From Bacillota bacterium (lineage in GTDB: Bacteria; Bacillota; SHA-98; UBA4971), in assembly GCA_030024085.1 (NCBI GenBank), contig JASEJE010000004.1, positions 1 to 64,000 on the forward strand: a DNA stretch of 64,000 nt. Direction: 5' to 3'. The notes under the pieces were generated by a model that did not search any database, was not told the origin of the DNA, and saw nothing but the letters and a program-made list of their open reading frames with translations. Of the stretch, positions 1 to 64,000 are shown piece after piece. A program made the position numbers and the translations under genes. The first letter of the stretch is position 1; every line of letters begins with the position of its first letter.

Positions 1-2
1 CA

Positions 3-311
3 TCAGCAAGTCAGCAGGTCCTCGCGCGATCCCTTGACACCGCGCCTGGTGTGCGGACGCTCGACGTCGTCAACCGGTGGGCCTCTCTCCACCACGAACG
101 CCTCGACGGACGGGGCTATCCTTTCCATTACTCAGGGCGCGAGCTGTCGCTCGGCTCACGCATCATGAGCGTAGCCGACGTGTTCACAGCCTTGACCGAG
201 AAGCGCCCTTACCGCCGCGCAATGGAGGCTGGGAAGGCCCTCGATGTCGTTCGGGAGCTCGGCTGCGCCTCGCCGGTCACGGCGCATTATCCCGCGACGC
301 CTGGCAGATAA
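3..311 (+). CDS. HD-GYP domain protein, C-terminal fragment (5' end outside window)
   Basis: HHERLDGRGYP and RIMSVADVFTALTEKRPYR motifs; frame open to the window edge. Confidence 0.75.
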   Translation, partial: SASQQVLARSLDTAPGVRTLDVVNRWASLHHERLDGRGYPFHYSGRELSLGSRIMSVADVFTALTEKRPYRRAMEAGKALDVVRELGCASPVTAHYPATPGR

Positions 312-333
312 TATGCCCTGAGGAGGTGATCAC

Positions 334-927
334 GTGGACGACCGTCTATCTCCAGATGACCGAACAGGAGGCAACGGCGGCGGACAGGGTTCCGCAGCAG
401 GCGGCGGGAACAACGACAACGCGATGAGGGGCGGCGGCAACAACAGAGGCGGACGGGTGAACACGAGCGCCTGGATAATCGGCGCGCTCGTGGTCATCAT
501 CGCCGTGTTCGCCGGACTCAGGTACGCGAGGGTCCCGGCGCCATCCCGTCCTGCGCCCACCAGGCCTGCACCGACCCAGCCCGCACCCACGCCGACCCCG
601 ACGCGCCCAGCGCCGACAGCTCCGGCCGCGACCACAGCCGATCTCGAGCGAGATCTGACCAGGGTCGAGGACGCCGTGCGGCGCAAGGACTGGGCCGCCG
701 CGGACAGGGAATCAACCAAGCTGCGCACGACCTGGGAGTCGCTTCGTTCCCGTGTGACCAGCACGAACACGACAAAGGACGTCACGGCGTTCGATGCGCG
801 GATGGACAAGCTACGGGCGGACATCAAGGCCAAGAATGAGGCCGGTGCCAGGGCGGACATAACTGAGCTGAAGTCAATAGCACGGAGATTCAAGATCTCA
901 CCGACCCGGGGACCGACTTCGGGATAG
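334..927 (+). CDS. Hypothetical membrane-anchored protein with Pro/Ala/Thr-rich linker
   Basis: Gly/Asn-rich N-terminus, one TM segment (AWIIGALVVIIAVFAGL), PAPTRPAPTQPAPT linker, helical C-terminal region. Confidence 0.6.
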   Translation: MDDRLSPDDRTGGNGGGQGSAAGGGNNDNAMRGGGNNRGGRVNTSAWIIGALVVIIAVFAGLRYARVPAPSRPAPTRPAPTQPAPTPTPTRPAPTAPAATTADLERDLTRVEDAVRRKDWAAADRESTKLRTTWESLRSRVTSTNTTKDVTAFDARMDKLRADIKAKNEAGARADITELKSIARRFKISPTRGPTSG

Positions 928-1165
928 TCAACACGGGAAGGATAGACCCGGGCTCGATCTAGCAGGGCCTGGCTCGCGTGAGTTGGAGAACTTGGAAGAC
1001 AGCCGCCGCTTTTCCCCCAGGACCCCCTGGGAGGCGGCACGCAGGCTGACACTCAGACAGACAACACACAGTCAGAGGCATGAGGAGCGGCGCCGGCGTC
1101 TCGCTGCACGCTGAACGAAGATGGAAGCGCTGTAGCGGGGGCCGGTGCCCCTCTTGCTACCCCTT

Positions 1166-2623
1166 CTACCCCTTGATGACCCCGATAGGCCTCATGCGCG
1201 CGACCTTTCGGGATATGCCCGCTCCATGACAGACGCGGACCACCTCGTTCACGTCTTTATATGCCTCGGGGGTCTCCTCGGCGAGCGAGGCCTTACTGGC
1301 GGCCTTCGCGATGATACCGCGCTCCCGCAGCTCCGCCTGGAGCGCCGCGCCGCTCACCGTTTTCTTCGCAGCCGCCCTGCTCATCACGCGTCCCGCCCCG
1401 TGGCAGGTGGACCCGAAGGTTTCCTCCATCGCCTTCTCCGTCCCCACCAGGAGGTAGGAGTTGCGCCCCATGTCCCCCGGGACGAGCACGGGTTGCCCGA
1501 CGTCGCGGTAGTCTGCAGGCACGTCAGGATGGCCCGCAGGGAACGCGCGCGTCGCGCCCTTGCGGTGCACGCACACTCTGCGTCGCTTGCCGTCTACCAC
1601 GTGATCCTCGATCTTCGCGATGTTGTGCGCCACGTCGTAGATGAGATCCATCCCGAGGTCCTCGGGCGAGCGCTCGAACACTTTCGTGAAGGCCTGGCGC
1701 GTCCAGTGCATGATACACTGGCGGTTTGCCCACGCGTAATTTGCGGCGCAAGCCATGGCGGCGAAGTAGTCCTGCCCTTCCGTGGAGCTCAGCGGTGCGC
1801 AGGCAAGCTGCCTATCCGGGATGGTGATGCCGTATTTCCTTATCGCTTGCTCCATCGTGACGAGATAGTCCGTGCAAACTTGATGGCCCAGGCCCCGCGA
1901 CCCGGAGTGGATCATGACCACGATTAGGCCCGGGGCGAGACCGAACCGCTCGGCCAGCCCTCTGTCGAAGATCTCCTCGACCACCTGCACCTCGAGGAAG
2001 TGGTTGCCGGAGCCCAGGGTGCCGAGCTGCGGCATGCCTCGCTTGACGGCCCTGTCGCTCACCTTGCCTGCCCGGGCGCCTCTCATGACGCCCCGCTCCT
2101 CAGTGTGATCGAGGTCGCGGGGCCAGCCATATCCCTTCTCCACTGCCCAGAGCGCGCCCTTTTCGAGGACCTCGGCGGTGTCGTTCTTCCCCAGCCTGAT
2201 CACGCCGGTGGAGCCGACGCCCGACGGGACGTCGCGGAAGAGCTGGTTCACAAGCTGCTCGAGGCGCGGGCGCACGTCCTCCTCGAAGAGGTTGGTGCGG
2301 AGCATTCTCACTCCACAGTTGATGTCGAAGCCCACCCCGCCCGGGGAGATGACGCCTTCATCCGCCAGGGTTGCGCCGACCCCACCTATGGCGAAGCCGT
2401 AGCCCCAGTGGATGTCGGGCATCGCAAGGGACGTGCCCACCATCCCGGGGAGGAAGGCTGCGTTCGCCACCTGCTCTGGAGCCTGGTCCGCCCGGATGTG
2501 GTCGATGTGCCGCTCGTCTGCGTAGATCATGCCTGGCACCCTCATGCCGGGCTTGTAGGCCACGGGGATGCGCCAGCGAAACTCGTCTACTCGCTCAAGA
2601 GGGCCCTTCCATCCGTTGCCCAC
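1166..2623 (-). CDS. rtcB: RNA-splicing ligase RtcB
   Basis: 485 aa; [38 protein letters not shown] motifs. Confidence 0.95.
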
Positions 2624-2782
2624 GACGCACCACCTCCTGAGTTCTCAAAACGAACTCGCCATGCCCACCTTGCGTCCCGCATCTAAGCAGATCGGCACGA
2701 ATTCGCTCTGCTTGCTTTATCTATCGGCAGCCTCCGAGATCATCGCCCACGCTCGAAACAGTGCGATCCTGAAGTGCCTTCC

Positions 2783-3460
2783 TCAGACATCGAAGATTGC
2801 CTGAGCCACCCACCCGGCACCCTGGACGTTCCCGTCGCCGACCACCCCGTCCGTCTCGCGGGCGGCGCGGGCCCTGCCCGGTCCGCCTACCCGCTCGACC
2901 TTCACCAGGTGATAGCTCACGCCCTTGATCTCCATTTCAAGCGCGTGTCTTTCAGGATCAATGCCCTCGCCACGCACGAGCGCCGTCACAGTCCAGGAAG
3001 GCGCCCCGACGAAGTCGCTACTGACGACGTCCCGGGGGCCGGCGCCTGCTGTGCCCTCTCCGCGAGGGCCCTCTCCGTCAGGGCATCCCGCCGCCGCCCG
3101 TCCGTCGCTCCTCCAGGACTCCCGTCCCGCGGTTTGCCCGGTCGTTTGCGCAGCCGCTCGCCCCGTCGTCCGCCCGGCCTCTCTCCTGCGTATACGCACG
3201 TCCTCGATCCTCGCCACCAGGAACCTCTCAGCGTCGATCAGGTACACAAACTCCGATAGCCAGCCCACAAGGAGGCCTTCCAGGTCTGCGGCGCAGACCT
3301 TGACCTGCCGCTCCTCCCTCTCGAGGACGCGCCCCGGCTCCGGCACGACCAGCGACATCATGCCAAGCGCCGCGTTGGCGAAAGCTTCCTCGAGCGTCCG
3401 CCCCCGGGCGCGGATGCCTACGTCAGCGGTATGTTCCAGGACTTCGTACGGCCGGGACAC
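2783..3460 (-). CDS. Archease family protein with internal low-complexity insertion
   Basis: YEVLEHTADVGIRARG start, LVGWLSEFVYLID, EIKGVSYHLVKVE, AQAIFDV end; next to rtcB. Confidence 0.88.
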   Translation of the reverse strand: MSRPYEVLEHTADVGIRARGRTLEEAFANAALGMMSLVVPEPGRVLEREERQVKVCAADLEGLLVGWLSEFVYLIDAERFLVARIEDVRIRRREAGRTTGRAAAQTTGQTAGRESWRSDGRAAAGCPDGEGPRGEGTAGAGPRDVVSSDFVGAPSWTVTALVRGEGIDPERHALEMEIKGVSYHLVKVERVGGPGRARAARETDGVVGDGNVQGAGWVAQAIFDV

Positions 3461-3472
3461 CGCCGCGTCACC

Positions 3473-5908
<2,436 letters not shown>

Positions 5909-5944
5909 GCGTCAGGACCTCCTTGCGGAGCTATCTGTCTGGAC

Positions 5945-8218
<2,274 letters not shown>

Positions 8219-8488
8219 TTATTATACCCCTGCACCCTTGTCAACGAGGGGCGAAGCAGCCCGAAGCAGCGGAACGGCGCCCGGGGCGCGCCACGACAGC
8301 CCACGATGGGCCGCAGCAGCCCGCCGCAGCGGCATGCCGGGCAGCACGCAGCGTGGTAGCCGCGCATGGCCGACTATGCCGAGACATCCTCGTCCAGTTA
8401 TGACAGGGCCAAGACTCCCGGCGGGACGGAGCGGGACTGAGCGGTAGAGAACGTCATGCAACGCACCGGCAGCGCGACCCTACGATAG

Positions 8489-8767
8489 TCAGCGGTCATC
8501 CCGGCGCGGCCTGTCGGGTACATCGGCGTACACCGACGCAAGGCGCCGCTTCAGCGTTGGAAGGGATATCGAGGAAAGATACACCCCGGAGGATGTGATC
8601 ACGGCGCTTCTGGGCTCCTGCCCGTCCACCGAGACAAGCGTGCTACTCGCTTTCGCGCGCGACATGAACTCCGGCGCGAGAGCAGACTTCCTCAGTGTGT
8701 CCATGTCCATTATCGCCACGAGATCCTTAAGCGAGATGCTTACCTGCGCTCCTATGTGCAGGAACAC
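8489..8767 (-). CDS. remB: DUF370 / RemB-like regulator
   Basis: MFLHIGAQVSISLKDLVAIMD and position between recF and gyrB, as yaaB/remB in B. subtilis. Confidence 0.75.
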   Translation of the reverse strand: MFLHIGAQVSISLKDLVAIMDMDTLRKSALAPEFMSRAKASSTLVSVDGQEPRSAVITSSGVYLSSISLPTLKRRLASVYADVPDRPRRDDR

Positions 8768-8791
8768 TCACATCAGCCCCTCATATCGCGT

Positions 8792-9289
8792 TCATGTCCG
8801 CGTCGCTCGACCCGGCGCAGGCGGACCCTGGTCCATCCTGGCAGCGGCGAGGGCCCGAGAAAAGGCCTCTCTCAGCGCAGGATCGGCAATGGTGGAAGAG
8901 ATGTCGCAAATCTCCTCCATCTCGGCCGAGGTCAGCTTTCGCCGCAACCTTGCACCGTTTTCCTCACCTGTTGCGCTAGAGGCTTCTCTCTCCCTGGTCC
9001 GCAAGAACCCCCTCGCCTGAAATCGGACGTCCACGATGGTGCCCCTTCCGAGACACCGGTTCAGCTTCTTGATAATGTCCGCCTTCAACAGGGACAACTC
9101 GTTTGCCCAGACGGAGTTCCTGACCCAGACGAAGAGGACTCCGTCCTTGCACTGCGTCGCCCTGGAGGCGCTGGCGGCCGCATTTCCTACGACCTCCGGC
9201 CAGAGATCGACCGCCCGGGCCCTCCGCGCCTGCCTCATGATGCCGATGCGCCTGAGGCTTTGATCGAGCGCTTCCCTGAGGCGAACCAC
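8792..9289 (-). CDS. DUF721 (DciA-like) protein
   Basis: LWPEVVGNAAASASRATQCKDGVLFVWVRNSVWANELSLLK pattern; next to recF. Confidence 0.75.
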   Translation of the reverse strand: MVRLREALDQSLRRIGIMRQARRARAVDLWPEVVGNAAASASRATQCKDGVLFVWVRNSVWANELSLLKADIIKKLNRCLGRGTIVDVRFQARGFLRTREREASSATGEENGARLRRKLTSAEMEEICDISSTIADPALREAFSRALAAARMDQGPPAPGRATRT

Positions 9290-9290
9290 C

Positions 9291-10439
9291 TCACCTCACC
9301 TCTTCCACATGCCCTGCTTCCACTCGAAAGCGCTTTGCGGGACCGCCCGTGTCGCCCAGTGACTTCTCGTCGGTGGTGGTGATGATGGTCTGAACCCGGT
9401 CGTTCAAGTACTCCCAGAGGCGCGCCCTCTTGCCGGGGTCAAGCTCGCTTGAAACGTCGTCAAGGAGGAGGATCGCATCTTCCCCAACCTCGCTCGTGAC
9501 GAATTCAAGCTCGCCCAGCCTTACCGAGAGGAGGATGGACCGTTGCTGGCCCTGGGAGCCGAAAACCCTCATGTCCACGCCGTCAACGAGGAAGAGGACC
9601 TCGTCGCGGTGTGGCCCTACGAGCGTAACCCCTCTCATGATTTCTTCTCCCCTGGCCTTTTCGAGCTCGCGTCTAAAGGCCTCGGTCCACCTGCGCAAAA
9701 CCTCGCCGCCATTGGAGTCCGTCCTCCCGGCGGGCCCAACGTAGAAAGATGGTCGGTACACCATCTCGAGGGTGCCGTCGGGAGATATGTGACGAAAGGC
9801 AACCTTGGCCAGAAGCGAAAGCTTCCTTGTAGCCTCGGCCCTCTTTATAATCACGCGCGCTCCGGCCGCAGCCAGCTGCTCATCCCACACATCGAGGGCT
9901 GGATCGCGCCTCGCGGCGGGCATCGCGCTGTAACGGCTATCCTTGAGGAAAGCGTTCCTCTGGGCGAGGATCCTCCGGTAGGAGGAAAGATCCCGGCGGT
10001 AAACCTCGCTCACCGCGCTTATCTCGGTGTCAAGAAACCGCCGCCGTTCAACAGGCCCACCCTTTATCATACGAAGATCGTCGGGCCCGAACACCACGAC
10101 GTTGGCTGCGCCGATGTTCTCCAGGGACGACTCGTGCGGCACGCCGTTGAGCTTTATGCTCTTCCCCGTATCCCGTGAGCAGGCCACTTCGACCATGAGC
10201 GGTTCGCTTCGCCGAAGGAACCGGCATGCCGCGTAGAAACCGTTCTCTCCCCACGCGATGAGGTCAGTGTCGCGCGAGGTGCGGTAGGAGGACCCCGTCC
10301 CACAGAGATACACAGCCTCGAGGACGTTTGTCTTCCCCTGCCCGTTGTTCCCCGACAGCACGTTTTTCCCGCGAGCAAGCTCGATCTCCGCGGAAGGGTA
10401 GTTCCTGAAGTGTCTCAGCTTCAACCTCTCAAGGACCAT
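9291..10439 (-). CDS. recF: DNA replication/repair protein RecF
   Basis: LRHFRNYPSAEIEL, GNNGQGKTNVLEAVYL, LLLDDVSSELD. Confidence 0.95.
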   Translation of the reverse strand: MVLERLKLRHFRNYPSAEIELARGKNVLSGNNGQGKTNVLEAVYLCGTGSSYRTSRDTDLIAWGENGFYAACRFLRRSEPLMVEVACSRDTGKSIKLNGVPHESSLENIGAANVVVFGPDDLRMIKGGPVERRRFLDTEISAVSEVYRRDLSSYRRILAQRNAFLKDSRYSAMPAARRDPALDVWDEQLAAAGARVIIKRAEATRKLSLLAKVAFRHISPDGTLEMVYRPSFYVGPAGRTDSNGGEVLRRWTEAFRRELEKARGEEIMRGVTLVGPHRDEVLFLVDGVDMRVFGSQGQQRSILLSVRLGELEFVTSEVGEDAILLLDDVSSELDPGKRARLWEYLNDRVQTIITTTDEKSLGDTGGPAKRFRVEAGHVEEVR

Positions 10440-10713
10440 CCCCTTCAGCCCCCGTGACCTCGTAGACCTGCCCGCCCTGACGTTGCTTACCCTCCCGTGC
10501 CGGTTGATCGCTTACGGACACGATGTCTCCCGGATGTAGCTTTCGCCCGCGCCGGACTTCCTGCTCGCCGTTGATGGTGACATAGCCCTCCTCGATGAGG
10601 GCCCTGGCGTGTCCGCCTGTGGGAACGGCGCCCGCCCACTTCAGGAACTGATCGAGCTTTATGTGCGGTCCTGTGATCCGCACTTTCACGGCGCCGCGCT
10701 GCTTCGAAGTCAT
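10429..10713 (-). CDS. rlbA: S4-domain RNA-binding protein (RlbA/YaaA)
   Basis: IKLDQFLKWAGAVPTGGHARALIEEGYVTINGE; between dnaN and recF. Confidence 0.85.
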   Translation of the reverse strand: MTSKQRGAVKVRITGPHIKLDQFLKWAGAVPTGGHARALIEEGYVTINGEQEVRRGRKLHPGDIVSVSDQPAREGKQRQGGQVYEVTGAEGDGP

Positions 10714-11930
10714 GCGTTCACCGTCACGGGCATGATAAGGTAAAGGTAGTCCCCGGCCTGCTCGCCCGGTCGCTTGAGGACCACGGGGCTTATCGGGCCC
10801 GTGACTTCGAGCGTAATCTCCTCATCGTCCACGGCACGCAGGGCGTCCAGAAGGTATCGTGCCCGGAGCGCGGTCTCGCCGGTCTCGCCCTCGCTGGTGC
10901 CCACGGTCATCTCCTCGAAGGCGGTCCCCACGTCAGGCGCGTTAGCGCTGATGGTCACCGTGTCGCCGCCGAAGCCGAGCTTCACCGTGCCGAATTCATC
11001 CTTGCCCAGGACTGCCACACGCTCCACAGCCTCGAGGAGCTTCGGCCTCTCCACCACCATCCGGCTTTTCCAGGTCCTCGGGATGACCCTCTCGTAGTTC
11101 GGGAATTGCCCGTCTATGAGCCGGCTCACGACCGTAGTCTTGCCGCATTTGAAAGCCACCTGATTCGCTGACGCGTAGATCTCGACTTCCTCCTGCTCAG
11201 CCTGGACGATCCTTCCTACCTCGGCGAAAGCCCGCGCAGGAACGATCATCTGCCGCGCGTTCGAGGAAGGCGCGGAAGGCGCGGAAGGCGCGGCGGCGCA
11301 CCCCTCATCGGAGCTGAAGTTCACCTTTCGCAGTGCAAGCCTAAAGGTATCAGTGGCCACAAGCCGAACGCCGTCCCCATCGAGGGCGACCAGGACCCCC
11401 GTCAGGAATGGGCGGTTTTCATCGGTGGCGGCGGCAAATGCAGTCTGCTTGACGAACTCGGCGAGCTGCCTTCCGGCGACCTTCCACCAGAGCTCCCCTT
11501 CTACCTGCGGGAAAAGCGGAAACTCCCCCGGTTCCATGGAGTTGATGTCGTACACCGCCTTCCCGCTGGAAATCGTGGCGACTCTCTTGGCGCCGTCGAA
11601 CGTTATCCTGACCTCTCTTTCAGGTAAGCGCCGCACGATCTCCCCGAGGTACCTCGCGGGAAGCACCATGGCCGCGGCTCCTGTGGAACTCACGGGTATG
11701 TACGTCTCGACCGAAAGCTCGAGGTCAGTTCCCACGAGACGAAGCCCTTCAGGTGTCGTCTCGATGAGCATACCTGAGAGAATCGGGAGCGTCGTTCGCG
11801 ACGACACGGCGCGCTGGACCGCGCCTATAGCTGCGGTGAGCTGGTCGCGGTCACATGAAAGGTCTACCGGGGACGCAAGACCTGTCTCTGCCTCCGGCCC
11901 TGCGAGGCCGATTGTCTCAAGGCTGTCCAC
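10710..11930 (-). CDS. dnaN: DNA polymerase III beta sliding clamp
   Basis: AVSSRTTLPILSGMLIET, C-terminal YLIMPVTVNA; operon context. Confidence 0.96.
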   Translation of the reverse strand: MDSLETIGLAGPEAETGLASPVDLSCDRDQLTAAIGAVQRAVSSRTTLPILSGMLIETTPEGLRLVGTDLELSVETYIPVSSTGAAAMVLPARYLGEIVRRLPEREVRITFDGAKRVATISSGKAVYDINSMEPGEFPLFPQVEGELWWKVAGRQLAEFVKQTAFAAATDENRPFLTGVLVALDGDGVRLVATDTFRLALRKVNFSSDEGCAAAPSAPSAPSSNARQMIVPARAFAEVGRIVQAEQEEVEIYASANQVAFKCGKTTVVSRLIDGQFPNYERVIPRTWKSRMVVERPKLLEAVERVAVLGKDEFGTVKLGFGGDTVTISANAPDVGTAFEEMTVGTSEGETGETALRARYLLDALRAVDDEEITLEVTGPISPVVLKRPGEQAGDYLYLIMPVTVNA

Positions 11931-12100
11931 TTTGTTCTGGTCCTCCTCTCGTTATGACGCTATGACCTGATGCCGGAAGTCTACGTCCAGAGCCCGGTGC
12001 TCCCCGAGCCATGGAGGAAATTGGCACGCAAGCAGATCGCCTGGACGGTTTTCCACAGCACGTACTCCGGATCTCTTTCCTTAGTACACGTACAGTTTTA

Positions 12101-12115
12101 TAGTACTAGTAGTAG
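12101..12115 (+). promoter_or_regulatory. Putative DnaA-trio element of the oriC unwinding region
   Basis: TAG-TAC-TAG-TAG-TAG followed by GGGC and two abutting DnaA boxes (TGTGGATTT, TGTGGATAA). Confidence 0.7.
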
Positions 12116-12119
12116 GGGC

Positions 12120-12281
12120 TGTGGATTTGTGGATAAGCCCTCTCCTTCCTTCAGCCTTGCGGCTTTGCCATGTGGACAAACCTGTGGATTCTCGTCACGA
12201 CTTGTCCACATTATACACAATCCTGGGAGAATCGACATCTTGTGCACAGAAAGTCCACAGGTTGTCCAGAGCTTATCCACA
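12120..12281. promoter_or_regulatory. DnaA-box cluster between dnaA and dnaN (oriC sub-region)
   Basis: Exact TTATCCACA boxes at 12128-12136 (rc) and 12273-12281, plus TGTGGATTT, TGTGGACAA, TGTGGATTC and TTGTCCACA variants. Confidence 0.85.
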
Positions 12282-12322
12282 GGAACCCCACGACAGGCCT
12301 TGCCCCCCTCCCGGCCCCAAGG

Positions 12323-13675
12323 TCAGGTGATCTCCTTTAGCCGCGCAATGATCGTGCGAATGGCACCCGCCAGCGCCTCGTCTTCCTCCATGTCGGACCG
12401 TATCTTGGAGCATGCGTGGAGGACGGTGGTGTGATCCCTTCCGCCGAAAGCGCCGCCGATAGTCGGCAGGGATTCCTCCGTGAGTTCGCGGCACAGGTAC
12501 ATGGCCACCTGGCGCGGATAGGAGACCGTCCTCGTGCGCTTCTTGGCCTTCATCTCATCCTGGGAGAGCTGGTAGAACTCTGCGACCGCTTGCTGGATGT
12601 GGGCGATGGAGACCTGCTTCGGCTTCTGTGAGGGGATCATGTCTTTCAGGCATTCCGCCGCGGTTGCAACGGTGACGGATCTGTTGTGTATGGAGCAATG
12701 GGCGGCCACGCGGGTGAGAGCGCCTTCCAGCTCGCGGATGTTGGACCGAATCTGGTTCGCGATATAGGCCAGGACTTCAAGGGGCATGTCGAGATGCTCG
12801 ATCTGGGCCTTCTTCTTCAGGATCGCTATGCGGGTCTCCAGATCGGGCGCCTGGATGTCGGAGATGAGGCCCCATTCGAAGCGCGATCTGAGCCTGTCCT
12901 CGAGAGTCGGTATCTCTTTCGGGGGTCGGTCGCTGGATATCACGATCTGCTTTCCTGCCTCGTGCAGCGTGTTGAATGTATGGAAAAACTCCTCCTGGGT
13001 GCGCTCCTTTTGGGCGAGGAACTGCACGTCGTCTATCAAGAGGACGTCCACGTTACGGTAGCGTTCACGGAACTCCACGGTCGTGTCGTCGCGGATAGCG
13101 TTGATGAGATCGTTGGTGAACTTCTCGCAAGGAGCGTACACGACGCGCGTGGCCGGGCTGTGTTTGAGGACGAAGTGGCCGATGGCCTGCATGAGGTGGG
13201 TCTTGCCGAGTCCTACGCCCCCGTAGATGAAGAGGGGGTTGTATGCCTTCCCCGGCGCCTCCGCGACCGCGAGGCACGCGGCGTGAGCGAACCTGTTGCT
13301 GTTGCCTACCACGAAGGTTTCGAAGATGTACTTTGGGTTGAGACGCGTCGTGTACACTTCATCGCCCATGAGAGACCCTGCGTGGGCGGAGTCATCTTCC
13401 TCAGCGCCTTCCGGACCCTCGCCCGGGACGGCGCAGACGAACGACACATCCAGATCTAGGTCCGTGATGGCGCGCAAGGTCCGGCGGATGGGCTGACGGT
13501 AATTCTCGGCGAGGAACTTGCGCCCTATGTCATGGAGAGTGCGCACTATGAGCGTGTTCCCATTGATAGCGACGCCTTCAGTTCCTCGAAGCCACGTCTC
13601 GAAGCTCGGCTTCGATATCTCCCCTTGCATGACCTCGAGCACCTTGCCCCAGAGTGCGTCCGCACGTTCAACCAT
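12323..13675 (-). CDS. dnaA: Chromosomal replication initiator DnaA
   Basis: NPLFIYGGVGLGKTHLMQAIGH, DVLLIDDVQFLAQKERTQEEFFHTFN, GGRDHTTVLHACSKI. Confidence 0.98.
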   Translation of the reverse strand: MVERADALWGKVLEVMQGEISKPSFETWLRGTEGVAINGNTLIVRTLHDIGRKFLAENYRQPIRRTLRAITDLDLDVSFVCAVPGEGPEGAEEDDSAHAGSLMGDEVYTTRLNPKYIFETFVVGNSNRFAHAACLAVAEAPGKAYNPLFIYGGVGLGKTHLMQAIGHFVLKHSPATRVVYAPCEKFTNDLINAIRDDTTVEFRERYRNVDVLLIDDVQFLAQKERTQEEFFHTFNTLHEAGKQIVISSDRPPKEIPTLEDRLRSRFEWGLISDIQAPDLETRIAILKKKAQIEHLDMPLEVLAYIANQIRSNIRELEGALTRVAAHCSIHNRSVTVATAAECLKDMIPSQKPKQVSIAHIQQAVAEFYQLSQDEMKAKKRTRTVSYPRQVAMYLCRELTEESLPTIGGAFGGRDHTTVLHACSKIRSDMEEDEALAGAIRTIIARLKEIT

Positions 13676-13788
13676 AAGTCCTTACCCCCTACACGAAGGC
13701 CCAGCCTCGTCTTCCACCACCACGTTTTCCACGACCACGCGCGCCCACCGCACACGCCGCGTCCCGCGCCTTCCACCGCCATCCGCGT

Positions 13789-14643
13789 TTACCTTGCCAG
13801 ACGTGCAAGGTACGTCATGCCCTGCGCGGTGAGGCGCCGCTTACCGCTGGCGTCCGCCGGCTCCACGAGCCCGTGCTCCTCGAGGGACACCAGATCGCGG
13901 TACGCGGTGCTCAGGCTGATATCCAGCTCCTTCACGATGGTGGAAGGCCCGGCCTCGCCCTTTTCAGCAAGCACTCTGAAAACCCTCCGCTGCCGGTCAG
14001 AGAGTATTTCATCCAGGTTTTCGAGCGCGCCTTTCTGCTCGTGACTTTCCGGCAGGCGGGCATCGGAAAGCGCGTCTTCTTTTCGAGAAGCACCAGAAAC
14101 ATATGAAAGGGTCACCACGCAGCCACGCTTCAGATTGTCTTCTATCGACACAGTCCCGCCTATCGTGCGCATGGAGTCGCGCACAATGGGGAGGCCGGAC
14201 CCAACCCCGCGGATTATCTTCCGCATCTCGCTGTTGGCCGTCGTGAATCCAGGAAGAAATGCCTTCTCCTTCTCAATTATGCCAGGGCCCTGGTCCGAGA
14301 CTCTGATAGTATTACCGTCGGGCAGAATGGTTATCACCGCCTCCTGGAAGTCTGCGTGGAGGAGGTTTTCCACGATCTCCTTGATGGCTACGAACGGGAG
14401 CCTTCCCCCCTTTTCATGCGCGAAAGAGTAGGTTTTCGAGGCGAGTTCGTTCAGAAGGTCCGCGTAGTTCCTGGCCCGCACGTCCACGATCCTCGGCACC
14501 GTGCCGAGAGAATCGTACACCGCGATGCGGACCTCGCGTTCGCGTTGCCTCCCGCGCTGAGAAAAGCCATCTCCAGGCTGGGAGGAGCGAGGAAGGCGGC
14601 CTTCAGGGTCTCTGCGAAAAAGCCGTGAAAAGACGCCTGACAT
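13789..14643 (-). CDS. HATPase_c (GHKL) domain plus C-terminal winged-HTH protein in the origin region
   Basis: N-box IKEIVENLLHADFQEAV, DQGPGI, GVGSGLPIVRD, then LSDRQRRVFRVLAEKGEAGPSTIVKELDISLSTAYRDLVSLEEHGLV. Confidence 0.75.
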   Translation of the reverse strand: MSGVFSRLFRRDPEGRLPRSSQPGDGFSQRGRQREREVRIAVYDSLGTVPRIVDVRARNYADLLNELASKTYSFAHEKGGRLPFVAIKEIVENLLHADFQEAVITILPDGNTIRVSDQGPGIIEKEKAFLPGFTTANSEMRKIIRGVGSGLPIVRDSMRTIGGTVSIEDNLKRGCVVTLSYVSGASRKEDALSDARLPESHEQKGALENLDEILSDRQRRVFRVLAEKGEAGPSTIVKELDISLSTAYRDLVSLEEHGLVEPADASGKRRLTAQGMTYLARLAR

Positions 14644-14664
14644 ACTCCGGCCCGCCTTTCGGCC

Positions 14665-14940
14665 CGAGTTTTCCACAGAGTTTTCCACAGGTGTGAAAAA
14701 CTCTGCGGGAAGGGAAGATGCACAGGAAATCCATAGGTTGTCCACACGTTATCCACAGAAACTGTGGATAACATGACCGAAGGCCACGGGGGCTTTCCGC
14801 CGACGGAAATGGCGTGTAGCTCGGCATTAGAGATATCCACAACGGATTCCGGAAAGTGCTGAAATGCTTGTGGCGTCGTCACCCAAAACATCAACAGGTT
14901 ACCCACAGAGTTATCCACAGCCTGTGAATAACTCTGTGTG
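14665..14940. promoter_or_regulatory. DnaA-box cluster upstream of dnaA (oriC sub-region)
   Basis: Exact TTATCCACA at 14749-14757, 14763-14771 (rc) and 14911-14919, with TTTTCCACA x2, ATATCCACA, TTACCCACA and TGTGAATAA variants. Confidence 0.88.
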
Positions 14941-15374
14941 AAACTGGGAATCCTGTACTGTTGGTCAGCACGCGTGGAAAGTATGGAAAAGCCTCCGCAA
15001 CCATATTAGCAGAGGTTTTCCAGCGAGGCAAGGGGCGGAGCGGGGCGAGACAGGGCGGTACAGGAACGTATGTGAAGGCGCTGAGGAGCGTCAGGGAGCC
15101 GGGGAAGGAAAGCGGTGGGTTTCGGAAAGGCTGAGGAAAAGGCGGCCGAGGTGGTGGAACGAGGGGGATAGGGTGCGGAGGTGGGCTGAGCCGACGCCGT
15201 TGAGGGCGTGCGTGGCGGGCGAAGCGGGGGGAGGAGGTAGAGAATGTGCGGAGGCGTAGACTGGCGTGGCGACGCGGAATGCAGCGCCGGTGGGCGATGC
15301 GTGACGGAGTTCGGGCGAGGGCGGCCGAAAGCTGGGGGAAGCGGGCAATTGCGGTTGCAGGCAAGCGCCTACCC

Positions 15375-15403
15375 TTGACACGCAGGAAGACCTTGGCTAT
15401 AAT
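15375..15403 (+). promoter_or_regulatory. Consensus sigma-A-type promoter upstream of rpmH
   Basis: TTGACA - 17 bp - TATAAT exact. Confidence 0.88.
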
Positions 15404-15472
15404 TTGGCTGGCGTACCTACGTTTACGCTTACGCTGTGGAATGGGTTCGATGCGGGAGGCCTGGGGAGAGAC

Positions 15473-15607
15473 ATGAAAAGGACTTATCAGCCTAAAGTCA
15501 GGCGGCGCAGCAAGATTCATGGTTTCATGAAAAGGATGGCGACGAGGGCCGGGCGCCTGGTGCTCAAGAGAAGGCGCGCGAAAGGGAGAAAGCGGCTATC
15601 GGCGTAG
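15473..15607 (+). CDS. rpmH: 50S ribosomal protein L34
   Basis: [44 protein letters not shown]. Confidence 0.98.
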
Positions 15608-15637
15608 TGTCGAAAGGGGAGTCGCAGAAGCTGCGGG

Positions 15638-16000
15638 GTGCACACGATGCCGAAGAGCGAGCGGCTCCGCAAGAGCAGGGATTTCACGAGGATCTTCGAG
15701 CACGGAAAGTCCCTTCCTGGCAGCCGGGTTGTGGTGTACTATCTTGAAAACGGCCTTTCATTCAACCGCGTCGGGATCGCTGTAAGCAGGCGTCTCGGCG
15801 GGGCCGTTGAAAGGAACCGTCTGAAAAGGGTCGTGAAAGAGGCTTACCGGGCGAGCGAGGCGGCACTTCGACAGGGCCTGGACCTTGTGCTGTTACCCAG
15901 GTCGAAAGCGAAGACCGCCTCTTTTCAAGAGGTGAAAGACGAGCTTCTGTGGATCCTTTCAGAGTGCGGGGCCCTACGAAAGGGCGACGAGGAAAAGTGA
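15638..16000 (+). CDS. rnpA: Ribonuclease P protein component
   Basis: [13 protein letters not shown] motif; after rpmH. Confidence 0.93.
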
Positions 16001-16005
16001 AAGGC

Positions 16006-16272
16006 ATGCAAGGCTGGGGAGAAATCGCACGGGCGATGACAAGAGCCGCGTCGCAGGCAGTGAAGACCGTAGCTCTCCTCGGCGTCGGGTTTTACAGGAA
16101 GTGGCTCTCGCCGCTGAAGGCGAGGCCCACGTGCAGGTTCTACCCCACGTGCTCGGCGTATGCGTATCAGGCCATACAGAAACATGGGGTGTTCAAGGGC
16201 GGTTATCTTGCAGTAAGGCGGATCGTAAAGTGCCATCCATTCCATCCCGGGGGGTACGACCCGGTGCCGTAA
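16006..16272 (+). CDS. yidD: Membrane protein insertion efficiency factor YidD
   Basis: [32 protein letters not shown]...[13 protein letters not shown]. Confidence 0.95.
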
Positions 16273-16311
16273 GGAAGCCGGGGATGGAGAAGCGACAGGA
16301 GGGGGCTGTTT

Positions 16312-17013
16312 TTGACTCTCACTGGCATTGTCAACTCTATAGTTCAGTTCCTCCGGGATGTGACAGGCAGCGACGGACTGGCTATCATTGCGCTGACCAT
16401 CCTGTTGAAGGTAGTGACGTATCCGCTCACGGTCAAGCAGACCAGGGCCATGGAGGAGATGAAGATCCTCCAGCCCAAGGTGAAGGAATTACAAGACAAG
16501 TACAAGTCGCAGCCGGAGGAGATGCAGAAGAGGGTAATGGAGCTCTACCGGGAGCACAAGGTGAACCCTCTGGGCGGCTGTTGGCCGACTCTCATCCAGT
16601 TGCCGATCATCTGGGCGCTTTTCGCCGCGCTCAGAACGTACCCTTTTCAAGAACGCTTTCTCTGGATGCCAAACCTGGGGAAGCCTGACGTGATCCTGGC
16701 GGTGCTCGCAGGAGTAGCGACATACTTCCAGTCGGCGATGATGAGTACGGACCCGAGCCAGAAGATGATGAACCTCATCATGCCCGCCTTCATCATCTGG
16801 ATCAGCCTGAGCTTTCCTGCAGGCGTCACACTGTACTGGGTGGTCACCACGATCCTGGCAGCGGCGCAGCAATGGTGGATGGGCAGGCAGGTTGCGCGCA
16901 CCGGGCTCGTGGTCGAGACGATAACCCGGCCGACGAAAGGGAGCGTCCCGAAGGCCGTTTTGCCGAAGCCGCAGGAACCTGAGGGGGAGTCCGGGCATGG
17001 TACAGAGCGTTGA
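16312..17013 (+). CDS. yidC: YidC/Oxa1 membrane insertase
   Basis: GLAIIALTILLKVVTYPLTVKQTRAMEEMKILQPKVKELQDKYK; order rpmH-rnpA-yidD-yidC. Confidence 0.95.
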   Translation: MTLTGIVNSIVQFLRDVTGSDGLAIIALTILLKVVTYPLTVKQTRAMEEMKILQPKVKELQDKYKSQPEEMQKRVMELYREHKVNPLGGCWPTLIQLPIIWALFAALRTYPFQERFLWMPNLGKPDVILAVLAGVATYFQSAMMSTDPSQKMMNLIMPAFIIWISLSFPAGVTLYWVVTTILAAAQQWWMGRQVARTGLVVETITRPTKGSVPKAVLPKPQEPEGESGHGTER

Positions 17014-17665
17014 AAAGTCCGGCAGGACAATCGAGGAAGCCGTCGAGGAGGCTCTCGGTGAGCTGGGCCTGACCCGCGACAGGGTTGAGATCGAGGTGCT
17101 CGAGGAGCCCGCGAGAGGCCTGCTCGGGATCGTCGGCCAGAGGCCGGCGCGCGTCAGGGTGACGGCCAGGGCTGAAGAGGTGGACGTAGCAGAGAAGGCC
17201 ACGGAATTCCTGAGGGGTTTGCTCGGGCACATGGGGTTCGTGGGTGTCTCCGTGACTGCTCGCGAGGGCGACGGGGTGCTCCGCCTCGACGTGGAGGGAA
17301 GAGAGCTGGGGAGCCTCATCGGAAGGCGTGGAGCCACCCTCGATGCCGTCCAGTACCTGGTAAACCTTGTGGCCAGTCGGCACGCCCGGGCGGGTGGCCG
17401 TGGCGCAGGGGAGCAGGAAGAGCGCCTCAGGATAATCGTGGACGCCGAGGGATACCGGGAGAAGCGGGCGCGGTCCCTGGAGAGGCTGGCCCGGGCCGTG
17501 GCGGAGCGAGTGCGCAGAGAGGGCAGGCAGGTCGCGCTCGAGCCGATGAACCCCATGGAGCGCCGCATAATCCACCTGGCCGTGCAGGACTATGAAGGCG
17601 TGACGTCGTTCAGTGAGGGCGAGGAGCCTTATAGGCGTGTGGTGATAGCCCCCGAGAAGCTGTGA
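16997..17665 (+). CDS. jag: Jag/KhpB family RNA-binding protein
   Basis: Jag_N-like start, GSLIGRRGATLDAVQYLVNLVASR KH motif, R3H-like C-terminus. Confidence 0.92.
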   Translation: MVQSVEKSGRTIEEAVEEALGELGLTRDRVEIEVLEEPARGLLGIVGQRPARVRVTARAEEVDVAEKATEFLRGLLGHMGFVGVSVTAREGDGVLRLDVEGRELGSLIGRRGATLDAVQYLVNLVASRHARAGGRGAGEQEERLRIIVDAEGYREKRARSLERLARAVAERVRREGRQVALEPMNPMERRIIHLAVQDYEGVTSFSEGEEPYRRVVIAPEKL

Positions 17666-17844
17666 GACGCGGCGTATGTGGGCGCATGTAGACGCAGGGC
17701 TGGAGCATGGTGCAGGCACCGCTGTCAGGACGTGTGGAGACGTAGCCGCGGGGAATGACGGAGCTGGCTGAGTGGCCAGCGACCGAGGATCGGGTGTGGC
17801 GGATATGAGGCATGAGAAGCCTGCGCCGCTCAACCTTTTTGAGG

Positions 17845-17872
17845 AATGCGTGTCTTTGGGGGCACGCATTTT
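17845..17872 (+). terminator. Possible hairpin terminator between jag and mnmE
   Basis: AATGCGTG - 10 nt - CACGCATT followed by TT. Confidence 0.4.
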
Positions 17873-18009
17873 CAGTTGGGTCGGCCCTCTCGCAGCCAGG
17901 CGCAGGTTGAGGAGGCCGCCGGTTTGCTCTACGCCGGCCGTCACCTGACCGCAATACAGCAGCGCCCGGGAAATGTGTCGGCTGCGCCCGAGGCGGCGTG
18001 TGAGGACTG

Positions 18010-19452
18010 ATGGGGGCGAGTGCCAGGAAGGGGTCCATATTGCACATGGAGGGGCGCGGTTTTGCCGGGAACGACACAATAGCAGCCATCTCCACCCCTC
18101 TCGGTGAGGGCGGCATCGGGATCGTCCGTATCAGCGGGCCGGAGGCTTTCCAGATCGGGTCCAGGCTCTTCCGCGATCCATCGGGGAGGCGGCGCCGCGC
18201 GCTAAAAGCGTGGCGTCTGAGATACGGGGTCGTGGTGGATCCTGAGACGGGCGAGGAGATAGACGAGGCGCTCGCAAGCGCGATGCCTGCCCCGCACAGC
18301 TTCACCCGTGAGGATGTGGTGGAATTCAGTTGCCACGGCGGCATCGGGCCGCTTACGCGGGTGCTGGATGCCGTGCTGCGGTGCGGAGCCCGCCTCGCGG
18401 AGCCCGGGGAGTTCACGAGGCGAGCCTTCCTTTCGGGGAGGATCGACCTCGCGCAGGCCGAGGCGGTCATCGAGATCGTGAGGGCAAAGACAGACTCGGC
18501 TCGGAGGCTGGCGCTCGCGAACCTGAGGGGCGGCCTCTCAGCAACGGTGGGGGCGATCCGCGACGATGTGGTCGGGCTCCTGGCGGAGATCGAGGCTGCC
18601 GTGGACTTCCCCGAGGACGACGTGGCGGCGCCGGACCGCGCCGAGATCGTGCGTCGGGCGCGGGATATGGAGACGAGGTTGCGGGATGTGGCAGTCAGGG
18701 CGCGGCGCGGACAGGTGTACCGCGACGGGGTGACCGTGGCCATCGTGGGCCGTCCCAACGTCGGAAAGTCGAGCCTGTTGAACGCCCTTGTGGGGCGTGC
18801 GATGGCCATCGTCACGGACGTCCCGGGGACGACGCGCGATGCCGTCGAGGACTGGACCAGCATGGAGGGCGTGCCGGTGAGGCTCGTGGACACCGCGGGG
18901 CTCCGGGAGACGGAGGACCCCGTGGAGCGGCTTGGGGTTGAGCGGGCCGAAGAGCGCCTTGATGAGGCGGACCTCGCCATCGTGGTGATCGACGGGAGCG
19001 CCCCGTTGAGCAACGAGGACGTTGCCGTGCTGGGGCGTGCGAGCAGAGGGGCGGGGGGCGGCGTGGTCGCCCTCAACAAGAGTGACCTTCCGCAGGTGAT
19101 GACGGAGAGAGATGTGGCGCCGCATGCGCGCGGGATGCCTGTAGTGCCGGTCAGCGCCAGGGAGGGGACCGGCATCGATGCCCTGGAGAAAACCATTGCG
19201 GCGCTGGCCCTGGGCAGGGTTGCGGGCGTGAGCGAGGGCGGCGTGATGGCGAGCACGCGGCAGCGGGAGGCCCTGGAGCGGGCGGCGAGAGCCCTGGGCG
19301 ATGTGGCATGCGGCGTGGACGAAGGAACGCCGTGCGACCTTGCGGCCATCGACGTCCGGGAGGCTCTGTTCTGGCTCGACCAAATCACGGGGCGGTCGGC
19401 ATCCGATGACGTGCTGGACAGGATATTCTCTGAGTTCTGCATAGGTAAATGA
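18010..19452 (+). CDS. mnmE: tRNA modification GTPase MnmE
   Basis: DTIAAISTPLGEGGIGIVRISG, GRPNVGKSSLLNALVGRAMAIVTDVPGTTRD, C-terminal FCIGK. Confidence 0.97.
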   Translation: MGASARKGSILHMEGRGFAGNDTIAAISTPLGEGGIGIVRISGPEAFQIGSRLFRDPSGRRRRALKAWRLRYGVVVDPETGEEIDEALASAMPAPHSFTREDVVEFSCHGGIGPLTRVLDAVLRCGARLAEPGEFTRRAFLSGRIDLAQAEAVIEIVRAKTDSARRLALANLRGGLSATVGAIRDDVVGLLAEIEAAVDFPEDDVAAPDRAEIVRRARDMETRLRDVAVRARRGQVYRDGVTVAIVGRPNVGKSSLLNALVGRAMAIVTDVPGTTRDAVEDWTSMEGVPVRLVDTAGLRETEDPVERLGVERAEERLDEADLAIVVIDGSAPLSNEDVAVLGRASRGAGGGVVALNKSDLPQVMTERDVAPHARGMPVVPVSAREGTGIDALEKTIAALALGRVAGVSEGGVMASTRQREALERAARALGDVACGVDEGTPCDLAAIDVREALFWLDQITGRSASDDVLDRIFSEFCIGK

Positions 19453-19461
19453 GGGAGGGAG

Positions 19462-21388
19462 GTGTCAGCGGAGGTGAAGGGCCGGGCTGCTGATGTCATA
19501 GTCGTGGGCGGAGGCCACGCCGGGTGCGAGGCAGCGCTGGCGTGCGCACGCATGGGCGCAAGCGTGCTTCTGCTGACCCTCGGATGGGACGGGGTGGCAG
19601 CCATGCCGTGCAACCCGTCCATCGGTGGGCCGGGCAAGGCTCAGCTGGTGCGGGAGATAGATGCGCTCGGCGGGGAGATGGGCAGGAGCATCGACGCCGC
19701 CTACCTGCAGATGAGGCTGCTCAACACGGGGAAGGGGCCGGCGGTGCGGGTCCCTGCGTGCGCAGGCGGACAAGGCTGCCTACGGGGCGAGGATGCGTGA
19801 GGCGCTGCTGCATGAGGCGAACCTCAGAGTGGAGACGGCGCACGTCGTGGGCATCGAGGTCGACCCGGACGGCGCGGCCGGGGGCGTCGTGACTCGGGAG
19901 CACGGGTCCCTGCGGGCAGCGGCAGTGATTATCGCGACCGGCACATACCTGGGCGGGAAGGTTTACGTCGGGGACCAGTCCTGGTGCTCGGGGCCGCAGG
20001 GACAGCGCGCCGCTGTTGAGCTTGGGCGCGGGCTGGCGCTGCTGGGTCTCAGGCTGACGAGGTTCAAGACTGGGACGTCGCCAAGGGTCCGGCGAGACAG
20101 CGTCGACGTGAGCAAGACCGAGGAGCAGCGCGGCGAGGTGCTCCCGTTCGGGTTCTCGTTCGAGACCCGCGGAACGCGCCCGGACCAGGAACTGTGCTGG
20201 CTTACGTATACAACGGCGCGCACTCACGAGATAATCCGCGCGAACCTGGGGAGGGCGCCGCTATTCACCGGGGCCATCACCGGGCGCGGCCCGCGCTACT
20301 GCCCGTCCGTGGAGACGAAGGTGGTGCAGTTTCCGGCGAGGGAGAGGCACCAGGTGTTCCTGGAGCCGGAGACGAAAGACGGCGACATCATGTATCTCGG
20401 AGGGCTGTCCACAAGCCTCCCTGCGGACGTGCAGGAGGAGATGGTCCATAGCGTGCCGGGGCTGGAGGAGGCGGAGATCGTCCGGCCGGGGTACGCGATA
20501 GAGTACGACTGTCTCGTGCCGACGGAGCTTACGCCGTCCCTGGAGACCAAGAAGGTCCCGGGGCTTTTCACGGCGGGGCAGATAAACGGGACGTCCGGGT
20601 ATGAGGAGGCAGCAAGCCAGGGCCTCATCGCCGGGATCAACGCGGTCCTGAAGATCCGGGGCATGGAACCGTTCGTGCTGGAGCGTTCGGACGCTTACAT
20701 CGGCGTGCTCATCGATGACCTGGTGACGAAGGGAACCAGTGAGCCGTACAGAGTGATGACGTCGCGGGCGGAGTACCGGCTGTCCCTCAGGCAAGATAAC
20801 GCAGACCTGCGCCTGACTGAGAAAGGATACCGGCTCGGGCTCGTCCGGCCGGAGCGGTACGAGATGTTCCTTACGAGGCGGAGGCAGATCGAGCAAGAGA
20901 TGAGGCGCCTCGTGAGCATGGTCGTTCCGGGGGACGCCGCCACCGCGCGGACGCTGGCGACCATCGGGACGACGCCCCTGCAGTCGGAGACGACCCTCGG
21001 GGACCTTCTTGCGAGGCCGGAGGTGACCTACGAGAGCCTGGCACCCATCGACCGGGAGCGGCCGCGGTTACCGGTGGACGTGGTCCAGGTGGTGGAGATA
21101 GAACTCAAGTACGCGGGATATATAAGGAAGCAGAGGGACCAGATAGAGCGGGCGAGGCGACTCGAGGCGCGGATCATCCCGCCGTGTGTGGACTACTGGT
21201 CGATAGCCGGCCTATCGCGGGAGGCGCGCGAGAGGCTTTCCGATATCCGGCCGAGGTCGATAGGCCAGGCGGCGCGGGTATCCGGTGTGTCGCCTGCGGA
21301 CATCATGGCGTTGCTTGCGTATATCGAGGCCAGGCGGTATCACGACAAGACCGGCGAGAGGGATGCAGGCCAGGCGGCGGGTTGCTAA
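19462..21388 (+). pseudogene. mnmG: tRNA uridine-5-carboxymethylaminomethyl modification enzyme MnmG, split by an apparent +1 frameshift near 19750
   Basis: ORFs 19462-19800 and 19793-21388 are consecutive parts of MnmG ([33 protein letters not shown]...); removing one base restores [31 protein letters not shown]. Confidence 0.88.
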
Positions 21389-21446
21389 GTATGGCGTCAT
21401 AAGTTTGCGCCATCTTCCCTGACGGTGTTGAGGTTGCCGGTGCTTG
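21385..21446 (+). repeat. Type-A half element (left arm only), abutting a type-B element
   Basis: CTAAGTATGGCGTCATAAGTTTGCGCCATCTTCC...TTGCCGGTGCTTG. Confidence 0.85.
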
Positions 21447-21600
21447 CTAAGTGAGGGTGCAGAAATGCTCCCGCCTTCTGGGAGGGGTTGCCGGTGATTG
21501 CACGAGGGGTGTCAAAATCCGGCCACTGGCCAGACGGGCCGGATTTTGGCGAAGCGCGCTCCGCTTGGGGCGCCGTCCCCGAGTGCAACACCGGCAACCC
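21447..21600 (+). repeat. Type-B palindromic element lacking its right arm
   Basis: CTAAGTGAGGGTGCAGAAATGCTC arm, core TTGCCGGTGATTGCACGAGGGG...GAGTGCAACACCGGCAACCC. Confidence 0.88.
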
Positions 21601-21664
21601 GGAGGCTTCTGCGAGGCCGCCGCGGGTCCGCAGAGGCCATGCTCGGGGATGGAAGGTGCGGGCG

Positions 21665-22432
21665 GTGGACTTTACGGGAACGCTCGAAAGCGGCGCGAAG
21701 GAGCTTGGCATCGATCTCGACTCCCGGGTGCTCGGGCTCTTAGGACGCTACTACGAAGAGATTGTCGAGTGGAGCGGGCGGGTAAACCTCACGGCGATCG
21801 AGGGTGAGGAGGAGGCCGCCGTCAAGCACTTCCTCGACTCGCTCACGTGCCTTCTTGCCGTTGACCTCCCCGCAGGGAGCAGCGTGGTTGACGTCGGGAG
21901 CGGGGCGGGGTTTCCAGGGGTCGTGCTGAAGGTAGCCCGGCCCCAGATCAAGCTTACTCTCGTTGAGGCATCCCGCAAGCGGGCCGAATTTCTGGAGCAC
22001 GTCGTGGGCGTGCTCGGTCTTGGAGATGTGCAGGTGATATGGGACCGCGCAGAGCAAGTCGGCCGCGCAGCGGAGCATCGCGAAACCTATGACGTGGCGA
22101 CGGCCCGGGCTGTCGCGGAGATGGCGGTGCTGGCTGAGCTGTGCCTTCCGCTGGTCAGAATCGGCGGAGTCCTGGTGGCGCAAAAAGGACCCGGCGCGAG
22201 CGAGGAGATGGAAGCCGCTGCCGCGGCGCTCGACGCCATGGGGGGACGGGTGGAACGGCTTACGCGTGTGTCGCTCCCGCTAGGATATGGCGAGAGAACG
22301 CTGGTGGTGATCGCGAAGGGGTCGCCCACGCCCGACAAGTATCCGAGGCGGCCTGGAATCCCGGAGAAGCGGCCCATCAAAACCCGTCAAATCGGAGTTA
22401 CGCCGACGATCCCGGTCATTGACGTGGACTAA
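21665..22432 (+). CDS. rsmG: 16S rRNA (guanine527-N7)-methyltransferase RsmG
   Basis: VVDVGSGAGFPGVVLKVARPQIKLTLVEASRKRAEFLEHV; ORF open upstream to 21488 through the repeat, GTG 21665 is the plausible start. Confidence 0.93.
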   Translation: MDFTGTLESGAKELGIDLDSRVLGLLGRYYEEIVEWSGRVNLTAIEGEEEAAVKHFLDSLTCLLAVDLPAGSSVVDVGSGAGFPGVVLKVARPQIKLTLVEASRKRAEFLEHVVGVLGLGDVQVIWDRAEQVGRAAEHRETYDVATARAVAEMAVLAELCLPLVRIGGVLVAQKGPGASEEMEAAAAALDAMGGRVERLTRVSLPLGYGERTLVVIAKGSPTPDKYPRRPGIPEKRPIKTRQIGVTPTIPVIDVD

Positions 22433-22641
22433 GTATGGCGCCATAAGTCTGCGCCATCTTCCCTGACGGTGTTGGGGTTGCCGGTGCTTGCTAGGGCGGG
22501 GCGTCGAGAATTTGGCTAGCCTTAAGCGCCAAATTCGAACGGGGCGCGCCGCAAGCGCGCCGTCCCCGGAGGGCAACACCGGCAACCCTGGACAGGACTC
22601 ACCCGATGAAAAGTAGCGCGAACTTGTGGCGATCTACTTAG
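22429..22641 (+). repeat. Type-A palindromic element, full length (213 bp)
   Basis: CTAAGTATGGCGCCATAAGTCTGCGCC ... GGCGATCTACTTAG with core TTGCCGGTG...CACCGGCAA. Confidence 0.92.
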
Positions 22642-22933
22642 CTGGCGTACAGCGAGTTTGCGACCGCCTTTGCGTCGGCATCGAAGCTCATGCCGGATTC
22701 GCAGGCCGCCAAAGCGCACAGGTGACGGTACTCCTCTGGAGTTGGTGCGCGCTCCACGATCTCACGCCGGGCTGTCAAGAATGTTACCTCCCTGCTGTTT
22801 GGGGGTTTTTGATGAATTCGCCATGCATCCGGCGTAGTCCTGCCGGGTAGTTTCTTGGCGCACGGGTGGGGAGGATCTGGGTTCCGGGCGACGAAATACT
22901 ATCGTACGGTTTTGGGGAAGAGGCGGCTCGGCG

Positions 22934-23848
22934 ATGAAGGATGAGCTTGCGCGCCTGATAGGGCTGCGCAGGAAGGGCGAGACAGGCGTAAAGGAAACCG
23001 TCAGGGAGATCCCGATAGACCTCGTCAGGCCCAACCCTTATCAGCCGCGGGAGAACTTCGACGAAGAGAGCTTGAAGGAGCTTTGTGACTCCATCAAAGA
23101 GCACGGTGTGATTCAGCCGGTTGTCCTGCGGCAGGCTGGAGAGCAGTACGAGGTCATCGTGGGTGAGAGACGACTTCGGGCGTGCCGGATGGCAGGCCTG
23201 CCGAGCGTGCCCGCGATCATCCGGGACATGTCCCCTATCGAAAGCGCCGAGGTCTCACTCATCGAGAATCTGCAGCGGAAGGACCTCAACGTCCTGGAGG
23301 AGGCCGCAGGCTATCAGAAGTTGCTTGGTGAGTTCGGGCTGACCCAGCAGGAGCTTGCGCGGCGCGTGGGCAAGAGCCAGTCCACCATAGCTAACAAGCT
23401 CAGGCTGCTGAAGCTCCCGGGCGCGGTGATCGACGCTCTTGGGCGAGAGATGATATCCGAGCGCCACGCGAGGGCCCTTTTGAGGCTGCCCGCCGAGCGG
23501 GATCAGATCGCGGTGCTGCAGCGCATCCTCGCCCAGGGCCTGACGGTGGGGCAGACGGAGGCCCTCATCGACCAGAAGCTGAACGATATCCGCCGGAGGC
23601 GCGCCAGGCGCAAGGTGCGCGGCCAGGATGGCGGTGCCGTGCGGGCGTTCAAGGACATCCGGGTGTTCCTGAACTCTGTGCGGGACGTGGTCAGGCAACT
23701 GAAGGCGACCGGCGTGAAAGTCGGTTTCGAGGAGACTGACGATGGCAAGGTCCTGGAACTCAGGATCCGGATCGCCAGGTCCAGGGATGATGGTGACGGT
23801 GATCCTGAGCGGCCGCCGGTTATCACATCTGCGGGGGCGTGTGATTGA
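22934..23848 (+). CDS. noc: Nucleoid occlusion protein Noc (ParB family)
   Basis: ParB/Noc CTPase motif GERRLRACR, SLIENLQRKDLNVLEEA; directly after rsmG as in B. subtilis; amphipathic N-terminus MKDELARLIGL. Confidence 0.88.
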   Translation: MKDELARLIGLRRKGETGVKETVREIPIDLVRPNPYQPRENFDEESLKELCDSIKEHGVIQPVVLRQAGEQYEVIVGERRLRACRMAGLPSVPAIIRDMSPIESAEVSLIENLQRKDLNVLEEAAGYQKLLGEFGLTQQELARRVGKSQSTIANKLRLLKLPGAVIDALGREMISERHARALLRLPAERDQIAVLQRILAQGLTVGQTEALIDQKLNDIRRRRARRKVRGQDGGAVRAFKDIRVFLNSVRDVVRQLKATGVKVGFEETDDGKVLELRIRIARSRDDGDGDPERPPVITSAGACD

Positions 23849-23850
23849 TC

Positions 23851-24612
23851 ATGGGTAAGGTAATGGCTGTGGTGAACCAGAAAGGCGGCGTCGGGAAGAG
23901 CACGACGGCGGTGAATCTCAGCGCGTGCATCGCCGTCCAGGGCGTGCCGGTCCTTCTTGTGGACGTTGATCCGCAGGGTAATGCCAGCAGCGGTGTGGGG
24001 GTTGACAAGGGGTCCACGAAACGCTGCGTCTACGATGCCATCATCAATGACCAACCCCTGGAGAGCCTCACGCTCGGGACGGCCATCGAGCACTTGAAAG
24101 TGGTGCCCGCCAGCATTCAGCTGGCTGGGGCGGAGATCGAACTCGTCTCAACCATGTCGCGAGAGGTGAGGCTGCGCAGGGCGCTCGATAGCGTGCGGGA
24201 CCGGTATACGTACGTCATAATTGACTGCCCGCCCTCACTGGGCTTGCTTACTCTGAACGCCCTGACGGCCGCGGATTCGGTGATAGTGCCCATCCAGTGC
24301 GAGTACTACGCCCTCGAGGGGCTGAGCCAGTTGCTCAACACCGTCCAGCTCGTTCAGAAGCACCTGAACCCCGCGCTGAAGCTGGAGGGCGTGGTTCTCA
24401 CCATGTATGACCCCCGCACAAACCTGTCGCAGCAGGTCATAGACGAGGTAAGGGGCTTCTTCAAGGACAAGGTGTACGCGACGGTCATCCCGAGGAACAT
24501 TCGCCTCAGTGAGGCACCCAGCTACGGGCGGCCGATCATCCTCTATGACGATAGATCGAAGGGTGCAGAGGCATATAGACAACTCGCGAAGGAAGTGATG
24601 GCCGGTGCCTAG
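23851..24612 (+). CDS. parA: Chromosome partitioning ATPase ParA/Soj
   Basis: VVNQKGGVGKSTTAVNLSACIA, YVIIDCPPSLGLLTLNAL. Confidence 0.97.
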   Translation: MGKVMAVVNQKGGVGKSTTAVNLSACIAVQGVPVLLVDVDPQGNASSGVGVDKGSTKRCVYDAIINDQPLESLTLGTAIEHLKVVPASIQLAGAEIELVSTMSREVRLRRALDSVRDRYTYVIIDCPPSLGLLTLNALTAADSVIVPIQCEYYALEGLSQLLNTVQLVQKHLNPALKLEGVVLTMYDPRTNLSQQVIDEVRGFFKDKVYATVIPRNIRLSEAPSYGRPIILYDDRSKGAEAYRQLAKEVMAGA

Positions 24613-25459
24613 GAAGGGGCTGGGTAAAGGGCTCAGCGCGCTCATTCCAGATATGGAACCCGAGGCTGTCGAGAGGGTTCAGGAGTTGCCGATCGATCGT
24701 ATCCAGCCCAATCCGTACCAGCCCAGGAAGCGATTCGATGACGCAAAGCTGGCCGAGCTTGCCGAATCCATCAGGGTCCACGGGATCGTGCAGCCGCTGG
24801 TGGTGCGCAAGGCGGGTGACGGGTACGAACTGGTGGTCGGGCAGCGGCGTCTCCTCGCGGCGAAGATGGCGGGGCTTGCCGAGGTGCCCGTCGTGGTGAG
24901 CGATCTTGGCGATGCTGAGATGATCCAGGTTGCGCTCATCGAGAACCTCCAGCGTGAGGACCTCAACCCTATGGAGGAGGCGGAGTCGTACCGAAGGCTG
25001 GTTGAGGAGTTCGGCATGACCCAGGACGAGTTGGCTCGAGTCCTCGGGAGGAGCAGGCCGTCCATCGCGAACACTCTGCGGCTTCTGAACCTGCAGCCGG
25101 AGGTTCAGGAGGTTGTTTCACGTGGAACAATCTCCATGGGACATGCCAGGGCTTTGCTTGCCATCCAGGATTCCGCGCTGCAGGTTGAAGCGTGCAGGCG
25201 CATAGTGGAGCAAGAGCTGTCCGTGCGTGAGACGGAGGAGCTCGTGCGGCGGGTGCTTGCCTCCGGACGAGTGGGAGTCAAGGGGGAAGATGAGAAACAG
25301 GAGCGGCCCAGAGACCCGGAGATCACGTCGCTCGAGGAGAAGCTGCGGCGGGCGTTTGGGACCCAGGTGCGGATCGTCCAGGGCAAGAAGAAAGGCAAGA
25401 TCGAGATCGAGTATTACAGCGAGGAAGACCTGGAGAGGATACTCGCGCTGGTGCTGTAG
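24605..25459 (+). CDS. parB: Chromosome partitioning protein ParB/Spo0J
   Basis: GLGKGLSALIP start, VGQRRLLAAKMAGL, ALIENLQREDLNPMEEAE. Confidence 0.97.
   Translation: MPRKGLGKGLSALIPDMEPEAVERVQELPIDRIQPNPYQPRKRFDDAKLAELAESIRVHGIVQPLVVRKAGDGYELVVGQRRLLAAKMAGLAEVPVVVSDLGDAEMIQVALIENLQREDLNPMEEAESYRRLVEEFGMTQDELARVLGRSRPSIANTLRLLNLQPEVQEVVSRGTISMGHARALLAIQDSALQVEACRRIVEQELSVRETEELVRRVLASGRVGVKGEDEKQERPRDPEITSLEEKLRRAFGTQVRIVQGKKKGKIEIEYYSEEDLERILALVL
25114..25129. promoter_or_regulatory. parS site inside parB
   Basis: TGTTTCACGTGGAACA, exact consensus. Confidence 0.95.
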
Positions 25460-25639
25460 GCGGTGAGAATGATGTCTATTGCATTCCCATCGATGTGCGC
25501 GGCATGGGCGCTGTCGGGGTCGTTGGGGAAAGGCAAAGCGCGGCGTAGTCGCGGGGCGGGCGGCCCCGCGTTTCCGTTCTCGGAGGGTGGGCGATTTCGC
25601 CTTCCGCATGCAGCGGCCGCCTACATTCGGCAGGTAGGC

Positions 25640-26165
25640 GGGCGTGGTCGCCACGAAGCCAGGTTGAAGGCGAACCTGGTCTGCTATCGGCCAACCTCCT
25701 GCGAAAGTTGATTCCCACGCGACCACCCCTCGCCCCCGATGGACGAGACTGGCTCCGTCGCGACCAGCTTGCCCACGAAGCTGGTCTCCTTCCGGCCACT
25801 TCCGCGGCGATCCTGGTCGTCCCGAGACCGACTGCGCCCTCTCCGCTATCGGAGACGCGAGGGAGTGGTCGTGTCGCGACCAGGTTTCGCACGCGGTTGA
25901 TTTCCTTGCGACCACATAAACGCACATCGTGGTCGCCCACGAAGCACCCCGCTTTGCGATGTGCGAAGGTGGTTCCCGCACGCTCAAGGCTGAACGTGGA
26001 GTGGCCGTTCGGAGACCACATTCCCGCGCCTCCTGGCCGCTGACGGACCACCTCCTGCGGCTTGCGTCTGCAGGTGGATCCAGCGCGACCGGGTCGCTCG
26101 CAAACATGGTCCGTGGCTGATCACCCCGGCGTGGAAGCTGGTCCCGTCCAGATCTCCCGGACCAC
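25640..26165. other. Noncoding array of GACCA/TGGTC motifs and short inverted repeats
   Basis: About 16 TGGTC/GACCA-type motifs; hairpins such as GACCAGCTT-GCCCACG-AAGCTGGTC and GCGACCAC...GTGGTCGC. Confidence 0.6.
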
Positions 26166-26700
26166 CTCACTACCTCGTCGCCACCTGCCGGCACCGGTGA
26201 GTTCCTCGAGGGCAGTTGCCGCCGATCCTCCGTCGCAGCCACTCCGCGCAGCGGCTCCGCGGCTCGCGCGCCACCGGGCCGCGCGTGACGGGGCGTCCTG
26301 GCCGCCAGGCCCCTGAAAAGCAAAGGCGTTTGGAGTGTCGTGTAGCTGGCAATGGAGAGCCTTGTGACCGGAATTGCCACACGTCATCGAGATCATCGAG
26401 ACATCGGGAAGACGACCTTGACAGCCTCCCCGGGGGACGGATATGCTGGTTCTGGAAGCGAATGGTGTTCTCTGGCAATCGAGGTGATTCTGTTGCCGAA
26501 AGGCATACCTGTGGGTGACGCCGACCGAATGCAGCATATAGCGTGATGCACCGCTCGACCATCTCGGCGGCGCCTGACCTTCCGCTCGGATGCGGTAGGA
26601 ACGCAACCACAGGTGGGACGCGGCTCCCCCCATGTCGCCTGAAGGCGGCAGTCCCCCGCCGTACTCTTTCCGGGGCACGGGCGGTGCGCGTGAACCCGAG

Positions 26701-26716
26701 TGTTCCACGTGGAACA
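26701..26716. promoter_or_regulatory. parS site
   Basis: TGTTCCACGTGGAACA, perfect 16-bp palindrome. Confidence 0.93.
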
Positions 26717-26778
26717 TTTCCGAAAGGCCCGGCGCGACAGCGAACCTGACGCTGGATGGAAAGAGCGTCCATTCATCG

Positions 26779-26812
26779 CGCGAGGGATATTTCCCGGGAA
26801 ATATCCCTCGCG
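26779..26812. promoter_or_regulatory. 34-bp perfect palindrome containing a Noc-binding-site consensus
   Basis: CGCGAGGGATATTTCCCGGGAAATATCCCTCGCG; contains ATTTCCCGGGAAAT. Confidence 0.85.
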
Positions 26813-27025
26813 TCTTTCCGCCCCGCTCGCCCACCTTCGCCCGTGCCTTCCCGGAAGCGACGTCCGGTATCAAGTCTGGCAAGGGCGCGCAGGGTGTCAC
26901 CATGTCCCCGTGCGCACAGCTACGCTCATCGCCATGAGACCCCGGGGCCAGGGACTATCAGGACACGCGAAAGGCAGTACCAGCAGAAGGAAAGCCACCG
27001 TGCACGTCGAACCGTTATCGCTAGG

Positions 27026-27224
27026 CTAAGTGAGGGTGCAGAAATGCTCTCGACTTTTGGGAGGGGTTGCCGGCGATTGCACGGGGGGTGTCAAAATCCG
27101 GCCACTGGCCAGACGGGCCGGATTTTGGCGAAGCGCGCCCCGCTTGGGGCGCCGTCCCCGAGTGCAACACCGGCAACCCGGCAACTACTGGAAGAGGGGC
27201 GAGAACTAACGCACCCTCACTTAG
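27026..27224 (+). repeat. Type-B palindromic element, full length (199 bp)
   Basis: CTAAGTGAGGGTGC ... GCACCCTCACTTAG with core hairpin AAAATCCGGCC...GGCCGGATTTT. Confidence 0.92.
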
Positions 27225-27241
27225 GAGGAGGCGGTTGCGTC

Positions 27242-27754
27242 GTGGGGGTAATCTCCGTGATCCAGGATACGGTCGCCGCCAATCTCGAGACGGTAGCGCT
27301 CGTCCTTGTCGCCCTTCTTGGTGCGGCTACAGTAGCGCTGGTCGTCCTCGACTGGCGGATGAGTCGACTCATACAGAGATACCAGGCTCTCGTCAGGGGT
27401 TCAAACGGGGAAAGCCTTGAAGGCGTCATAGAGGACTGTGTGCACCGTGTGCGGCAGGCTGAAAGCGATCTCGATGAACTCAAGCGGTTCGCTGAGGACA
27501 TGCACCTTGCGTCCCGGCAACACATCCAGGGCCTCGGGGTGGTCCGGTTCAACGCGTTCGAGAACACCGGCGGGGACCAGAGTTTCGCCGTGGCGCTCCT
27601 GGATGGCACCGGGGACGGCGTGGTGCTGAGCAGCCTTTACGGTCGCGATGAAGCCCGCGTGTATGCCAAGCCCGTGGAGCAAGGGGCATCTCGGTATGCC
27701 CTGACCGACGAAGAGCAGCAGGCTGTCGCCGAGGCACTTCGCCGGAGGCGTTGA
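27242..27754 (+). CDS. DUF4446 family membrane protein
   Basis: TM segment plus GVVRFNAFENTGGDQSFAVALLDGTGDGVVLSSLYGRDEARVYAKPV. Confidence 0.85.
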   Translation: MGVISVIQDTVAANLETVALVLVALLGAATVALVVLDWRMSRLIQRYQALVRGSNGESLEGVIEDCVHRVRQAESDLDELKRFAEDMHLASRQHIQGLGVVRFNAFENTGGDQSFAVALLDGTGDGVVLSSLYGRDEARVYAKPVEQGASRYALTDEEQQAVAEALRRRR

Positions 27755-27791
27755 GAGGCGCGAACGGGCCGGCCGAATCCATCGCCGAGAC

Positions 27792-28126
27792 CTGAGTAGA
27801 TCGCCACAGATCCGCGCCACTTTTCGACGCGCAGGTCCTCGCCAGGGTTACCGGTCTTGCTCTCCGAGGACGACGCGATTGCGGCGCGCCTCGCTAGAAT
27901 CTGGCGCTCAAGGCCAGCCAGATGCCGGGCGCTCTGCCCTAAGTGAGGGTGCAGAAATGCTCTCGACTCTTGGGAGGGGTTGCCGGTGACTCAAAGACAG
28001 AGTGCAACACCGGCAACCCCACACCGTCGGGAAAAGTGGCGCAGACTTATGGCGCCATACTTAGCAAGCACCGGCAACCTCAACACCGGAAGGAGATGTG
28101 GCGCAAATCCATGGCGCCATATTCAG
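27792..28126. repeat. Composite of partial and chimeric type-A/type-B elements
   Basis: Reverse partial A (CTGAGTAGATCGCCAC...) joined to a B left arm (27939) with short core and A arm ending ACTTAG (28064), then a half A in reverse (28065-28126). Confidence 0.8.
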
Positions 28127-28474
28127 CTCCGGGATCGGCAGGAACCGGGCCGGAGCCGCGCGTGGGGCGCCCGCGCTTCTCACATACTGCCGACCTATGG
28201 GCAACGCATAGAAAGGGGTCAGCGGAAGCAAACTCACTATCGGGAGACGCTGCGAAAATCCTGGCACATCCGTGCGGAATGTAGCAGGAAATCCGGCACC
28301 AACGTCGAAATCACAACGTGCTTTCTGGGTTGCTCTGTGTGTTTTGGTGAACACTACCTGCTCTGTCATGTTCCCGGCAGATCTTCATATACTTCTTAGT
28401 GGACCAGCCTTCGTTCCAGGGCAGCGAATGATCTTCTATCACCATCCGCGGGCAGAGTTACGGGCGAGACTATT

Positions 28475-29503
28475 GTGCGGAAGGGGCGAACCATGATGTG
28501 GCGCAGGTTGCTAAGGCGCAAGCTCGCTAGACGCCGCCGAAGCACGCTCACGATCATGGCCATACCTACAACAGACGGTTCCATTCGGAGCATAAGCATA
28601 CCCCTTCTCCTCGTGTACATGGGATCGGCCGTCGCCGTGGCAGTGGTCGCCTTCCTTGTATTGTCGTACTTCGGTATGACGGCGACCGTAGCGCGATTCT
28701 ACCACCAGCAGATCGTCAAGGACGCGCATATCGACAAACTCGCAAAAGAGAACGCCGATCTCCAGCGGATCAATGCATCGAACAAGAAGCAACTCGAGGA
28801 CTTTGCCCAGCGCACGGCCGAGCTCGAAAAGGAACTCGCACGTCTGGATGCGATGAGCAAGGAGATCATGGGCATCATAAAGGGCAAGAAAGTGTCCGTT
28901 ACCAGTACGTCAGTCGCCAGCCGGGGTGACTATCAACGGGGTACCGCGCCGGGCGAAGAAAGAGGCGAGGAGGATGCGCCCTCCTCATCAGGCGACGACG
29001 GCGCCCTGGCCCTCGAGACGCAGTCTCGCCTCGATGAGCTTGCGCGAACAACGGCCGGAGTGGCCGGAGATCTCTCCGCCCTCAAGCGTTCTGCCGTATC
29101 CTATAGGGATAGGCTGGACCATACCCCACAGGGATGGCCCACGAGGGGCAGAGTGACGTCGAGTTTCGGCAGGCGCCGCCACCCGATTACCGGCCGCATC
29201 CAGGGGCATGACGGTATAGACATCGCGGCCCCCACAGGAACGCCCATCGTGGCCACAGCGGATGGCATCGTTCGCCTGAGCGGCACGCAGGCAGGTTACG
29301 GACAGCTGGTGATCATAGACCACGGGTATGGGCTTGAGACGGTGTATGCTCACAACTCGCGCAACGTGGTCCGCTCAGGGCAACGCGTGAAGCGCGGACA
29401 GGTGATAGCATACGTTGGCAGCACAGGGACCAGCACGGGCCCACACGTCCACTATGAAGTGCGCGTCTCCGGCAGGCCTGTCAACCCCCGGAACTACATG
29501 TAG
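28475..29503 (+). CDS. M23 family metallopeptidase
   Basis: GWPTRGRVTSSFGRRRHPITGRIQGHDGIDIAAPTGTPIVATADG...YAHNS...GSTGTSTGPHVHYEVR. Confidence 0.95.
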   Translation: MRKGRTMMWRRLLRRKLARRRRSTLTIMAIPTTDGSIRSISIPLLLVYMGSAVAVAVVAFLVLSYFGMTATVARFYHQQIVKDAHIDKLAKENADLQRINASNKKQLEDFAQRTAELEKELARLDAMSKEIMGIIKGKKVSVTSTSVASRGDYQRGTAPGEERGEEDAPSSSGDDGALALETQSRLDELARTTAGVAGDLSALKRSAVSYRDRLDHTPQGWPTRGRVTSSFGRRRHPITGRIQGHDGIDIAAPTGTPIVATADGIVRLSGTQAGYGQLVIIDHGYGLETVYAHNSRNVVRSGQRVKRGQVIAYVGSTGTSTGPHVHYEVRVSGRPVNPRNYM

Positions 29504-29636
29504 CAGACCGCCCGTGCTCCTCCGGCCCCGATGGGACCTGACACACGCGCTCACCTGGTCTTCACACCGTCATCTCAAGGACCGCGCCAGAAGAAAGATG
29601 CCCCGCGTTTACCGCCAAGAGGGAGGGAGATCTGTC

Positions 29637-30068
29637 ATGTTCGGCAAGCGTCCCGCTGAGCCATCACAGCCCCGCAGGGTGGACACCATCATCGGAAAAG
29701 ACACTCGAATCGAAGGTAGGCTCGAAGCCGCCGGCACGGTACGCATAGATGGCCGCGTTGACGGCGAGGTAGAGGCCGATGGCGATGTGGTCATCGGCGA
29801 GCCGGGCCGGCTCGTAGCATCAGTTCACGCACGCAACATCACGATAGCGGGCGAGGTCCAGGGGAACGTCTACGCGGAGGGAAGACTGGAGATCGTTCCG
29901 ACCGGCAAGCTATATGGAGATGTAAAGGTCGCGGTCCTCGCCATAGAAGATGGAGCCATCTTCAAGGGGTCCTGCGAGATGACGGCTGCACAGCCACAAA
30001 GCAGGCTCCTCCCGGGGAAGGTCGAGCCTCCAGCACTCCCGGAGGGCGAAGCATCGGAGGAAGGCTGA
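29637..30068 (+). CDS. Bactofilin / polymer-forming cytoskeletal protein
   Basis: DTIIGKDTRIEGRLEAAGTVRIDGRVDGEVEADGDVVIGE... beta-helix repeats. Confidence 0.93.
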   Translation: MFGKRPAEPSQPRRVDTIIGKDTRIEGRLEAAGTVRIDGRVDGEVEADGDVVIGEPGRLVASVHARNITIAGEVQGNVYAEGRLEIVPTGKLYGDVKVAVLAIEDGAIFKGSCEMTAAQPQSRLLPGKVEPPALPEGEASEEG

Positions 30069-30070
30069 CC

Positions 30071-30781
30071 ATGGTCTTCAGGGATCGTGCTCAGGCAGGC
30101 CAACTCCTCGCAAAGGCGCTTCACCAATACAGAGGTACTGACGTGCTCGTCCTGGCGCTCCCTCGGGGCGGAGTTCCCGTGGCGGCAGAGATCGCTCGTA
30201 CGCTATCCGCCGACCTCGATATCGTCATACCCCGAAAGATCGGCGCTCCCGGTGACACGGAGCTTGCAATAGGTGCCGTCTCGGGCCACGGCGGCGCCCT
30301 GATCAATGAGGACCTCGTCCGAGCCCTGGGCGTTCCCGAGGAGTACATAGGCCAGGCTATCGCCCGCGAGCGTGCCGAGATCCAACGCCGATCCCGTCTA
30401 TATCGTGGGGCGAGGCCCGCCCCGCGCATCCAGGGCAGGACGGTCATCGTTGTCGATGATGGCATTGCCACTGGCTACACGATGCTCGCGGCGCTGCGCG
30501 GCGTGAGGGAGGAGAATCCGGCGAGGCTCGTAGCAGCGGTGCCTGTTGCGCCGCCCGACTCTGTTGAGAGGCTCGAGGCGGAGGCCGACGAAGTGGTGGT
30601 GCTCTCCCGGCCTACCCCGTTCTTCGCTGTCGGGCAGTTCTATGAGGACTTCTCCCAGGTGTCCGACGAAGAGGTGCAGGACCTTCTGGTGCAGGCCGGG
30701 ATAGGCGATGATTCGCCGGGTCCCCCTGGTCATGATCCCCCTGAAGGCAAGGGGAATACCGCGGGGAAGAGCATGGGATGA
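30071..30781 (+). CDS. Phosphoribosyltransferase family protein
   Basis: LALPRGGVPVAAEIARTLSADLDIVIPRKIGAPGDTELAIGAV, TVIVVDDGIATGYTMLAALRG. Confidence 0.93.
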   Translation: MVFRDRAQAGQLLAKALHQYRGTDVLVLALPRGGVPVAAEIARTLSADLDIVIPRKIGAPGDTELAIGAVSGHGGALINEDLVRALGVPEEYIGQAIARERAEIQRRSRLYRGARPAPRIQGRTVIVVDDGIATGYTMLAALRGVREENPARLVAAVPVAPPDSVERLEAEADEVVVLSRPTPFFAVGQFYEDFSQVSDEEVQDLLVQAGIGDDSPGPPGHDPPEGKGNTAGKSMG

Positions 30782-30803
30782 TATGTCCCGGGGTGATGCT
30801 GAC

Positions 30804-31049
30804 ATGAAAGGGATAATAGCAGTCTCGGACGCTCTGTCCGACTATCGTGAGATGCTGGAAGAAGAGGGCTACCAGGTGGTAAGCCTGGATGAAGGGCTTG
30901 ACGTTGCTGACGCTGTGCTCGTTTCCGGAATGGATGTCGATCACTCCGGGATATCTGCCATCGATACCGAGGCTCCTGTGTTCGACGTTACCGGGAAGCA
31001 CCCCGCTGTGGTGCTGCGAGACCTGGAGAAACGGCTGGAGTTGCTCTAG
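30804..31049 (+). CDS. UPF0180/YkuS-like small protein
   Basis: 82 codons; VVSLDEGLDVADAVLVSGMDVD... Confidence 0.65.
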   Translation: MKGIIAVSDALSDYREMLEEEGYQVVSLDEGLDVADAVLVSGMDVDHSGISAIDTEAPVFDVTGKHPAVVLRDLEKRLELL

Positions 31050-31244
31050 GTGAGGGCGCAGAAATGCTCCCGACTTTTGGGAGGGGTTGCCGGTGTTGCA
31101 CTCGGGGACGGCGCCCCAAGCGCGGCGCGCTTCGCCAAAATCCGGCCCGTCTGGCCAGTGGCCGGATTTTGACACCCCTCGTGCAATCACCGGCAACCCA
31201 GCAACTACTGGAAAACGGACAAGGATTAACGCACCCTCACCTAG
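31046..31244 (+). repeat. Type-B palindromic element, full length (199 bp), core inverted relative to arms
   Basis: CTAGGTGAGGGCGC ... GCACCCTCACCTAG; core reads TTGCCGGTGTTGCACTCGGGGACGG...CACCCCTCGTGCAATCACCGGCAA. Confidence 0.92.
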
Positions 31245-31265
31245 ACAGACGCGCCCCGCGCTATC

Positions 31266-32048
31266 CTAGCCCCTGGAGTCCCATCTGGTCGCCGCGATCC
31301 GCTGCGCCATCTCGAACGCCATCGACGCCTCAACGAAGTCCCGCGTGGCCGAGGAAAGCGCTGTCGCGATGATCTCGGCCATCCTTACCACCAGGCAGAG
31401 CCTGGTGTTCTGCAGTACCATGTACTCCATGTACCCCCCGACGTTTACGATGCCCGTCACATGGGCGTGCCCCACCAGGGGCAGCGTCTTGCTCACGCCC
31501 GTCCCTGGCCGCAGCGGTCCTCTGCTCGCCGTGACGGTACCCACTCTGTCAAGCCTGCCGAGGCACGCGTCCACCGCGACGATATACGCGTTCCTGAACG
31601 TTGCATTCACTTTCGCGATGGCTGCCTGCAGGTTTGCTGCGTGAACAGGGGTGTCGAGAGTCCCCCATACCCGGCGTTCGTCGACCCCCAGGCTGAGAAG
31701 CCGCGTCCCTGTCAGGGGCCCGAGAGAATCGCCGGTCGACCGGTCCGTCCCTATGCAGAAGAACACCAGGGGCCTGCGCGCGGGGTCGTGCAGGTCCCGT
31801 GAAATGAGAGAACGCAACGAAGAGGCGAGCACCATCCCCGCATCGGGGTCGTCTATGTGAGTCTGACACCCGGAATCGCGGCCGCTGCCGAACAGGCCCA
31901 ATTGAGCCCCCTCCTCGCGAAGTGTCCAGGCTCTGGCGCGGGACGAGGATCGAAAGAATGTCACTTGCAGTATATGAGGGCGGCGTCCCGGATATTCCTG
32001 TCCAACCCCACACCGCCACAACAACCTCTCGGCGAATCCAGGCCCCAT
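31266..32048 (-). CDS. yyaC: Sporulation protein YyaC (true start may be near 31835)
   Basis: PLVFFCIGTDRSTGDSLGPLTGTRL, GTLDTPVHAANLQ, VAVDACLG; near parAB as in B. subtilis. Confidence 0.88.
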   Translation of the reverse strand: MGPGFAERLLWRCGVGQEYPGRRPHILQVTFFRSSSRARAWTLREEGAQLGLFGSGRDSGCQTHIDDPDAGMVLASSLRSLISRDLHDPARRPLVFFCIGTDRSTGDSLGPLTGTRLLSLGVDERRVWGTLDTPVHAANLQAAIAKVNATFRNAYIVAVDACLGRLDRVGTVTASRGPLRPGTGVSKTLPLVGHAHVTGIVNVGGYMEYMVLQNTRLCLVVRMAEIIATALSSATRDFVEASMAFEMAQRIAATRWDSRG

Positions 32049-32146
32049 CGTGAACCCGCTGACAGCGCTATCGGAAACGGGCAGTGCTGCGGCCGCCAGC
32101 AGCGTGCATATGCATTACGATGTGGGCGTTGGCGACAGCGTGGGCA

Positions 32147-32355
32147 TACAGTATGGCGCCATAAGTCTGCGCCATCTTCCCTGACGGTGTTAGGGTTGCC
32201 GGTGTTGCACGACGGGGCGTCGAGAATTTGGCCGGCCCGTGCGCCAAATTCGAACGAGGCTCACCGCACGCGCCGTCCCCGGAGGGCGACACCGGCAACC
32301 CTGGACAGGACTCACCCGCTGAAAAGTAGCGCGAACTTGTGGCGATCTACTACAA
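32147..32355 (+). repeat. Type-A palindromic element with eroded ends
   Basis: AGTATGGCGCCATAAGTCTGCGCCATCTTCC ... GGCGATCTACTA; core TTGCCGGTG...CACCGGCAA. Confidence 0.88.
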
Positions 32356-32484
32356 TGCGCGCGAAATGTGGCCGGTGGGCGGGATGCGGTAAGTCGGTAA
32401 AGGGCGGTCAGTGGACACGACGTAGCCAGCCGGCACGCCGGTCAGCGAGCGAACGACCGAGCGGCTCGGCCCAGGAGGAACGAT

Positions 32485-33585
32485 GTGAAAACGCGATGTG
32501 TCACGACACCTCGTATAGACTGGACGGGCATCAAGCTCGCAGCGACGTATCTTGGCGCCGTGGTCGGAGCGGGCTTCGCCTCCGGCCAGGAGCATCTGCA
32601 CTTCTTTGGCCAGTTCTCGCCTGGCGGTGAACTCGGCGTCGGGATGGCGGGGGTCCTATTCGTCGTGTTCGGCGTGCTACTCGCCGACCTGGTTTCAAGG
32701 CACCGGACGTCCTCTCCCGAGGACCTTCTGGGTCATATTGCCGGGAAAGCCATGACCCCCGTGGTCGACGGGCTGCTCACCGCGTTCATGTTTTGCTCCG
32801 TATGCATTATGCTCGCTGGCACCGTGGCCCTCCTGAAGGAGCAGACGAGTCTGCCACCACACATAGGGGTAGGCCTCACAGCCCTGGTGATCCTGATCGC
32901 ATGTACGAGGGGCGTCGAGGGCGTGCTCTATCTCAACGCGTTCATGAGCCCTGTGCTTCTCGGCGCACCCATCCTCGTTGCCACACTCTCCCTGGTACAG
33001 GTAAGACGCGGCCTGCTGCGCCCGCCCTGCACCCCTGCCCCGGAAGTGATCGGCCGGAACAGCCTTCTCCCGGCCTGGCCTGTTGCGAGTGTCCTCTATG
33101 TCTCCTACAACCTCCTCATCGTCATCGGCACCTTCGCGTCCATGGGCAACGAGCTTGCCCGCGCGCGAGCGGCGCGTCGGGGAGCAGCCATGGGCGGGGT
33201 GGCCCTGACCCTATTCATGGCGGCGATTCACGTTACACTGGCGGTCCACGGAGACGCCGTGTGGACAACCGAGGTGCCAATGCTGCTGGCGGCCTCGCGC
33301 CTCGGGCCAGGGCTTCGAGGGCTATACTCGATCTCACTATGGTGCGCCATGGTCACCACCGCAGCGACGGGCTGCTTCAGCCTGTCCCGAAGGCTCGAAA
33401 AGCGGCTCAGACTGCCCCAGCCGGCCATCGCTATCCTGGTGACGATCCTGGCTGCGCTTCTCGCCCAGGTAGGCTTCGCGAGCCTTGTGAGCCGAGTGTA
33501 CCCGGTGTTCGGCTATCTCGGCCTTCCGCTGGTCTTCGGCATTGCCCTGGCTACTATCAGGAGCCGCGTCACGATCATGCGGTGA
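32485..33585 (+). CDS. YkvI-like membrane transporter
   Basis: TYLGAVVGAGFASGQEHLHFFGQFS; multiple TM segments. Confidence 0.82.
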   Translation: MKTRCVTTPRIDWTGIKLAATYLGAVVGAGFASGQEHLHFFGQFSPGGELGVGMAGVLFVVFGVLLADLVSRHRTSSPEDLLGHIAGKAMTPVVDGLLTAFMFCSVCIMLAGTVALLKEQTSLPPHIGVGLTALVILIACTRGVEGVLYLNAFMSPVLLGAPILVATLSLVQVRRGLLRPPCTPAPEVIGRNSLLPAWPVASVLYVSYNLLIVIGTFASMGNELARARAARRGAAMGGVALTLFMAAIHVTLAVHGDAVWTTEVPMLLAASRLGPGLRGLYSISLWCAMVTTAATGCFSLSRRLEKRLRLPQPAIAILVTILAALLAQVGFASLVSRVYPVFGYLGLPLVFGIALATIRSRVTIMR

Positions 33586-33696
33586 CCGCCGAAAACCGCC
33601 CCGCCCCAGCCGGCGGATGGCGCAGCCGGCGCTGAGACGGCACGGAGCAATCGGGGGATGGGGTGGAAGGGTGATGGGGACGGGGTGGGGACAGGG

Positions 33697-33907
33697 CTAA
33701 GTATGGCGCCATAAGTTTGCGCCATCTTCCCTGACGGTGTTGGGGTTGCCGGTGCTTGCTAGGGCGGGGCGTCGAGAGTTTGGCTAGCCTTAAGCGCCAA
33801 ATTCGAACGAGGCTCACCGCACGCGCCGTCCCCGGAGTGCAACACCGGCAACCCTGGACAGGACTCACCCGCTGAAAAGTAGCGCGAACTTGCGGCGATC
33901 TACTTAG
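33697..33907 (+). repeat. Type-A palindromic element, full length (211 bp)
   Basis: CTAAGTATGGCGCCATAAGTTTGCGCC ... GGCGATCTACTTAG. Confidence 0.92.
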
Positions 33908-34002
33908 GGGTGGGGATGGGGAGAGAGGGGGAGAGACAGCGAGTTGACTTCTGATCTATAATTGCGATTGAGGACGGATACTCCGGTACGGAGGCGGTTC
34001 GG

Positions 34003-34641
34003 TTGCCAAAGGGATCGGGGCAGCAATCTCGGGACAGGAACGCTCCCGGGCTCGAGCCAGGTATCGCGGAAGCCGGGACGACACCATGCCGTGAGGCGAA
34101 TGGCGACGGGCAGGTGGCGACGGGGAGAGATGCGGAAGACTGCGTGGACCAGGGCTGCGGCCTGCTCCGCAGGGGCAGGCTCGACGACGCGCAGGCAGCA
34201 TTTGAGGCGGCCATAGCCCTCGATCCTGAGAACGCCCAGGCCCGCAACAAGCTTGGGGTGGTGCTCGCCCACAAAGGCCGGCTTGACGAAGCCAGGGTGA
34301 GGTTTGAGGAGGCACTTGCCCTCAATCCCCGCCTCGCGGCGGCCATGAGCAACCTCGGCAACATATACAAGGAGAAGAAGATGCTTGACAGGGCCGTAGA
34401 ATTCTATAAGATGGCCTTGTCGGTCGAGCCTGACCACGCCACGGCCCATCACAACCTCGGCGTGGCATACAGGCAGATGGGCATGATCGACCGCGCTGTG
34501 AGCCATTTCAAGCAGGCGCACAGACTCGAGCTACGGGCGGTGAATAGCGAGAGCAGGGCGGCGGCCCGGGCCGGGCGGTACCTGTGGCCCTTCATCGTCG
34601 CGGCTCTGGCTGTGGTCTGTTTCCTTGCGTTCAGGAAGTGA
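34003..34641 (+). CDS. TPR-repeat protein with C-terminal TM anchor
   Basis: AALMSNLGNIYKEKKMLDRAVEFYKMAL-type repeats, LWPFIVAALAVVCFLAF tail. Confidence 0.85.
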   Translation: MPKGSGQQSRDRNAPGLEPGIAEAGTTPCREANGDGQVATGRDAEDCVDQGCGLLRRGRLDDAQAAFEAAIALDPENAQARNKLGVVLAHKGRLDEARVRFEEALALNPRLAAAMSNLGNIYKEKKMLDRAVEFYKMALSVEPDHATAHHNLGVAYRQMGMIDRAVSHFKQAHRLELRAVNSESRAAARAGRYLWPFIVAALAVVCFLAFRK

Positions 34642-34693
34642 GGTCTTTTCCCGGGCTCCGGCGCGGATTCCGATGCCGACCCGGGCGAGAGGT

Positions 34694-36157
34694 GGTTGTG
34701 TGGCCCTCCTGGCCCAGGATCTCAAGCCGGGACAACCCGGACACGTCCGCAGCAGCGCCGCTGCCGCGGCAGCACAGGTGCTGACCGCGGCCGCAATGAC
34801 GGTCGTGGTCGCGGTGCTTGCGTTCGGCAGCCCTGCCGAGGCACGGTCTTCAGGTGGCCCCCGCATCGTCAACGGGGTGCAGGTCGCCGATGTTCCGGTC
34901 GGCGGGCTTACCCGCGAGGAGGCAGCCCGCGTTGTGGCCGGCTTCGTGCAAGAAGTCGTCATGCGGCCCATCACGCTTCTCTGGGAGAGTGAATCCTGGC
35001 AGCTCGAGCCCGCTGACATAGGGCTTGAAGCGCGGATCGCAGAGACGGTGGAGCGAGCCGTGGCTGTCGGCCGCACCGGGCCCTGGCTGGCGAGGTGGAG
35101 GGAGAGGCGTGCTGTTGCAGCCCGTGGGCGGCAGATCCAGCTCGCCGTCACAGTAGACGAGGACCTCTTCAGAGACATCGTGTTTGAACTCTCGAGCGAG
35201 ATCGACGTCCCTGCCGAGGACGCAGGCTTTACGATATCTCCTGACGACACGGTCAGGGTGCGGCCCGCTGTCATCGGCCGCCGCCTCGACGCCAGCGGGC
35301 TCGGGGCTGCCATCAGGGAGGCGCTGGTCCGGCGCACCGGGCGAACCGTGCATCTCACCGTGGAACCCGTGCTCCCTCAGGTCACCACCCAGCAGGTGGA
35401 GGCCATGGGGATCAGGAAATGCGTCGCCGCCTACACCACGAAGTTCAGTCCAGGCAACGCGGCGAGGGTTCACAACATCCGGGCGGCGGCCCAGGCTATC
35501 AACGGCGTCCTGGTGGCTCCGGATGAGGTGTTCTCGTTCAACGCTGTAGTCGGCCCTCGTAGCAGGGACGCGGGCTACCTCGATGCTCCCGTGATCGTCG
35601 AGGACGAGCTGGTGCCAGGGGTTGGCGGCGGCATATGCCAGGTGTCGTCGACACTCTATAATGCGGTGCTTCTCGCCGGCCTCGACGTGGTGGCGAGGGC
35701 GAATCACTCGGTGGCCCCAACCTACGTGCCGGTGGGGCGCGACGCCACCGTCGCATATGATTACATCGACTTTCGCTTCAGGAACGATGGGCCGGGCCAC
35801 GTGATGATGGCGTCACATCTTGGCAAGGACTCTGTGACCATCAAGATATACGGGGACGCGCCCGCCGATCGCGAAGTGCTCATCCGGACGGAGGTTGAAG
35901 AGAAAATCCCTCCGGGTGTCGTCAGGAAAGAGGACATGTCTCTCACCTCCGGCCAGGAGGTAGTCGATGACGAGGGAGCCTGGGGGTATGTCGTCAGCGT
36001 TTACCGCATTATCAAGGTGGGCGACGTAGAGAAGAGCAAGGAACTCGTGTCGCGCGACCGATACCGGCCTCGGGCGAAACGCATCCTGGTCGGGGTCGGG
36101 GGGCCTCGGGCCCCCGACAGGGAGACGTCTGCCACGGACCGTAAACCGAATCGCTGA
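34694..36157 (+). CDS. VanW family protein
   Basis: FSFNAVVGPRSRDAGYLDAPVIVEDELVPGVGGGICQVSSTLYNAVLLAGLDVVARANHS. Confidence 0.92.
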   Translation, partial: GCVALLAQDLKPGQPGHVRSSAAAAAAQVLTAAAMTVVVAVLAFGSPAEARSSGGPRIVNGVQVADVPVGGLTREEAARVVAGFVQEVVMRPITLLWESESWQLEPADIGLEARIAETVERAVAVGRTGPWLARWRERRAVAARGRQIQLAVTVDEDLFRDIVFELSSEIDVPAEDAGFTISPDDTVRVRPAVIGRRLDASGLGAAIREALVRRTGRTVHLTVEPVLPQVTTQQVEAMGIRKCVAAYTTKFSPGNAARVHNIRAAAQAINGVLVAPDEVFSFNAVVGPRSRDAGYLDAPVIVEDELVPGVGGGICQVSSTLYNAVLLAGLDVVARANHSVAPTYVPVGRDATVAYDYIDFRFRNDGPGHVMMASHLGKDSVTIKIYGDAPADREVLIRTEVEEKIPPGVVRKEDMSLTSGQEVVDDEGAWGYVVSVYRIIKVGDVEKSKELVSRDRYRPRAKRILVGVGGPRAPDRETSATDRKPNR

Positions 36158-36230
36158 TCCCTTACCGGACCGGTACACGCCCGGCCCCGGTCGAGGGAGG
36201 GCGGCGTTCCGGTGGTCTGGAGGTGGAACC

Positions 36231-36482
36231 TTGGGCGAAGGCAGGTTTGACCCGGAGCTTGTCAGGGCTTTCAAATTCTACGGTACCATCAGCTTCAACA
36301 TCGCAGGATCGATGGCTCTGGGGTTTGCTGCAGGACACGCGCTCGATGGGAAGCTGGGGACACGCCCGTGGCTCGCAGTCACAGGGTTTCTCCTCGGCGC
36401 TCTCGCGGGGTTCTGGGGCGTCTATAAGCTTGTCATGTCCGAGTTCCGTGACAGACAACCGAAGCCGAAACCGCCGAAATGA
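36231..36482 (+). CDS. AtpZ/AtpI-like protein
   Basis: SFNIAGSMALGFAAGHALDGKLGTRPWLAVTGFLLGALAGFWGVYKLV; upstream of atpB. Confidence 0.75.
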   Translation: MGEGRFDPELVRAFKFYGTISFNIAGSMALGFAAGHALDGKLGTRPWLAVTGFLLGALAGFWGVYKLVMSEFRDRQPKPKPPK

Positions 36483-36510
36483 TGAGTCTGCTGAAGGAGG
36501 ACTGCTCTGC

Positions 36511-36816
36511 ATGTTAGCAGGAGCACTGGCCGGCGCCCTCCTCGGGGCGCTTGATCTTTTTACGATGGTCTGCACGGCAACGAAAGCTGCGCAGCTGAGT
36601 GTCGCCCGCGCGTCCGCGCTCGTGCGATGGACGGCGCTCGGACGCATAATCCTGATCTTCCTGGCGATGGCGCTGGGCGCGGCGGTTTTCGGCCAGCCGG
36701 CCTTCCTGTGCATGGCCGCGACCTACGTTGCCGTTCGGCTTGCGGGGCTGTTCGTGGTGGCCGCGAGGAAGCCCGAGGTTCGAGCTGAGCAAGGGCGCGG
36801 GCCTGCCTGCCGGTAG
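36511..36816 (+). CDS. ATP synthase subunit I-like protein
   Basis: Small multi-TM protein upstream of atpB. Confidence 0.6.
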   Translation: MLAGALAGALLGALDLFTMVCTATKAAQLSVARASALVRWTALGRIILIFLAMALGAAVFGQPAFLCMAATYVAVRLAGLFVVAARKPEVRAEQGRGPACR

Positions 36817-37092
36817 AGCCGGGTGGCGGGACCTCCCTGTGGCCCCCGCGGCCGCCTGTGCGGACGCAATCAGGGGTTCCCGGCACGCAAGTCCTGTGCG
36901 GGGCGCTTCGGCCGGGTGCTGATCCGGCGTGCAAGGGCGTGGAGCGCCGGTCGGGGGTGGGCGAGGGCCGGACACGAGAGGCGCAGGCGTGAGTCGCTGC
37001 GCCGATGACGATGCACGTACGCGTCGGCCAGCCCGGCGTCGGCCAACTCGGTGGGTCGGCGGGGGAAGACCGGAGGGACTGGGGGAGAGAAT

Positions 37093-37761
37093 ATGGGACA
37101 CGCTTCCAGTGAGATCGGCGCGCATCTGGTGGTGCGCATCGGCATGTTCACGTGCCACCTGGACAGCATCATCATGACGTGGATCGTGATGGCCCTTCTG
37201 GTGGGAGTGGCCGTTATCGCCACGAGGAAGATGAAGGACGTCCCGGGCGGGTTTCAGAACATGGTGGAGTACGGCGTCGAGGCGCTCTGGGGCCTGGTGG
37301 CGGACAACGTGCCGCCGCGGGCGCGGGGGTGCTTCCCAGTCATTGCCACGCTGTTCCTCTTCATCCTCGCATCGAACCTTATAGGCGTCGTGCCGGGGAT
37401 GAAGTCGCCGACCGCAGATATCAACGTTACGCTGGCGCTCGCCGCGGTGGTGCTCGGGCTGACAGTCTATGCGGGGGCATCGGTCAAAGGGGTCTGGGGG
37501 TATATCGTCGGCTTCGTCAAGCCGAACCCACTCTTCCTGCCCCTCAACCTGATCGAGCTGTGCACGCGTGCGATAACGCTGGCGCTGCGACTGTTCGGCA
37601 ACATCTTCGCCGGTGACGTGCTGGTCATCATCCTGGGTAAACTCGTGGCCTATGCGGTTCCCACAGTGGGTCAGGCATTCCACGTGTTCGTCGGGGTGCT
37701 TCAGGCGTATCTCTTTGTCATGCTGTCGATCGCTTACGTGACAGTAGCGTCGGAGGAGTAA
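37093..37761 (+). CDS. atpB: F0F1 ATP synthase subunit a
   Basis: LIELCTRAITLALRLFGNIFAGDVLVIIL. Confidence 0.95.
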   Translation: MGHASSEIGAHLVVRIGMFTCHLDSIIMTWIVMALLVGVAVIATRKMKDVPGGFQNMVEYGVEALWGLVADNVPPRARGCFPVIATLFLFILASNLIGVVPGMKSPTADINVTLALAAVVLGLTVYAGASVKGVWGYIVGFVKPNPLFLPLNLIELCTRAITLALRLFGNIFAGDVLVIILGKLVAYAVPTVGQAFHVFVGVLQAYLFVMLSIAYVTVASEE

Positions 37762-37796
37762 CCAGGAGAGGAATAACCAAAGGAGGAGGAGTCACA

Positions 37797-38051
37797 ATGA
37801 CGGAAGTCATGCTTCTCAAGCTCATCTCGGTTGGAGCCATATGCATCATCGTGTGTGTCGCGGCACTCGTAGCCGGACTGGGTGACGCGCATGTGGCGGC
37901 GAGGGCCGTGGACGGCATCGCCCGCCAGCCGGAGGCCAAGGCGTCGATCTTCTCGACGATGCTGATAGGGATCGGCCTGGTCGAAGCGACGCCGATCATA
38001 GCGCTGGTGGTAGCGCTCATCCTTCTCTATGCCAACCCGTTCCTCGGCTGA
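37797..38051 (+). CDS. atpE: F0F1 ATP synthase subunit c, with carboxylates in both helices (D30, E63)
   Basis: AGLGDAHVAARAVDGIARQPEAK...GLVEATPIIALVVALILLYANPFLG. Confidence 0.96.
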   Translation: MTEVMLLKLISVGAICIIVCVAALVAGLGDAHVAARAVDGIARQPEAKASIFSTMLIGIGLVEATPIIALVVALILLYANPFLG

Positions 38052-38185
38052 CCGCGGGGAAGCCGGCCCCTGGCGCCCCGGTCCGCGCATCTCGACCGTC
38101 GGACCTCTCGGCCGTCGGACCGGCGCAATGCAACCGCGGTCGCTGACTCTTGTCTAGAGGGAGGCATACGGAGGGGGAATCGACC

Positions 38186-38689
38186 TTGATCCAGATCGAC
38201 ATGACGTTTTTTGCCAGTATCCTCAACTTCCTGTTGCTGACGGCGCTCCTGACGTTCTTCCTTTACAGGCCGGTCCGCAAGTTCATGATGGACCGACAGG
38301 ATCGCATAAAGCGGTCGCTTGAGGAGGCCGCCCGGGACCGCGCCGAAAGCGCAAAGATGAAGCAGGAGTATGAGGCTCGCCTCGCACAGGCAAGCTGCGA
38401 GGCGCAGGATATAATCGAGAAGGCCGTGGTGCAGGGAGAGCGTTCGCAGGCAGAGATACTGGATGCTGCGCGCAAGGAGGCAAAGACCATCCTCGAGCAA
38501 GCGAGGTCGGAGGCCGCCCGGGAGCGGCAGGCGGCCTTCGAAGCGCTGCGGGATGACATCGTGAACCTGGTCATATCGACTGCAACCGTGGTTACCGGGA
38601 AGAACATCGGCCCTGCCGACGACGAGGCCGCCGTGAAGAGCCTCTTGGAGGAAGGCTGGCTTGGCAGTGCGGGGGAGCGGGAACCATGA
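38186..38689 (+). CDS. atpF: F0F1 ATP synthase subunit b
   Basis: [38 protein letters not shown] plus long helix. Confidence 0.93.
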
Positions 38690-40504
38690 AACCTATCAGG
38701 AAGAGGACGCAACCGGCGGCAAAAAGGCCGCTGCGGGTTATTGCCAGGACTGCGAGGCCTCTGCCTCCGGAGCTTGAGCAGCGTATCCGCGCTTACATGT
38801 CGGAAGTCGTCGGTAGGCCCATAGCCATGTTCTTCGAACAGGACCCCGGCCTGCTGGGAGGCATCGCGCTTCAGGTAGGCAACACCGTGCTGGACGCCAG
38901 CCTCAGCCGAAGGCTGGAGGAGATCCGGGCGAAGCTCGCCGTACACCTTCGGGCCGCGGCGCCAATCCCGCCGCCGGACATCCCTGCCGGCGTGGGGGTT
39001 GCGCGCGACGCTCTCAGGACCGCCGGCGATATGATCAGGAACTACAAGCCGGTCCCTGTGGTGGAGGAGGTGGGCACCGTCGTCTCGGTCGGCGACGGCG
39101 TCGCCAGGGTGAGCGGGCTTCCGTCGGCCATGTCCGGCGAGCTCCTGGCCTTTGACGGGGGCGGCGAGGGGATGGTGCTCGACCTCGATGCGGATGCCGT
39201 GGGGTGTATCATCTTCACGGGCGGGGACACAATCGCAGAGGGAACGGTCGTCCGGTGCACGGGGAGGGTGGCGGACGTACCTGTCGGCGAGGAACTCCTC
39301 GGCCGCGTGGTGACCCCGCTGGGGGACCCCGTGGACGGGAAGGGCCCCATCCTTGCCCGCGCCAGGCGGCACATCGAGGGGCCTGCACCCGGTGTTGCAG
39401 AGCGCGAGCCCGTCAGCACGCCCCTGCAAACGGGCATCCTGGCTGTCGATGCCATGGTGCCCATCGGCCGGGGGCAGCGCGAGCTCATCATCGGCGATCG
39501 ACAGACAGGAAAGACGTCCATTGCGGTGGATGCCATAATCAGCCAAAAGGGCTCAGGAGTACTCTGTGTGTACGTGGCCATTGGCCAGAAGGCCTCTAGC
39601 ATAGCACAGACCGTTGGGGTGCTGGAGGAGCAGGGCGCGCTTCCTTACACCGTTGTCGTTGTTGGGTCGGCGAGCGACCCGGCGCCGCTCCAGTATATCG
39701 CCCCGTATGCCGGGTGCGCCATGGCTGAGCACTTCATGTATGCCGGCAGAGATGTGCTCATCGTGTACGACGACCTCTCCAAGCACGCGGCCGCTCACAG
39801 AGAGGTGGCGCTGCTGCTGCGCAGGCCGCCGGGCAGGGAGGCATACCCTGGAGACATCTTCTACATCCACGGCCGTCTTCTCGAGAGGGCTGCAAAACTT
39901 TCGAGGGAGCGCGGGGGAGGCTCGATGACCGCGCTGCCCATCGTTGAGACGCTGGCCGGAGATATGTCGGCTTACATCCCGACGAATACCATCTCCATCA
40001 CCGACGGTCAGATCTACCTGGAGAGCGATCTGTTCTTCTCGGGGATCCGTCCGGCGGTAAACGTGGGGCTCTCAGTCTCACGCGTCGGCGGCGACGCGCA
40101 GGTGCCCGCCATGCGGGAGCTGGCGTCCCACCTGCGCCTTGACCTTGCGCAGTACAGAGAGCTTTCAGCGTTCGCCCAGTTCGGAGCGGACCTCGACAGA
40201 GCCACTCAGGCGCAGCTTCGACGGGGCGAGCGGATAGTGGAGGTCCTCAAGCAGACAAACCGCGAGGTCCTGGCCGTCGAGGAGCAGGTCGTCATGCTCT
40301 TCACTCTGTCGGGTGAGTGGCTCGACGACGTCCCCGTGGACCAGACAAGGTGGTTCGTGAAGGAGTTCCTGGTGCACGTCAGGGAGGGGTATCCCTCCGT
40401 GATGCGACGGATACGCGAGACCGGACGGCTTGACGAGGTCAGAGAGGATCTCGCTCGGGCGCTGAAGGCTTTCAAGAAGGATTTCGCCGGGGTGATGGGT
40501 CGCC

Positions 40505-40521
<17 letters not shown>
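38686..40521 (+). CDS. atpA: F0F1 ATP synthase alpha subunit with N-terminal delta C-terminal-domain-like fusion
   Basis: 611 aa; residues ~27-88 [59 protein letters not shown] resemble AtpH C-terminus; then alpha with [15 protein letters not shown]. Confidence 0.93.
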
Positions 40522-43007
<2,486 letters not shown>

Positions 43008-43010
43008 ATC

Positions 43011-43466
43011 GTGTCCAGGAAGATGAGGCTCGAGATCGTCACCCCCGACAGGCTGGAGTTCTCTGGCGATGTGGAGTCGATCATCGCCCCCAGTGTGTCG
43101 GGGTACATCGGTATCCTCCCCGGCCACATGCCCCTCATAGCCAGGCTCGCGGTGGGAGTCCTCACCGTGCGAGCGGGAAGCACCCGCCTGAGCATGGCCG
43201 TAAGCGAGGGATACATGGAGGTCTCGCCCGGCAAGGTCATCATCCTTGCCGAGGCCGCGGAGATGCCGGGGGAGATAGACGTGGAGCGCGCGCTTGCGGC
43301 AAAGCGCCGGGCCGAGGAGGTCCTTGCCACCAGCAAGGAACACGTGCTTCTGGCGCGCGCCCGGGCGTCGCTGCAGAAGGCCATCAACAGGCTCAAGGTC
43401 GCCAAATATCAGGATGGAAGCGGGGAGGGATCTCCAGTCGGGTCGGAGAAGATATCGGGAGAATAG
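43011..43466 (+). CDS. atpC: F0F1 ATP synthase epsilon subunit
   Basis: RLEIVTPDRLEFSGDVESIIAPSVSGYIGILPGHMPLIARL. Confidence 0.95.
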   Translation: MSRKMRLEIVTPDRLEFSGDVESIIAPSVSGYIGILPGHMPLIARLAVGVLTVRAGSTRLSMAVSEGYMEVSPGKVIILAEAAEMPGEIDVERALAAKRRAEEVLATSKEHVLLARARASLQKAINRLKVAKYQDGSGEGSPVGSEKISGE

Positions 43467-43491
43467 GACCGGGCCAGAGGAGGTTCGCGGG

Positions 43492-44616
43492 ATGAGGATC
43501 GAGCCGTTCTCCATCGAGAGGTGGTTTGGCCGGTACGAGTTTACGGCCAGGTACAATATCGCCGAAAGCTGCGTGAAGCCATTTACCCTCTCTGAGCTTG
43601 CGGAACTCTGCGGAACCGACGTGCTGCACGCGGATGCGGCCCGCCCTGTGGGCCTGGGCTATACAGACAGCCGGGGCATCCCCGAGCTGCGCGAGGAAAT
43701 CGCCCGGCTCTATCCCGGCCGCGGCCCCGAAAACGTGCTCGTGACGACCGGGGCCATCGAGGCCAACTTCCTCGTGTTCGCCGCCCTGCTGGGCCCAGGC
43801 GACGTCGTCATCTCGGAGTTCCCGGCCTACCAGCAGCTTTACGAGGTCCCTCGTTCGCAGGGGGCCGAGGTCAAGCTGTGGCGCCTGGCGGCGGAGAAGG
43901 GATTCAGGCCCGACATCTCAGAGCTTGAAGGCTTTGTGACGCAGGGCGCAAGGATGATCGTGATCAATCACCCTCATAACCCGACCGGGGCGCCGATAGA
44001 TGCAGGTAGCATGGCTGCGGTATGCGAGATCGCCGAGCAACGCGGGGCAGTCCTTCTATCAGACGAGGTCTACCGAGGCCTGTCCCTTTCAGATGCCGTT
44101 GCATCTCCATCGGCCCAGAGGTTTTCCGACGACGCCGTGAGCGTGGGTAGCATGTCCAAGGCATACGGGCTATCCGGCCTTCGGATCGGGTGGATGGTCG
44201 GGCCTGAGGAGATAATCGAGAAATGCTGGGCGCTTCGCGACTATACGTCCATCTGTCCCGCTGGACCATCGCAACTCCTTGCCCTCGCGGCGCTTCGCGA
44301 CTCCGAGAAAGTGCTTGCCAGGAACCGGTCCATCGCGCGGAAGAACTTCGCCATCCTCGACGAGTGGGTGCGGACCAACTCGCACCTCGTGAGCTATGTC
44401 GCGCCGCGAGAGGGAGTCGTGGCGTTCGTGAAATACGCTGCCGACGCGCCGTCGTTTGAGGTGGCAACGGAACTCGTGACCCATGACGGCGTGCTGGTGG
44501 TGCCTGGCGCGTGTTTCGAGGTGGAGGGCTACTTCAGGATCGGGTTCGGCGGGGATACTGCCACGCTCGAGACCGGGCTGGACCTGCTGGCGAAGAGGCT
44601 TGCGGCCAGGATGTAA
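43492..44616 (+). CDS. PLP-dependent aminotransferase class I/II
   Basis: NHPHNPTGAPID, LSDEVYRGL, SMSKAYGLSGLRIGWMVG. Confidence 0.93.
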   Translation: MRIEPFSIERWFGRYEFTARYNIAESCVKPFTLSELAELCGTDVLHADAARPVGLGYTDSRGIPELREEIARLYPGRGPENVLVTTGAIEANFLVFAALLGPGDVVISEFPAYQQLYEVPRSQGAEVKLWRLAAEKGFRPDISELEGFVTQGARMIVINHPHNPTGAPIDAGSMAAVCEIAEQRGAVLLSDEVYRGLSLSDAVASPSAQRFSDDAVSVGSMSKAYGLSGLRIGWMVGPEEIIEKCWALRDYTSICPAGPSQLLALAALRDSEKVLARNRSIARKNFAILDEWVRTNSHLVSYVAPREGVVAFVKYAADAPSFEVATELVTHDGVLVVPGACFEVEGYFRIGFGGDTATLETGLDLLAKRLAARM

Positions 44617-44644
44617 CCTGGTCGGCTGGAGGAACACACTTTCG

Positions 44645-44673
44645 TTGCTAGGACTAGGGTCTCAAGGTATAAT
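44645..44673 (+). promoter_or_regulatory. Candidate sigma-A-type promoter upstream of tmk
   Basis: TTGCTA - 17 bp - TATAAT. Confidence 0.55.
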
Positions 44674-44690
44674 ATAAGGGGCGCAAGTGT

Positions 44691-44860
44691 GGGTCCCCAA
44701 ATCCATGCCAGTCCGGCGATGAGTCTGGGGCCCGCGCAGGCACGACGAAGCGCTCCCGGTAGGCCAAGCGCTACATCCACAGCGGCGCGCCGCAAGCGCG
44801 CCGTCCCCCGGGGCGCCCCACAGGCAACCTCTGGTAGACTGGCACTGATCTTTGAACCCG
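44691..44860 (+). repeat. Degenerate type-C palindromic element
   Basis: GGGTCCCCAAATCCATGCCAG ... CTGGCACTGATCTTTGAACCC with remnant core. Confidence 0.6.
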
Positions 44861-44893
44861 CGCCCATACTCGAGGCGGGAAGAGGAGTCGCTG

Positions 44894-45646
44894 ATGGAGA
44901 AAGGCAAGTTCATAGTGATCGAAGGGATAGACGGGTCCGGGGTCACCACCGAGGCCGTGAAGCTGAAGGAATACGTGGCGACGAAGCTCAACCTTCCCGT
45001 CCACCTAACCAAGGAGCCCACAGACGGCCCGGTGGGAGGTCTCATCCGGACGATCCTCGCCAAAAGGGTTGGGGCGCCATCCCACAACGGGAAGTTCGAG
45101 AGCATCGACCCGAGGTGCCTGGCGCTCCTTTTCGCCGCAGACCGCCTGGACCACCTCGAGGTGGACATCCTGCCGAAGCTGGAGGGCGGCGTGGTGGTCA
45201 TCTGCGATCGGTATATCCTCTCGTCCCTCGCTTACCAGTCGCTCAATGTGGACAGGCGGTGGCTCGAACAGATAAATGCGAAGGCCATCACCCCCGACCT
45301 CACGATCTATCTCCAGGTCCCACCGCTGGTGGCGGAGCGCAGGCGCAACCAGGCACGGTGGCACGTGGAGCTGTATGAGGAGACCCCGAAACTCCAGAAG
45401 GTGGCCGAGAACTACGTCGAGGCCATCGATGAGCTGCGGCGGCGCGGGCAGAGGGTGGAGATCGTGGATGGTAACAGACCCATGCGCGAGGTGCAGCGCG
45501 ACATCATAGCCGCTGTAAAGCCGATCCTCACCACCAGGGCGGGATCGGGGCGCAAGAGACCGAAACCGCCTGCAGGGGAGCCCCGGCTGAACATGGTGTT
45601 TCCCAGCGACAACCAGTCCGAGGAGAAGGAGGCCCTGGCCCCATGA
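44894..45646 (+). CDS. tmk: Thymidylate kinase-like protein with variant P-loop
   Basis: FIVIEGIDGSGVTTEAVKLKEYV, FAADRLDHLE, VVICDRYILSSLAYQ. Confidence 0.85.
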   Translation: MEKGKFIVIEGIDGSGVTTEAVKLKEYVATKLNLPVHLTKEPTDGPVGGLIRTILAKRVGAPSHNGKFESIDPRCLALLFAADRLDHLEVDILPKLEGGVVVICDRYILSSLAYQSLNVDRRWLEQINAKAITPDLTIYLQVPPLVAERRRNQARWHVELYEETPKLQKVAENYVEAIDELRRRGQRVEIVDGNRPMREVQRDIIAAVKPILTTRAGSGRKRPKPPAGEPRLNMVFPSDNQSEEKEALAP

Positions 45647-45948
45647 TTGGGTTTCACCACGAGAAGATCGAGGTGGCACGTTCCGAGGACACCCTGGACC
45701 CGGTCAGCCTGAAATGGAAGGACAGGGAGTATAAGATAACGGAGATCAAGAAGGTCTGGCAAGAGGCTGCGTTTGCGGCGCCCGCGTCGGGTCGAGGGGG
45801 CCGGTCGAAGAGCTGGTGGGACCAGCACGGCAGGAAATTCTACCGCCTTACCATCGATAGCGGACAGGTTCTCGACGTATACTTCGATCCCAGGAAGGAA
45901 GAGTGGTACCTGAGCAAGAGCTGGGGTCGGCCAGGCGAGGAGACGTAG
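45643..45948 (+). CDS. Small conserved hypothetical (DUF6504-like)
   Basis: LKWKDREYKITEIKKVWQ...GRKFYRLTIDSGQVLDVYFDPRKEEWYLSKSW. Confidence 0.55.
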   Translation: MIGFHHEKIEVARSEDTLDPVSLKWKDREYKITEIKKVWQEAAFAAPASGRGGRSKSWWDQHGRKFYRLTIDSGQVLDVYFDPRKEEWYLSKSWGRPGEET

Positions 45949-45950
45949 GT

Positions 45951-47447
45951 GTGCGCGGCGCCGTAATCTCGTACGCCGATAAGGTGCGCTCCTTTTCAAC
46001 GAACGCGAGACTGTTCCTTCTTAGCACGGCGCTGGGTTCGCTACAATCAGGCATCCTCCAGGTTGTCCTGGCGCTCTACGTCGTCGCCCTGGACCACGGC
46101 CGCGACTTCCTGGGCGTCATGACGGGCCTCGGCGCCCTTGTCACAGGCATTGTGAGCCTTCCGGCCGCAGCGGTCGCGCGAGCAACCGGCCATCGGAAGG
46201 CTCTTCTCGTCGGCACGGCCATCGCTGCATCCGGGGCACTTGGCATCTCACTCTCGTCGGCACGGACCTGGCTTCTTCTCTTCCAGGGGATCCTCGGGGC
46301 CGGCACCGCCTTCATCTTCGTCAATACTCCGCCCTTCCTCGCTGAGAACAGCAGCGACACGGAGAGAACCTACCTCTTCAGCGTCAACAGCACGATGCTT
46401 CTTGCGGTGGCGGTGGTGGGGAATTTCCTCGGCGGAACGCTCCCGAACGTTTTCGGCCTGGCCGTGCCGGGCTGGGCTTCATCGTCGCCTGCGGCTTTCC
46501 GGGCCGCCATGCTGGTGGGAGTGGCTTTCATCGCGGCATCCGCACTTCCCTTGCTGTCGATGAGGGAGGCGCAGCAGCAGGGTGGCGGGGCTGCGAGCGA
46601 GGGTCCGGCCCTTGCGGGAAAGTGGTCGCCGGGGCGCGTGTCCGGTGCTGACTGCTCCGGAGGGTCCGAGGGTGTGGGCTGTCGCTCTGCACGGGGCGCG
46701 CGGAGCGGTCGCCACCGACTGCGCCTGATGGGGCAGTTCGTTACGACGTCAGCCATCATGTCGCTCGGGGCGGGGATGATGGTGCCGTTTCTGTCCGTGT
46801 TTCTCGCGGACAAAGGGGCAAGCTCTTCGTTCATAGGAGCCGTCTTCGCAGGCTCGATGGTCATGACGATGCTCGGAACGGTTGTCGCTCCTGCGCTGGC
46901 CGAGCGCTGGGGGAAGGTGAAGACCGTCGCGCTCACCCAGATCGCGTCGACGCCGTTTCTCGTGGCGATGGCGCTCTCCGGGAACCTCCTGCTTGCCGTC
47001 CCTGCCATGCTGGTCCGGTCCGCTCTCATGAATATGTCCGGGCCGGTGGACGGAAGCTTCAGCATGGAGGCGGTGGACGCGAGGGACCGTGCCGTGCTGA
47101 GCAGCCTTCGCGGCATGTCCTGGAACCTTGCCTGGGCAGGGGGGAGCGTGCTCGGAGGAATCATGATCGAACGGTCGGGATACGCTGCGCCTTTCCTGGT
47201 AACGGCAATCTTGTATCTTGCATCTGCCCTCCTGTACGTGCTATTCTTTTCTAAACTGGATTCGCGCCACAGCGGCCGAAGCGGCCAAGCCAGCCAAAGC
47301 CCCCAGAGGGGCCAGAGCGGCCGGAGGGGCCCAAGCGGCCCGAGCGGCTCGAGCGACCATACCGGCCATACTGGTCGCGCTGGCTACACCGGCCATGCCG
47401 GGGCGGCACCACGTGGGAGGAGAAGCGAGTGGGTACGGAGCCAATGA
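45951..47447 (+). CDS. MFS transporter with low-complexity mid-loop and repetitive C-terminal tail
   Basis: 12-TM-like hydrophobicity; tail RHSGRSGQASQSPQRGQSGRRGPSGPSGSSDHTGHTGRAGYTGHAG. Confidence 0.85.
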   Translation: MRGAVISYADKVRSFSTNARLFLLSTALGSLQSGILQVVLALYVVALDHGRDFLGVMTGLGALVTGIVSLPAAAVARATGHRKALLVGTAIAASGALGISLSSARTWLLLFQGILGAGTAFIFVNTPPFLAENSSDTERTYLFSVNSTMLLAVAVVGNFLGGTLPNVFGLAVPGWASSSPAAFRAAMLVGVAFIAASALPLLSMREAQQQGGGAASEGPALAGKWSPGRVSGADCSGGSEGVGCRSARGARSGRHRLRLMGQFVTTSAIMSLGAGMMVPFLSVFLADKGASSSFIGAVFAGSMVMTMLGTVVAPALAERWGKVKTVALTQIASTPFLVAMALSGNLLLAVPAMLVRSALMNMSGPVDGSFSMEAVDARDRAVLSSLRGMSWNLAWAGGSVLGGIMIERSGYAAPFLVTAILYLASALLYVLFFSKLDSRHSGRSGQASQSPQRGQSGRRGPSGPSGSSDHTGHTGRAGYTGHAGAAPRGRRSEWVRSQ

Positions 47448-48166
47448 TCAAGGTGGTCGGGCTGAACAAACACTTCGGCCGACTGCACGTGCTGCGGGAC
47501 GTGAATTTCGAGGTGGCGAAGGGAGAGGTCGTGGTTATCCTGGGCCGCAGCGGCTCAGGGAAGAGCACGCTCCTTCGGTGTCTCAACTACCTCGAACCTC
47601 CGGATAGCGGGGAGATATGGATCGATGGGCAGCGCGTGGACCCGCGCAGGACCAACCTGCAGGCGCTCCGCGAGGAGATGGGGTTCGTCTTCCAGCACTT
47701 CAACCTCTTTCCGCACCTCACGGCCCTCGATAACGTCACGCTCGCGCTTCGCGTCGTGAAGAAGATGCCGGAGGCTCACGCCCGCGAGATCGGCATGGGG
47801 ACGCTCGGGAAAGTCGGGCTTGCTGCCAAAGCCGACGCCTATCCGGACCAACTCTCCGGAGGGCAGCAGCAACGCGTGGCGATAGCGCGGTCCATGGCAA
47901 TGAACCCCAAGGTAATGCTGTTCGACGAGCCCACGTCGGCCCTCGACCCCGAGCTCATCGGCGAGGTGCTTGCGGCCATGGAGGACCTGGCAAGGGCGGG
48001 CATGACCATGATCGTGGTGACCCACGAGATGGGATTCGCGCGGCGCGTGGCGCAGCGCGCACTCTTCATGCACGAAGGGTGCTTCATAGAAGCGGGAACA
48101 CCTGCCGAGTTGTTCGAGAACCCGAAGACTCCTGAGGCGAGGACGTTCATCAGCTCCATCCTTTGA
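47429..48166 (+). CDS. Polar amino acid ABC transporter ATP-binding protein (GlnQ-like)
   Basis: GRSGSGKSTLLRCLNYLEPPDSGEI, LSGGQQQRVAIARSMAMNPKVMLFDEPTSALDPE. Confidence 0.95.
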   Translation: MGTEPMIKVVGLNKHFGRLHVLRDVNFEVAKGEVVVILGRSGSGKSTLLRCLNYLEPPDSGEIWIDGQRVDPRRTNLQALREEMGFVFQHFNLFPHLTALDNVTLALRVVKKMPEAHAREIGMGTLGKVGLAAKADAYPDQLSGGQQQRVAIARSMAMNPKVMLFDEPTSALDPELIGEVLAAMEDLARAGMTMIVVTHEMGFARRVAQRALFMHEGCFIEAGTPAELFENPKTPEARTFISSIL

Positions 48167-48307
48167 TCTCCGGTCATCTCCAGTGACCTCCGATGGTCTC
48201 CGGGGGTATCTTCTCCTCGAGGCCGGACGGCTCTGCATTGCGGGGAGGATGCCTCGGCGTGGCGCCCCGCCACATCGTAGCACCGATAGTCGAGGGAGGT
48301 TGTTGCG

Positions 48308-49354
48308 GTGCAGGAAGCCATCAACCTTATGAGCGACACAGTCACCCTTCCAACCCCGGACATGTTGCACGCCATGACGACGGCGCCCCTCGGCGACGAC
48401 GTGACACGCGAGGATCCGACAGTCAACCGCCTCGAGGCGCTGGCGGCCGAGCGGCTTGGCAAGGAGGCGGGCCTTTTCGTGGCGAGCGGCACCATGGGCA
48501 ACCTCGTCGCCGTGCTCGCCCACACCCAGCGCGGCGATGAGGTCATCATGGAGTCCGAGTGCCACATGTATTACTACGAGGTAGGGGGCCTGGCAGCGGT
48601 CGCCGGCGTCATGCCAAGACTGGTTCCGGGCAGGCACGGCATACTCGATCCCGATGACGTGGCCCGCGCGATAAGAGGTGCGAACATTCACTACCCGACG
48701 CCGCGTCTCGTCGCGGTGGAGAACACCCACAACCGCGGGGGCGGCACAGTCACCCCCATCAACGTCATGACCGCCATCTGCAACATCGCGCGGTCCAGGG
48801 GCCTCGCCACCCACCTCGATGGCGCCAGGATCTTCAACGCCGCCATCGCCCTTGGCGTGGATGCACGGGAGATCGCCCGGCCGTTCGATTCTGTCATGCT
48901 CTGCCTGTCGAAGGGGCCTTCGGCGCCGGTTGGCTCGGTGCTCGTGGGGAGTCGCGACTTCATCGAGCGGGCCAGGAAGTGCCGCAAGCTGGTGGGAGGC
49001 GGCATGCGTCAGGCGGGCGTGATTGCGGCGGCGGGGATAGTCGCGCTCGAGAAGATGGTGGACCGGCTCCGGGAGGACCATGAGAACGCCCGCCTGCTGG
49101 GGGAGGGCCTTGCGGATATCCCCGGGATCGCCGTCGACCTGGAGACAGTCCAGACCAACATGGTTTACGTCGACGTGGCCGGCCTCGGAATGGATACCCA
49201 GTCCTTCCTGCGGGAACTCGCCGCGCGTAACGTCAGGGCGTCCGAGCGCCCGCCCACAGCGGTGAGGATGGTCACGCACAGGCATATTTCCCGGGAAAAC
49301 GTCCTCTACGTGCTCGGTGCCGTCAGGGAGATCGCGATGGCCGCATCGAGATAG
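48308..49354 (+). CDS. Threonine-aldolase-family PLP enzyme
   Basis: NLMSDTVTLPTPDMLHAMTTAPLGDDVTREDPTVNRLE, HLDGARIFNAAIAL, CLSKGPSAPVGS. Confidence 0.92.
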   Translation: MQEAINLMSDTVTLPTPDMLHAMTTAPLGDDVTREDPTVNRLEALAAERLGKEAGLFVASGTMGNLVAVLAHTQRGDEVIMESECHMYYYEVGGLAAVAGVMPRLVPGRHGILDPDDVARAIRGANIHYPTPRLVAVENTHNRGGGTVTPINVMTAICNIARSRGLATHLDGARIFNAAIALGVDAREIARPFDSVMLCLSKGPSAPVGSVLVGSRDFIERARKCRKLVGGGMRQAGVIAAAGIVALEKMVDRLREDHENARLLGEGLADIPGIAVDLETVQTNMVYVDVAGLGMDTQSFLRELAARNVRASERPPTAVRMVTHRHISRENVLYVLGAVREIAMAASR

Positions 49355-49766
49355 ACGTGCATCAACCTGCGCCACCGGCCCGCGCTTCGTTCGTGGGCCG
49401 GCGCAGCCCTTTTGGGCCTACAGCGAGACTTCGCCAACTCCCCTCACAACATCTGCTGTAGCACCTCTTGTCTGCGTGAGGCGTCCGCATCCTTGACCAG
49501 GCTCCCGAATATCATGTCGCTAAGGAGAGGTGTCGTTCAAAGGCACTGTGCATGGAGCTGAGACCTCTGTCAGCCCGATCACGCGGGCCCATACCTCCTT
49601 GCAATGGCGAAGGCGGCCATACAGGCCAGGTGAGCTCCCTGGAGGACATGACGCCCCATGGGGACCGGCCACCGACCGGTCTTCCCTGGGGCTTCGTACT
49701 CTCTGGATGGATCACCCGGGCACGCTGTTGCCAAGCAGCAGTGATACCCTGTCGCAGTGCCGGGCC

Positions 49767-51224
49767 TCAATAGGCCTTCGCAAGGTAGACCCAGAGGTTC
49801 GACCTGGACCCGCACCTGATGCAGGCTCCCGGGCGTGGCGATTCAGCGAGGGGAATGCACCTGATGGTGGCGCCCGTCTCCTCTTTGATCACGGCTTCAC
49901 ATCCTTGGTTCCCGCACCAGGGAGCATATACGAACCCTCGCTTCGTCTCCATGACGGCCTTGAACTCGTCGTAGTCTGAGACCCGGTGGGTGTTCTCGTC
50001 CATGAACCGCTTCGCCCTCGAGTAAAGGCCGTCCTGGACCGCCTTGAGGAGATCTCGCACTGCCTGCTCGAGGCCGTCCATGGACGCCGTGGTCTTCTCG
50101 CCGGTATCGCGCCTCACGAGTACCACGTGTCCAGCCTTGATGTCGCGCGGCCCGACTTCGAGCCTCACCGGAACCCCTTTCAGTTCCCACTCGTTGAACT
50201 TCCAGCCGGGTGAGTACTCCTCGCGCGCGTCGAGATCGACGCGCGAGACCTTCGTGAGGCGCGCCTGGATATCGCGGGCTACGGCCAGCACCGTCTCGCG
50301 CGCCGCAGGAGGCATGATGGGCACGATCACCACCTGCGTGGGCGCCACGCGCGGCGGGAGGGCGAGGCCCCGCTCGTCTCCGTGGACCATGATGATTCCC
50401 CCGATGAGGCGGGTGGACACCCCCCACGAGGTCTGCCACACGTGCCTGAGCTCATCGTCCTGGTCCAGGAAAGTGATGTCGAAGACCTTCGCGAAGTTCT
50501 GGCCGAGGTTGTGAGAAGTGCCTGCCTGGAGCGCACGGCCGTCGGTCATGAGCGCCTCGACTGAGTACGTGCGCACCGCGCCTGCGAACTTCTCCTTCTC
50601 GGTCTTTCTGCCTGCGATCACCGGGATGGCAAGGTCCTCAGTAAGGAAGCTGCGATAGACCTCCAGCATCCTGAGGGTCTCCTCCTCGGCCTCCTCGGCT
50701 GTGCGGTGGCACGTGTGGCCTTCCTGCCAGAGGAATTCCGATGTCCTCAGGAAGAGCCGGGTGGTCTTCTCCCACCTGACCACGTTCGCCCACTGGTTGA
50801 TCAACACGGGCAGATCGCGCCAGGACTTGATCCACTTGGAGTACATGTACCCGATGACCGTCTCCGACGTCGGCCTGACGACCAGTGGCTCGGCGAGATC
50901 CTCGCTGCCCGCGCGGGTCACCCAGGCGACCTCTGGCGCGAAGCCCTCCACGTGCTGCGCCTCGCGGCGCAGAAAGCTCTCGGGGATGAAGAGCGGAAAG
51001 TAGGCGTTCCTGTGCCCCGTCGCCTTGATGCGGGCGTCGAGGTGGGCCTGCATGTTCTCCCAGAGCCCGTACCCGTACGGCCGTATGACCATGCAGCCGC
51101 GCACGGGGGCGTAGTCCGCAAGCTCGCTCTTGAGGATGACATCAGTGTACCATTGCGAGAAATCCTCCGCCTTCGAAGCTATGTGCTCAACGAAACCTTC
51201 CTGACCATCCACCTTCTCCGCCAT
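49767..51224 (-). CDS. proS: Prolyl-tRNA synthetase (archaeal/eukaryotic-type)
   Basis: WYTDVILKSELADYAPVRGCMVIRPYGYGLWE, VRPTSETVIGYMYSKWIKSWRDLPVLINQWANVVRWE. Confidence 0.95.
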   Translation of the reverse strand: MAEKVDGQEGFVEHIASKAEDFSQWYTDVILKSELADYAPVRGCMVIRPYGYGLWENMQAHLDARIKATGHRNAYFPLFIPESFLRREAQHVEGFAPEVAWVTRAGSEDLAEPLVVRPTSETVIGYMYSKWIKSWRDLPVLINQWANVVRWEKTTRLFLRTSEFLWQEGHTCHRTAEEAEEETLRMLEVYRSFLTEDLAIPVIAGRKTEKEKFAGAVRTYSVEALMTDGRALQAGTSHNLGQNFAKVFDITFLDQDDELRHVWQTSWGVSTRLIGGIIMVHGDERGLALPPRVAPTQVVIVPIMPPAARETVLAVARDIQARLTKVSRVDLDAREEYSPGWKFNEWELKGVPVRLEVGPRDIKAGHVVLVRRDTGEKTTASMDGLEQAVRDLLKAVQDGLYSRAKRFMDENTHRVSDYDEFKAVMETKRGFVYAPWCGNQGCEAVIKEETGATIRCIPLAESPRPGACIRCGSRSNLWVYLAKAY

Positions 51225-51411
51225 TCGTGTCGGCGCCCGCTGACACCTCCAGCTCCATTCAGGGCGGTCTTCTCAACCCAGACATCGTATCCCTGGAAGC
51301 ACCGAAGGAACCGGGCGCCACTCCCCCTCCTTATAGCGTGATTGTATATGGTGTATCCACTCGCGCGCTGCGAGTCCATGGCCCTTCACAAGCAGGATCT
51401 CAAGAATGCCG

Positions 51412-51608
51412 CTAAGTGAGGATTCGTTAGTTCCCCCGTTTTCGCGCGGCTGTTTGGTTGCCGGTGTTGCACTCGGGGACGGCGCCCCAGGCGTGGCGCG
51501 CTTCGCCAAAATCCCGCCCGTCTTGCCAGTGGCGGGATTCTGACACCCCTCGTGCAATCACCGGCAACCCCTTGCAAAGCCGACGAGCATTTCTGTATCC
51601 TCATCTGG
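51412..51608 (-). repeat. Type-B palindromic element (reverse orientation)
   Basis: CTAAGTGAGGATTCGTTAGTT ... GAGCATTTCTGTATCCTCATC with reversed core TTGCCGGTGTTGCACTCGGGG...CACCGGCAACCCC. Confidence 0.88.
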
Positions 51609-51964
51609 AAGGCGCAAGGACGATCTTCCAGCGTGCTTCCTGCCGGATGCGTGTCCCGTAGTGGCGCCGGCAAGGCCAGTGCCAGTAACGGCAGCAGAGA
51701 CGGCTGCTGTCCCATCCGTCCATCCCTGTCCGCCTCCGTTCGCCCCTGTTCGACCTCCTTCGCTTCCGTTCGACTGCCTTGCCCCGCATCCCGCAACAAT
51801 GCAAAGCCCGATTTCCAGCGGTAACCTTGTTGCAGCACCTACCGCAGGGAGGCGCGCATGCCGGTCTGTCCCCGTACGCGTGCCGGCAGCATGCCGCCTC
51901 GACGCGCAGCGGTTCTTCGGCCTGGCCCAGCCCAGCCCAGCCCGGCCCAGCCCCTTGCTGGCTT

Positions 51965-52255
51965 ACCCCGAAAGAAAAGGCCTTCGTCCCCTATGAGGAC
52001 GAAGGCCTTGACCTCCGTGGTACCACCCCGCTTGGCGTCGCGCCGACCAACCGCCCGTCCGTCCGACTGTGGCAGGCCTGGCAGCGGCAGCGCAACTGCC
52101 CGCTCGTCCCTGCACCGGGCGCCTGCTGGGGCGCGGCGGCGCAGGCTCCCTTTAACGGCGGGAACCCGTCGAACTCATCGTTCGCAGCTCCGGGGTGGGA
52201 TGCCGTCGAGCCCGTGCGGCAGGCCTTGCAGCCGTGAGCCTGCTCTCTAGGCGCC
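51965..52255 (-). ncRNA. T-box leader riboswitch
   Basis: Minus strand: closing stem GCAGGCTC...GAGCCTGC, T-box GGGGTGGTACCACGG, then terminator hairpin. Confidence 0.85.
51974..52009 (-). terminator. T-box intrinsic terminator
   Basis: AAGGCCTTCGTCC-TCATAGG-GGACGAAGGCCTT followed by TTCTTT on minus strand. Confidence 0.88.
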
Positions 52256-52734
52256 GTGGTTCGCGGCGGCCCCCTCATGGCCTGATTTGGGCCGGATTCA
52301 GATGCCTCAACTATAGCATATCCGGCGTCGGAAGGCAACACACGCCTCGCCGCACTGCCTCGCCACACACGCCTCACCGCACAACGAGCCGGCGGCCGGA
52401 GCCTTTTGAGTCCAGCAGGTGGCCGGTGACCAGCCACCACCTTTTCTTGAGGAAGAAGGTAACCAGGGCGAGGTTGTAGAAATGGTAGCCCCAGATCCGT
52501 GAGCTCCAGGGGAGCTTCATGCGAGGCTTCATGCCCAGGCGCGTGGCGCCTTCATGAGATCGGACCGCCCCGCGGGACACCCCGCGCACTTTCGCACCGC
52601 AGCCTCCTTCACACGGCCGGCCCGGGACACCGCGCCAGGAGTCCAGGACCGCCAACCGGTCGTGCCGGAACTCTCCGGGGATTGCGCGGCTGGAAGATCA
52701 GACAGGCACGTTATGAGCAGATTAGGAGACGGGC

Positions 52735-52870
52735 CAACGAGAGAGCGAGCGAGCAGGCGAGCAGGCGGGCAGGCGGGCAGGCGGGCAAGCAAACAAACAG
52801 GTGGGTAGGCAGACAAGCAGATAGGCAGATAGCCACGCCAACGAGTAGGCAGGCAAGCAGGCATGCGGGA
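52735..52870 (+). repeat. Tetranucleotide-phased low-complexity tract
   Basis: GAGC GAGC AGGC GAGC AGGC GGGC AGGC GGGC AGGC GGGC AAGC AAAC AAAC AGGT GGGT AGGC AGAC AAGC AGAT AGGC AGAT. Confidence 0.75.
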
Positions 52871-52890
52871 AGAGGGGAGGAGGGTCACCA

Positions 52891-54072
52891 ATGATCGCAG
52901 GACACGTCGGATTCGGCATGGTTTTCCTTGTGATTGCCGTCGCGGGGGTCGTACTGGCGACGTCGTTTGCGCTGTCGACACGCCCCGCGCTGGCTGCGCC
53001 GGTGAGTGAGACGATCAAGCACTCTCTCGAACCCGACTTCATCGGCGCGCAACTCGTTCGCCTCACGTGGCAGGATTACGACGCGTCGTCCGGAGGGGGA
53101 AGTGGAGGGCGCGGCGCAGGCCGAAACCTCGTCCTCGAGAAAGGGCCCGGGGGCTACGCACCCTCGGGAACGGTGACTTCGAAGCCCCTTTCCACGGCGT
53201 TCCCCTTCAATAACGTCGTGCTCTCGTGGAACATCCTCGCTCCGGAGGGAACGGGGGCGATCGTCGAGGTGCGCGCGGGCTCCGATGCGTCCCGCTGGAC
53301 GGGCTGGTATGAGATAGCGCGCTGGGGAAGGCTGCGCTCCCCGGGCGCGCCCGGCCTCAAGAAAGACGAATCGGGATTCGTCAACGAAGACACCCTCGAG
53401 TTGGGTTCAAAGGCCTCGCTTCTTCAGTACCGGATCACCCTCATCTCCGAAGACCGCGACGCGACGCCTGTGCTGAAGCTGGTGGCGGCGTGTTATGCCG
53501 ACACCTCCAGCGAGGCTGCAGTGCCCGCCTTCGCGCCGCCACGTGATCCTGCGCAGGCTCCCTGGGTACGCGACCTTCCGGTGCCGTTCAGATCGCAGCG
53601 GAGCGAGGACCCCTCCATCGCAGGGCGCATATGTTCTCCCACGTGCGTCGCGATGGTGCTGGAGTATCACGGAGTGGCAGTGCCCACCGCGACCGTCGCG
53701 GCCCAAGCGTACGATAGCCTCAACTCGATATACGGCAACTGGCCGTTCAACACGGCGGCTGCGGCTCTGTACGGCCTCGATGCATATGTCACGCGGTTTT
53801 CAGGATTCGAGCCGGTCCAGGACGAGATAGCGGCCGGCCGACCCGTCATCATCTCCATAAGGTTCGGCCCGGGGCAGCTCAAGGGCGGGCCGCTCAACAG
53901 CACGTCCGGGCACCTTATCGTAGTGCGCGGTTTCACGAAGGACGGAGACGTGATCGTAAACGACCCGGCAGGCCGAACGGAGGCCGAAGGCCACGTGGTC
54001 TACAAGAGGCATGAGCTCCTCCGGGCCTGGAAGAACGGGGTCGCATACATCATTCGGCCGGTGACACCCTGA
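52891..54072 (+). CDS. Secreted C39-like (peptidase_C39_2) peptidase
   Basis: Signal-like N-terminus; LPVPFRSQRSEDPSIAGRICSPTCVAMVLEYHG, GHLIVVRGFTKDGDVIVNDPAG. Confidence 0.88.
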   Translation: MIAGHVGFGMVFLVIAVAGVVLATSFALSTRPALAAPVSETIKHSLEPDFIGAQLVRLTWQDYDASSGGGSGGRGAGRNLVLEKGPGGYAPSGTVTSKPLSTAFPFNNVVLSWNILAPEGTGAIVEVRAGSDASRWTGWYEIARWGRLRSPGAPGLKKDESGFVNEDTLELGSKASLLQYRITLISEDRDATPVLKLVAACYADTSSEAAVPAFAPPRDPAQAPWVRDLPVPFRSQRSEDPSIAGRICSPTCVAMVLEYHGVAVPTATVAAQAYDSLNSIYGNWPFNTAAAALYGLDAYVTRFSGFEPVQDEIAAGRPVIISIRFGPGQLKGGPLNSTSGHLIVVRGFTKDGDVIVNDPAGRTEAEGHVVYKRHELLRAWKNGVAYIIRPVTP

Positions 54073-54125
54073 CGATGGCAAGACCACTATTCGCAGCTCC
54101 GAAACGCAGCAGGAGGTAGCATCAG

Positions 54126-54812
54126 GTGACAGGGACGGTCGTAAACATCGGGACCGTGATAGCGGGCACGGTAGCAGGGCTTGCCTTGCGAAAACGCATG
54201 CCGGAGAAGATATCTCACACGGTCGTCCAGAGCATCGGCGTCTTCACGCTCTTCATCGGCATGAGCATGGCGCTGGAGACGAAGAACGTGCTCGTGGTCC
54301 TCTTCAGCATGGCCATCGGGTCGGTCATCGGGACCGTCATGGACATCGAGGCGTGGCTGGAGCGAACCGCGTCGCGGTTGGAGGCCAGGTTTGCCCGGGG
54401 CGAGAGCGGCGGGCTTGCGAGAGGCTTTGTCGCGGCAAGCCTTCTCTTTTGCGTGGGACCTATGGCGGTCCTGGGATCCATCCAGGACGGCCTCACGGGC
54501 GACTATCGCATCCTGGTGACGAAGGCGATAATGGACGGGTTCTGCTCCATTGCCTTCGCGGCCACCCTCGGAGCCGGGGTTGCGCTGTCGGCGGTGGCGA
54601 TCCTTGTCTATCAGGGCGGGCTGACCCTTGCGGCCACCGCGATAAAGGCGTTCCTGACCGACGCCACCGTCCGGGAGATGACGGCGACCGGAGGCCTGCT
54701 CATCGTGGGCATCGGCATCGATATGCTGGGCATCAAGAAGATCCACGTGGCCAACATGCTCCCAGCCATAGCCGTTGCGCTCGTCCTGGCGCGGCTGGCG
54801 CTCAAGGCATGA
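54126..54812 (+). CDS. DUF554 family membrane protein
   Basis: GTVVNIGTVIAGTVAGLALRKRMPEKI, FCVGPMAVLGSIQDGLTGDYRILVTKAIMDGFCSIAFAATLG. Confidence 0.92.
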   Translation: MTGTVVNIGTVIAGTVAGLALRKRMPEKISHTVVQSIGVFTLFIGMSMALETKNVLVVLFSMAIGSVIGTVMDIEAWLERTASRLEARFARGESGGLARGFVAASLLFCVGPMAVLGSIQDGLTGDYRILVTKAIMDGFCSIAFAATLGAGVALSAVAILVYQGGLTLAATAIKAFLTDATVREMTATGGLLIVGIGIDMLGIKKIHVANMLPAIAVALVLARLALKA

Positions 54813-54963
54813 GCGCGCCCGGAGCCCGGGTGCAACTTCGCGAGGACAGGGCTGGGGCGGTGTCGTGGGCGTCTGGATGGAACGGTGCACGTCGGTTCGG
54901 CAGACCGTCGACTTCAGCAGCGAGGTTTTTGGACGGTCAAGTCAGCGTCTGGAGGTGGTCCAA

Positions 54964-55518
54964 ATGGTATGGCCGCAAGCCGGCCCCGAGAACACACTCG
55001 GGACCCTCAAGATCGCCGTCGAGGCCGCAGGGCGCCACGGCATACGCCATCTTGTCATCGCGTCGAACTCCGGCGCGACCGTGAGAAAGGCCCTGGAGAT
55101 CGGCGCCGGGGACATCTCTGTCGTGTGCGTCACCCATCACGTGGGCTTCAGCGGCCCGGGGGTGGACGAGATGCCGCAGGAGGTGAGGCGCGACCTCACC
55201 TCACGTGGAGTTAAGGTCCTCACCACGACGCACGTCCTCGCGGGGGTGGATCGGTCGCTCAGGTTCAAGTTCGGAGGCGTGTACCCGCCGGAGATAATCG
55301 CAGGAGCCCTCAGGATGTTGGGGCAAGGGCTCAAGGTGTGCGTGGAGATCTCCATCATGGCGCTGGATGCAGGGATCGTCCCTTACGGCGAGCGCATCGT
55401 GGCCGTGGGCGGGACAAGCTCAGGGGCCGACACGGCGGCCATCATCGTCCCCGAACACTCCAACAACGTGTTCGGGCTGAAGGTGGAAGAGATCCTCTGC
55501 AAGCCCAGAACGTGGTAG
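54964..55518 (+). CDS. Pyruvate-kinase alpha/beta-like domain protein
   Basis: GPENTLGTLKIAVEAAGRHGIRHLVIASNSGATVRKALE ... GGTSSGADTAAIIVPEHSNNVFGLKVEEILCKPR. Confidence 0.8.
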   Translation: MVWPQAGPENTLGTLKIAVEAAGRHGIRHLVIASNSGATVRKALEIGAGDISVVCVTHHVGFSGPGVDEMPQEVRRDLTSRGVKVLTTTHVLAGVDRSLRFKFGGVYPPEIIAGALRMLGQGLKVCVEISIMALDAGIVPYGERIVAVGGTSSGADTAAIIVPEHSNNVFGLKVEEILCKPRTW

Positions 55519-55604
55519 ACCCAGTGCCGAGGCTGGGGTCCGGGGTGCCCGGCGCTGGCCCGCCCCGGGGGGCCTCGAGACGGGCCCGTTCATGCCCGCC
55601 AGGG

Positions 55605-55739
55605 TCACGCCCTGCGCTTTACCACGAGGATGCAGGTCTTCTTTCTCCACTTGAACACGGGGCCGATGAGCCTTTCGAGCAGGCGATACACCGCGGGGTC
55701 CTCCTTCCGTCGAGCGGCTCCATGGCGACTCCATACCAT
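55605..55739 (-). CDS. Candidate 44-aa basic small protein (below ORF-track cutoff)
   Basis: MVWSRHGAARRKEDPAVYRLLERLIGPVFKWRKKTCILVVKRRA; GGGGTGA a few nt upstream of ATG. Confidence 0.45.
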   Translation of the reverse strand: MVWSRHGAARRKEDPAVYRLLERLIGPVFKWRKKTCILVVKRRA

Positions 55740-55809
55740 AATATCACCCCGGCGCTTGAAGTGTGCCGCCAGGGGAGGTAAAATGTTACCGGCGCAACCG
55801 GCACCCTAT

Positions 55810-56021
55810 CTGAGTAGATCGCCAGAAATCCGCGCTGCTCTTGAGCGTGCAGGGGATCTCCAGGGTTGCCGGTGTTGCACTCCGGGGACGGCGCGCTCGC
55901 GGCGCGCCTCGTTCGAATTTGGCGCACGGGCCAGCCAAATTCCAGGCGCCCCGCCCTAGCAAGCACCGGCAGCCCCAACGCCGCTGGAAGAAGTGGCGCA
56001 AACTCATGGCGCCGTACTTAT
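55810..56021 (-). repeat. Type-A palindromic element (reverse orientation)
   Basis: CTGAGTAGATCGCC ... GGCGCCGTACTTA; core TTGCCGGTG...CACCGGCAG. Confidence 0.88.
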
Positions 56022-56090
56022 ATAGCGCCAGGTTGTCGCGTCTCTCGCCTCCTTATCCATTATGGAAGTTATGTGGGGAGGGGCCGGAAA

Positions 56091-57149
56091 GTGCCTGAAC
56101 TCAGGCTTGACCCTGTGACAGGGCGCTGGGTGCTGGTGGCCACCGAGCGTGCCAGGAGACCAAAGGACTTCGCCCAGCAGGACGCGGCGGCCGGCAAGGC
56201 GCGCCCGGAGCGGAGCGATACGTGCCCGTTCTGTCCAGGGAATGAGAAGCAGACACCACCGGAAGTTTTCTCCTTCCGGCGGGATGGGACAGGCCCCGAC
56301 GAGCCGGGCTGGTGGGTGCGGGGCGTGCCCAACAAATACCCGGCCCTCACATGGGAACCAACCATTCAGGCGTCCACCGCAGGCATATTCAGCGTGAGGC
56401 CGGCCATAGGGGCACATGAGGTCATCATCGAGTCGCCGCTTCACAACGCCAGCCCCGCGACCATGTCATACGACGAGATGGCCGAGGTCGTACGCGCGTA
56501 CATCCACCGTTACCGCGCCCTCTCCGAGGCCCCGGACATCCAGTATATCCTTGTTTTCAGGAACCACGGCAGGGACGCCGGGGCGTCCCTGGAACACCCT
56601 CATTCCCAGATCGCAGCGGTGCCGCTCGTGCCACCCGTCGTCCTCGAGGAACTGGTCGGGGCGGAGCACCACCATGAGTCCACAGGCCGCTGCGTTTTCT
56701 GCGACATGGTGCAACAGGAGATCGAGTCCGGTGTGCGGATCGTGCTGGAGACGCCGAAGTTCGTTGCGCTGGAGCCGTACGCGTCCAAGATGCCCTTTGA
56801 AACGTGGGTATTGCCCAAGGCACACGGGCCTTCCTTTCACGAACTCGATCCGTCGAGCTGGCATGAGCTCGCGCGGGTCCTCGTGGACGTACTGGGCGCC
56901 GTGAACACGGGTCTCCATGACCCGCCGTACAACTACATCCTTCACACGGCCCCTCCGCACGAGCGGTGCGACGGCTTCTACCACTGGCACATCGAGATCT
57001 TTCCCAAGCTCACCGTGGCGGCGGGGTTCGAGTTCGGGATGGGCGTGTACATCAACATCACGACGCCGGAGAGCGCCGCGGAATTCTTGAGAAATTACAT
57101 TCCGGGAGGTCCCTCCGGAAGGAATTCCGGGGTGCAGGGCCAATACTAA
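56091..57149 (+). CDS. galT: Galactose-1-phosphate uridylyltransferase-like protein
   Basis: ELRLDPVTGRWVLVATERARRP, CPFCPGNE, FRNHGRDAGASLEHPHSQIAAVP, FYHWHIEIFP. Confidence 0.93.
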   Translation: MPELRLDPVTGRWVLVATERARRPKDFAQQDAAAGKARPERSDTCPFCPGNEKQTPPEVFSFRRDGTGPDEPGWWVRGVPNKYPALTWEPTIQASTAGIFSVRPAIGAHEVIIESPLHNASPATMSYDEMAEVVRAYIHRYRALSEAPDIQYILVFRNHGRDAGASLEHPHSQIAAVPLVPPVVLEELVGAEHHHESTGRCVFCDMVQQEIESGVRIVLETPKFVALEPYASKMPFETWVLPKAHGPSFHELDPSSWHELARVLVDVLGAVNTGLHDPPYNYILHTAPPHERCDGFYHWHIEIFPKLTVAAGFEFGMGVYINITTPESAAEFLRNYIPGGPSGRNSGVQGQY

Positions 57150-57254
57150 TAGATGTAGAAACAGAATAGTGCGCCGGATGAAGCTGGAGGGAGATACCCC
57201 GCGACCGCAGACGACCCCAGACGACTGCAGACAACCGCGGCGACCGTGGCGATG

Positions 57255-57478
57255 GCAGCACGGCAGCGGCGCGTGGGAGCCGAAGGAGCAAGATGCCTGC
57301 TTGCCAGGCAGGCGTCCAAACTCTCAGGCAAAAGCACCTTCGCTGACGGCACTCTGGAGAGGCGCTCCTGGCGCGTGAATGCGCGCTGCAGGCGCCGCCG
57401 ACGGGGTAACCCGCGCGCCTGGCAGGCTGGCAGGCCGGCAGGTGGGCGGGGGAATCTCTCAGGCGTCAGGACAGAGAA
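57255..57478 (+). ncRNA. Tandem glycine riboswitch upstream of gcvT
   Basis: GGGAGCCGAAGGAGCAA...AAACTCTCAGGCAAAAGCACC...GACGGCACTCTGGAGAG then GCCGACGGGGTAACC...AATCTCTCAGGCGTCAGGACAGAG. Confidence 0.93.
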
Positions 57479-57503
57479 ACGGGCAACGTGTTTGCCCGTT
57501 TTT
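57479..57503 (+). terminator. Riboswitch-associated intrinsic terminator
   Basis: ACGGGCAA-CGTG-TTTGCCCGT followed by TTTT. Confidence 0.88.
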
Positions 57504-57548
57504 ATGTTTGCGTGGTGGGGCAACGCGTGAAACGACAGAGTTCAGGAG

Positions 57549-58673
57549 GTGGGGATAGTGGCCTCAGAGGGGGTCCGGTTGAAGACGACGCCGTTCCGCG
57601 AACTGCACGTTCGGCACGGCGCCAGGATGACGGAGTTCGGCGGCTGGGAGATGCCTGTTTATTACCGGGGAATAATCGAAGAGCACAAGAAGGTCAGGGA
57701 GAAGGTGGGGCTGTTCGATCTCTCCCATATGGGCGAGATCGAGATAAGCGGCCCCGGCGCGCTGGCGCTCGTTCAGAAGGTCACCACGAACGATGCGTCC
57801 AGGCTCGAGGTCTGCCAGGTGCAGTACTCCGTCATGTGTTACCCAGACGGCGGTGCGGTGGACGACATCCTAGTCTGCCGCAAGGAGGATAGCTATTACC
57901 TGGTGGTCAATGCCTCCAATGCTTCCAAGGACCTGGAATGGCTGAGACTACATGCCGGGGGCGATGTCGAGGTAAAAGACCTGTCGGACGAAACCGCGCT
58001 TCTCGCGATTCAGGGTCCCGACTCCGCCGCGGTGCTTGCGGAGCTGACGCAGGTCCCGCTGGACAGCCTCTACTACTACCATTTCACGGAGGGCGAGGTC
58101 GCCGGGGTGAGATGCCTCGTCTCTCGCACGGGCTACACGGGGGAGGACGGGTTCGAGCTGTTTTTCCATCCCCGTCACGCCCATGCAATGTGGGACGCCC
58201 TGCTGAGGGCGGGGCAGAGGTTCGATATAGAGCCCATCGGCCTCGGTGCCCGGGACACTCTCAGGCTCGAGATGGGATATGCGCTGTACGGGCATGAACT
58301 CGATCCGGCGACGAACCCGCTCGAGGCGGGGCTTGCGTGGGTGGTGGCCATGGATAAGGGCGACTTCATCGGCAGGGACGCGCTCGTGGCTGCGAAGCAG
58401 ATGGGCTTTTCGCGGCGGCTCACAGGTTTCAAGCTGCTGGAGCGGGGCGTGCCGAGGGCGCACTGCGACGTGGCGAAGGGCGGCGCGGTCATCGGCCGGA
58501 CTACGAGCGGATCACTCTCGCCTTCCCTGGGAATAGGAGTTGGCATGTGCTTCGTGCCGCCCGAGGCGGCCAGGCCCGGAACGCGTTTCGATATCGTCAT
58601 CAGGGGCAAGGGAGTCCCCGCGGAGGCTGTTCGGCCGCCCTTCGTGCAGTCGCGTGTCCGTAAGGCCAAATAG
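57549..58673 (+). CDS. gcvT: Glycine cleavage system T protein
   Basis: TPFRELHVRHGARMTEFGGWEMPVYYRGIIEEHKKVREKVGLFDLSHMGEIEI. Confidence 0.96.
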   Translation: MGIVASEGVRLKTTPFRELHVRHGARMTEFGGWEMPVYYRGIIEEHKKVREKVGLFDLSHMGEIEISGPGALALVQKVTTNDASRLEVCQVQYSVMCYPDGGAVDDILVCRKEDSYYLVVNASNASKDLEWLRLHAGGDVEVKDLSDETALLAIQGPDSAAVLAELTQVPLDSLYYYHFTEGEVAGVRCLVSRTGYTGEDGFELFFHPRHAHAMWDALLRAGQRFDIEPIGLGARDTLRLEMGYALYGHELDPATNPLEAGLAWVVAMDKGDFIGRDALVAAKQMGFSRRLTGFKLLERGVPRAHCDVAKGGAVIGRTTSGSLSPSLGIGVGMCFVPPEAARPGTRFDIVIRGKGVPAEAVRPPFVQSRVRKAK

Positions 58674-58780
58674 CGGCAGGGTCAGGGTCAGGGCTGGTGG
58701 CAGGGTCAAGGGCAGGCCGAGAGCGAGCACGGGCGGTCGGAGGCGATCGTGAACGTAGTGCCGGTCGATATCGGACGGGA

Positions 58781-58796
58781 TGTTTCACGTGGAACA
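58781..58796. promoter_or_regulatory. parS site downstream of gcvT
   Basis: TGTTTCACGTGGAACA, exact consensus. Confidence 0.92.
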
Positions 58797-58983
58797 AACA
58801 TACAGACCTGGATGTGCCTGCCCACCTAAACGCACATATGTCGATGCGTGCGGGTGTGTCTAGGTGCGAGTTCAGGAGACTGTTGAACTTCCCCGGTTAA
58901 TCGCATCACCGGGGGACGGGGCCCCGCGAAATGGTGGCCTGAGGCACAGGATCTGTTAGATCCTGTACAACATCAACAGTCTC

Positions 58984-59156
58984 GTTCAGAAATCCATGCC
59001 GGTTTGGGAGAAGCTTCCGGGTTGCCGGTGCTTGCACGACGGGGCGCTCTCGGTTTAGCAAGCGTGAATGCCAGATCTAACGAGGTGCGCCGCAAGCCCG
59101 CCGTCCCCGGAATGCAACACCGGCAACCCCTGGAAAGGTGGCGGTGATCTCTGAAC
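58984..59156 (+). repeat. Type-C palindromic element
   Basis: GTTCAGAAATCCATGCC ... GGCGGTGATCTCTGAAC with core TTGCCGGTGCTTGCACGACGGGG...GCAACACCGGCAA. Confidence 0.8.
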
Positions 59157-59454
59157 CCGCACTTGTTACTGCTCTGTCAGGTATGCATCCCTTAGAAGGG
59201 CTGCGCCGTCAAGGGCCGCGAAGGCCGGGAGTCGGCCTGCCAGACCCGCCAAACCGGATGGTATTCCGTATCTGACAAGGCAGTATTAGAGGAATACTCT
59301 AAATGAGATCGAGGGCCTTCGAATCAGATCAGGAAACCCCGGTCGGGACCAGCGGCGGCGCTGCGCGAGATGAAGCCTGGCCTGAAGGCGAGGGAGACAG
59401 GTTGGGAGGACAGATAGAAAACCCACAACTGTGGACAGAAGGAGGAGGAAGCGT

Positions 59455-59847
59455 ATGTATCCCGGGGATCTCAAGTACAGCGAAAAGCACGAGTGGGTTC
59501 GCGTGGAGGGGAAGATTGCAACGGTGGGCATCACCTCTTTCGCCCAGGAGCAGCTGGGCGCCATCGTAGGGGTCGGCCTTCCAGAGGAGGGCAGCAAGGT
59601 GGAGAAGCACGGGGCTCTCGCCGACCTCGACTCCATGAAGACCGCCGACCAGGTATTCTCTCCGGTGAGCGGGAAGATAGTCAAGGTCAACCGGGCGCTC
59701 GAGGAGCGTCCCGAGCTGATCAATGACGACCCGTACGGCGAGGGATGGGTGGCCGTCATCGAGATGGCCGACCCCGGCGAGCTGGCCGACCTCATGAACG
59801 CCTCGGAGTATGAAGCCTTTGTGGCCGAGGAGGCGAGCAAGGGATGA
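59455..59847 (+). CDS. gcvH: Glycine cleavage system H protein
   Basis: MYPGDLKYSEKHEWVRVEGKIATVGITSFAQEQLGAIVGVGLPEEG, lipoylation motif LDSMKTADQVFSPVSG. Confidence 0.96.
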   Translation: MYPGDLKYSEKHEWVRVEGKIATVGITSFAQEQLGAIVGVGLPEEGSKVEKHGALADLDSMKTADQVFSPVSGKIVKVNRALEERPELINDDPYGEGWVAVIEMADPGELADLMNASEYEAFVAEEASKG

Positions 59848-61184
59848 ACTACGTTCCCCATACTGACCGGGATCGTAGTGAAATGCTTGCCGAGATTGGC
59901 GTGGCAAACCTTGCGGAGCTTTTCTCCGACATACCGTCGGATGTCAGGCTCGGCCATGAGCTGCGTCTGCCGGCGCCCATGTCAGAGTACGACCTCGCCC
60001 GGCACATGGGGGCGCTCGCAAGCAAGAACAGGACGACCGACGATCTCGTGTCGTTCCTTGGGGCCGGCGCCTACGACCACTTTGTCCCAAGCGTGGTGCG
60101 GCATCTCGTCTCGCGATCGGAGTTCTACACCGCCTACACGCCCTATCAGGCCGAGATCAGCCAGGGCATGCTTCAGGCCATATTCGAGTACCAGACGCTC
60201 ATGTGCGAGCTTACCGCCATGGACGTAAGCAACGCATCGCTGTACGACGGGGCGACTGCGGTCGCCGAGGCAGCGACGATGGCGTGCCGACAGACCCGGC
60301 GCCAGCAGGTGGTGATCTCCGCCGCCGTGCACCCCGAGTACCGTACCACGCTCAAGACCTACGCCCGCAACCTCGGCATCGACGTGGTGGAGGCAGGGAT
60401 GAAGGATGGCGCCACCGACCTCGAGGAGCTCGGGCGGCTTGCGTCTTCAGCCACGGCCTGCGTCATCCTACAGAACCCCAACTTCCTCGGTTCCGTGGAG
60501 TCCATGGAGGTCGCGGCCGAGGTGGCGCACAGGAACGGGGCGCTTTTCGTGGCATGTGTCGATCCGATCTCCCTCGGCATCCTCGCCCCTCCGGGTGAGT
60601 ACGGGGCCGACATAGCCGTTGGCGAGGGCCAGGGGCTGGGCAGCCCGATGAGCTTCGGCGGACCGTACCTCGGGTTTCTCACGTGCCGGCAGGAGCTCAT
60701 CAGGAACATGCCCGGCCGCGTCGCCGGCGAGACCCACGACCCCCAGGGGCGGCGTGGCTACATCCTCACCCTTCAGGCCCGGGAGCAGCATATCAGGAGG
60801 GAGCGGGCCACGTCGAACATTTGCTCCAACGAGGCCCTCTCCGCCCTGGCGGCGGCGGTATACCTCTCGTGGCTCGGGAAGGACGGGATGAGGGAGGTCG
60901 CGGACCTCTGCCTGCAGAAGGCCCATTACGCGTTCGACAGGGTCGCGGCGATCCCAGGATTCCGGCCGGTGAGTGAGACCCCCTTCTTCAAGGAGTTTGC
61001 AGTGCGGATGCCTGTTGCCCCGGAGCAGGCGGGCGCAGCTCTTCTCGAGTCGCGCATACTCGGTGGGCTGCCGCTCGGTCGCTACTACCCGGACCTTGGC
61101 GATGCCATGCTCATCGCGGTGACGGAGAAGCGTACTAAAGAGGAGATCGACTCACTCTGCCGTGCACTGGAGGGATTGGCATGA
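59844..61184 (+). CDS. gcvPA: Glycine dehydrogenase (decarboxylating) subunit 1
   Basis: [48 protein letters not shown]. Confidence 0.96.
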
Positions 61185-62653
61185 CCATGCCGCTCATCTT
61201 CGAACGAAGCGAGGCCGGCAGGAGAGCTTACTCGCTGCCAGAGTGCGATGTCCCCAGGAAGGACGCGACGGAGCTCCTCCCGGGGTGGGCGCTTCGCAAA
61301 CGCGCCGCCGACCTGCCGGAGGTAAGCGAGGTCGACCTTGTTCGCCACTACACGAAGCTCTCCCAGCGTAACCACGGAGTTGACGTCGGCTTCTATCCGC
61401 TCGGCTCCTGCACCATGAAGTACAATCCCAAGGTCAACGAGGACGCCGCGGCGCTTCCCGGGTTCAGCGCGCTCCATCCCTACCAGCCCGAGGAGCTTGC
61501 CCAGGGGGCGCTGGAGCTTATGTACGAACTCGGGCGTTACCTGTGCGAGATCGGCGGGATGGACGAGGCCACCCTGCAGCCTGCGGCGGGCGCGCACGGC
61601 GAGCTGACGGGGCTTATGATCATCAAGGCCTACCACGAGAGCCGGGGGGATGGCGCAGAGCGCACGAAAGTGATCGTCCCCGACTCCGCCCACGGCACGA
61701 ACCCGGCAAGCGCTGCGTTCTGCGGGTACAAGGTCGTCGAGGTGAAATCCGATGGGCGCGGCGGCGTGGACCTGGACTCGCTGAGGGCAGCGATGTCGGA
61801 CGAGGTAGCGGCTCTGATGCTCACGAACCCGAACACCCTCGGGCTCTTCGACGAGAACATCGTGGAGATCGCGAAGATAGTCCACGACGCGGGCGGGCTC
61901 CTCTACTACGACGGTGCGAACATGAACGCCATCATGGGCATCGCGCGCCCGGGCGACATGGGGTTCGACGTGCTCCACTTCAACCTGCACAAGACGTTCT
62001 CCACGCCTCACGGCGGCGGGGGGCCGGGGTCCGGCCCGGTGGCCGTGAAGAAGGCGCTCGCCCCCTTCCTGCCCGTCCCGGTCGTCGAAAAAACGGACGG
62101 GAAGTTCGTCCTCGACTACGCGAGACCCCAGTCCATCGGGAAGGTCAAGGCCTTCTACGGCAACTTCAACGTGATGGTGAAGGCCTACGCGTACATCAGG
62201 GCGCTGGGCGCGAAGGGCTTGCGCCAGGCCAGCGAGAACGCCGTGCTCAACGCGAACTACCTCATGAGGAAGCTTGCGCCTTACTACCATCTGCCGTATG
62301 ATCGACACTGCAAGCACGAGTTCGTCCTGTCAGGGGAATACCAGCTCGCGTCGGGGGTCCATACGGGAGACATAGCCAAGATGCTCCTGGACTATGGGTT
62401 CCACGCGCCGACGGTGTACTTCCCCCTCATCGTGAAGGAAGCCATCATGGTGGAGCCCACCGAAACCGAATCAAGGGACACGCTGGACGCGTTCGTGGAC
62501 GCAATGATAGGGATCGCGCAGCTTGCGGAGAAGGACCCGGAGGCGCTGCACACAGCGCCCCACAAGATGGTGGTCGGAAGGCTCGACGACGTCACCGCGG
62601 CGCGCCGCCCGGTGCTGCGCTGGAGGCCGAACAAGCAGACGAATGCCGGTTGA
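61181..62653 (+). CDS. gcvPB: Glycine dehydrogenase (decarboxylating) subunit 2
   Basis: [54 protein letters not shown]. Confidence 0.97.
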
Positions 62654-63548
62654 AGAGACGAAACACGAGTCCGCGCCGCCCGGAGCGCTGCTCGACATGG
62701 CATGGGATGTCCGGCGCTCGGCCTTCGGGGGCAGCATCGAGTGGGTGAACCCGGTGCGCACCGCCGTCCTGAGCGTCACCGGGAGCGCCTGCGCGCTCGG
62801 ATGCGCCCACTGCGGCGGCCATTACCTCGAGCACATGCTTCCCATCGAGAGATGGCGCGAACTGGTCAGCGCGAAGGACGGCGCGGACCGGGTGTCGAGC
62901 TGCCTGGTGAGCGGCGGGTGCGACATGCGCGGCAGGGTGCCTGTTGCGGCGCATATCGGCACGGTCAGGGAGCTTGCGTCCAGGTGGAGGCTCAACCTTC
63001 ACCTCGGCCTCGCTGACGAGTGCGAGGTGGCGGAGCTTGCGCCCCTCCGACCCGTGGTGTCGTTCGACCTCGTGGCGGATGACGCCACGATTCGCGAGGT
63101 ATATGGCCTGGATGCCTCGGCCGAGGACTTCATCTCGACCTACGCCATGCTCCGGCGCCACGTGCGGGTCGTGCCTCACATCTGCATCGGGCTGCGAGGC
63201 GGCGGGCCCTCGGGCGAGTTCGAGGCGCTTCGGGCGCTCGAGCGCCTGGGGGCCGAGGCAATCATATTCATCGTCTTCACGCCGACCCCGGGCACGCGCT
63301 ATGCATCCCGAATGCCGCCCGACCCCCGAGAGGCTGCGCGGATCATCGCGCGTGCGAGGATCATGTTTCCGACCACCCCCATCTACCTTGGATGCATGCG
63401 TCCCAGGGGCGCTTACCGCGACACCCTCGACACCCTCGCGATCCGGGCGGGCGTGAACAGGATAGTCGCCCCGTCCCTCCGGGCGAGAGAGGCAGCGGAG
63501 GCGCTGGGGCTTTCCGCAACGTGGCGAGAGGAGTGCTGCGCGTTTTGA
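62643..63548 (+). CDS. Radical SAM protein, candidate component of a two-protein lipoyl synthase
   Basis: Cx3Cx2C in [16 protein letters not shown]; overlaps gcvPB. Confidence 0.8.
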
Positions 63549-64000
63549 CGGAGATTGCTCGCGACCTGGCGTACCCCAGGACTATAAGGGTGTCAACCGG
63601 AACCGCTGCTGTGCTGGGGCTTCTTGCCGCCCGCCTCGACGATGCGCCGACCACGGCTTACCTTCTGACGGGCGGGCGGTGCGGCGCGAGCTGTGCCTTT
63701 TGCCCGCAGGCGCGCACGAGCGCCTCCCCAGACGACCTGCTGTCGCGCGTGAGCTGGCCGGAGTTCGAGACGGGGCGCGTCCTCGGGGCGCTCGCACGGC
63801 ATCCGGCCGGCCTGGGTCGCGTGTGCATCCAGGTCACGCGTACCGCCGAGGCCCGGGAGGCGCTCCGGCGGCTCATCCCCGCCCTCGAGGCCGTGCGGCG
63901 CGGCGGGCCCAGCCCAGGCGGCTCCCGCCCATTCGCGATATCCATCTCCCATCACCCGGCCTCGGTGGCCGAGGTGGAAGAGGTCCTGGCGCTGGGCGCC
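63545..64000 (+). CDS. Radical SAM protein, second candidate lipoyl-synthase component (truncated at window end)
   Basis: Open frame to the edge, not in ORF track: [27 protein letters not shown]...YLLTGGRCGASCAFCPQART with Cx3Cx2C. Confidence 0.78.
   Translation, partial: MTEIARDLAYPRTIRVSTGTAAVLGLLAARLDDAPTTAYLLTGGRCGASCAFCPQARTSASPDDLLSRVSWPEFETGRVLGALARHPAGLGRVCIQVTRTAEAREALRRLIPALEAVRRGGPSPGGSRPFAISISHHPASVAEVEEVLALGA

What the first reader, a model, noticed from the sequence alone, without database searches (positions are those of the whole stretch)
37797..38051. c-subunit with a second carboxylate (Asp30) in TM1 opposite the TM2 Glu63
Aligned by eye on the conserved RQPEAK loop, Asp30 (codon GAC 37884-37886) falls at the position of Ilyobacter Gln32 and E. 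coli Ile28, facing the TM2 ion-binding Glu63. A two-carboxylate c-ring motif is known in Fusobacterium nucleatum. Here the TM1 residue is Asp and the TM1 glycine pattern is also reduced (CVAALVAGLGDAH), in the same operon as the delta-alpha fusion.
Basis: partly seen in the sequence, partly recalled or inferred. Interest (0 to 1): 0.72.

Follow-up and report, generated by a model that had tools for sequence, protein, structure and literature searches.

The report
Ordinary proton-type rotor with second acid
The ring protein of this bacterium's ATP synthase really does carry a second acidic residue facing the ion-binding one, but the same arrangement is already known from the tuberculosis bacterium and occurs in many other anaerobes, so it is most likely a normal proton-driven rotor rather than a new sodium-driven type.

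Summary
The 84-aa c subunit (37797-38051) has Asp30 in mid TM1, 33 residues before Glu63. The spacing is the same in Ilyobacter Q32/E65, F. nucleatum E32/E65, M. tuberculosis D28/E61 and E. coli I28/D61. D30 is invariant in all ten class genomes that carry this c subunit; one looser relative has Asn. The comparison with Fusobacterium is the wrong one. The site lacks the Na+ ligands (S66 is A64, Y70 is I68). On a tree built without the diagnostic columns it groups with other Asp/Asn/Ile c subunits lacking the TM2 aromatic, M. tuberculosis included (on a very long branch). F. nucleatum-like Glu subunits fall elsewhere, with Q-type Na+ subunits. Best reading: a proton-coupled rotor whose Asp30 stays protonated as a hydrogen-bond partner. 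The reduced glycine motif (AxVxGxGxA) is real and clade-wide; it may mean a larger ring (untested). Asp30 and the delta-alpha fusion are not linked. The same genome also encodes an Acetobacterium-woodii-like Na+ hybrid rotor and an Enterococcus-hirae-like Na+ V-ATPase, so this is its only rotor without a sodium signature. Verdict: new member of a known kind, modest interest. All ion assignments are inferred from sequence.

The parts
37797..38051 (+). atpE, F-type c subunit, 84 aa
   Evidence: PF00137 55.2 bits; 65-96% identity to clade relatives
37884..37886 (+). codon GAC, Asp30: TM1 carboxylate at the Ilyobacter Q32 / F. nucleatum E32 / M. tuberculosis D28 position
37983..37985 (+). codon GAA, Glu63: conserved TM2 ion-binding carboxylate; followed by A64, T65, P66 and I68 (no Na+ ligand Ser or Tyr)
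37851..37889 (+). TM1 segment V19-A31 with reduced glycine motif (A23-V25-G27-G29-A31)
   Evidence: 2 of 5 Gly; 5 of 5 in 64 of 130 distinct segments
36231..36482 (+). AtpZ/gene 1-like subunit
   Evidence: PF09527 56 bits
36511..36816 (+). small hydrophobic ORF, no Pfam match; position suggests an AtpI-like subunit
37051..37761 (+). atpB, a subunit (with the ALRLFGN Arg)
   Evidence: PF00119 170 bits
38150..38689 (+). atpF, b subunit (start codon uncertain)
   Evidence: PF00430 94 bits
38686..40521 (+). fusion of the delta (OSCP) C-terminal domain with alpha, 611 aa
   Evidence: PF00213 positions 103-172 at residues 16-84; PF02874/00006/00306 after that; TIGR00962 732 bits
40505..41425 (+). 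atpG, gamma
   Evidence: PF00231 281 bits
41427..43007 (+). atpD, beta
   Evidence: PF00006 244 bits
43011..43466 (+). atpC, epsilon
   Evidence: PF02823 92 bits, PF00401 46 bits

Best explanation
This is the c subunit of an ordinary H+-coupled F-type ATP synthase, of the Asp/Asn-type branch that includes the mycobacterial c subunit by its site residues. Glu63 carries the transported proton and engages the a-subunit Arg. Asp30 stays protonated through the cycle and acts, like Asn at the same place in a relative, as a hydrogen-bond donor or water ligand next to Glu63; it is not transported and does not make the ring sodium-driven. Shown: position, spacing, conservation, absence of the TM2 Na+ ligands, branch membership, Asp/Asn exchange. 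Inferred: protonation state, proton coupling, direction of operation.
For: Spacing to RQP and E63 matches solved c rings with no gap. A64 and I68 replace the Na+ ligands Ser66 and Tyr70 of the F. nucleatum and Ilyobacter sites. The M. tuberculosis c (8j0s) has the same set: GxGD, GLVEA, Ile at +5; Schulz et al. treat the M. tuberculosis and S. pneumoniae two-carboxylate rings as H+-driven with a constitutively protonated extra carboxylate (PMC3692424). Survey of 130 distinct segments: Asp goes with Ile at +5 in 21 of 21 (Ala at +1 in 19), Glu goes with Ser/Thr at +1 and Tyr at +5 in 16 of 16. On a tree without those columns, the Asp, Asn and Ile types lacking the aromatic form one branch (SH-aLRT 94: 22 D, 3 N, 2 I) apart from the E types. 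The relative L045 (UBA3943, 67% identity) has Asn30 with the same EATPII. The genome's other two rotary ATPases carry Na+-type c subunits.
Against: No ion measurement exists. The Asp/no-Na+-ligand association is one evolutionary split on the tree, so it is not statistically replicated. The M. tuberculosis row is on a very long branch (1.89), so its placement is weak. T65 (a water ligand in Na+ rings) is retained. The organism has an Rnf/Nqr-type pump, which pumps Na+ in some relatives, and neither a NuoH match nor a haem-copper oxidase match was found.
Confidence: 0.78

Rival explanations
1. A Na+-coupled two-carboxylate ring of the F. nucleatum kind, with Asp30 and Glu63 both binding Na+.
For: Two carboxylates at the same two positions; T65 kept; best single-hairpin sequence and fold hits in the PDB are Na+ rings 3zk1 and 1yce; Rnf/Nqr-type pump in the genome.
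Against: Ser66 and Tyr70 ligands are absent; Asp is one carbon shorter than Glu/Gln; every E-type c in the survey keeps Ser/Thr and Tyr whereas no D-type keeps the aromatic; separate branch on the tree; the genome has other, canonical Na+ c subunits.
Confidence: 0.07
2. Asp30 is a regulatory titratable group, a pH sensor that slows the rotor at high pH, as once proposed for E. coli A24D mutants.
For: E. coli two-carboxylate mutants gain a pH dependence (reported in PMC3692424); Asp is invariant in the ten class genomes.
Against: Asn replaces Asp in a relative of the same clade (L045); Schulz et al. compute constitutive protonation of the extra carboxylate even in the open site and reinterpret the mutant data.
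Confidence: 0.08
3. Asp30 is tolerated but not functionally important: an inherited state of this branch, where Asp, Asn and Ile are all found.
For: The branch holds D 22, N 3, I 2 rows.
Against: An unpaired charge-capable residue in the middle of a membrane helix kept in the ten class genomes and in 7 families outside the clade, with synonymous codon change, suggests a real role; in mycobacteria Asp32 takes part in a water-mediated network (PMC8873251).
Confidence: 0.07

Closest known systems
Mycobacterial F-ATP synthase c subunit (M. tuberculosis 8j0s, M. phlei 4v1f)
   Same: TM1 Asp at the same position, 13 residues before RQP and 33 before the TM2 Glu; GLVEA around the Glu; Ala at +1 and Ile at +5; no Na+ ligand set
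   Different: Only 35-36% identity in structure alignment; mycobacteria have GIGDG with most glycines kept and AAYFIN instead of ATPIIA; here delta is fused to alpha (mycobacteria fuse b with delta, own knowledge)
Asp-type c subunits (GIGDG...EALPII) of other Bacillota families (L018, L019, L025, L146-L151, L153)
   Same: Same Asp, Ala/Ser at +1, Pro and Ile-Ile after; same tree branch
   Different: They keep 3-5 of the 5 glycines of the motif and have a separate delta subunit
F. nucleatum c11 two-carboxylate Na+ ring (3zk1)
   Same: Second carboxylate at the same TM1 position; 49-56% identity between this c and fusobacterial c subunits
   Different: Glu not Asp; Ser66 and Tyr70 Na+ ligands missing here
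B. pseudomallei N-type c17 ring
   Same: Two-carboxylate, shown H+-specific, altered glycine motif (AxGxAxAxG) (PMC5376962)
   Different: Glu30 in TM1, Thr62 and Tyr66 near the site; N-type operon, whereas this operon has F-type order

Membership tests
F-type ATP synthase c subunit | Two-helix hairpin, RQP loop, TM2 carboxylate, PF00137, in an atp operon | tested here: met
   (TIGR01260 68.7 bits, cut-off 43.95)
Two-carboxylate c ring | Second carboxylate in TM1 at the Ilyobacter Q32 position | tested here: met
   gap-free alignment to 3zk1 and 1yce over this stretch; same spacing in 8j0s
Two-carboxylate c ring | Both carboxylates in one binding site, the extra one protonated in the closed state | not testable with these tools
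   needs a ring structure; inferred from position only
F. nucleatum-type Na+ two-carboxylate ring | Glu/Gln in TM1 plus Ser/Thr at +1 and Tyr at +5 of the TM2 Glu | tested here: not met
   Asp30, Ala64, Ile68
Mycobacterial-type (Asp) H+ c ring | TM1 Asp, EA at the site, no +5 aromatic | tested here: met
Mycobacterial-type (Asp) H+ c ring | Same branch of the c tree | tested here: inconclusive
   M. tuberculosis falls in the same branch (SH-aLRT 94) but on a branch of length 1.89
Mycobacterial-type (Asp) H+ c ring | Proton coupling | not testable with these tools
   needs a biochemical assay
N-type ATPase | Gene order atpDCQRBEFA and N-type subunit models | tested here: not met
   order is Z-(I)-a-c-b-delta/alpha-gamma-beta-epsilon; the N-type models TIGR03322, TIGR03306 and TIGR03324 score far below their cut-offs

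The most novel reading that the evidence does not exclude
The genus runs two F-type ATP synthases of different ion in one fermentative cell: the window's Asp30 proton rotor, with an unusually glycine-poor and perhaps enlarged ring and alpha-fused delta domains, beside an A. woodii-like Na+ hybrid rotor. Together with an Rnf/Nqr-type pump and a Na+-type V-ATPase they could convert H+ and Na+ gradients into each other through ATP.
Probability: 0.35. Interest if true: 0.5.

Novelty: new member of a known kind. Interest (0 to 1): 0.28.

Why it matters
It corrects a tempting reading (second carboxylate means a Fusobacterium-like sodium enzyme). In the c subunits collected here the TM1 residue sorts cleanly with the TM2 ligands: Asp/Asn with no Ser/Tyr, Glu/Gln mostly with Ser/Thr and Tyr/Phe. 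Asp in TM1 is therefore a better flag of the proton type than of the sodium type. The clade also offers a natural Asp-to-Asn swap for testing whether the TM1 carboxylate must be titratable, and a genome in which proton-type and sodium-type rotors coexist.

Tried and rejected
Rejected: Fusobacterium-type Na+ site (TM2 ligands missing). Rejected: functional coupling of Asp30 to the delta-alpha fusion (the two occur apart). Rejected: N-type ATPase (gene order and family scores). Testing the Asp/ligand association on the tree by independent pairs gave one usable pair, so no statistic is claimed. The structure search of the AF2 hairpin gave only weak E-values (best 0.011) with c subunits at the top; a lone hairpin lacks the ring curvature, so it confirms the fold but not the geometry of the site. 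Two Pfam calls failed on wrong coordinates. The mycobacterial c-ring paper PMC4640650 was not held.

Full report
Observation. The ORF at 37797-38051 (+) encodes an 84-aa F-type c subunit inside a complete atp operon: AtpZ, a small hydrophobic ORF, a, c, b, a fusion of the OSCP/delta C-terminal domain with alpha, gamma, beta and epsilon. Asp30 (GAC 37884-37886) and Glu63 (GAA 37983-37985) are 33 residues apart. The spacing is the same in Ilyobacter and F. nucleatum, whose alignments have a gap only nearer the N-terminus, in M. tuberculosis and, from own knowledge, in E. coli. AlphaFold2 places residues 2-42 and 45-79 in helices with mean pLDDT 91, so Asp30 is mid-membrane and not in the loop.

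Conservation. Asp30 is present in all six genomes of the genus and in the four other class genomes that have this c subunit, with GAC and GAT codons. It is also present in G047 (65% identity) and in L046 (76%), while L045 (67%) has Asn. Seven genomes of a sister genus have no match to this c subunit at all.

The site is not a sodium site. In F. nucleatum Na+ is held by Glu32, Glu65, Ser66, the Val63 carbonyl and a water, with Tyr70 and Ser66 bonding Glu65 (PMC3692424). Here Ser66 is Ala64 and Tyr70 is Ile68. The TM1 residue in M. tuberculosis (PDB 8j0s) is Asp, with the same GLVEA and Ile at +5. Schulz et al. name M. tuberculosis and S. pneumoniae as H+-driven two-carboxylate enzymes and argue that the extra carboxylate is permanently protonated and equivalent to Gln or Asn. 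The B. pseudomallei N-type ring is an experimentally H+-specific two-carboxylate ring (PMC5376962). Two carboxylates thus do not imply sodium.

Survey. A pattern for GxG[D/E][G/A]-x10-ARQP in 398 genomes of the phylum hit 29 genomes; a few of the hits are plainly chance and outside a c subunit. On a tree made without the diagnostic columns, all Asp, Asn and two of the three Ile rows form one branch (SH-aLRT 94), and all but one of the Glu rows fall with Q-type Na+ subunits on the other side. Caveats: the tree has 66 columns and many open forks, M. tuberculosis is on a long branch, and the association is essentially one split, so it is descriptive and not a replicated test. The sample is skewed towards Bacillota and towards relatives of this c subunit.

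Glycine motif. Positions 23/25/27/29/31 read AVGGA in the genus, AIGGA or AAGGA elsewhere in the class, and AAAGS to AGSGA in the looser relatives. Alanine substitutions in this motif are linked to larger or wider rings (c13 of B. pseudofirmus, PMC2914638; c17 of B. pseudomallei with AxGxAxAxG, PMC5376962). A larger ring is therefore a fair prediction but not tested; Val or Ile at position 25 is rare in the sample (7 of 130).

Delta-alpha fusion. The fusion is found throughout the clade (own genus, G013-G016, L045, L046) and also in G036, whose c subunit is Q-type; other Asp-type operons have a separate delta of about 180 aa. So the fusion and Asp30 are independent traits.

Genome context. The same genome has a second F-ATPase whose double-hairpin c is closest to the A. 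woodii c1 chain 4bem_J (191 bits) and whose single c carries the Q/E/T/Y set (operon genes). It also has a V-ATPase with a K subunit closest to the E. hirae sodium V-ATPase (2bl2, 125 bits). An Rnf/Nqr-type subunit is present; no NuoH and no haem-copper oxidase match was found. The window's F-ATPase is therefore the only one of three rotary ATPases in this genome without sodium signatures, which fits a proton-coupled role.

Mechanism. Most likely Glu63 picks up and releases protons at the a-subunit Arg as in any F-ATPase, while Asp30 keeps its proton and hydrogen-bonds Glu63 or a site water. Position, conservation and ligand loss are shown; protonation and proton coupling are inferred. The assay that would decide is Na+ and pH protection in NCD-4 labelling of the ring.

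Noticed in passing
window 38686-40521: Delta (OSCP) C-terminal domain fused in front of alpha; no separate delta gene between b and alpha. Found in the whole clade and in G036 (L023). If present on every alpha it would put three delta C-domains on each F1.
   Followed up: partly
L038:10265-12166 (-), L037:8803-14863 (-), own genome contig C64: Second F-ATPase, A. woodii-like hybrid rotor: AtpI, a and double-hairpin c (Glu in hairpin 1, Gln in hairpin 2) in one cluster; single-hairpin c, b, full-length delta, alpha, gamma, beta, epsilon in another. The two c genes are about 15.5 kb apart in G000, G003 and G005 but only 0.5-0.7 kb apart in G001 and G002, as if a block was inserted or removed within the operon.
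   Followed up: partly
L039:4537-13273 (-), own genome contig C3: Third rotary ATPase, V/A-type, with an NtpK-like K subunit of the E. hirae sodium type.
   Followed up: partly
G001:C34:215762-215959: One hairpin of the double c of G001 is read through an in-frame TAG; sequencing error, decay or recoding not examined.
   Followed up: no
G001:C61:62-313: G001 has a second copy of the Asp30 c on a small contig whose matched DNA is identical to that of G004, which suggests contamination between bins.
   Followed up: no
G006-G012: Seven genomes of the sister genus in the same family have no match to this c subunit, yet those tested keep the Rnf/Nqr-type gene.
   Followed up: no
window 36511-36816: Small hydrophobic ORF between AtpZ and the a subunit with no Pfam match; possibly a diverged AtpI.
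   Followed up: no
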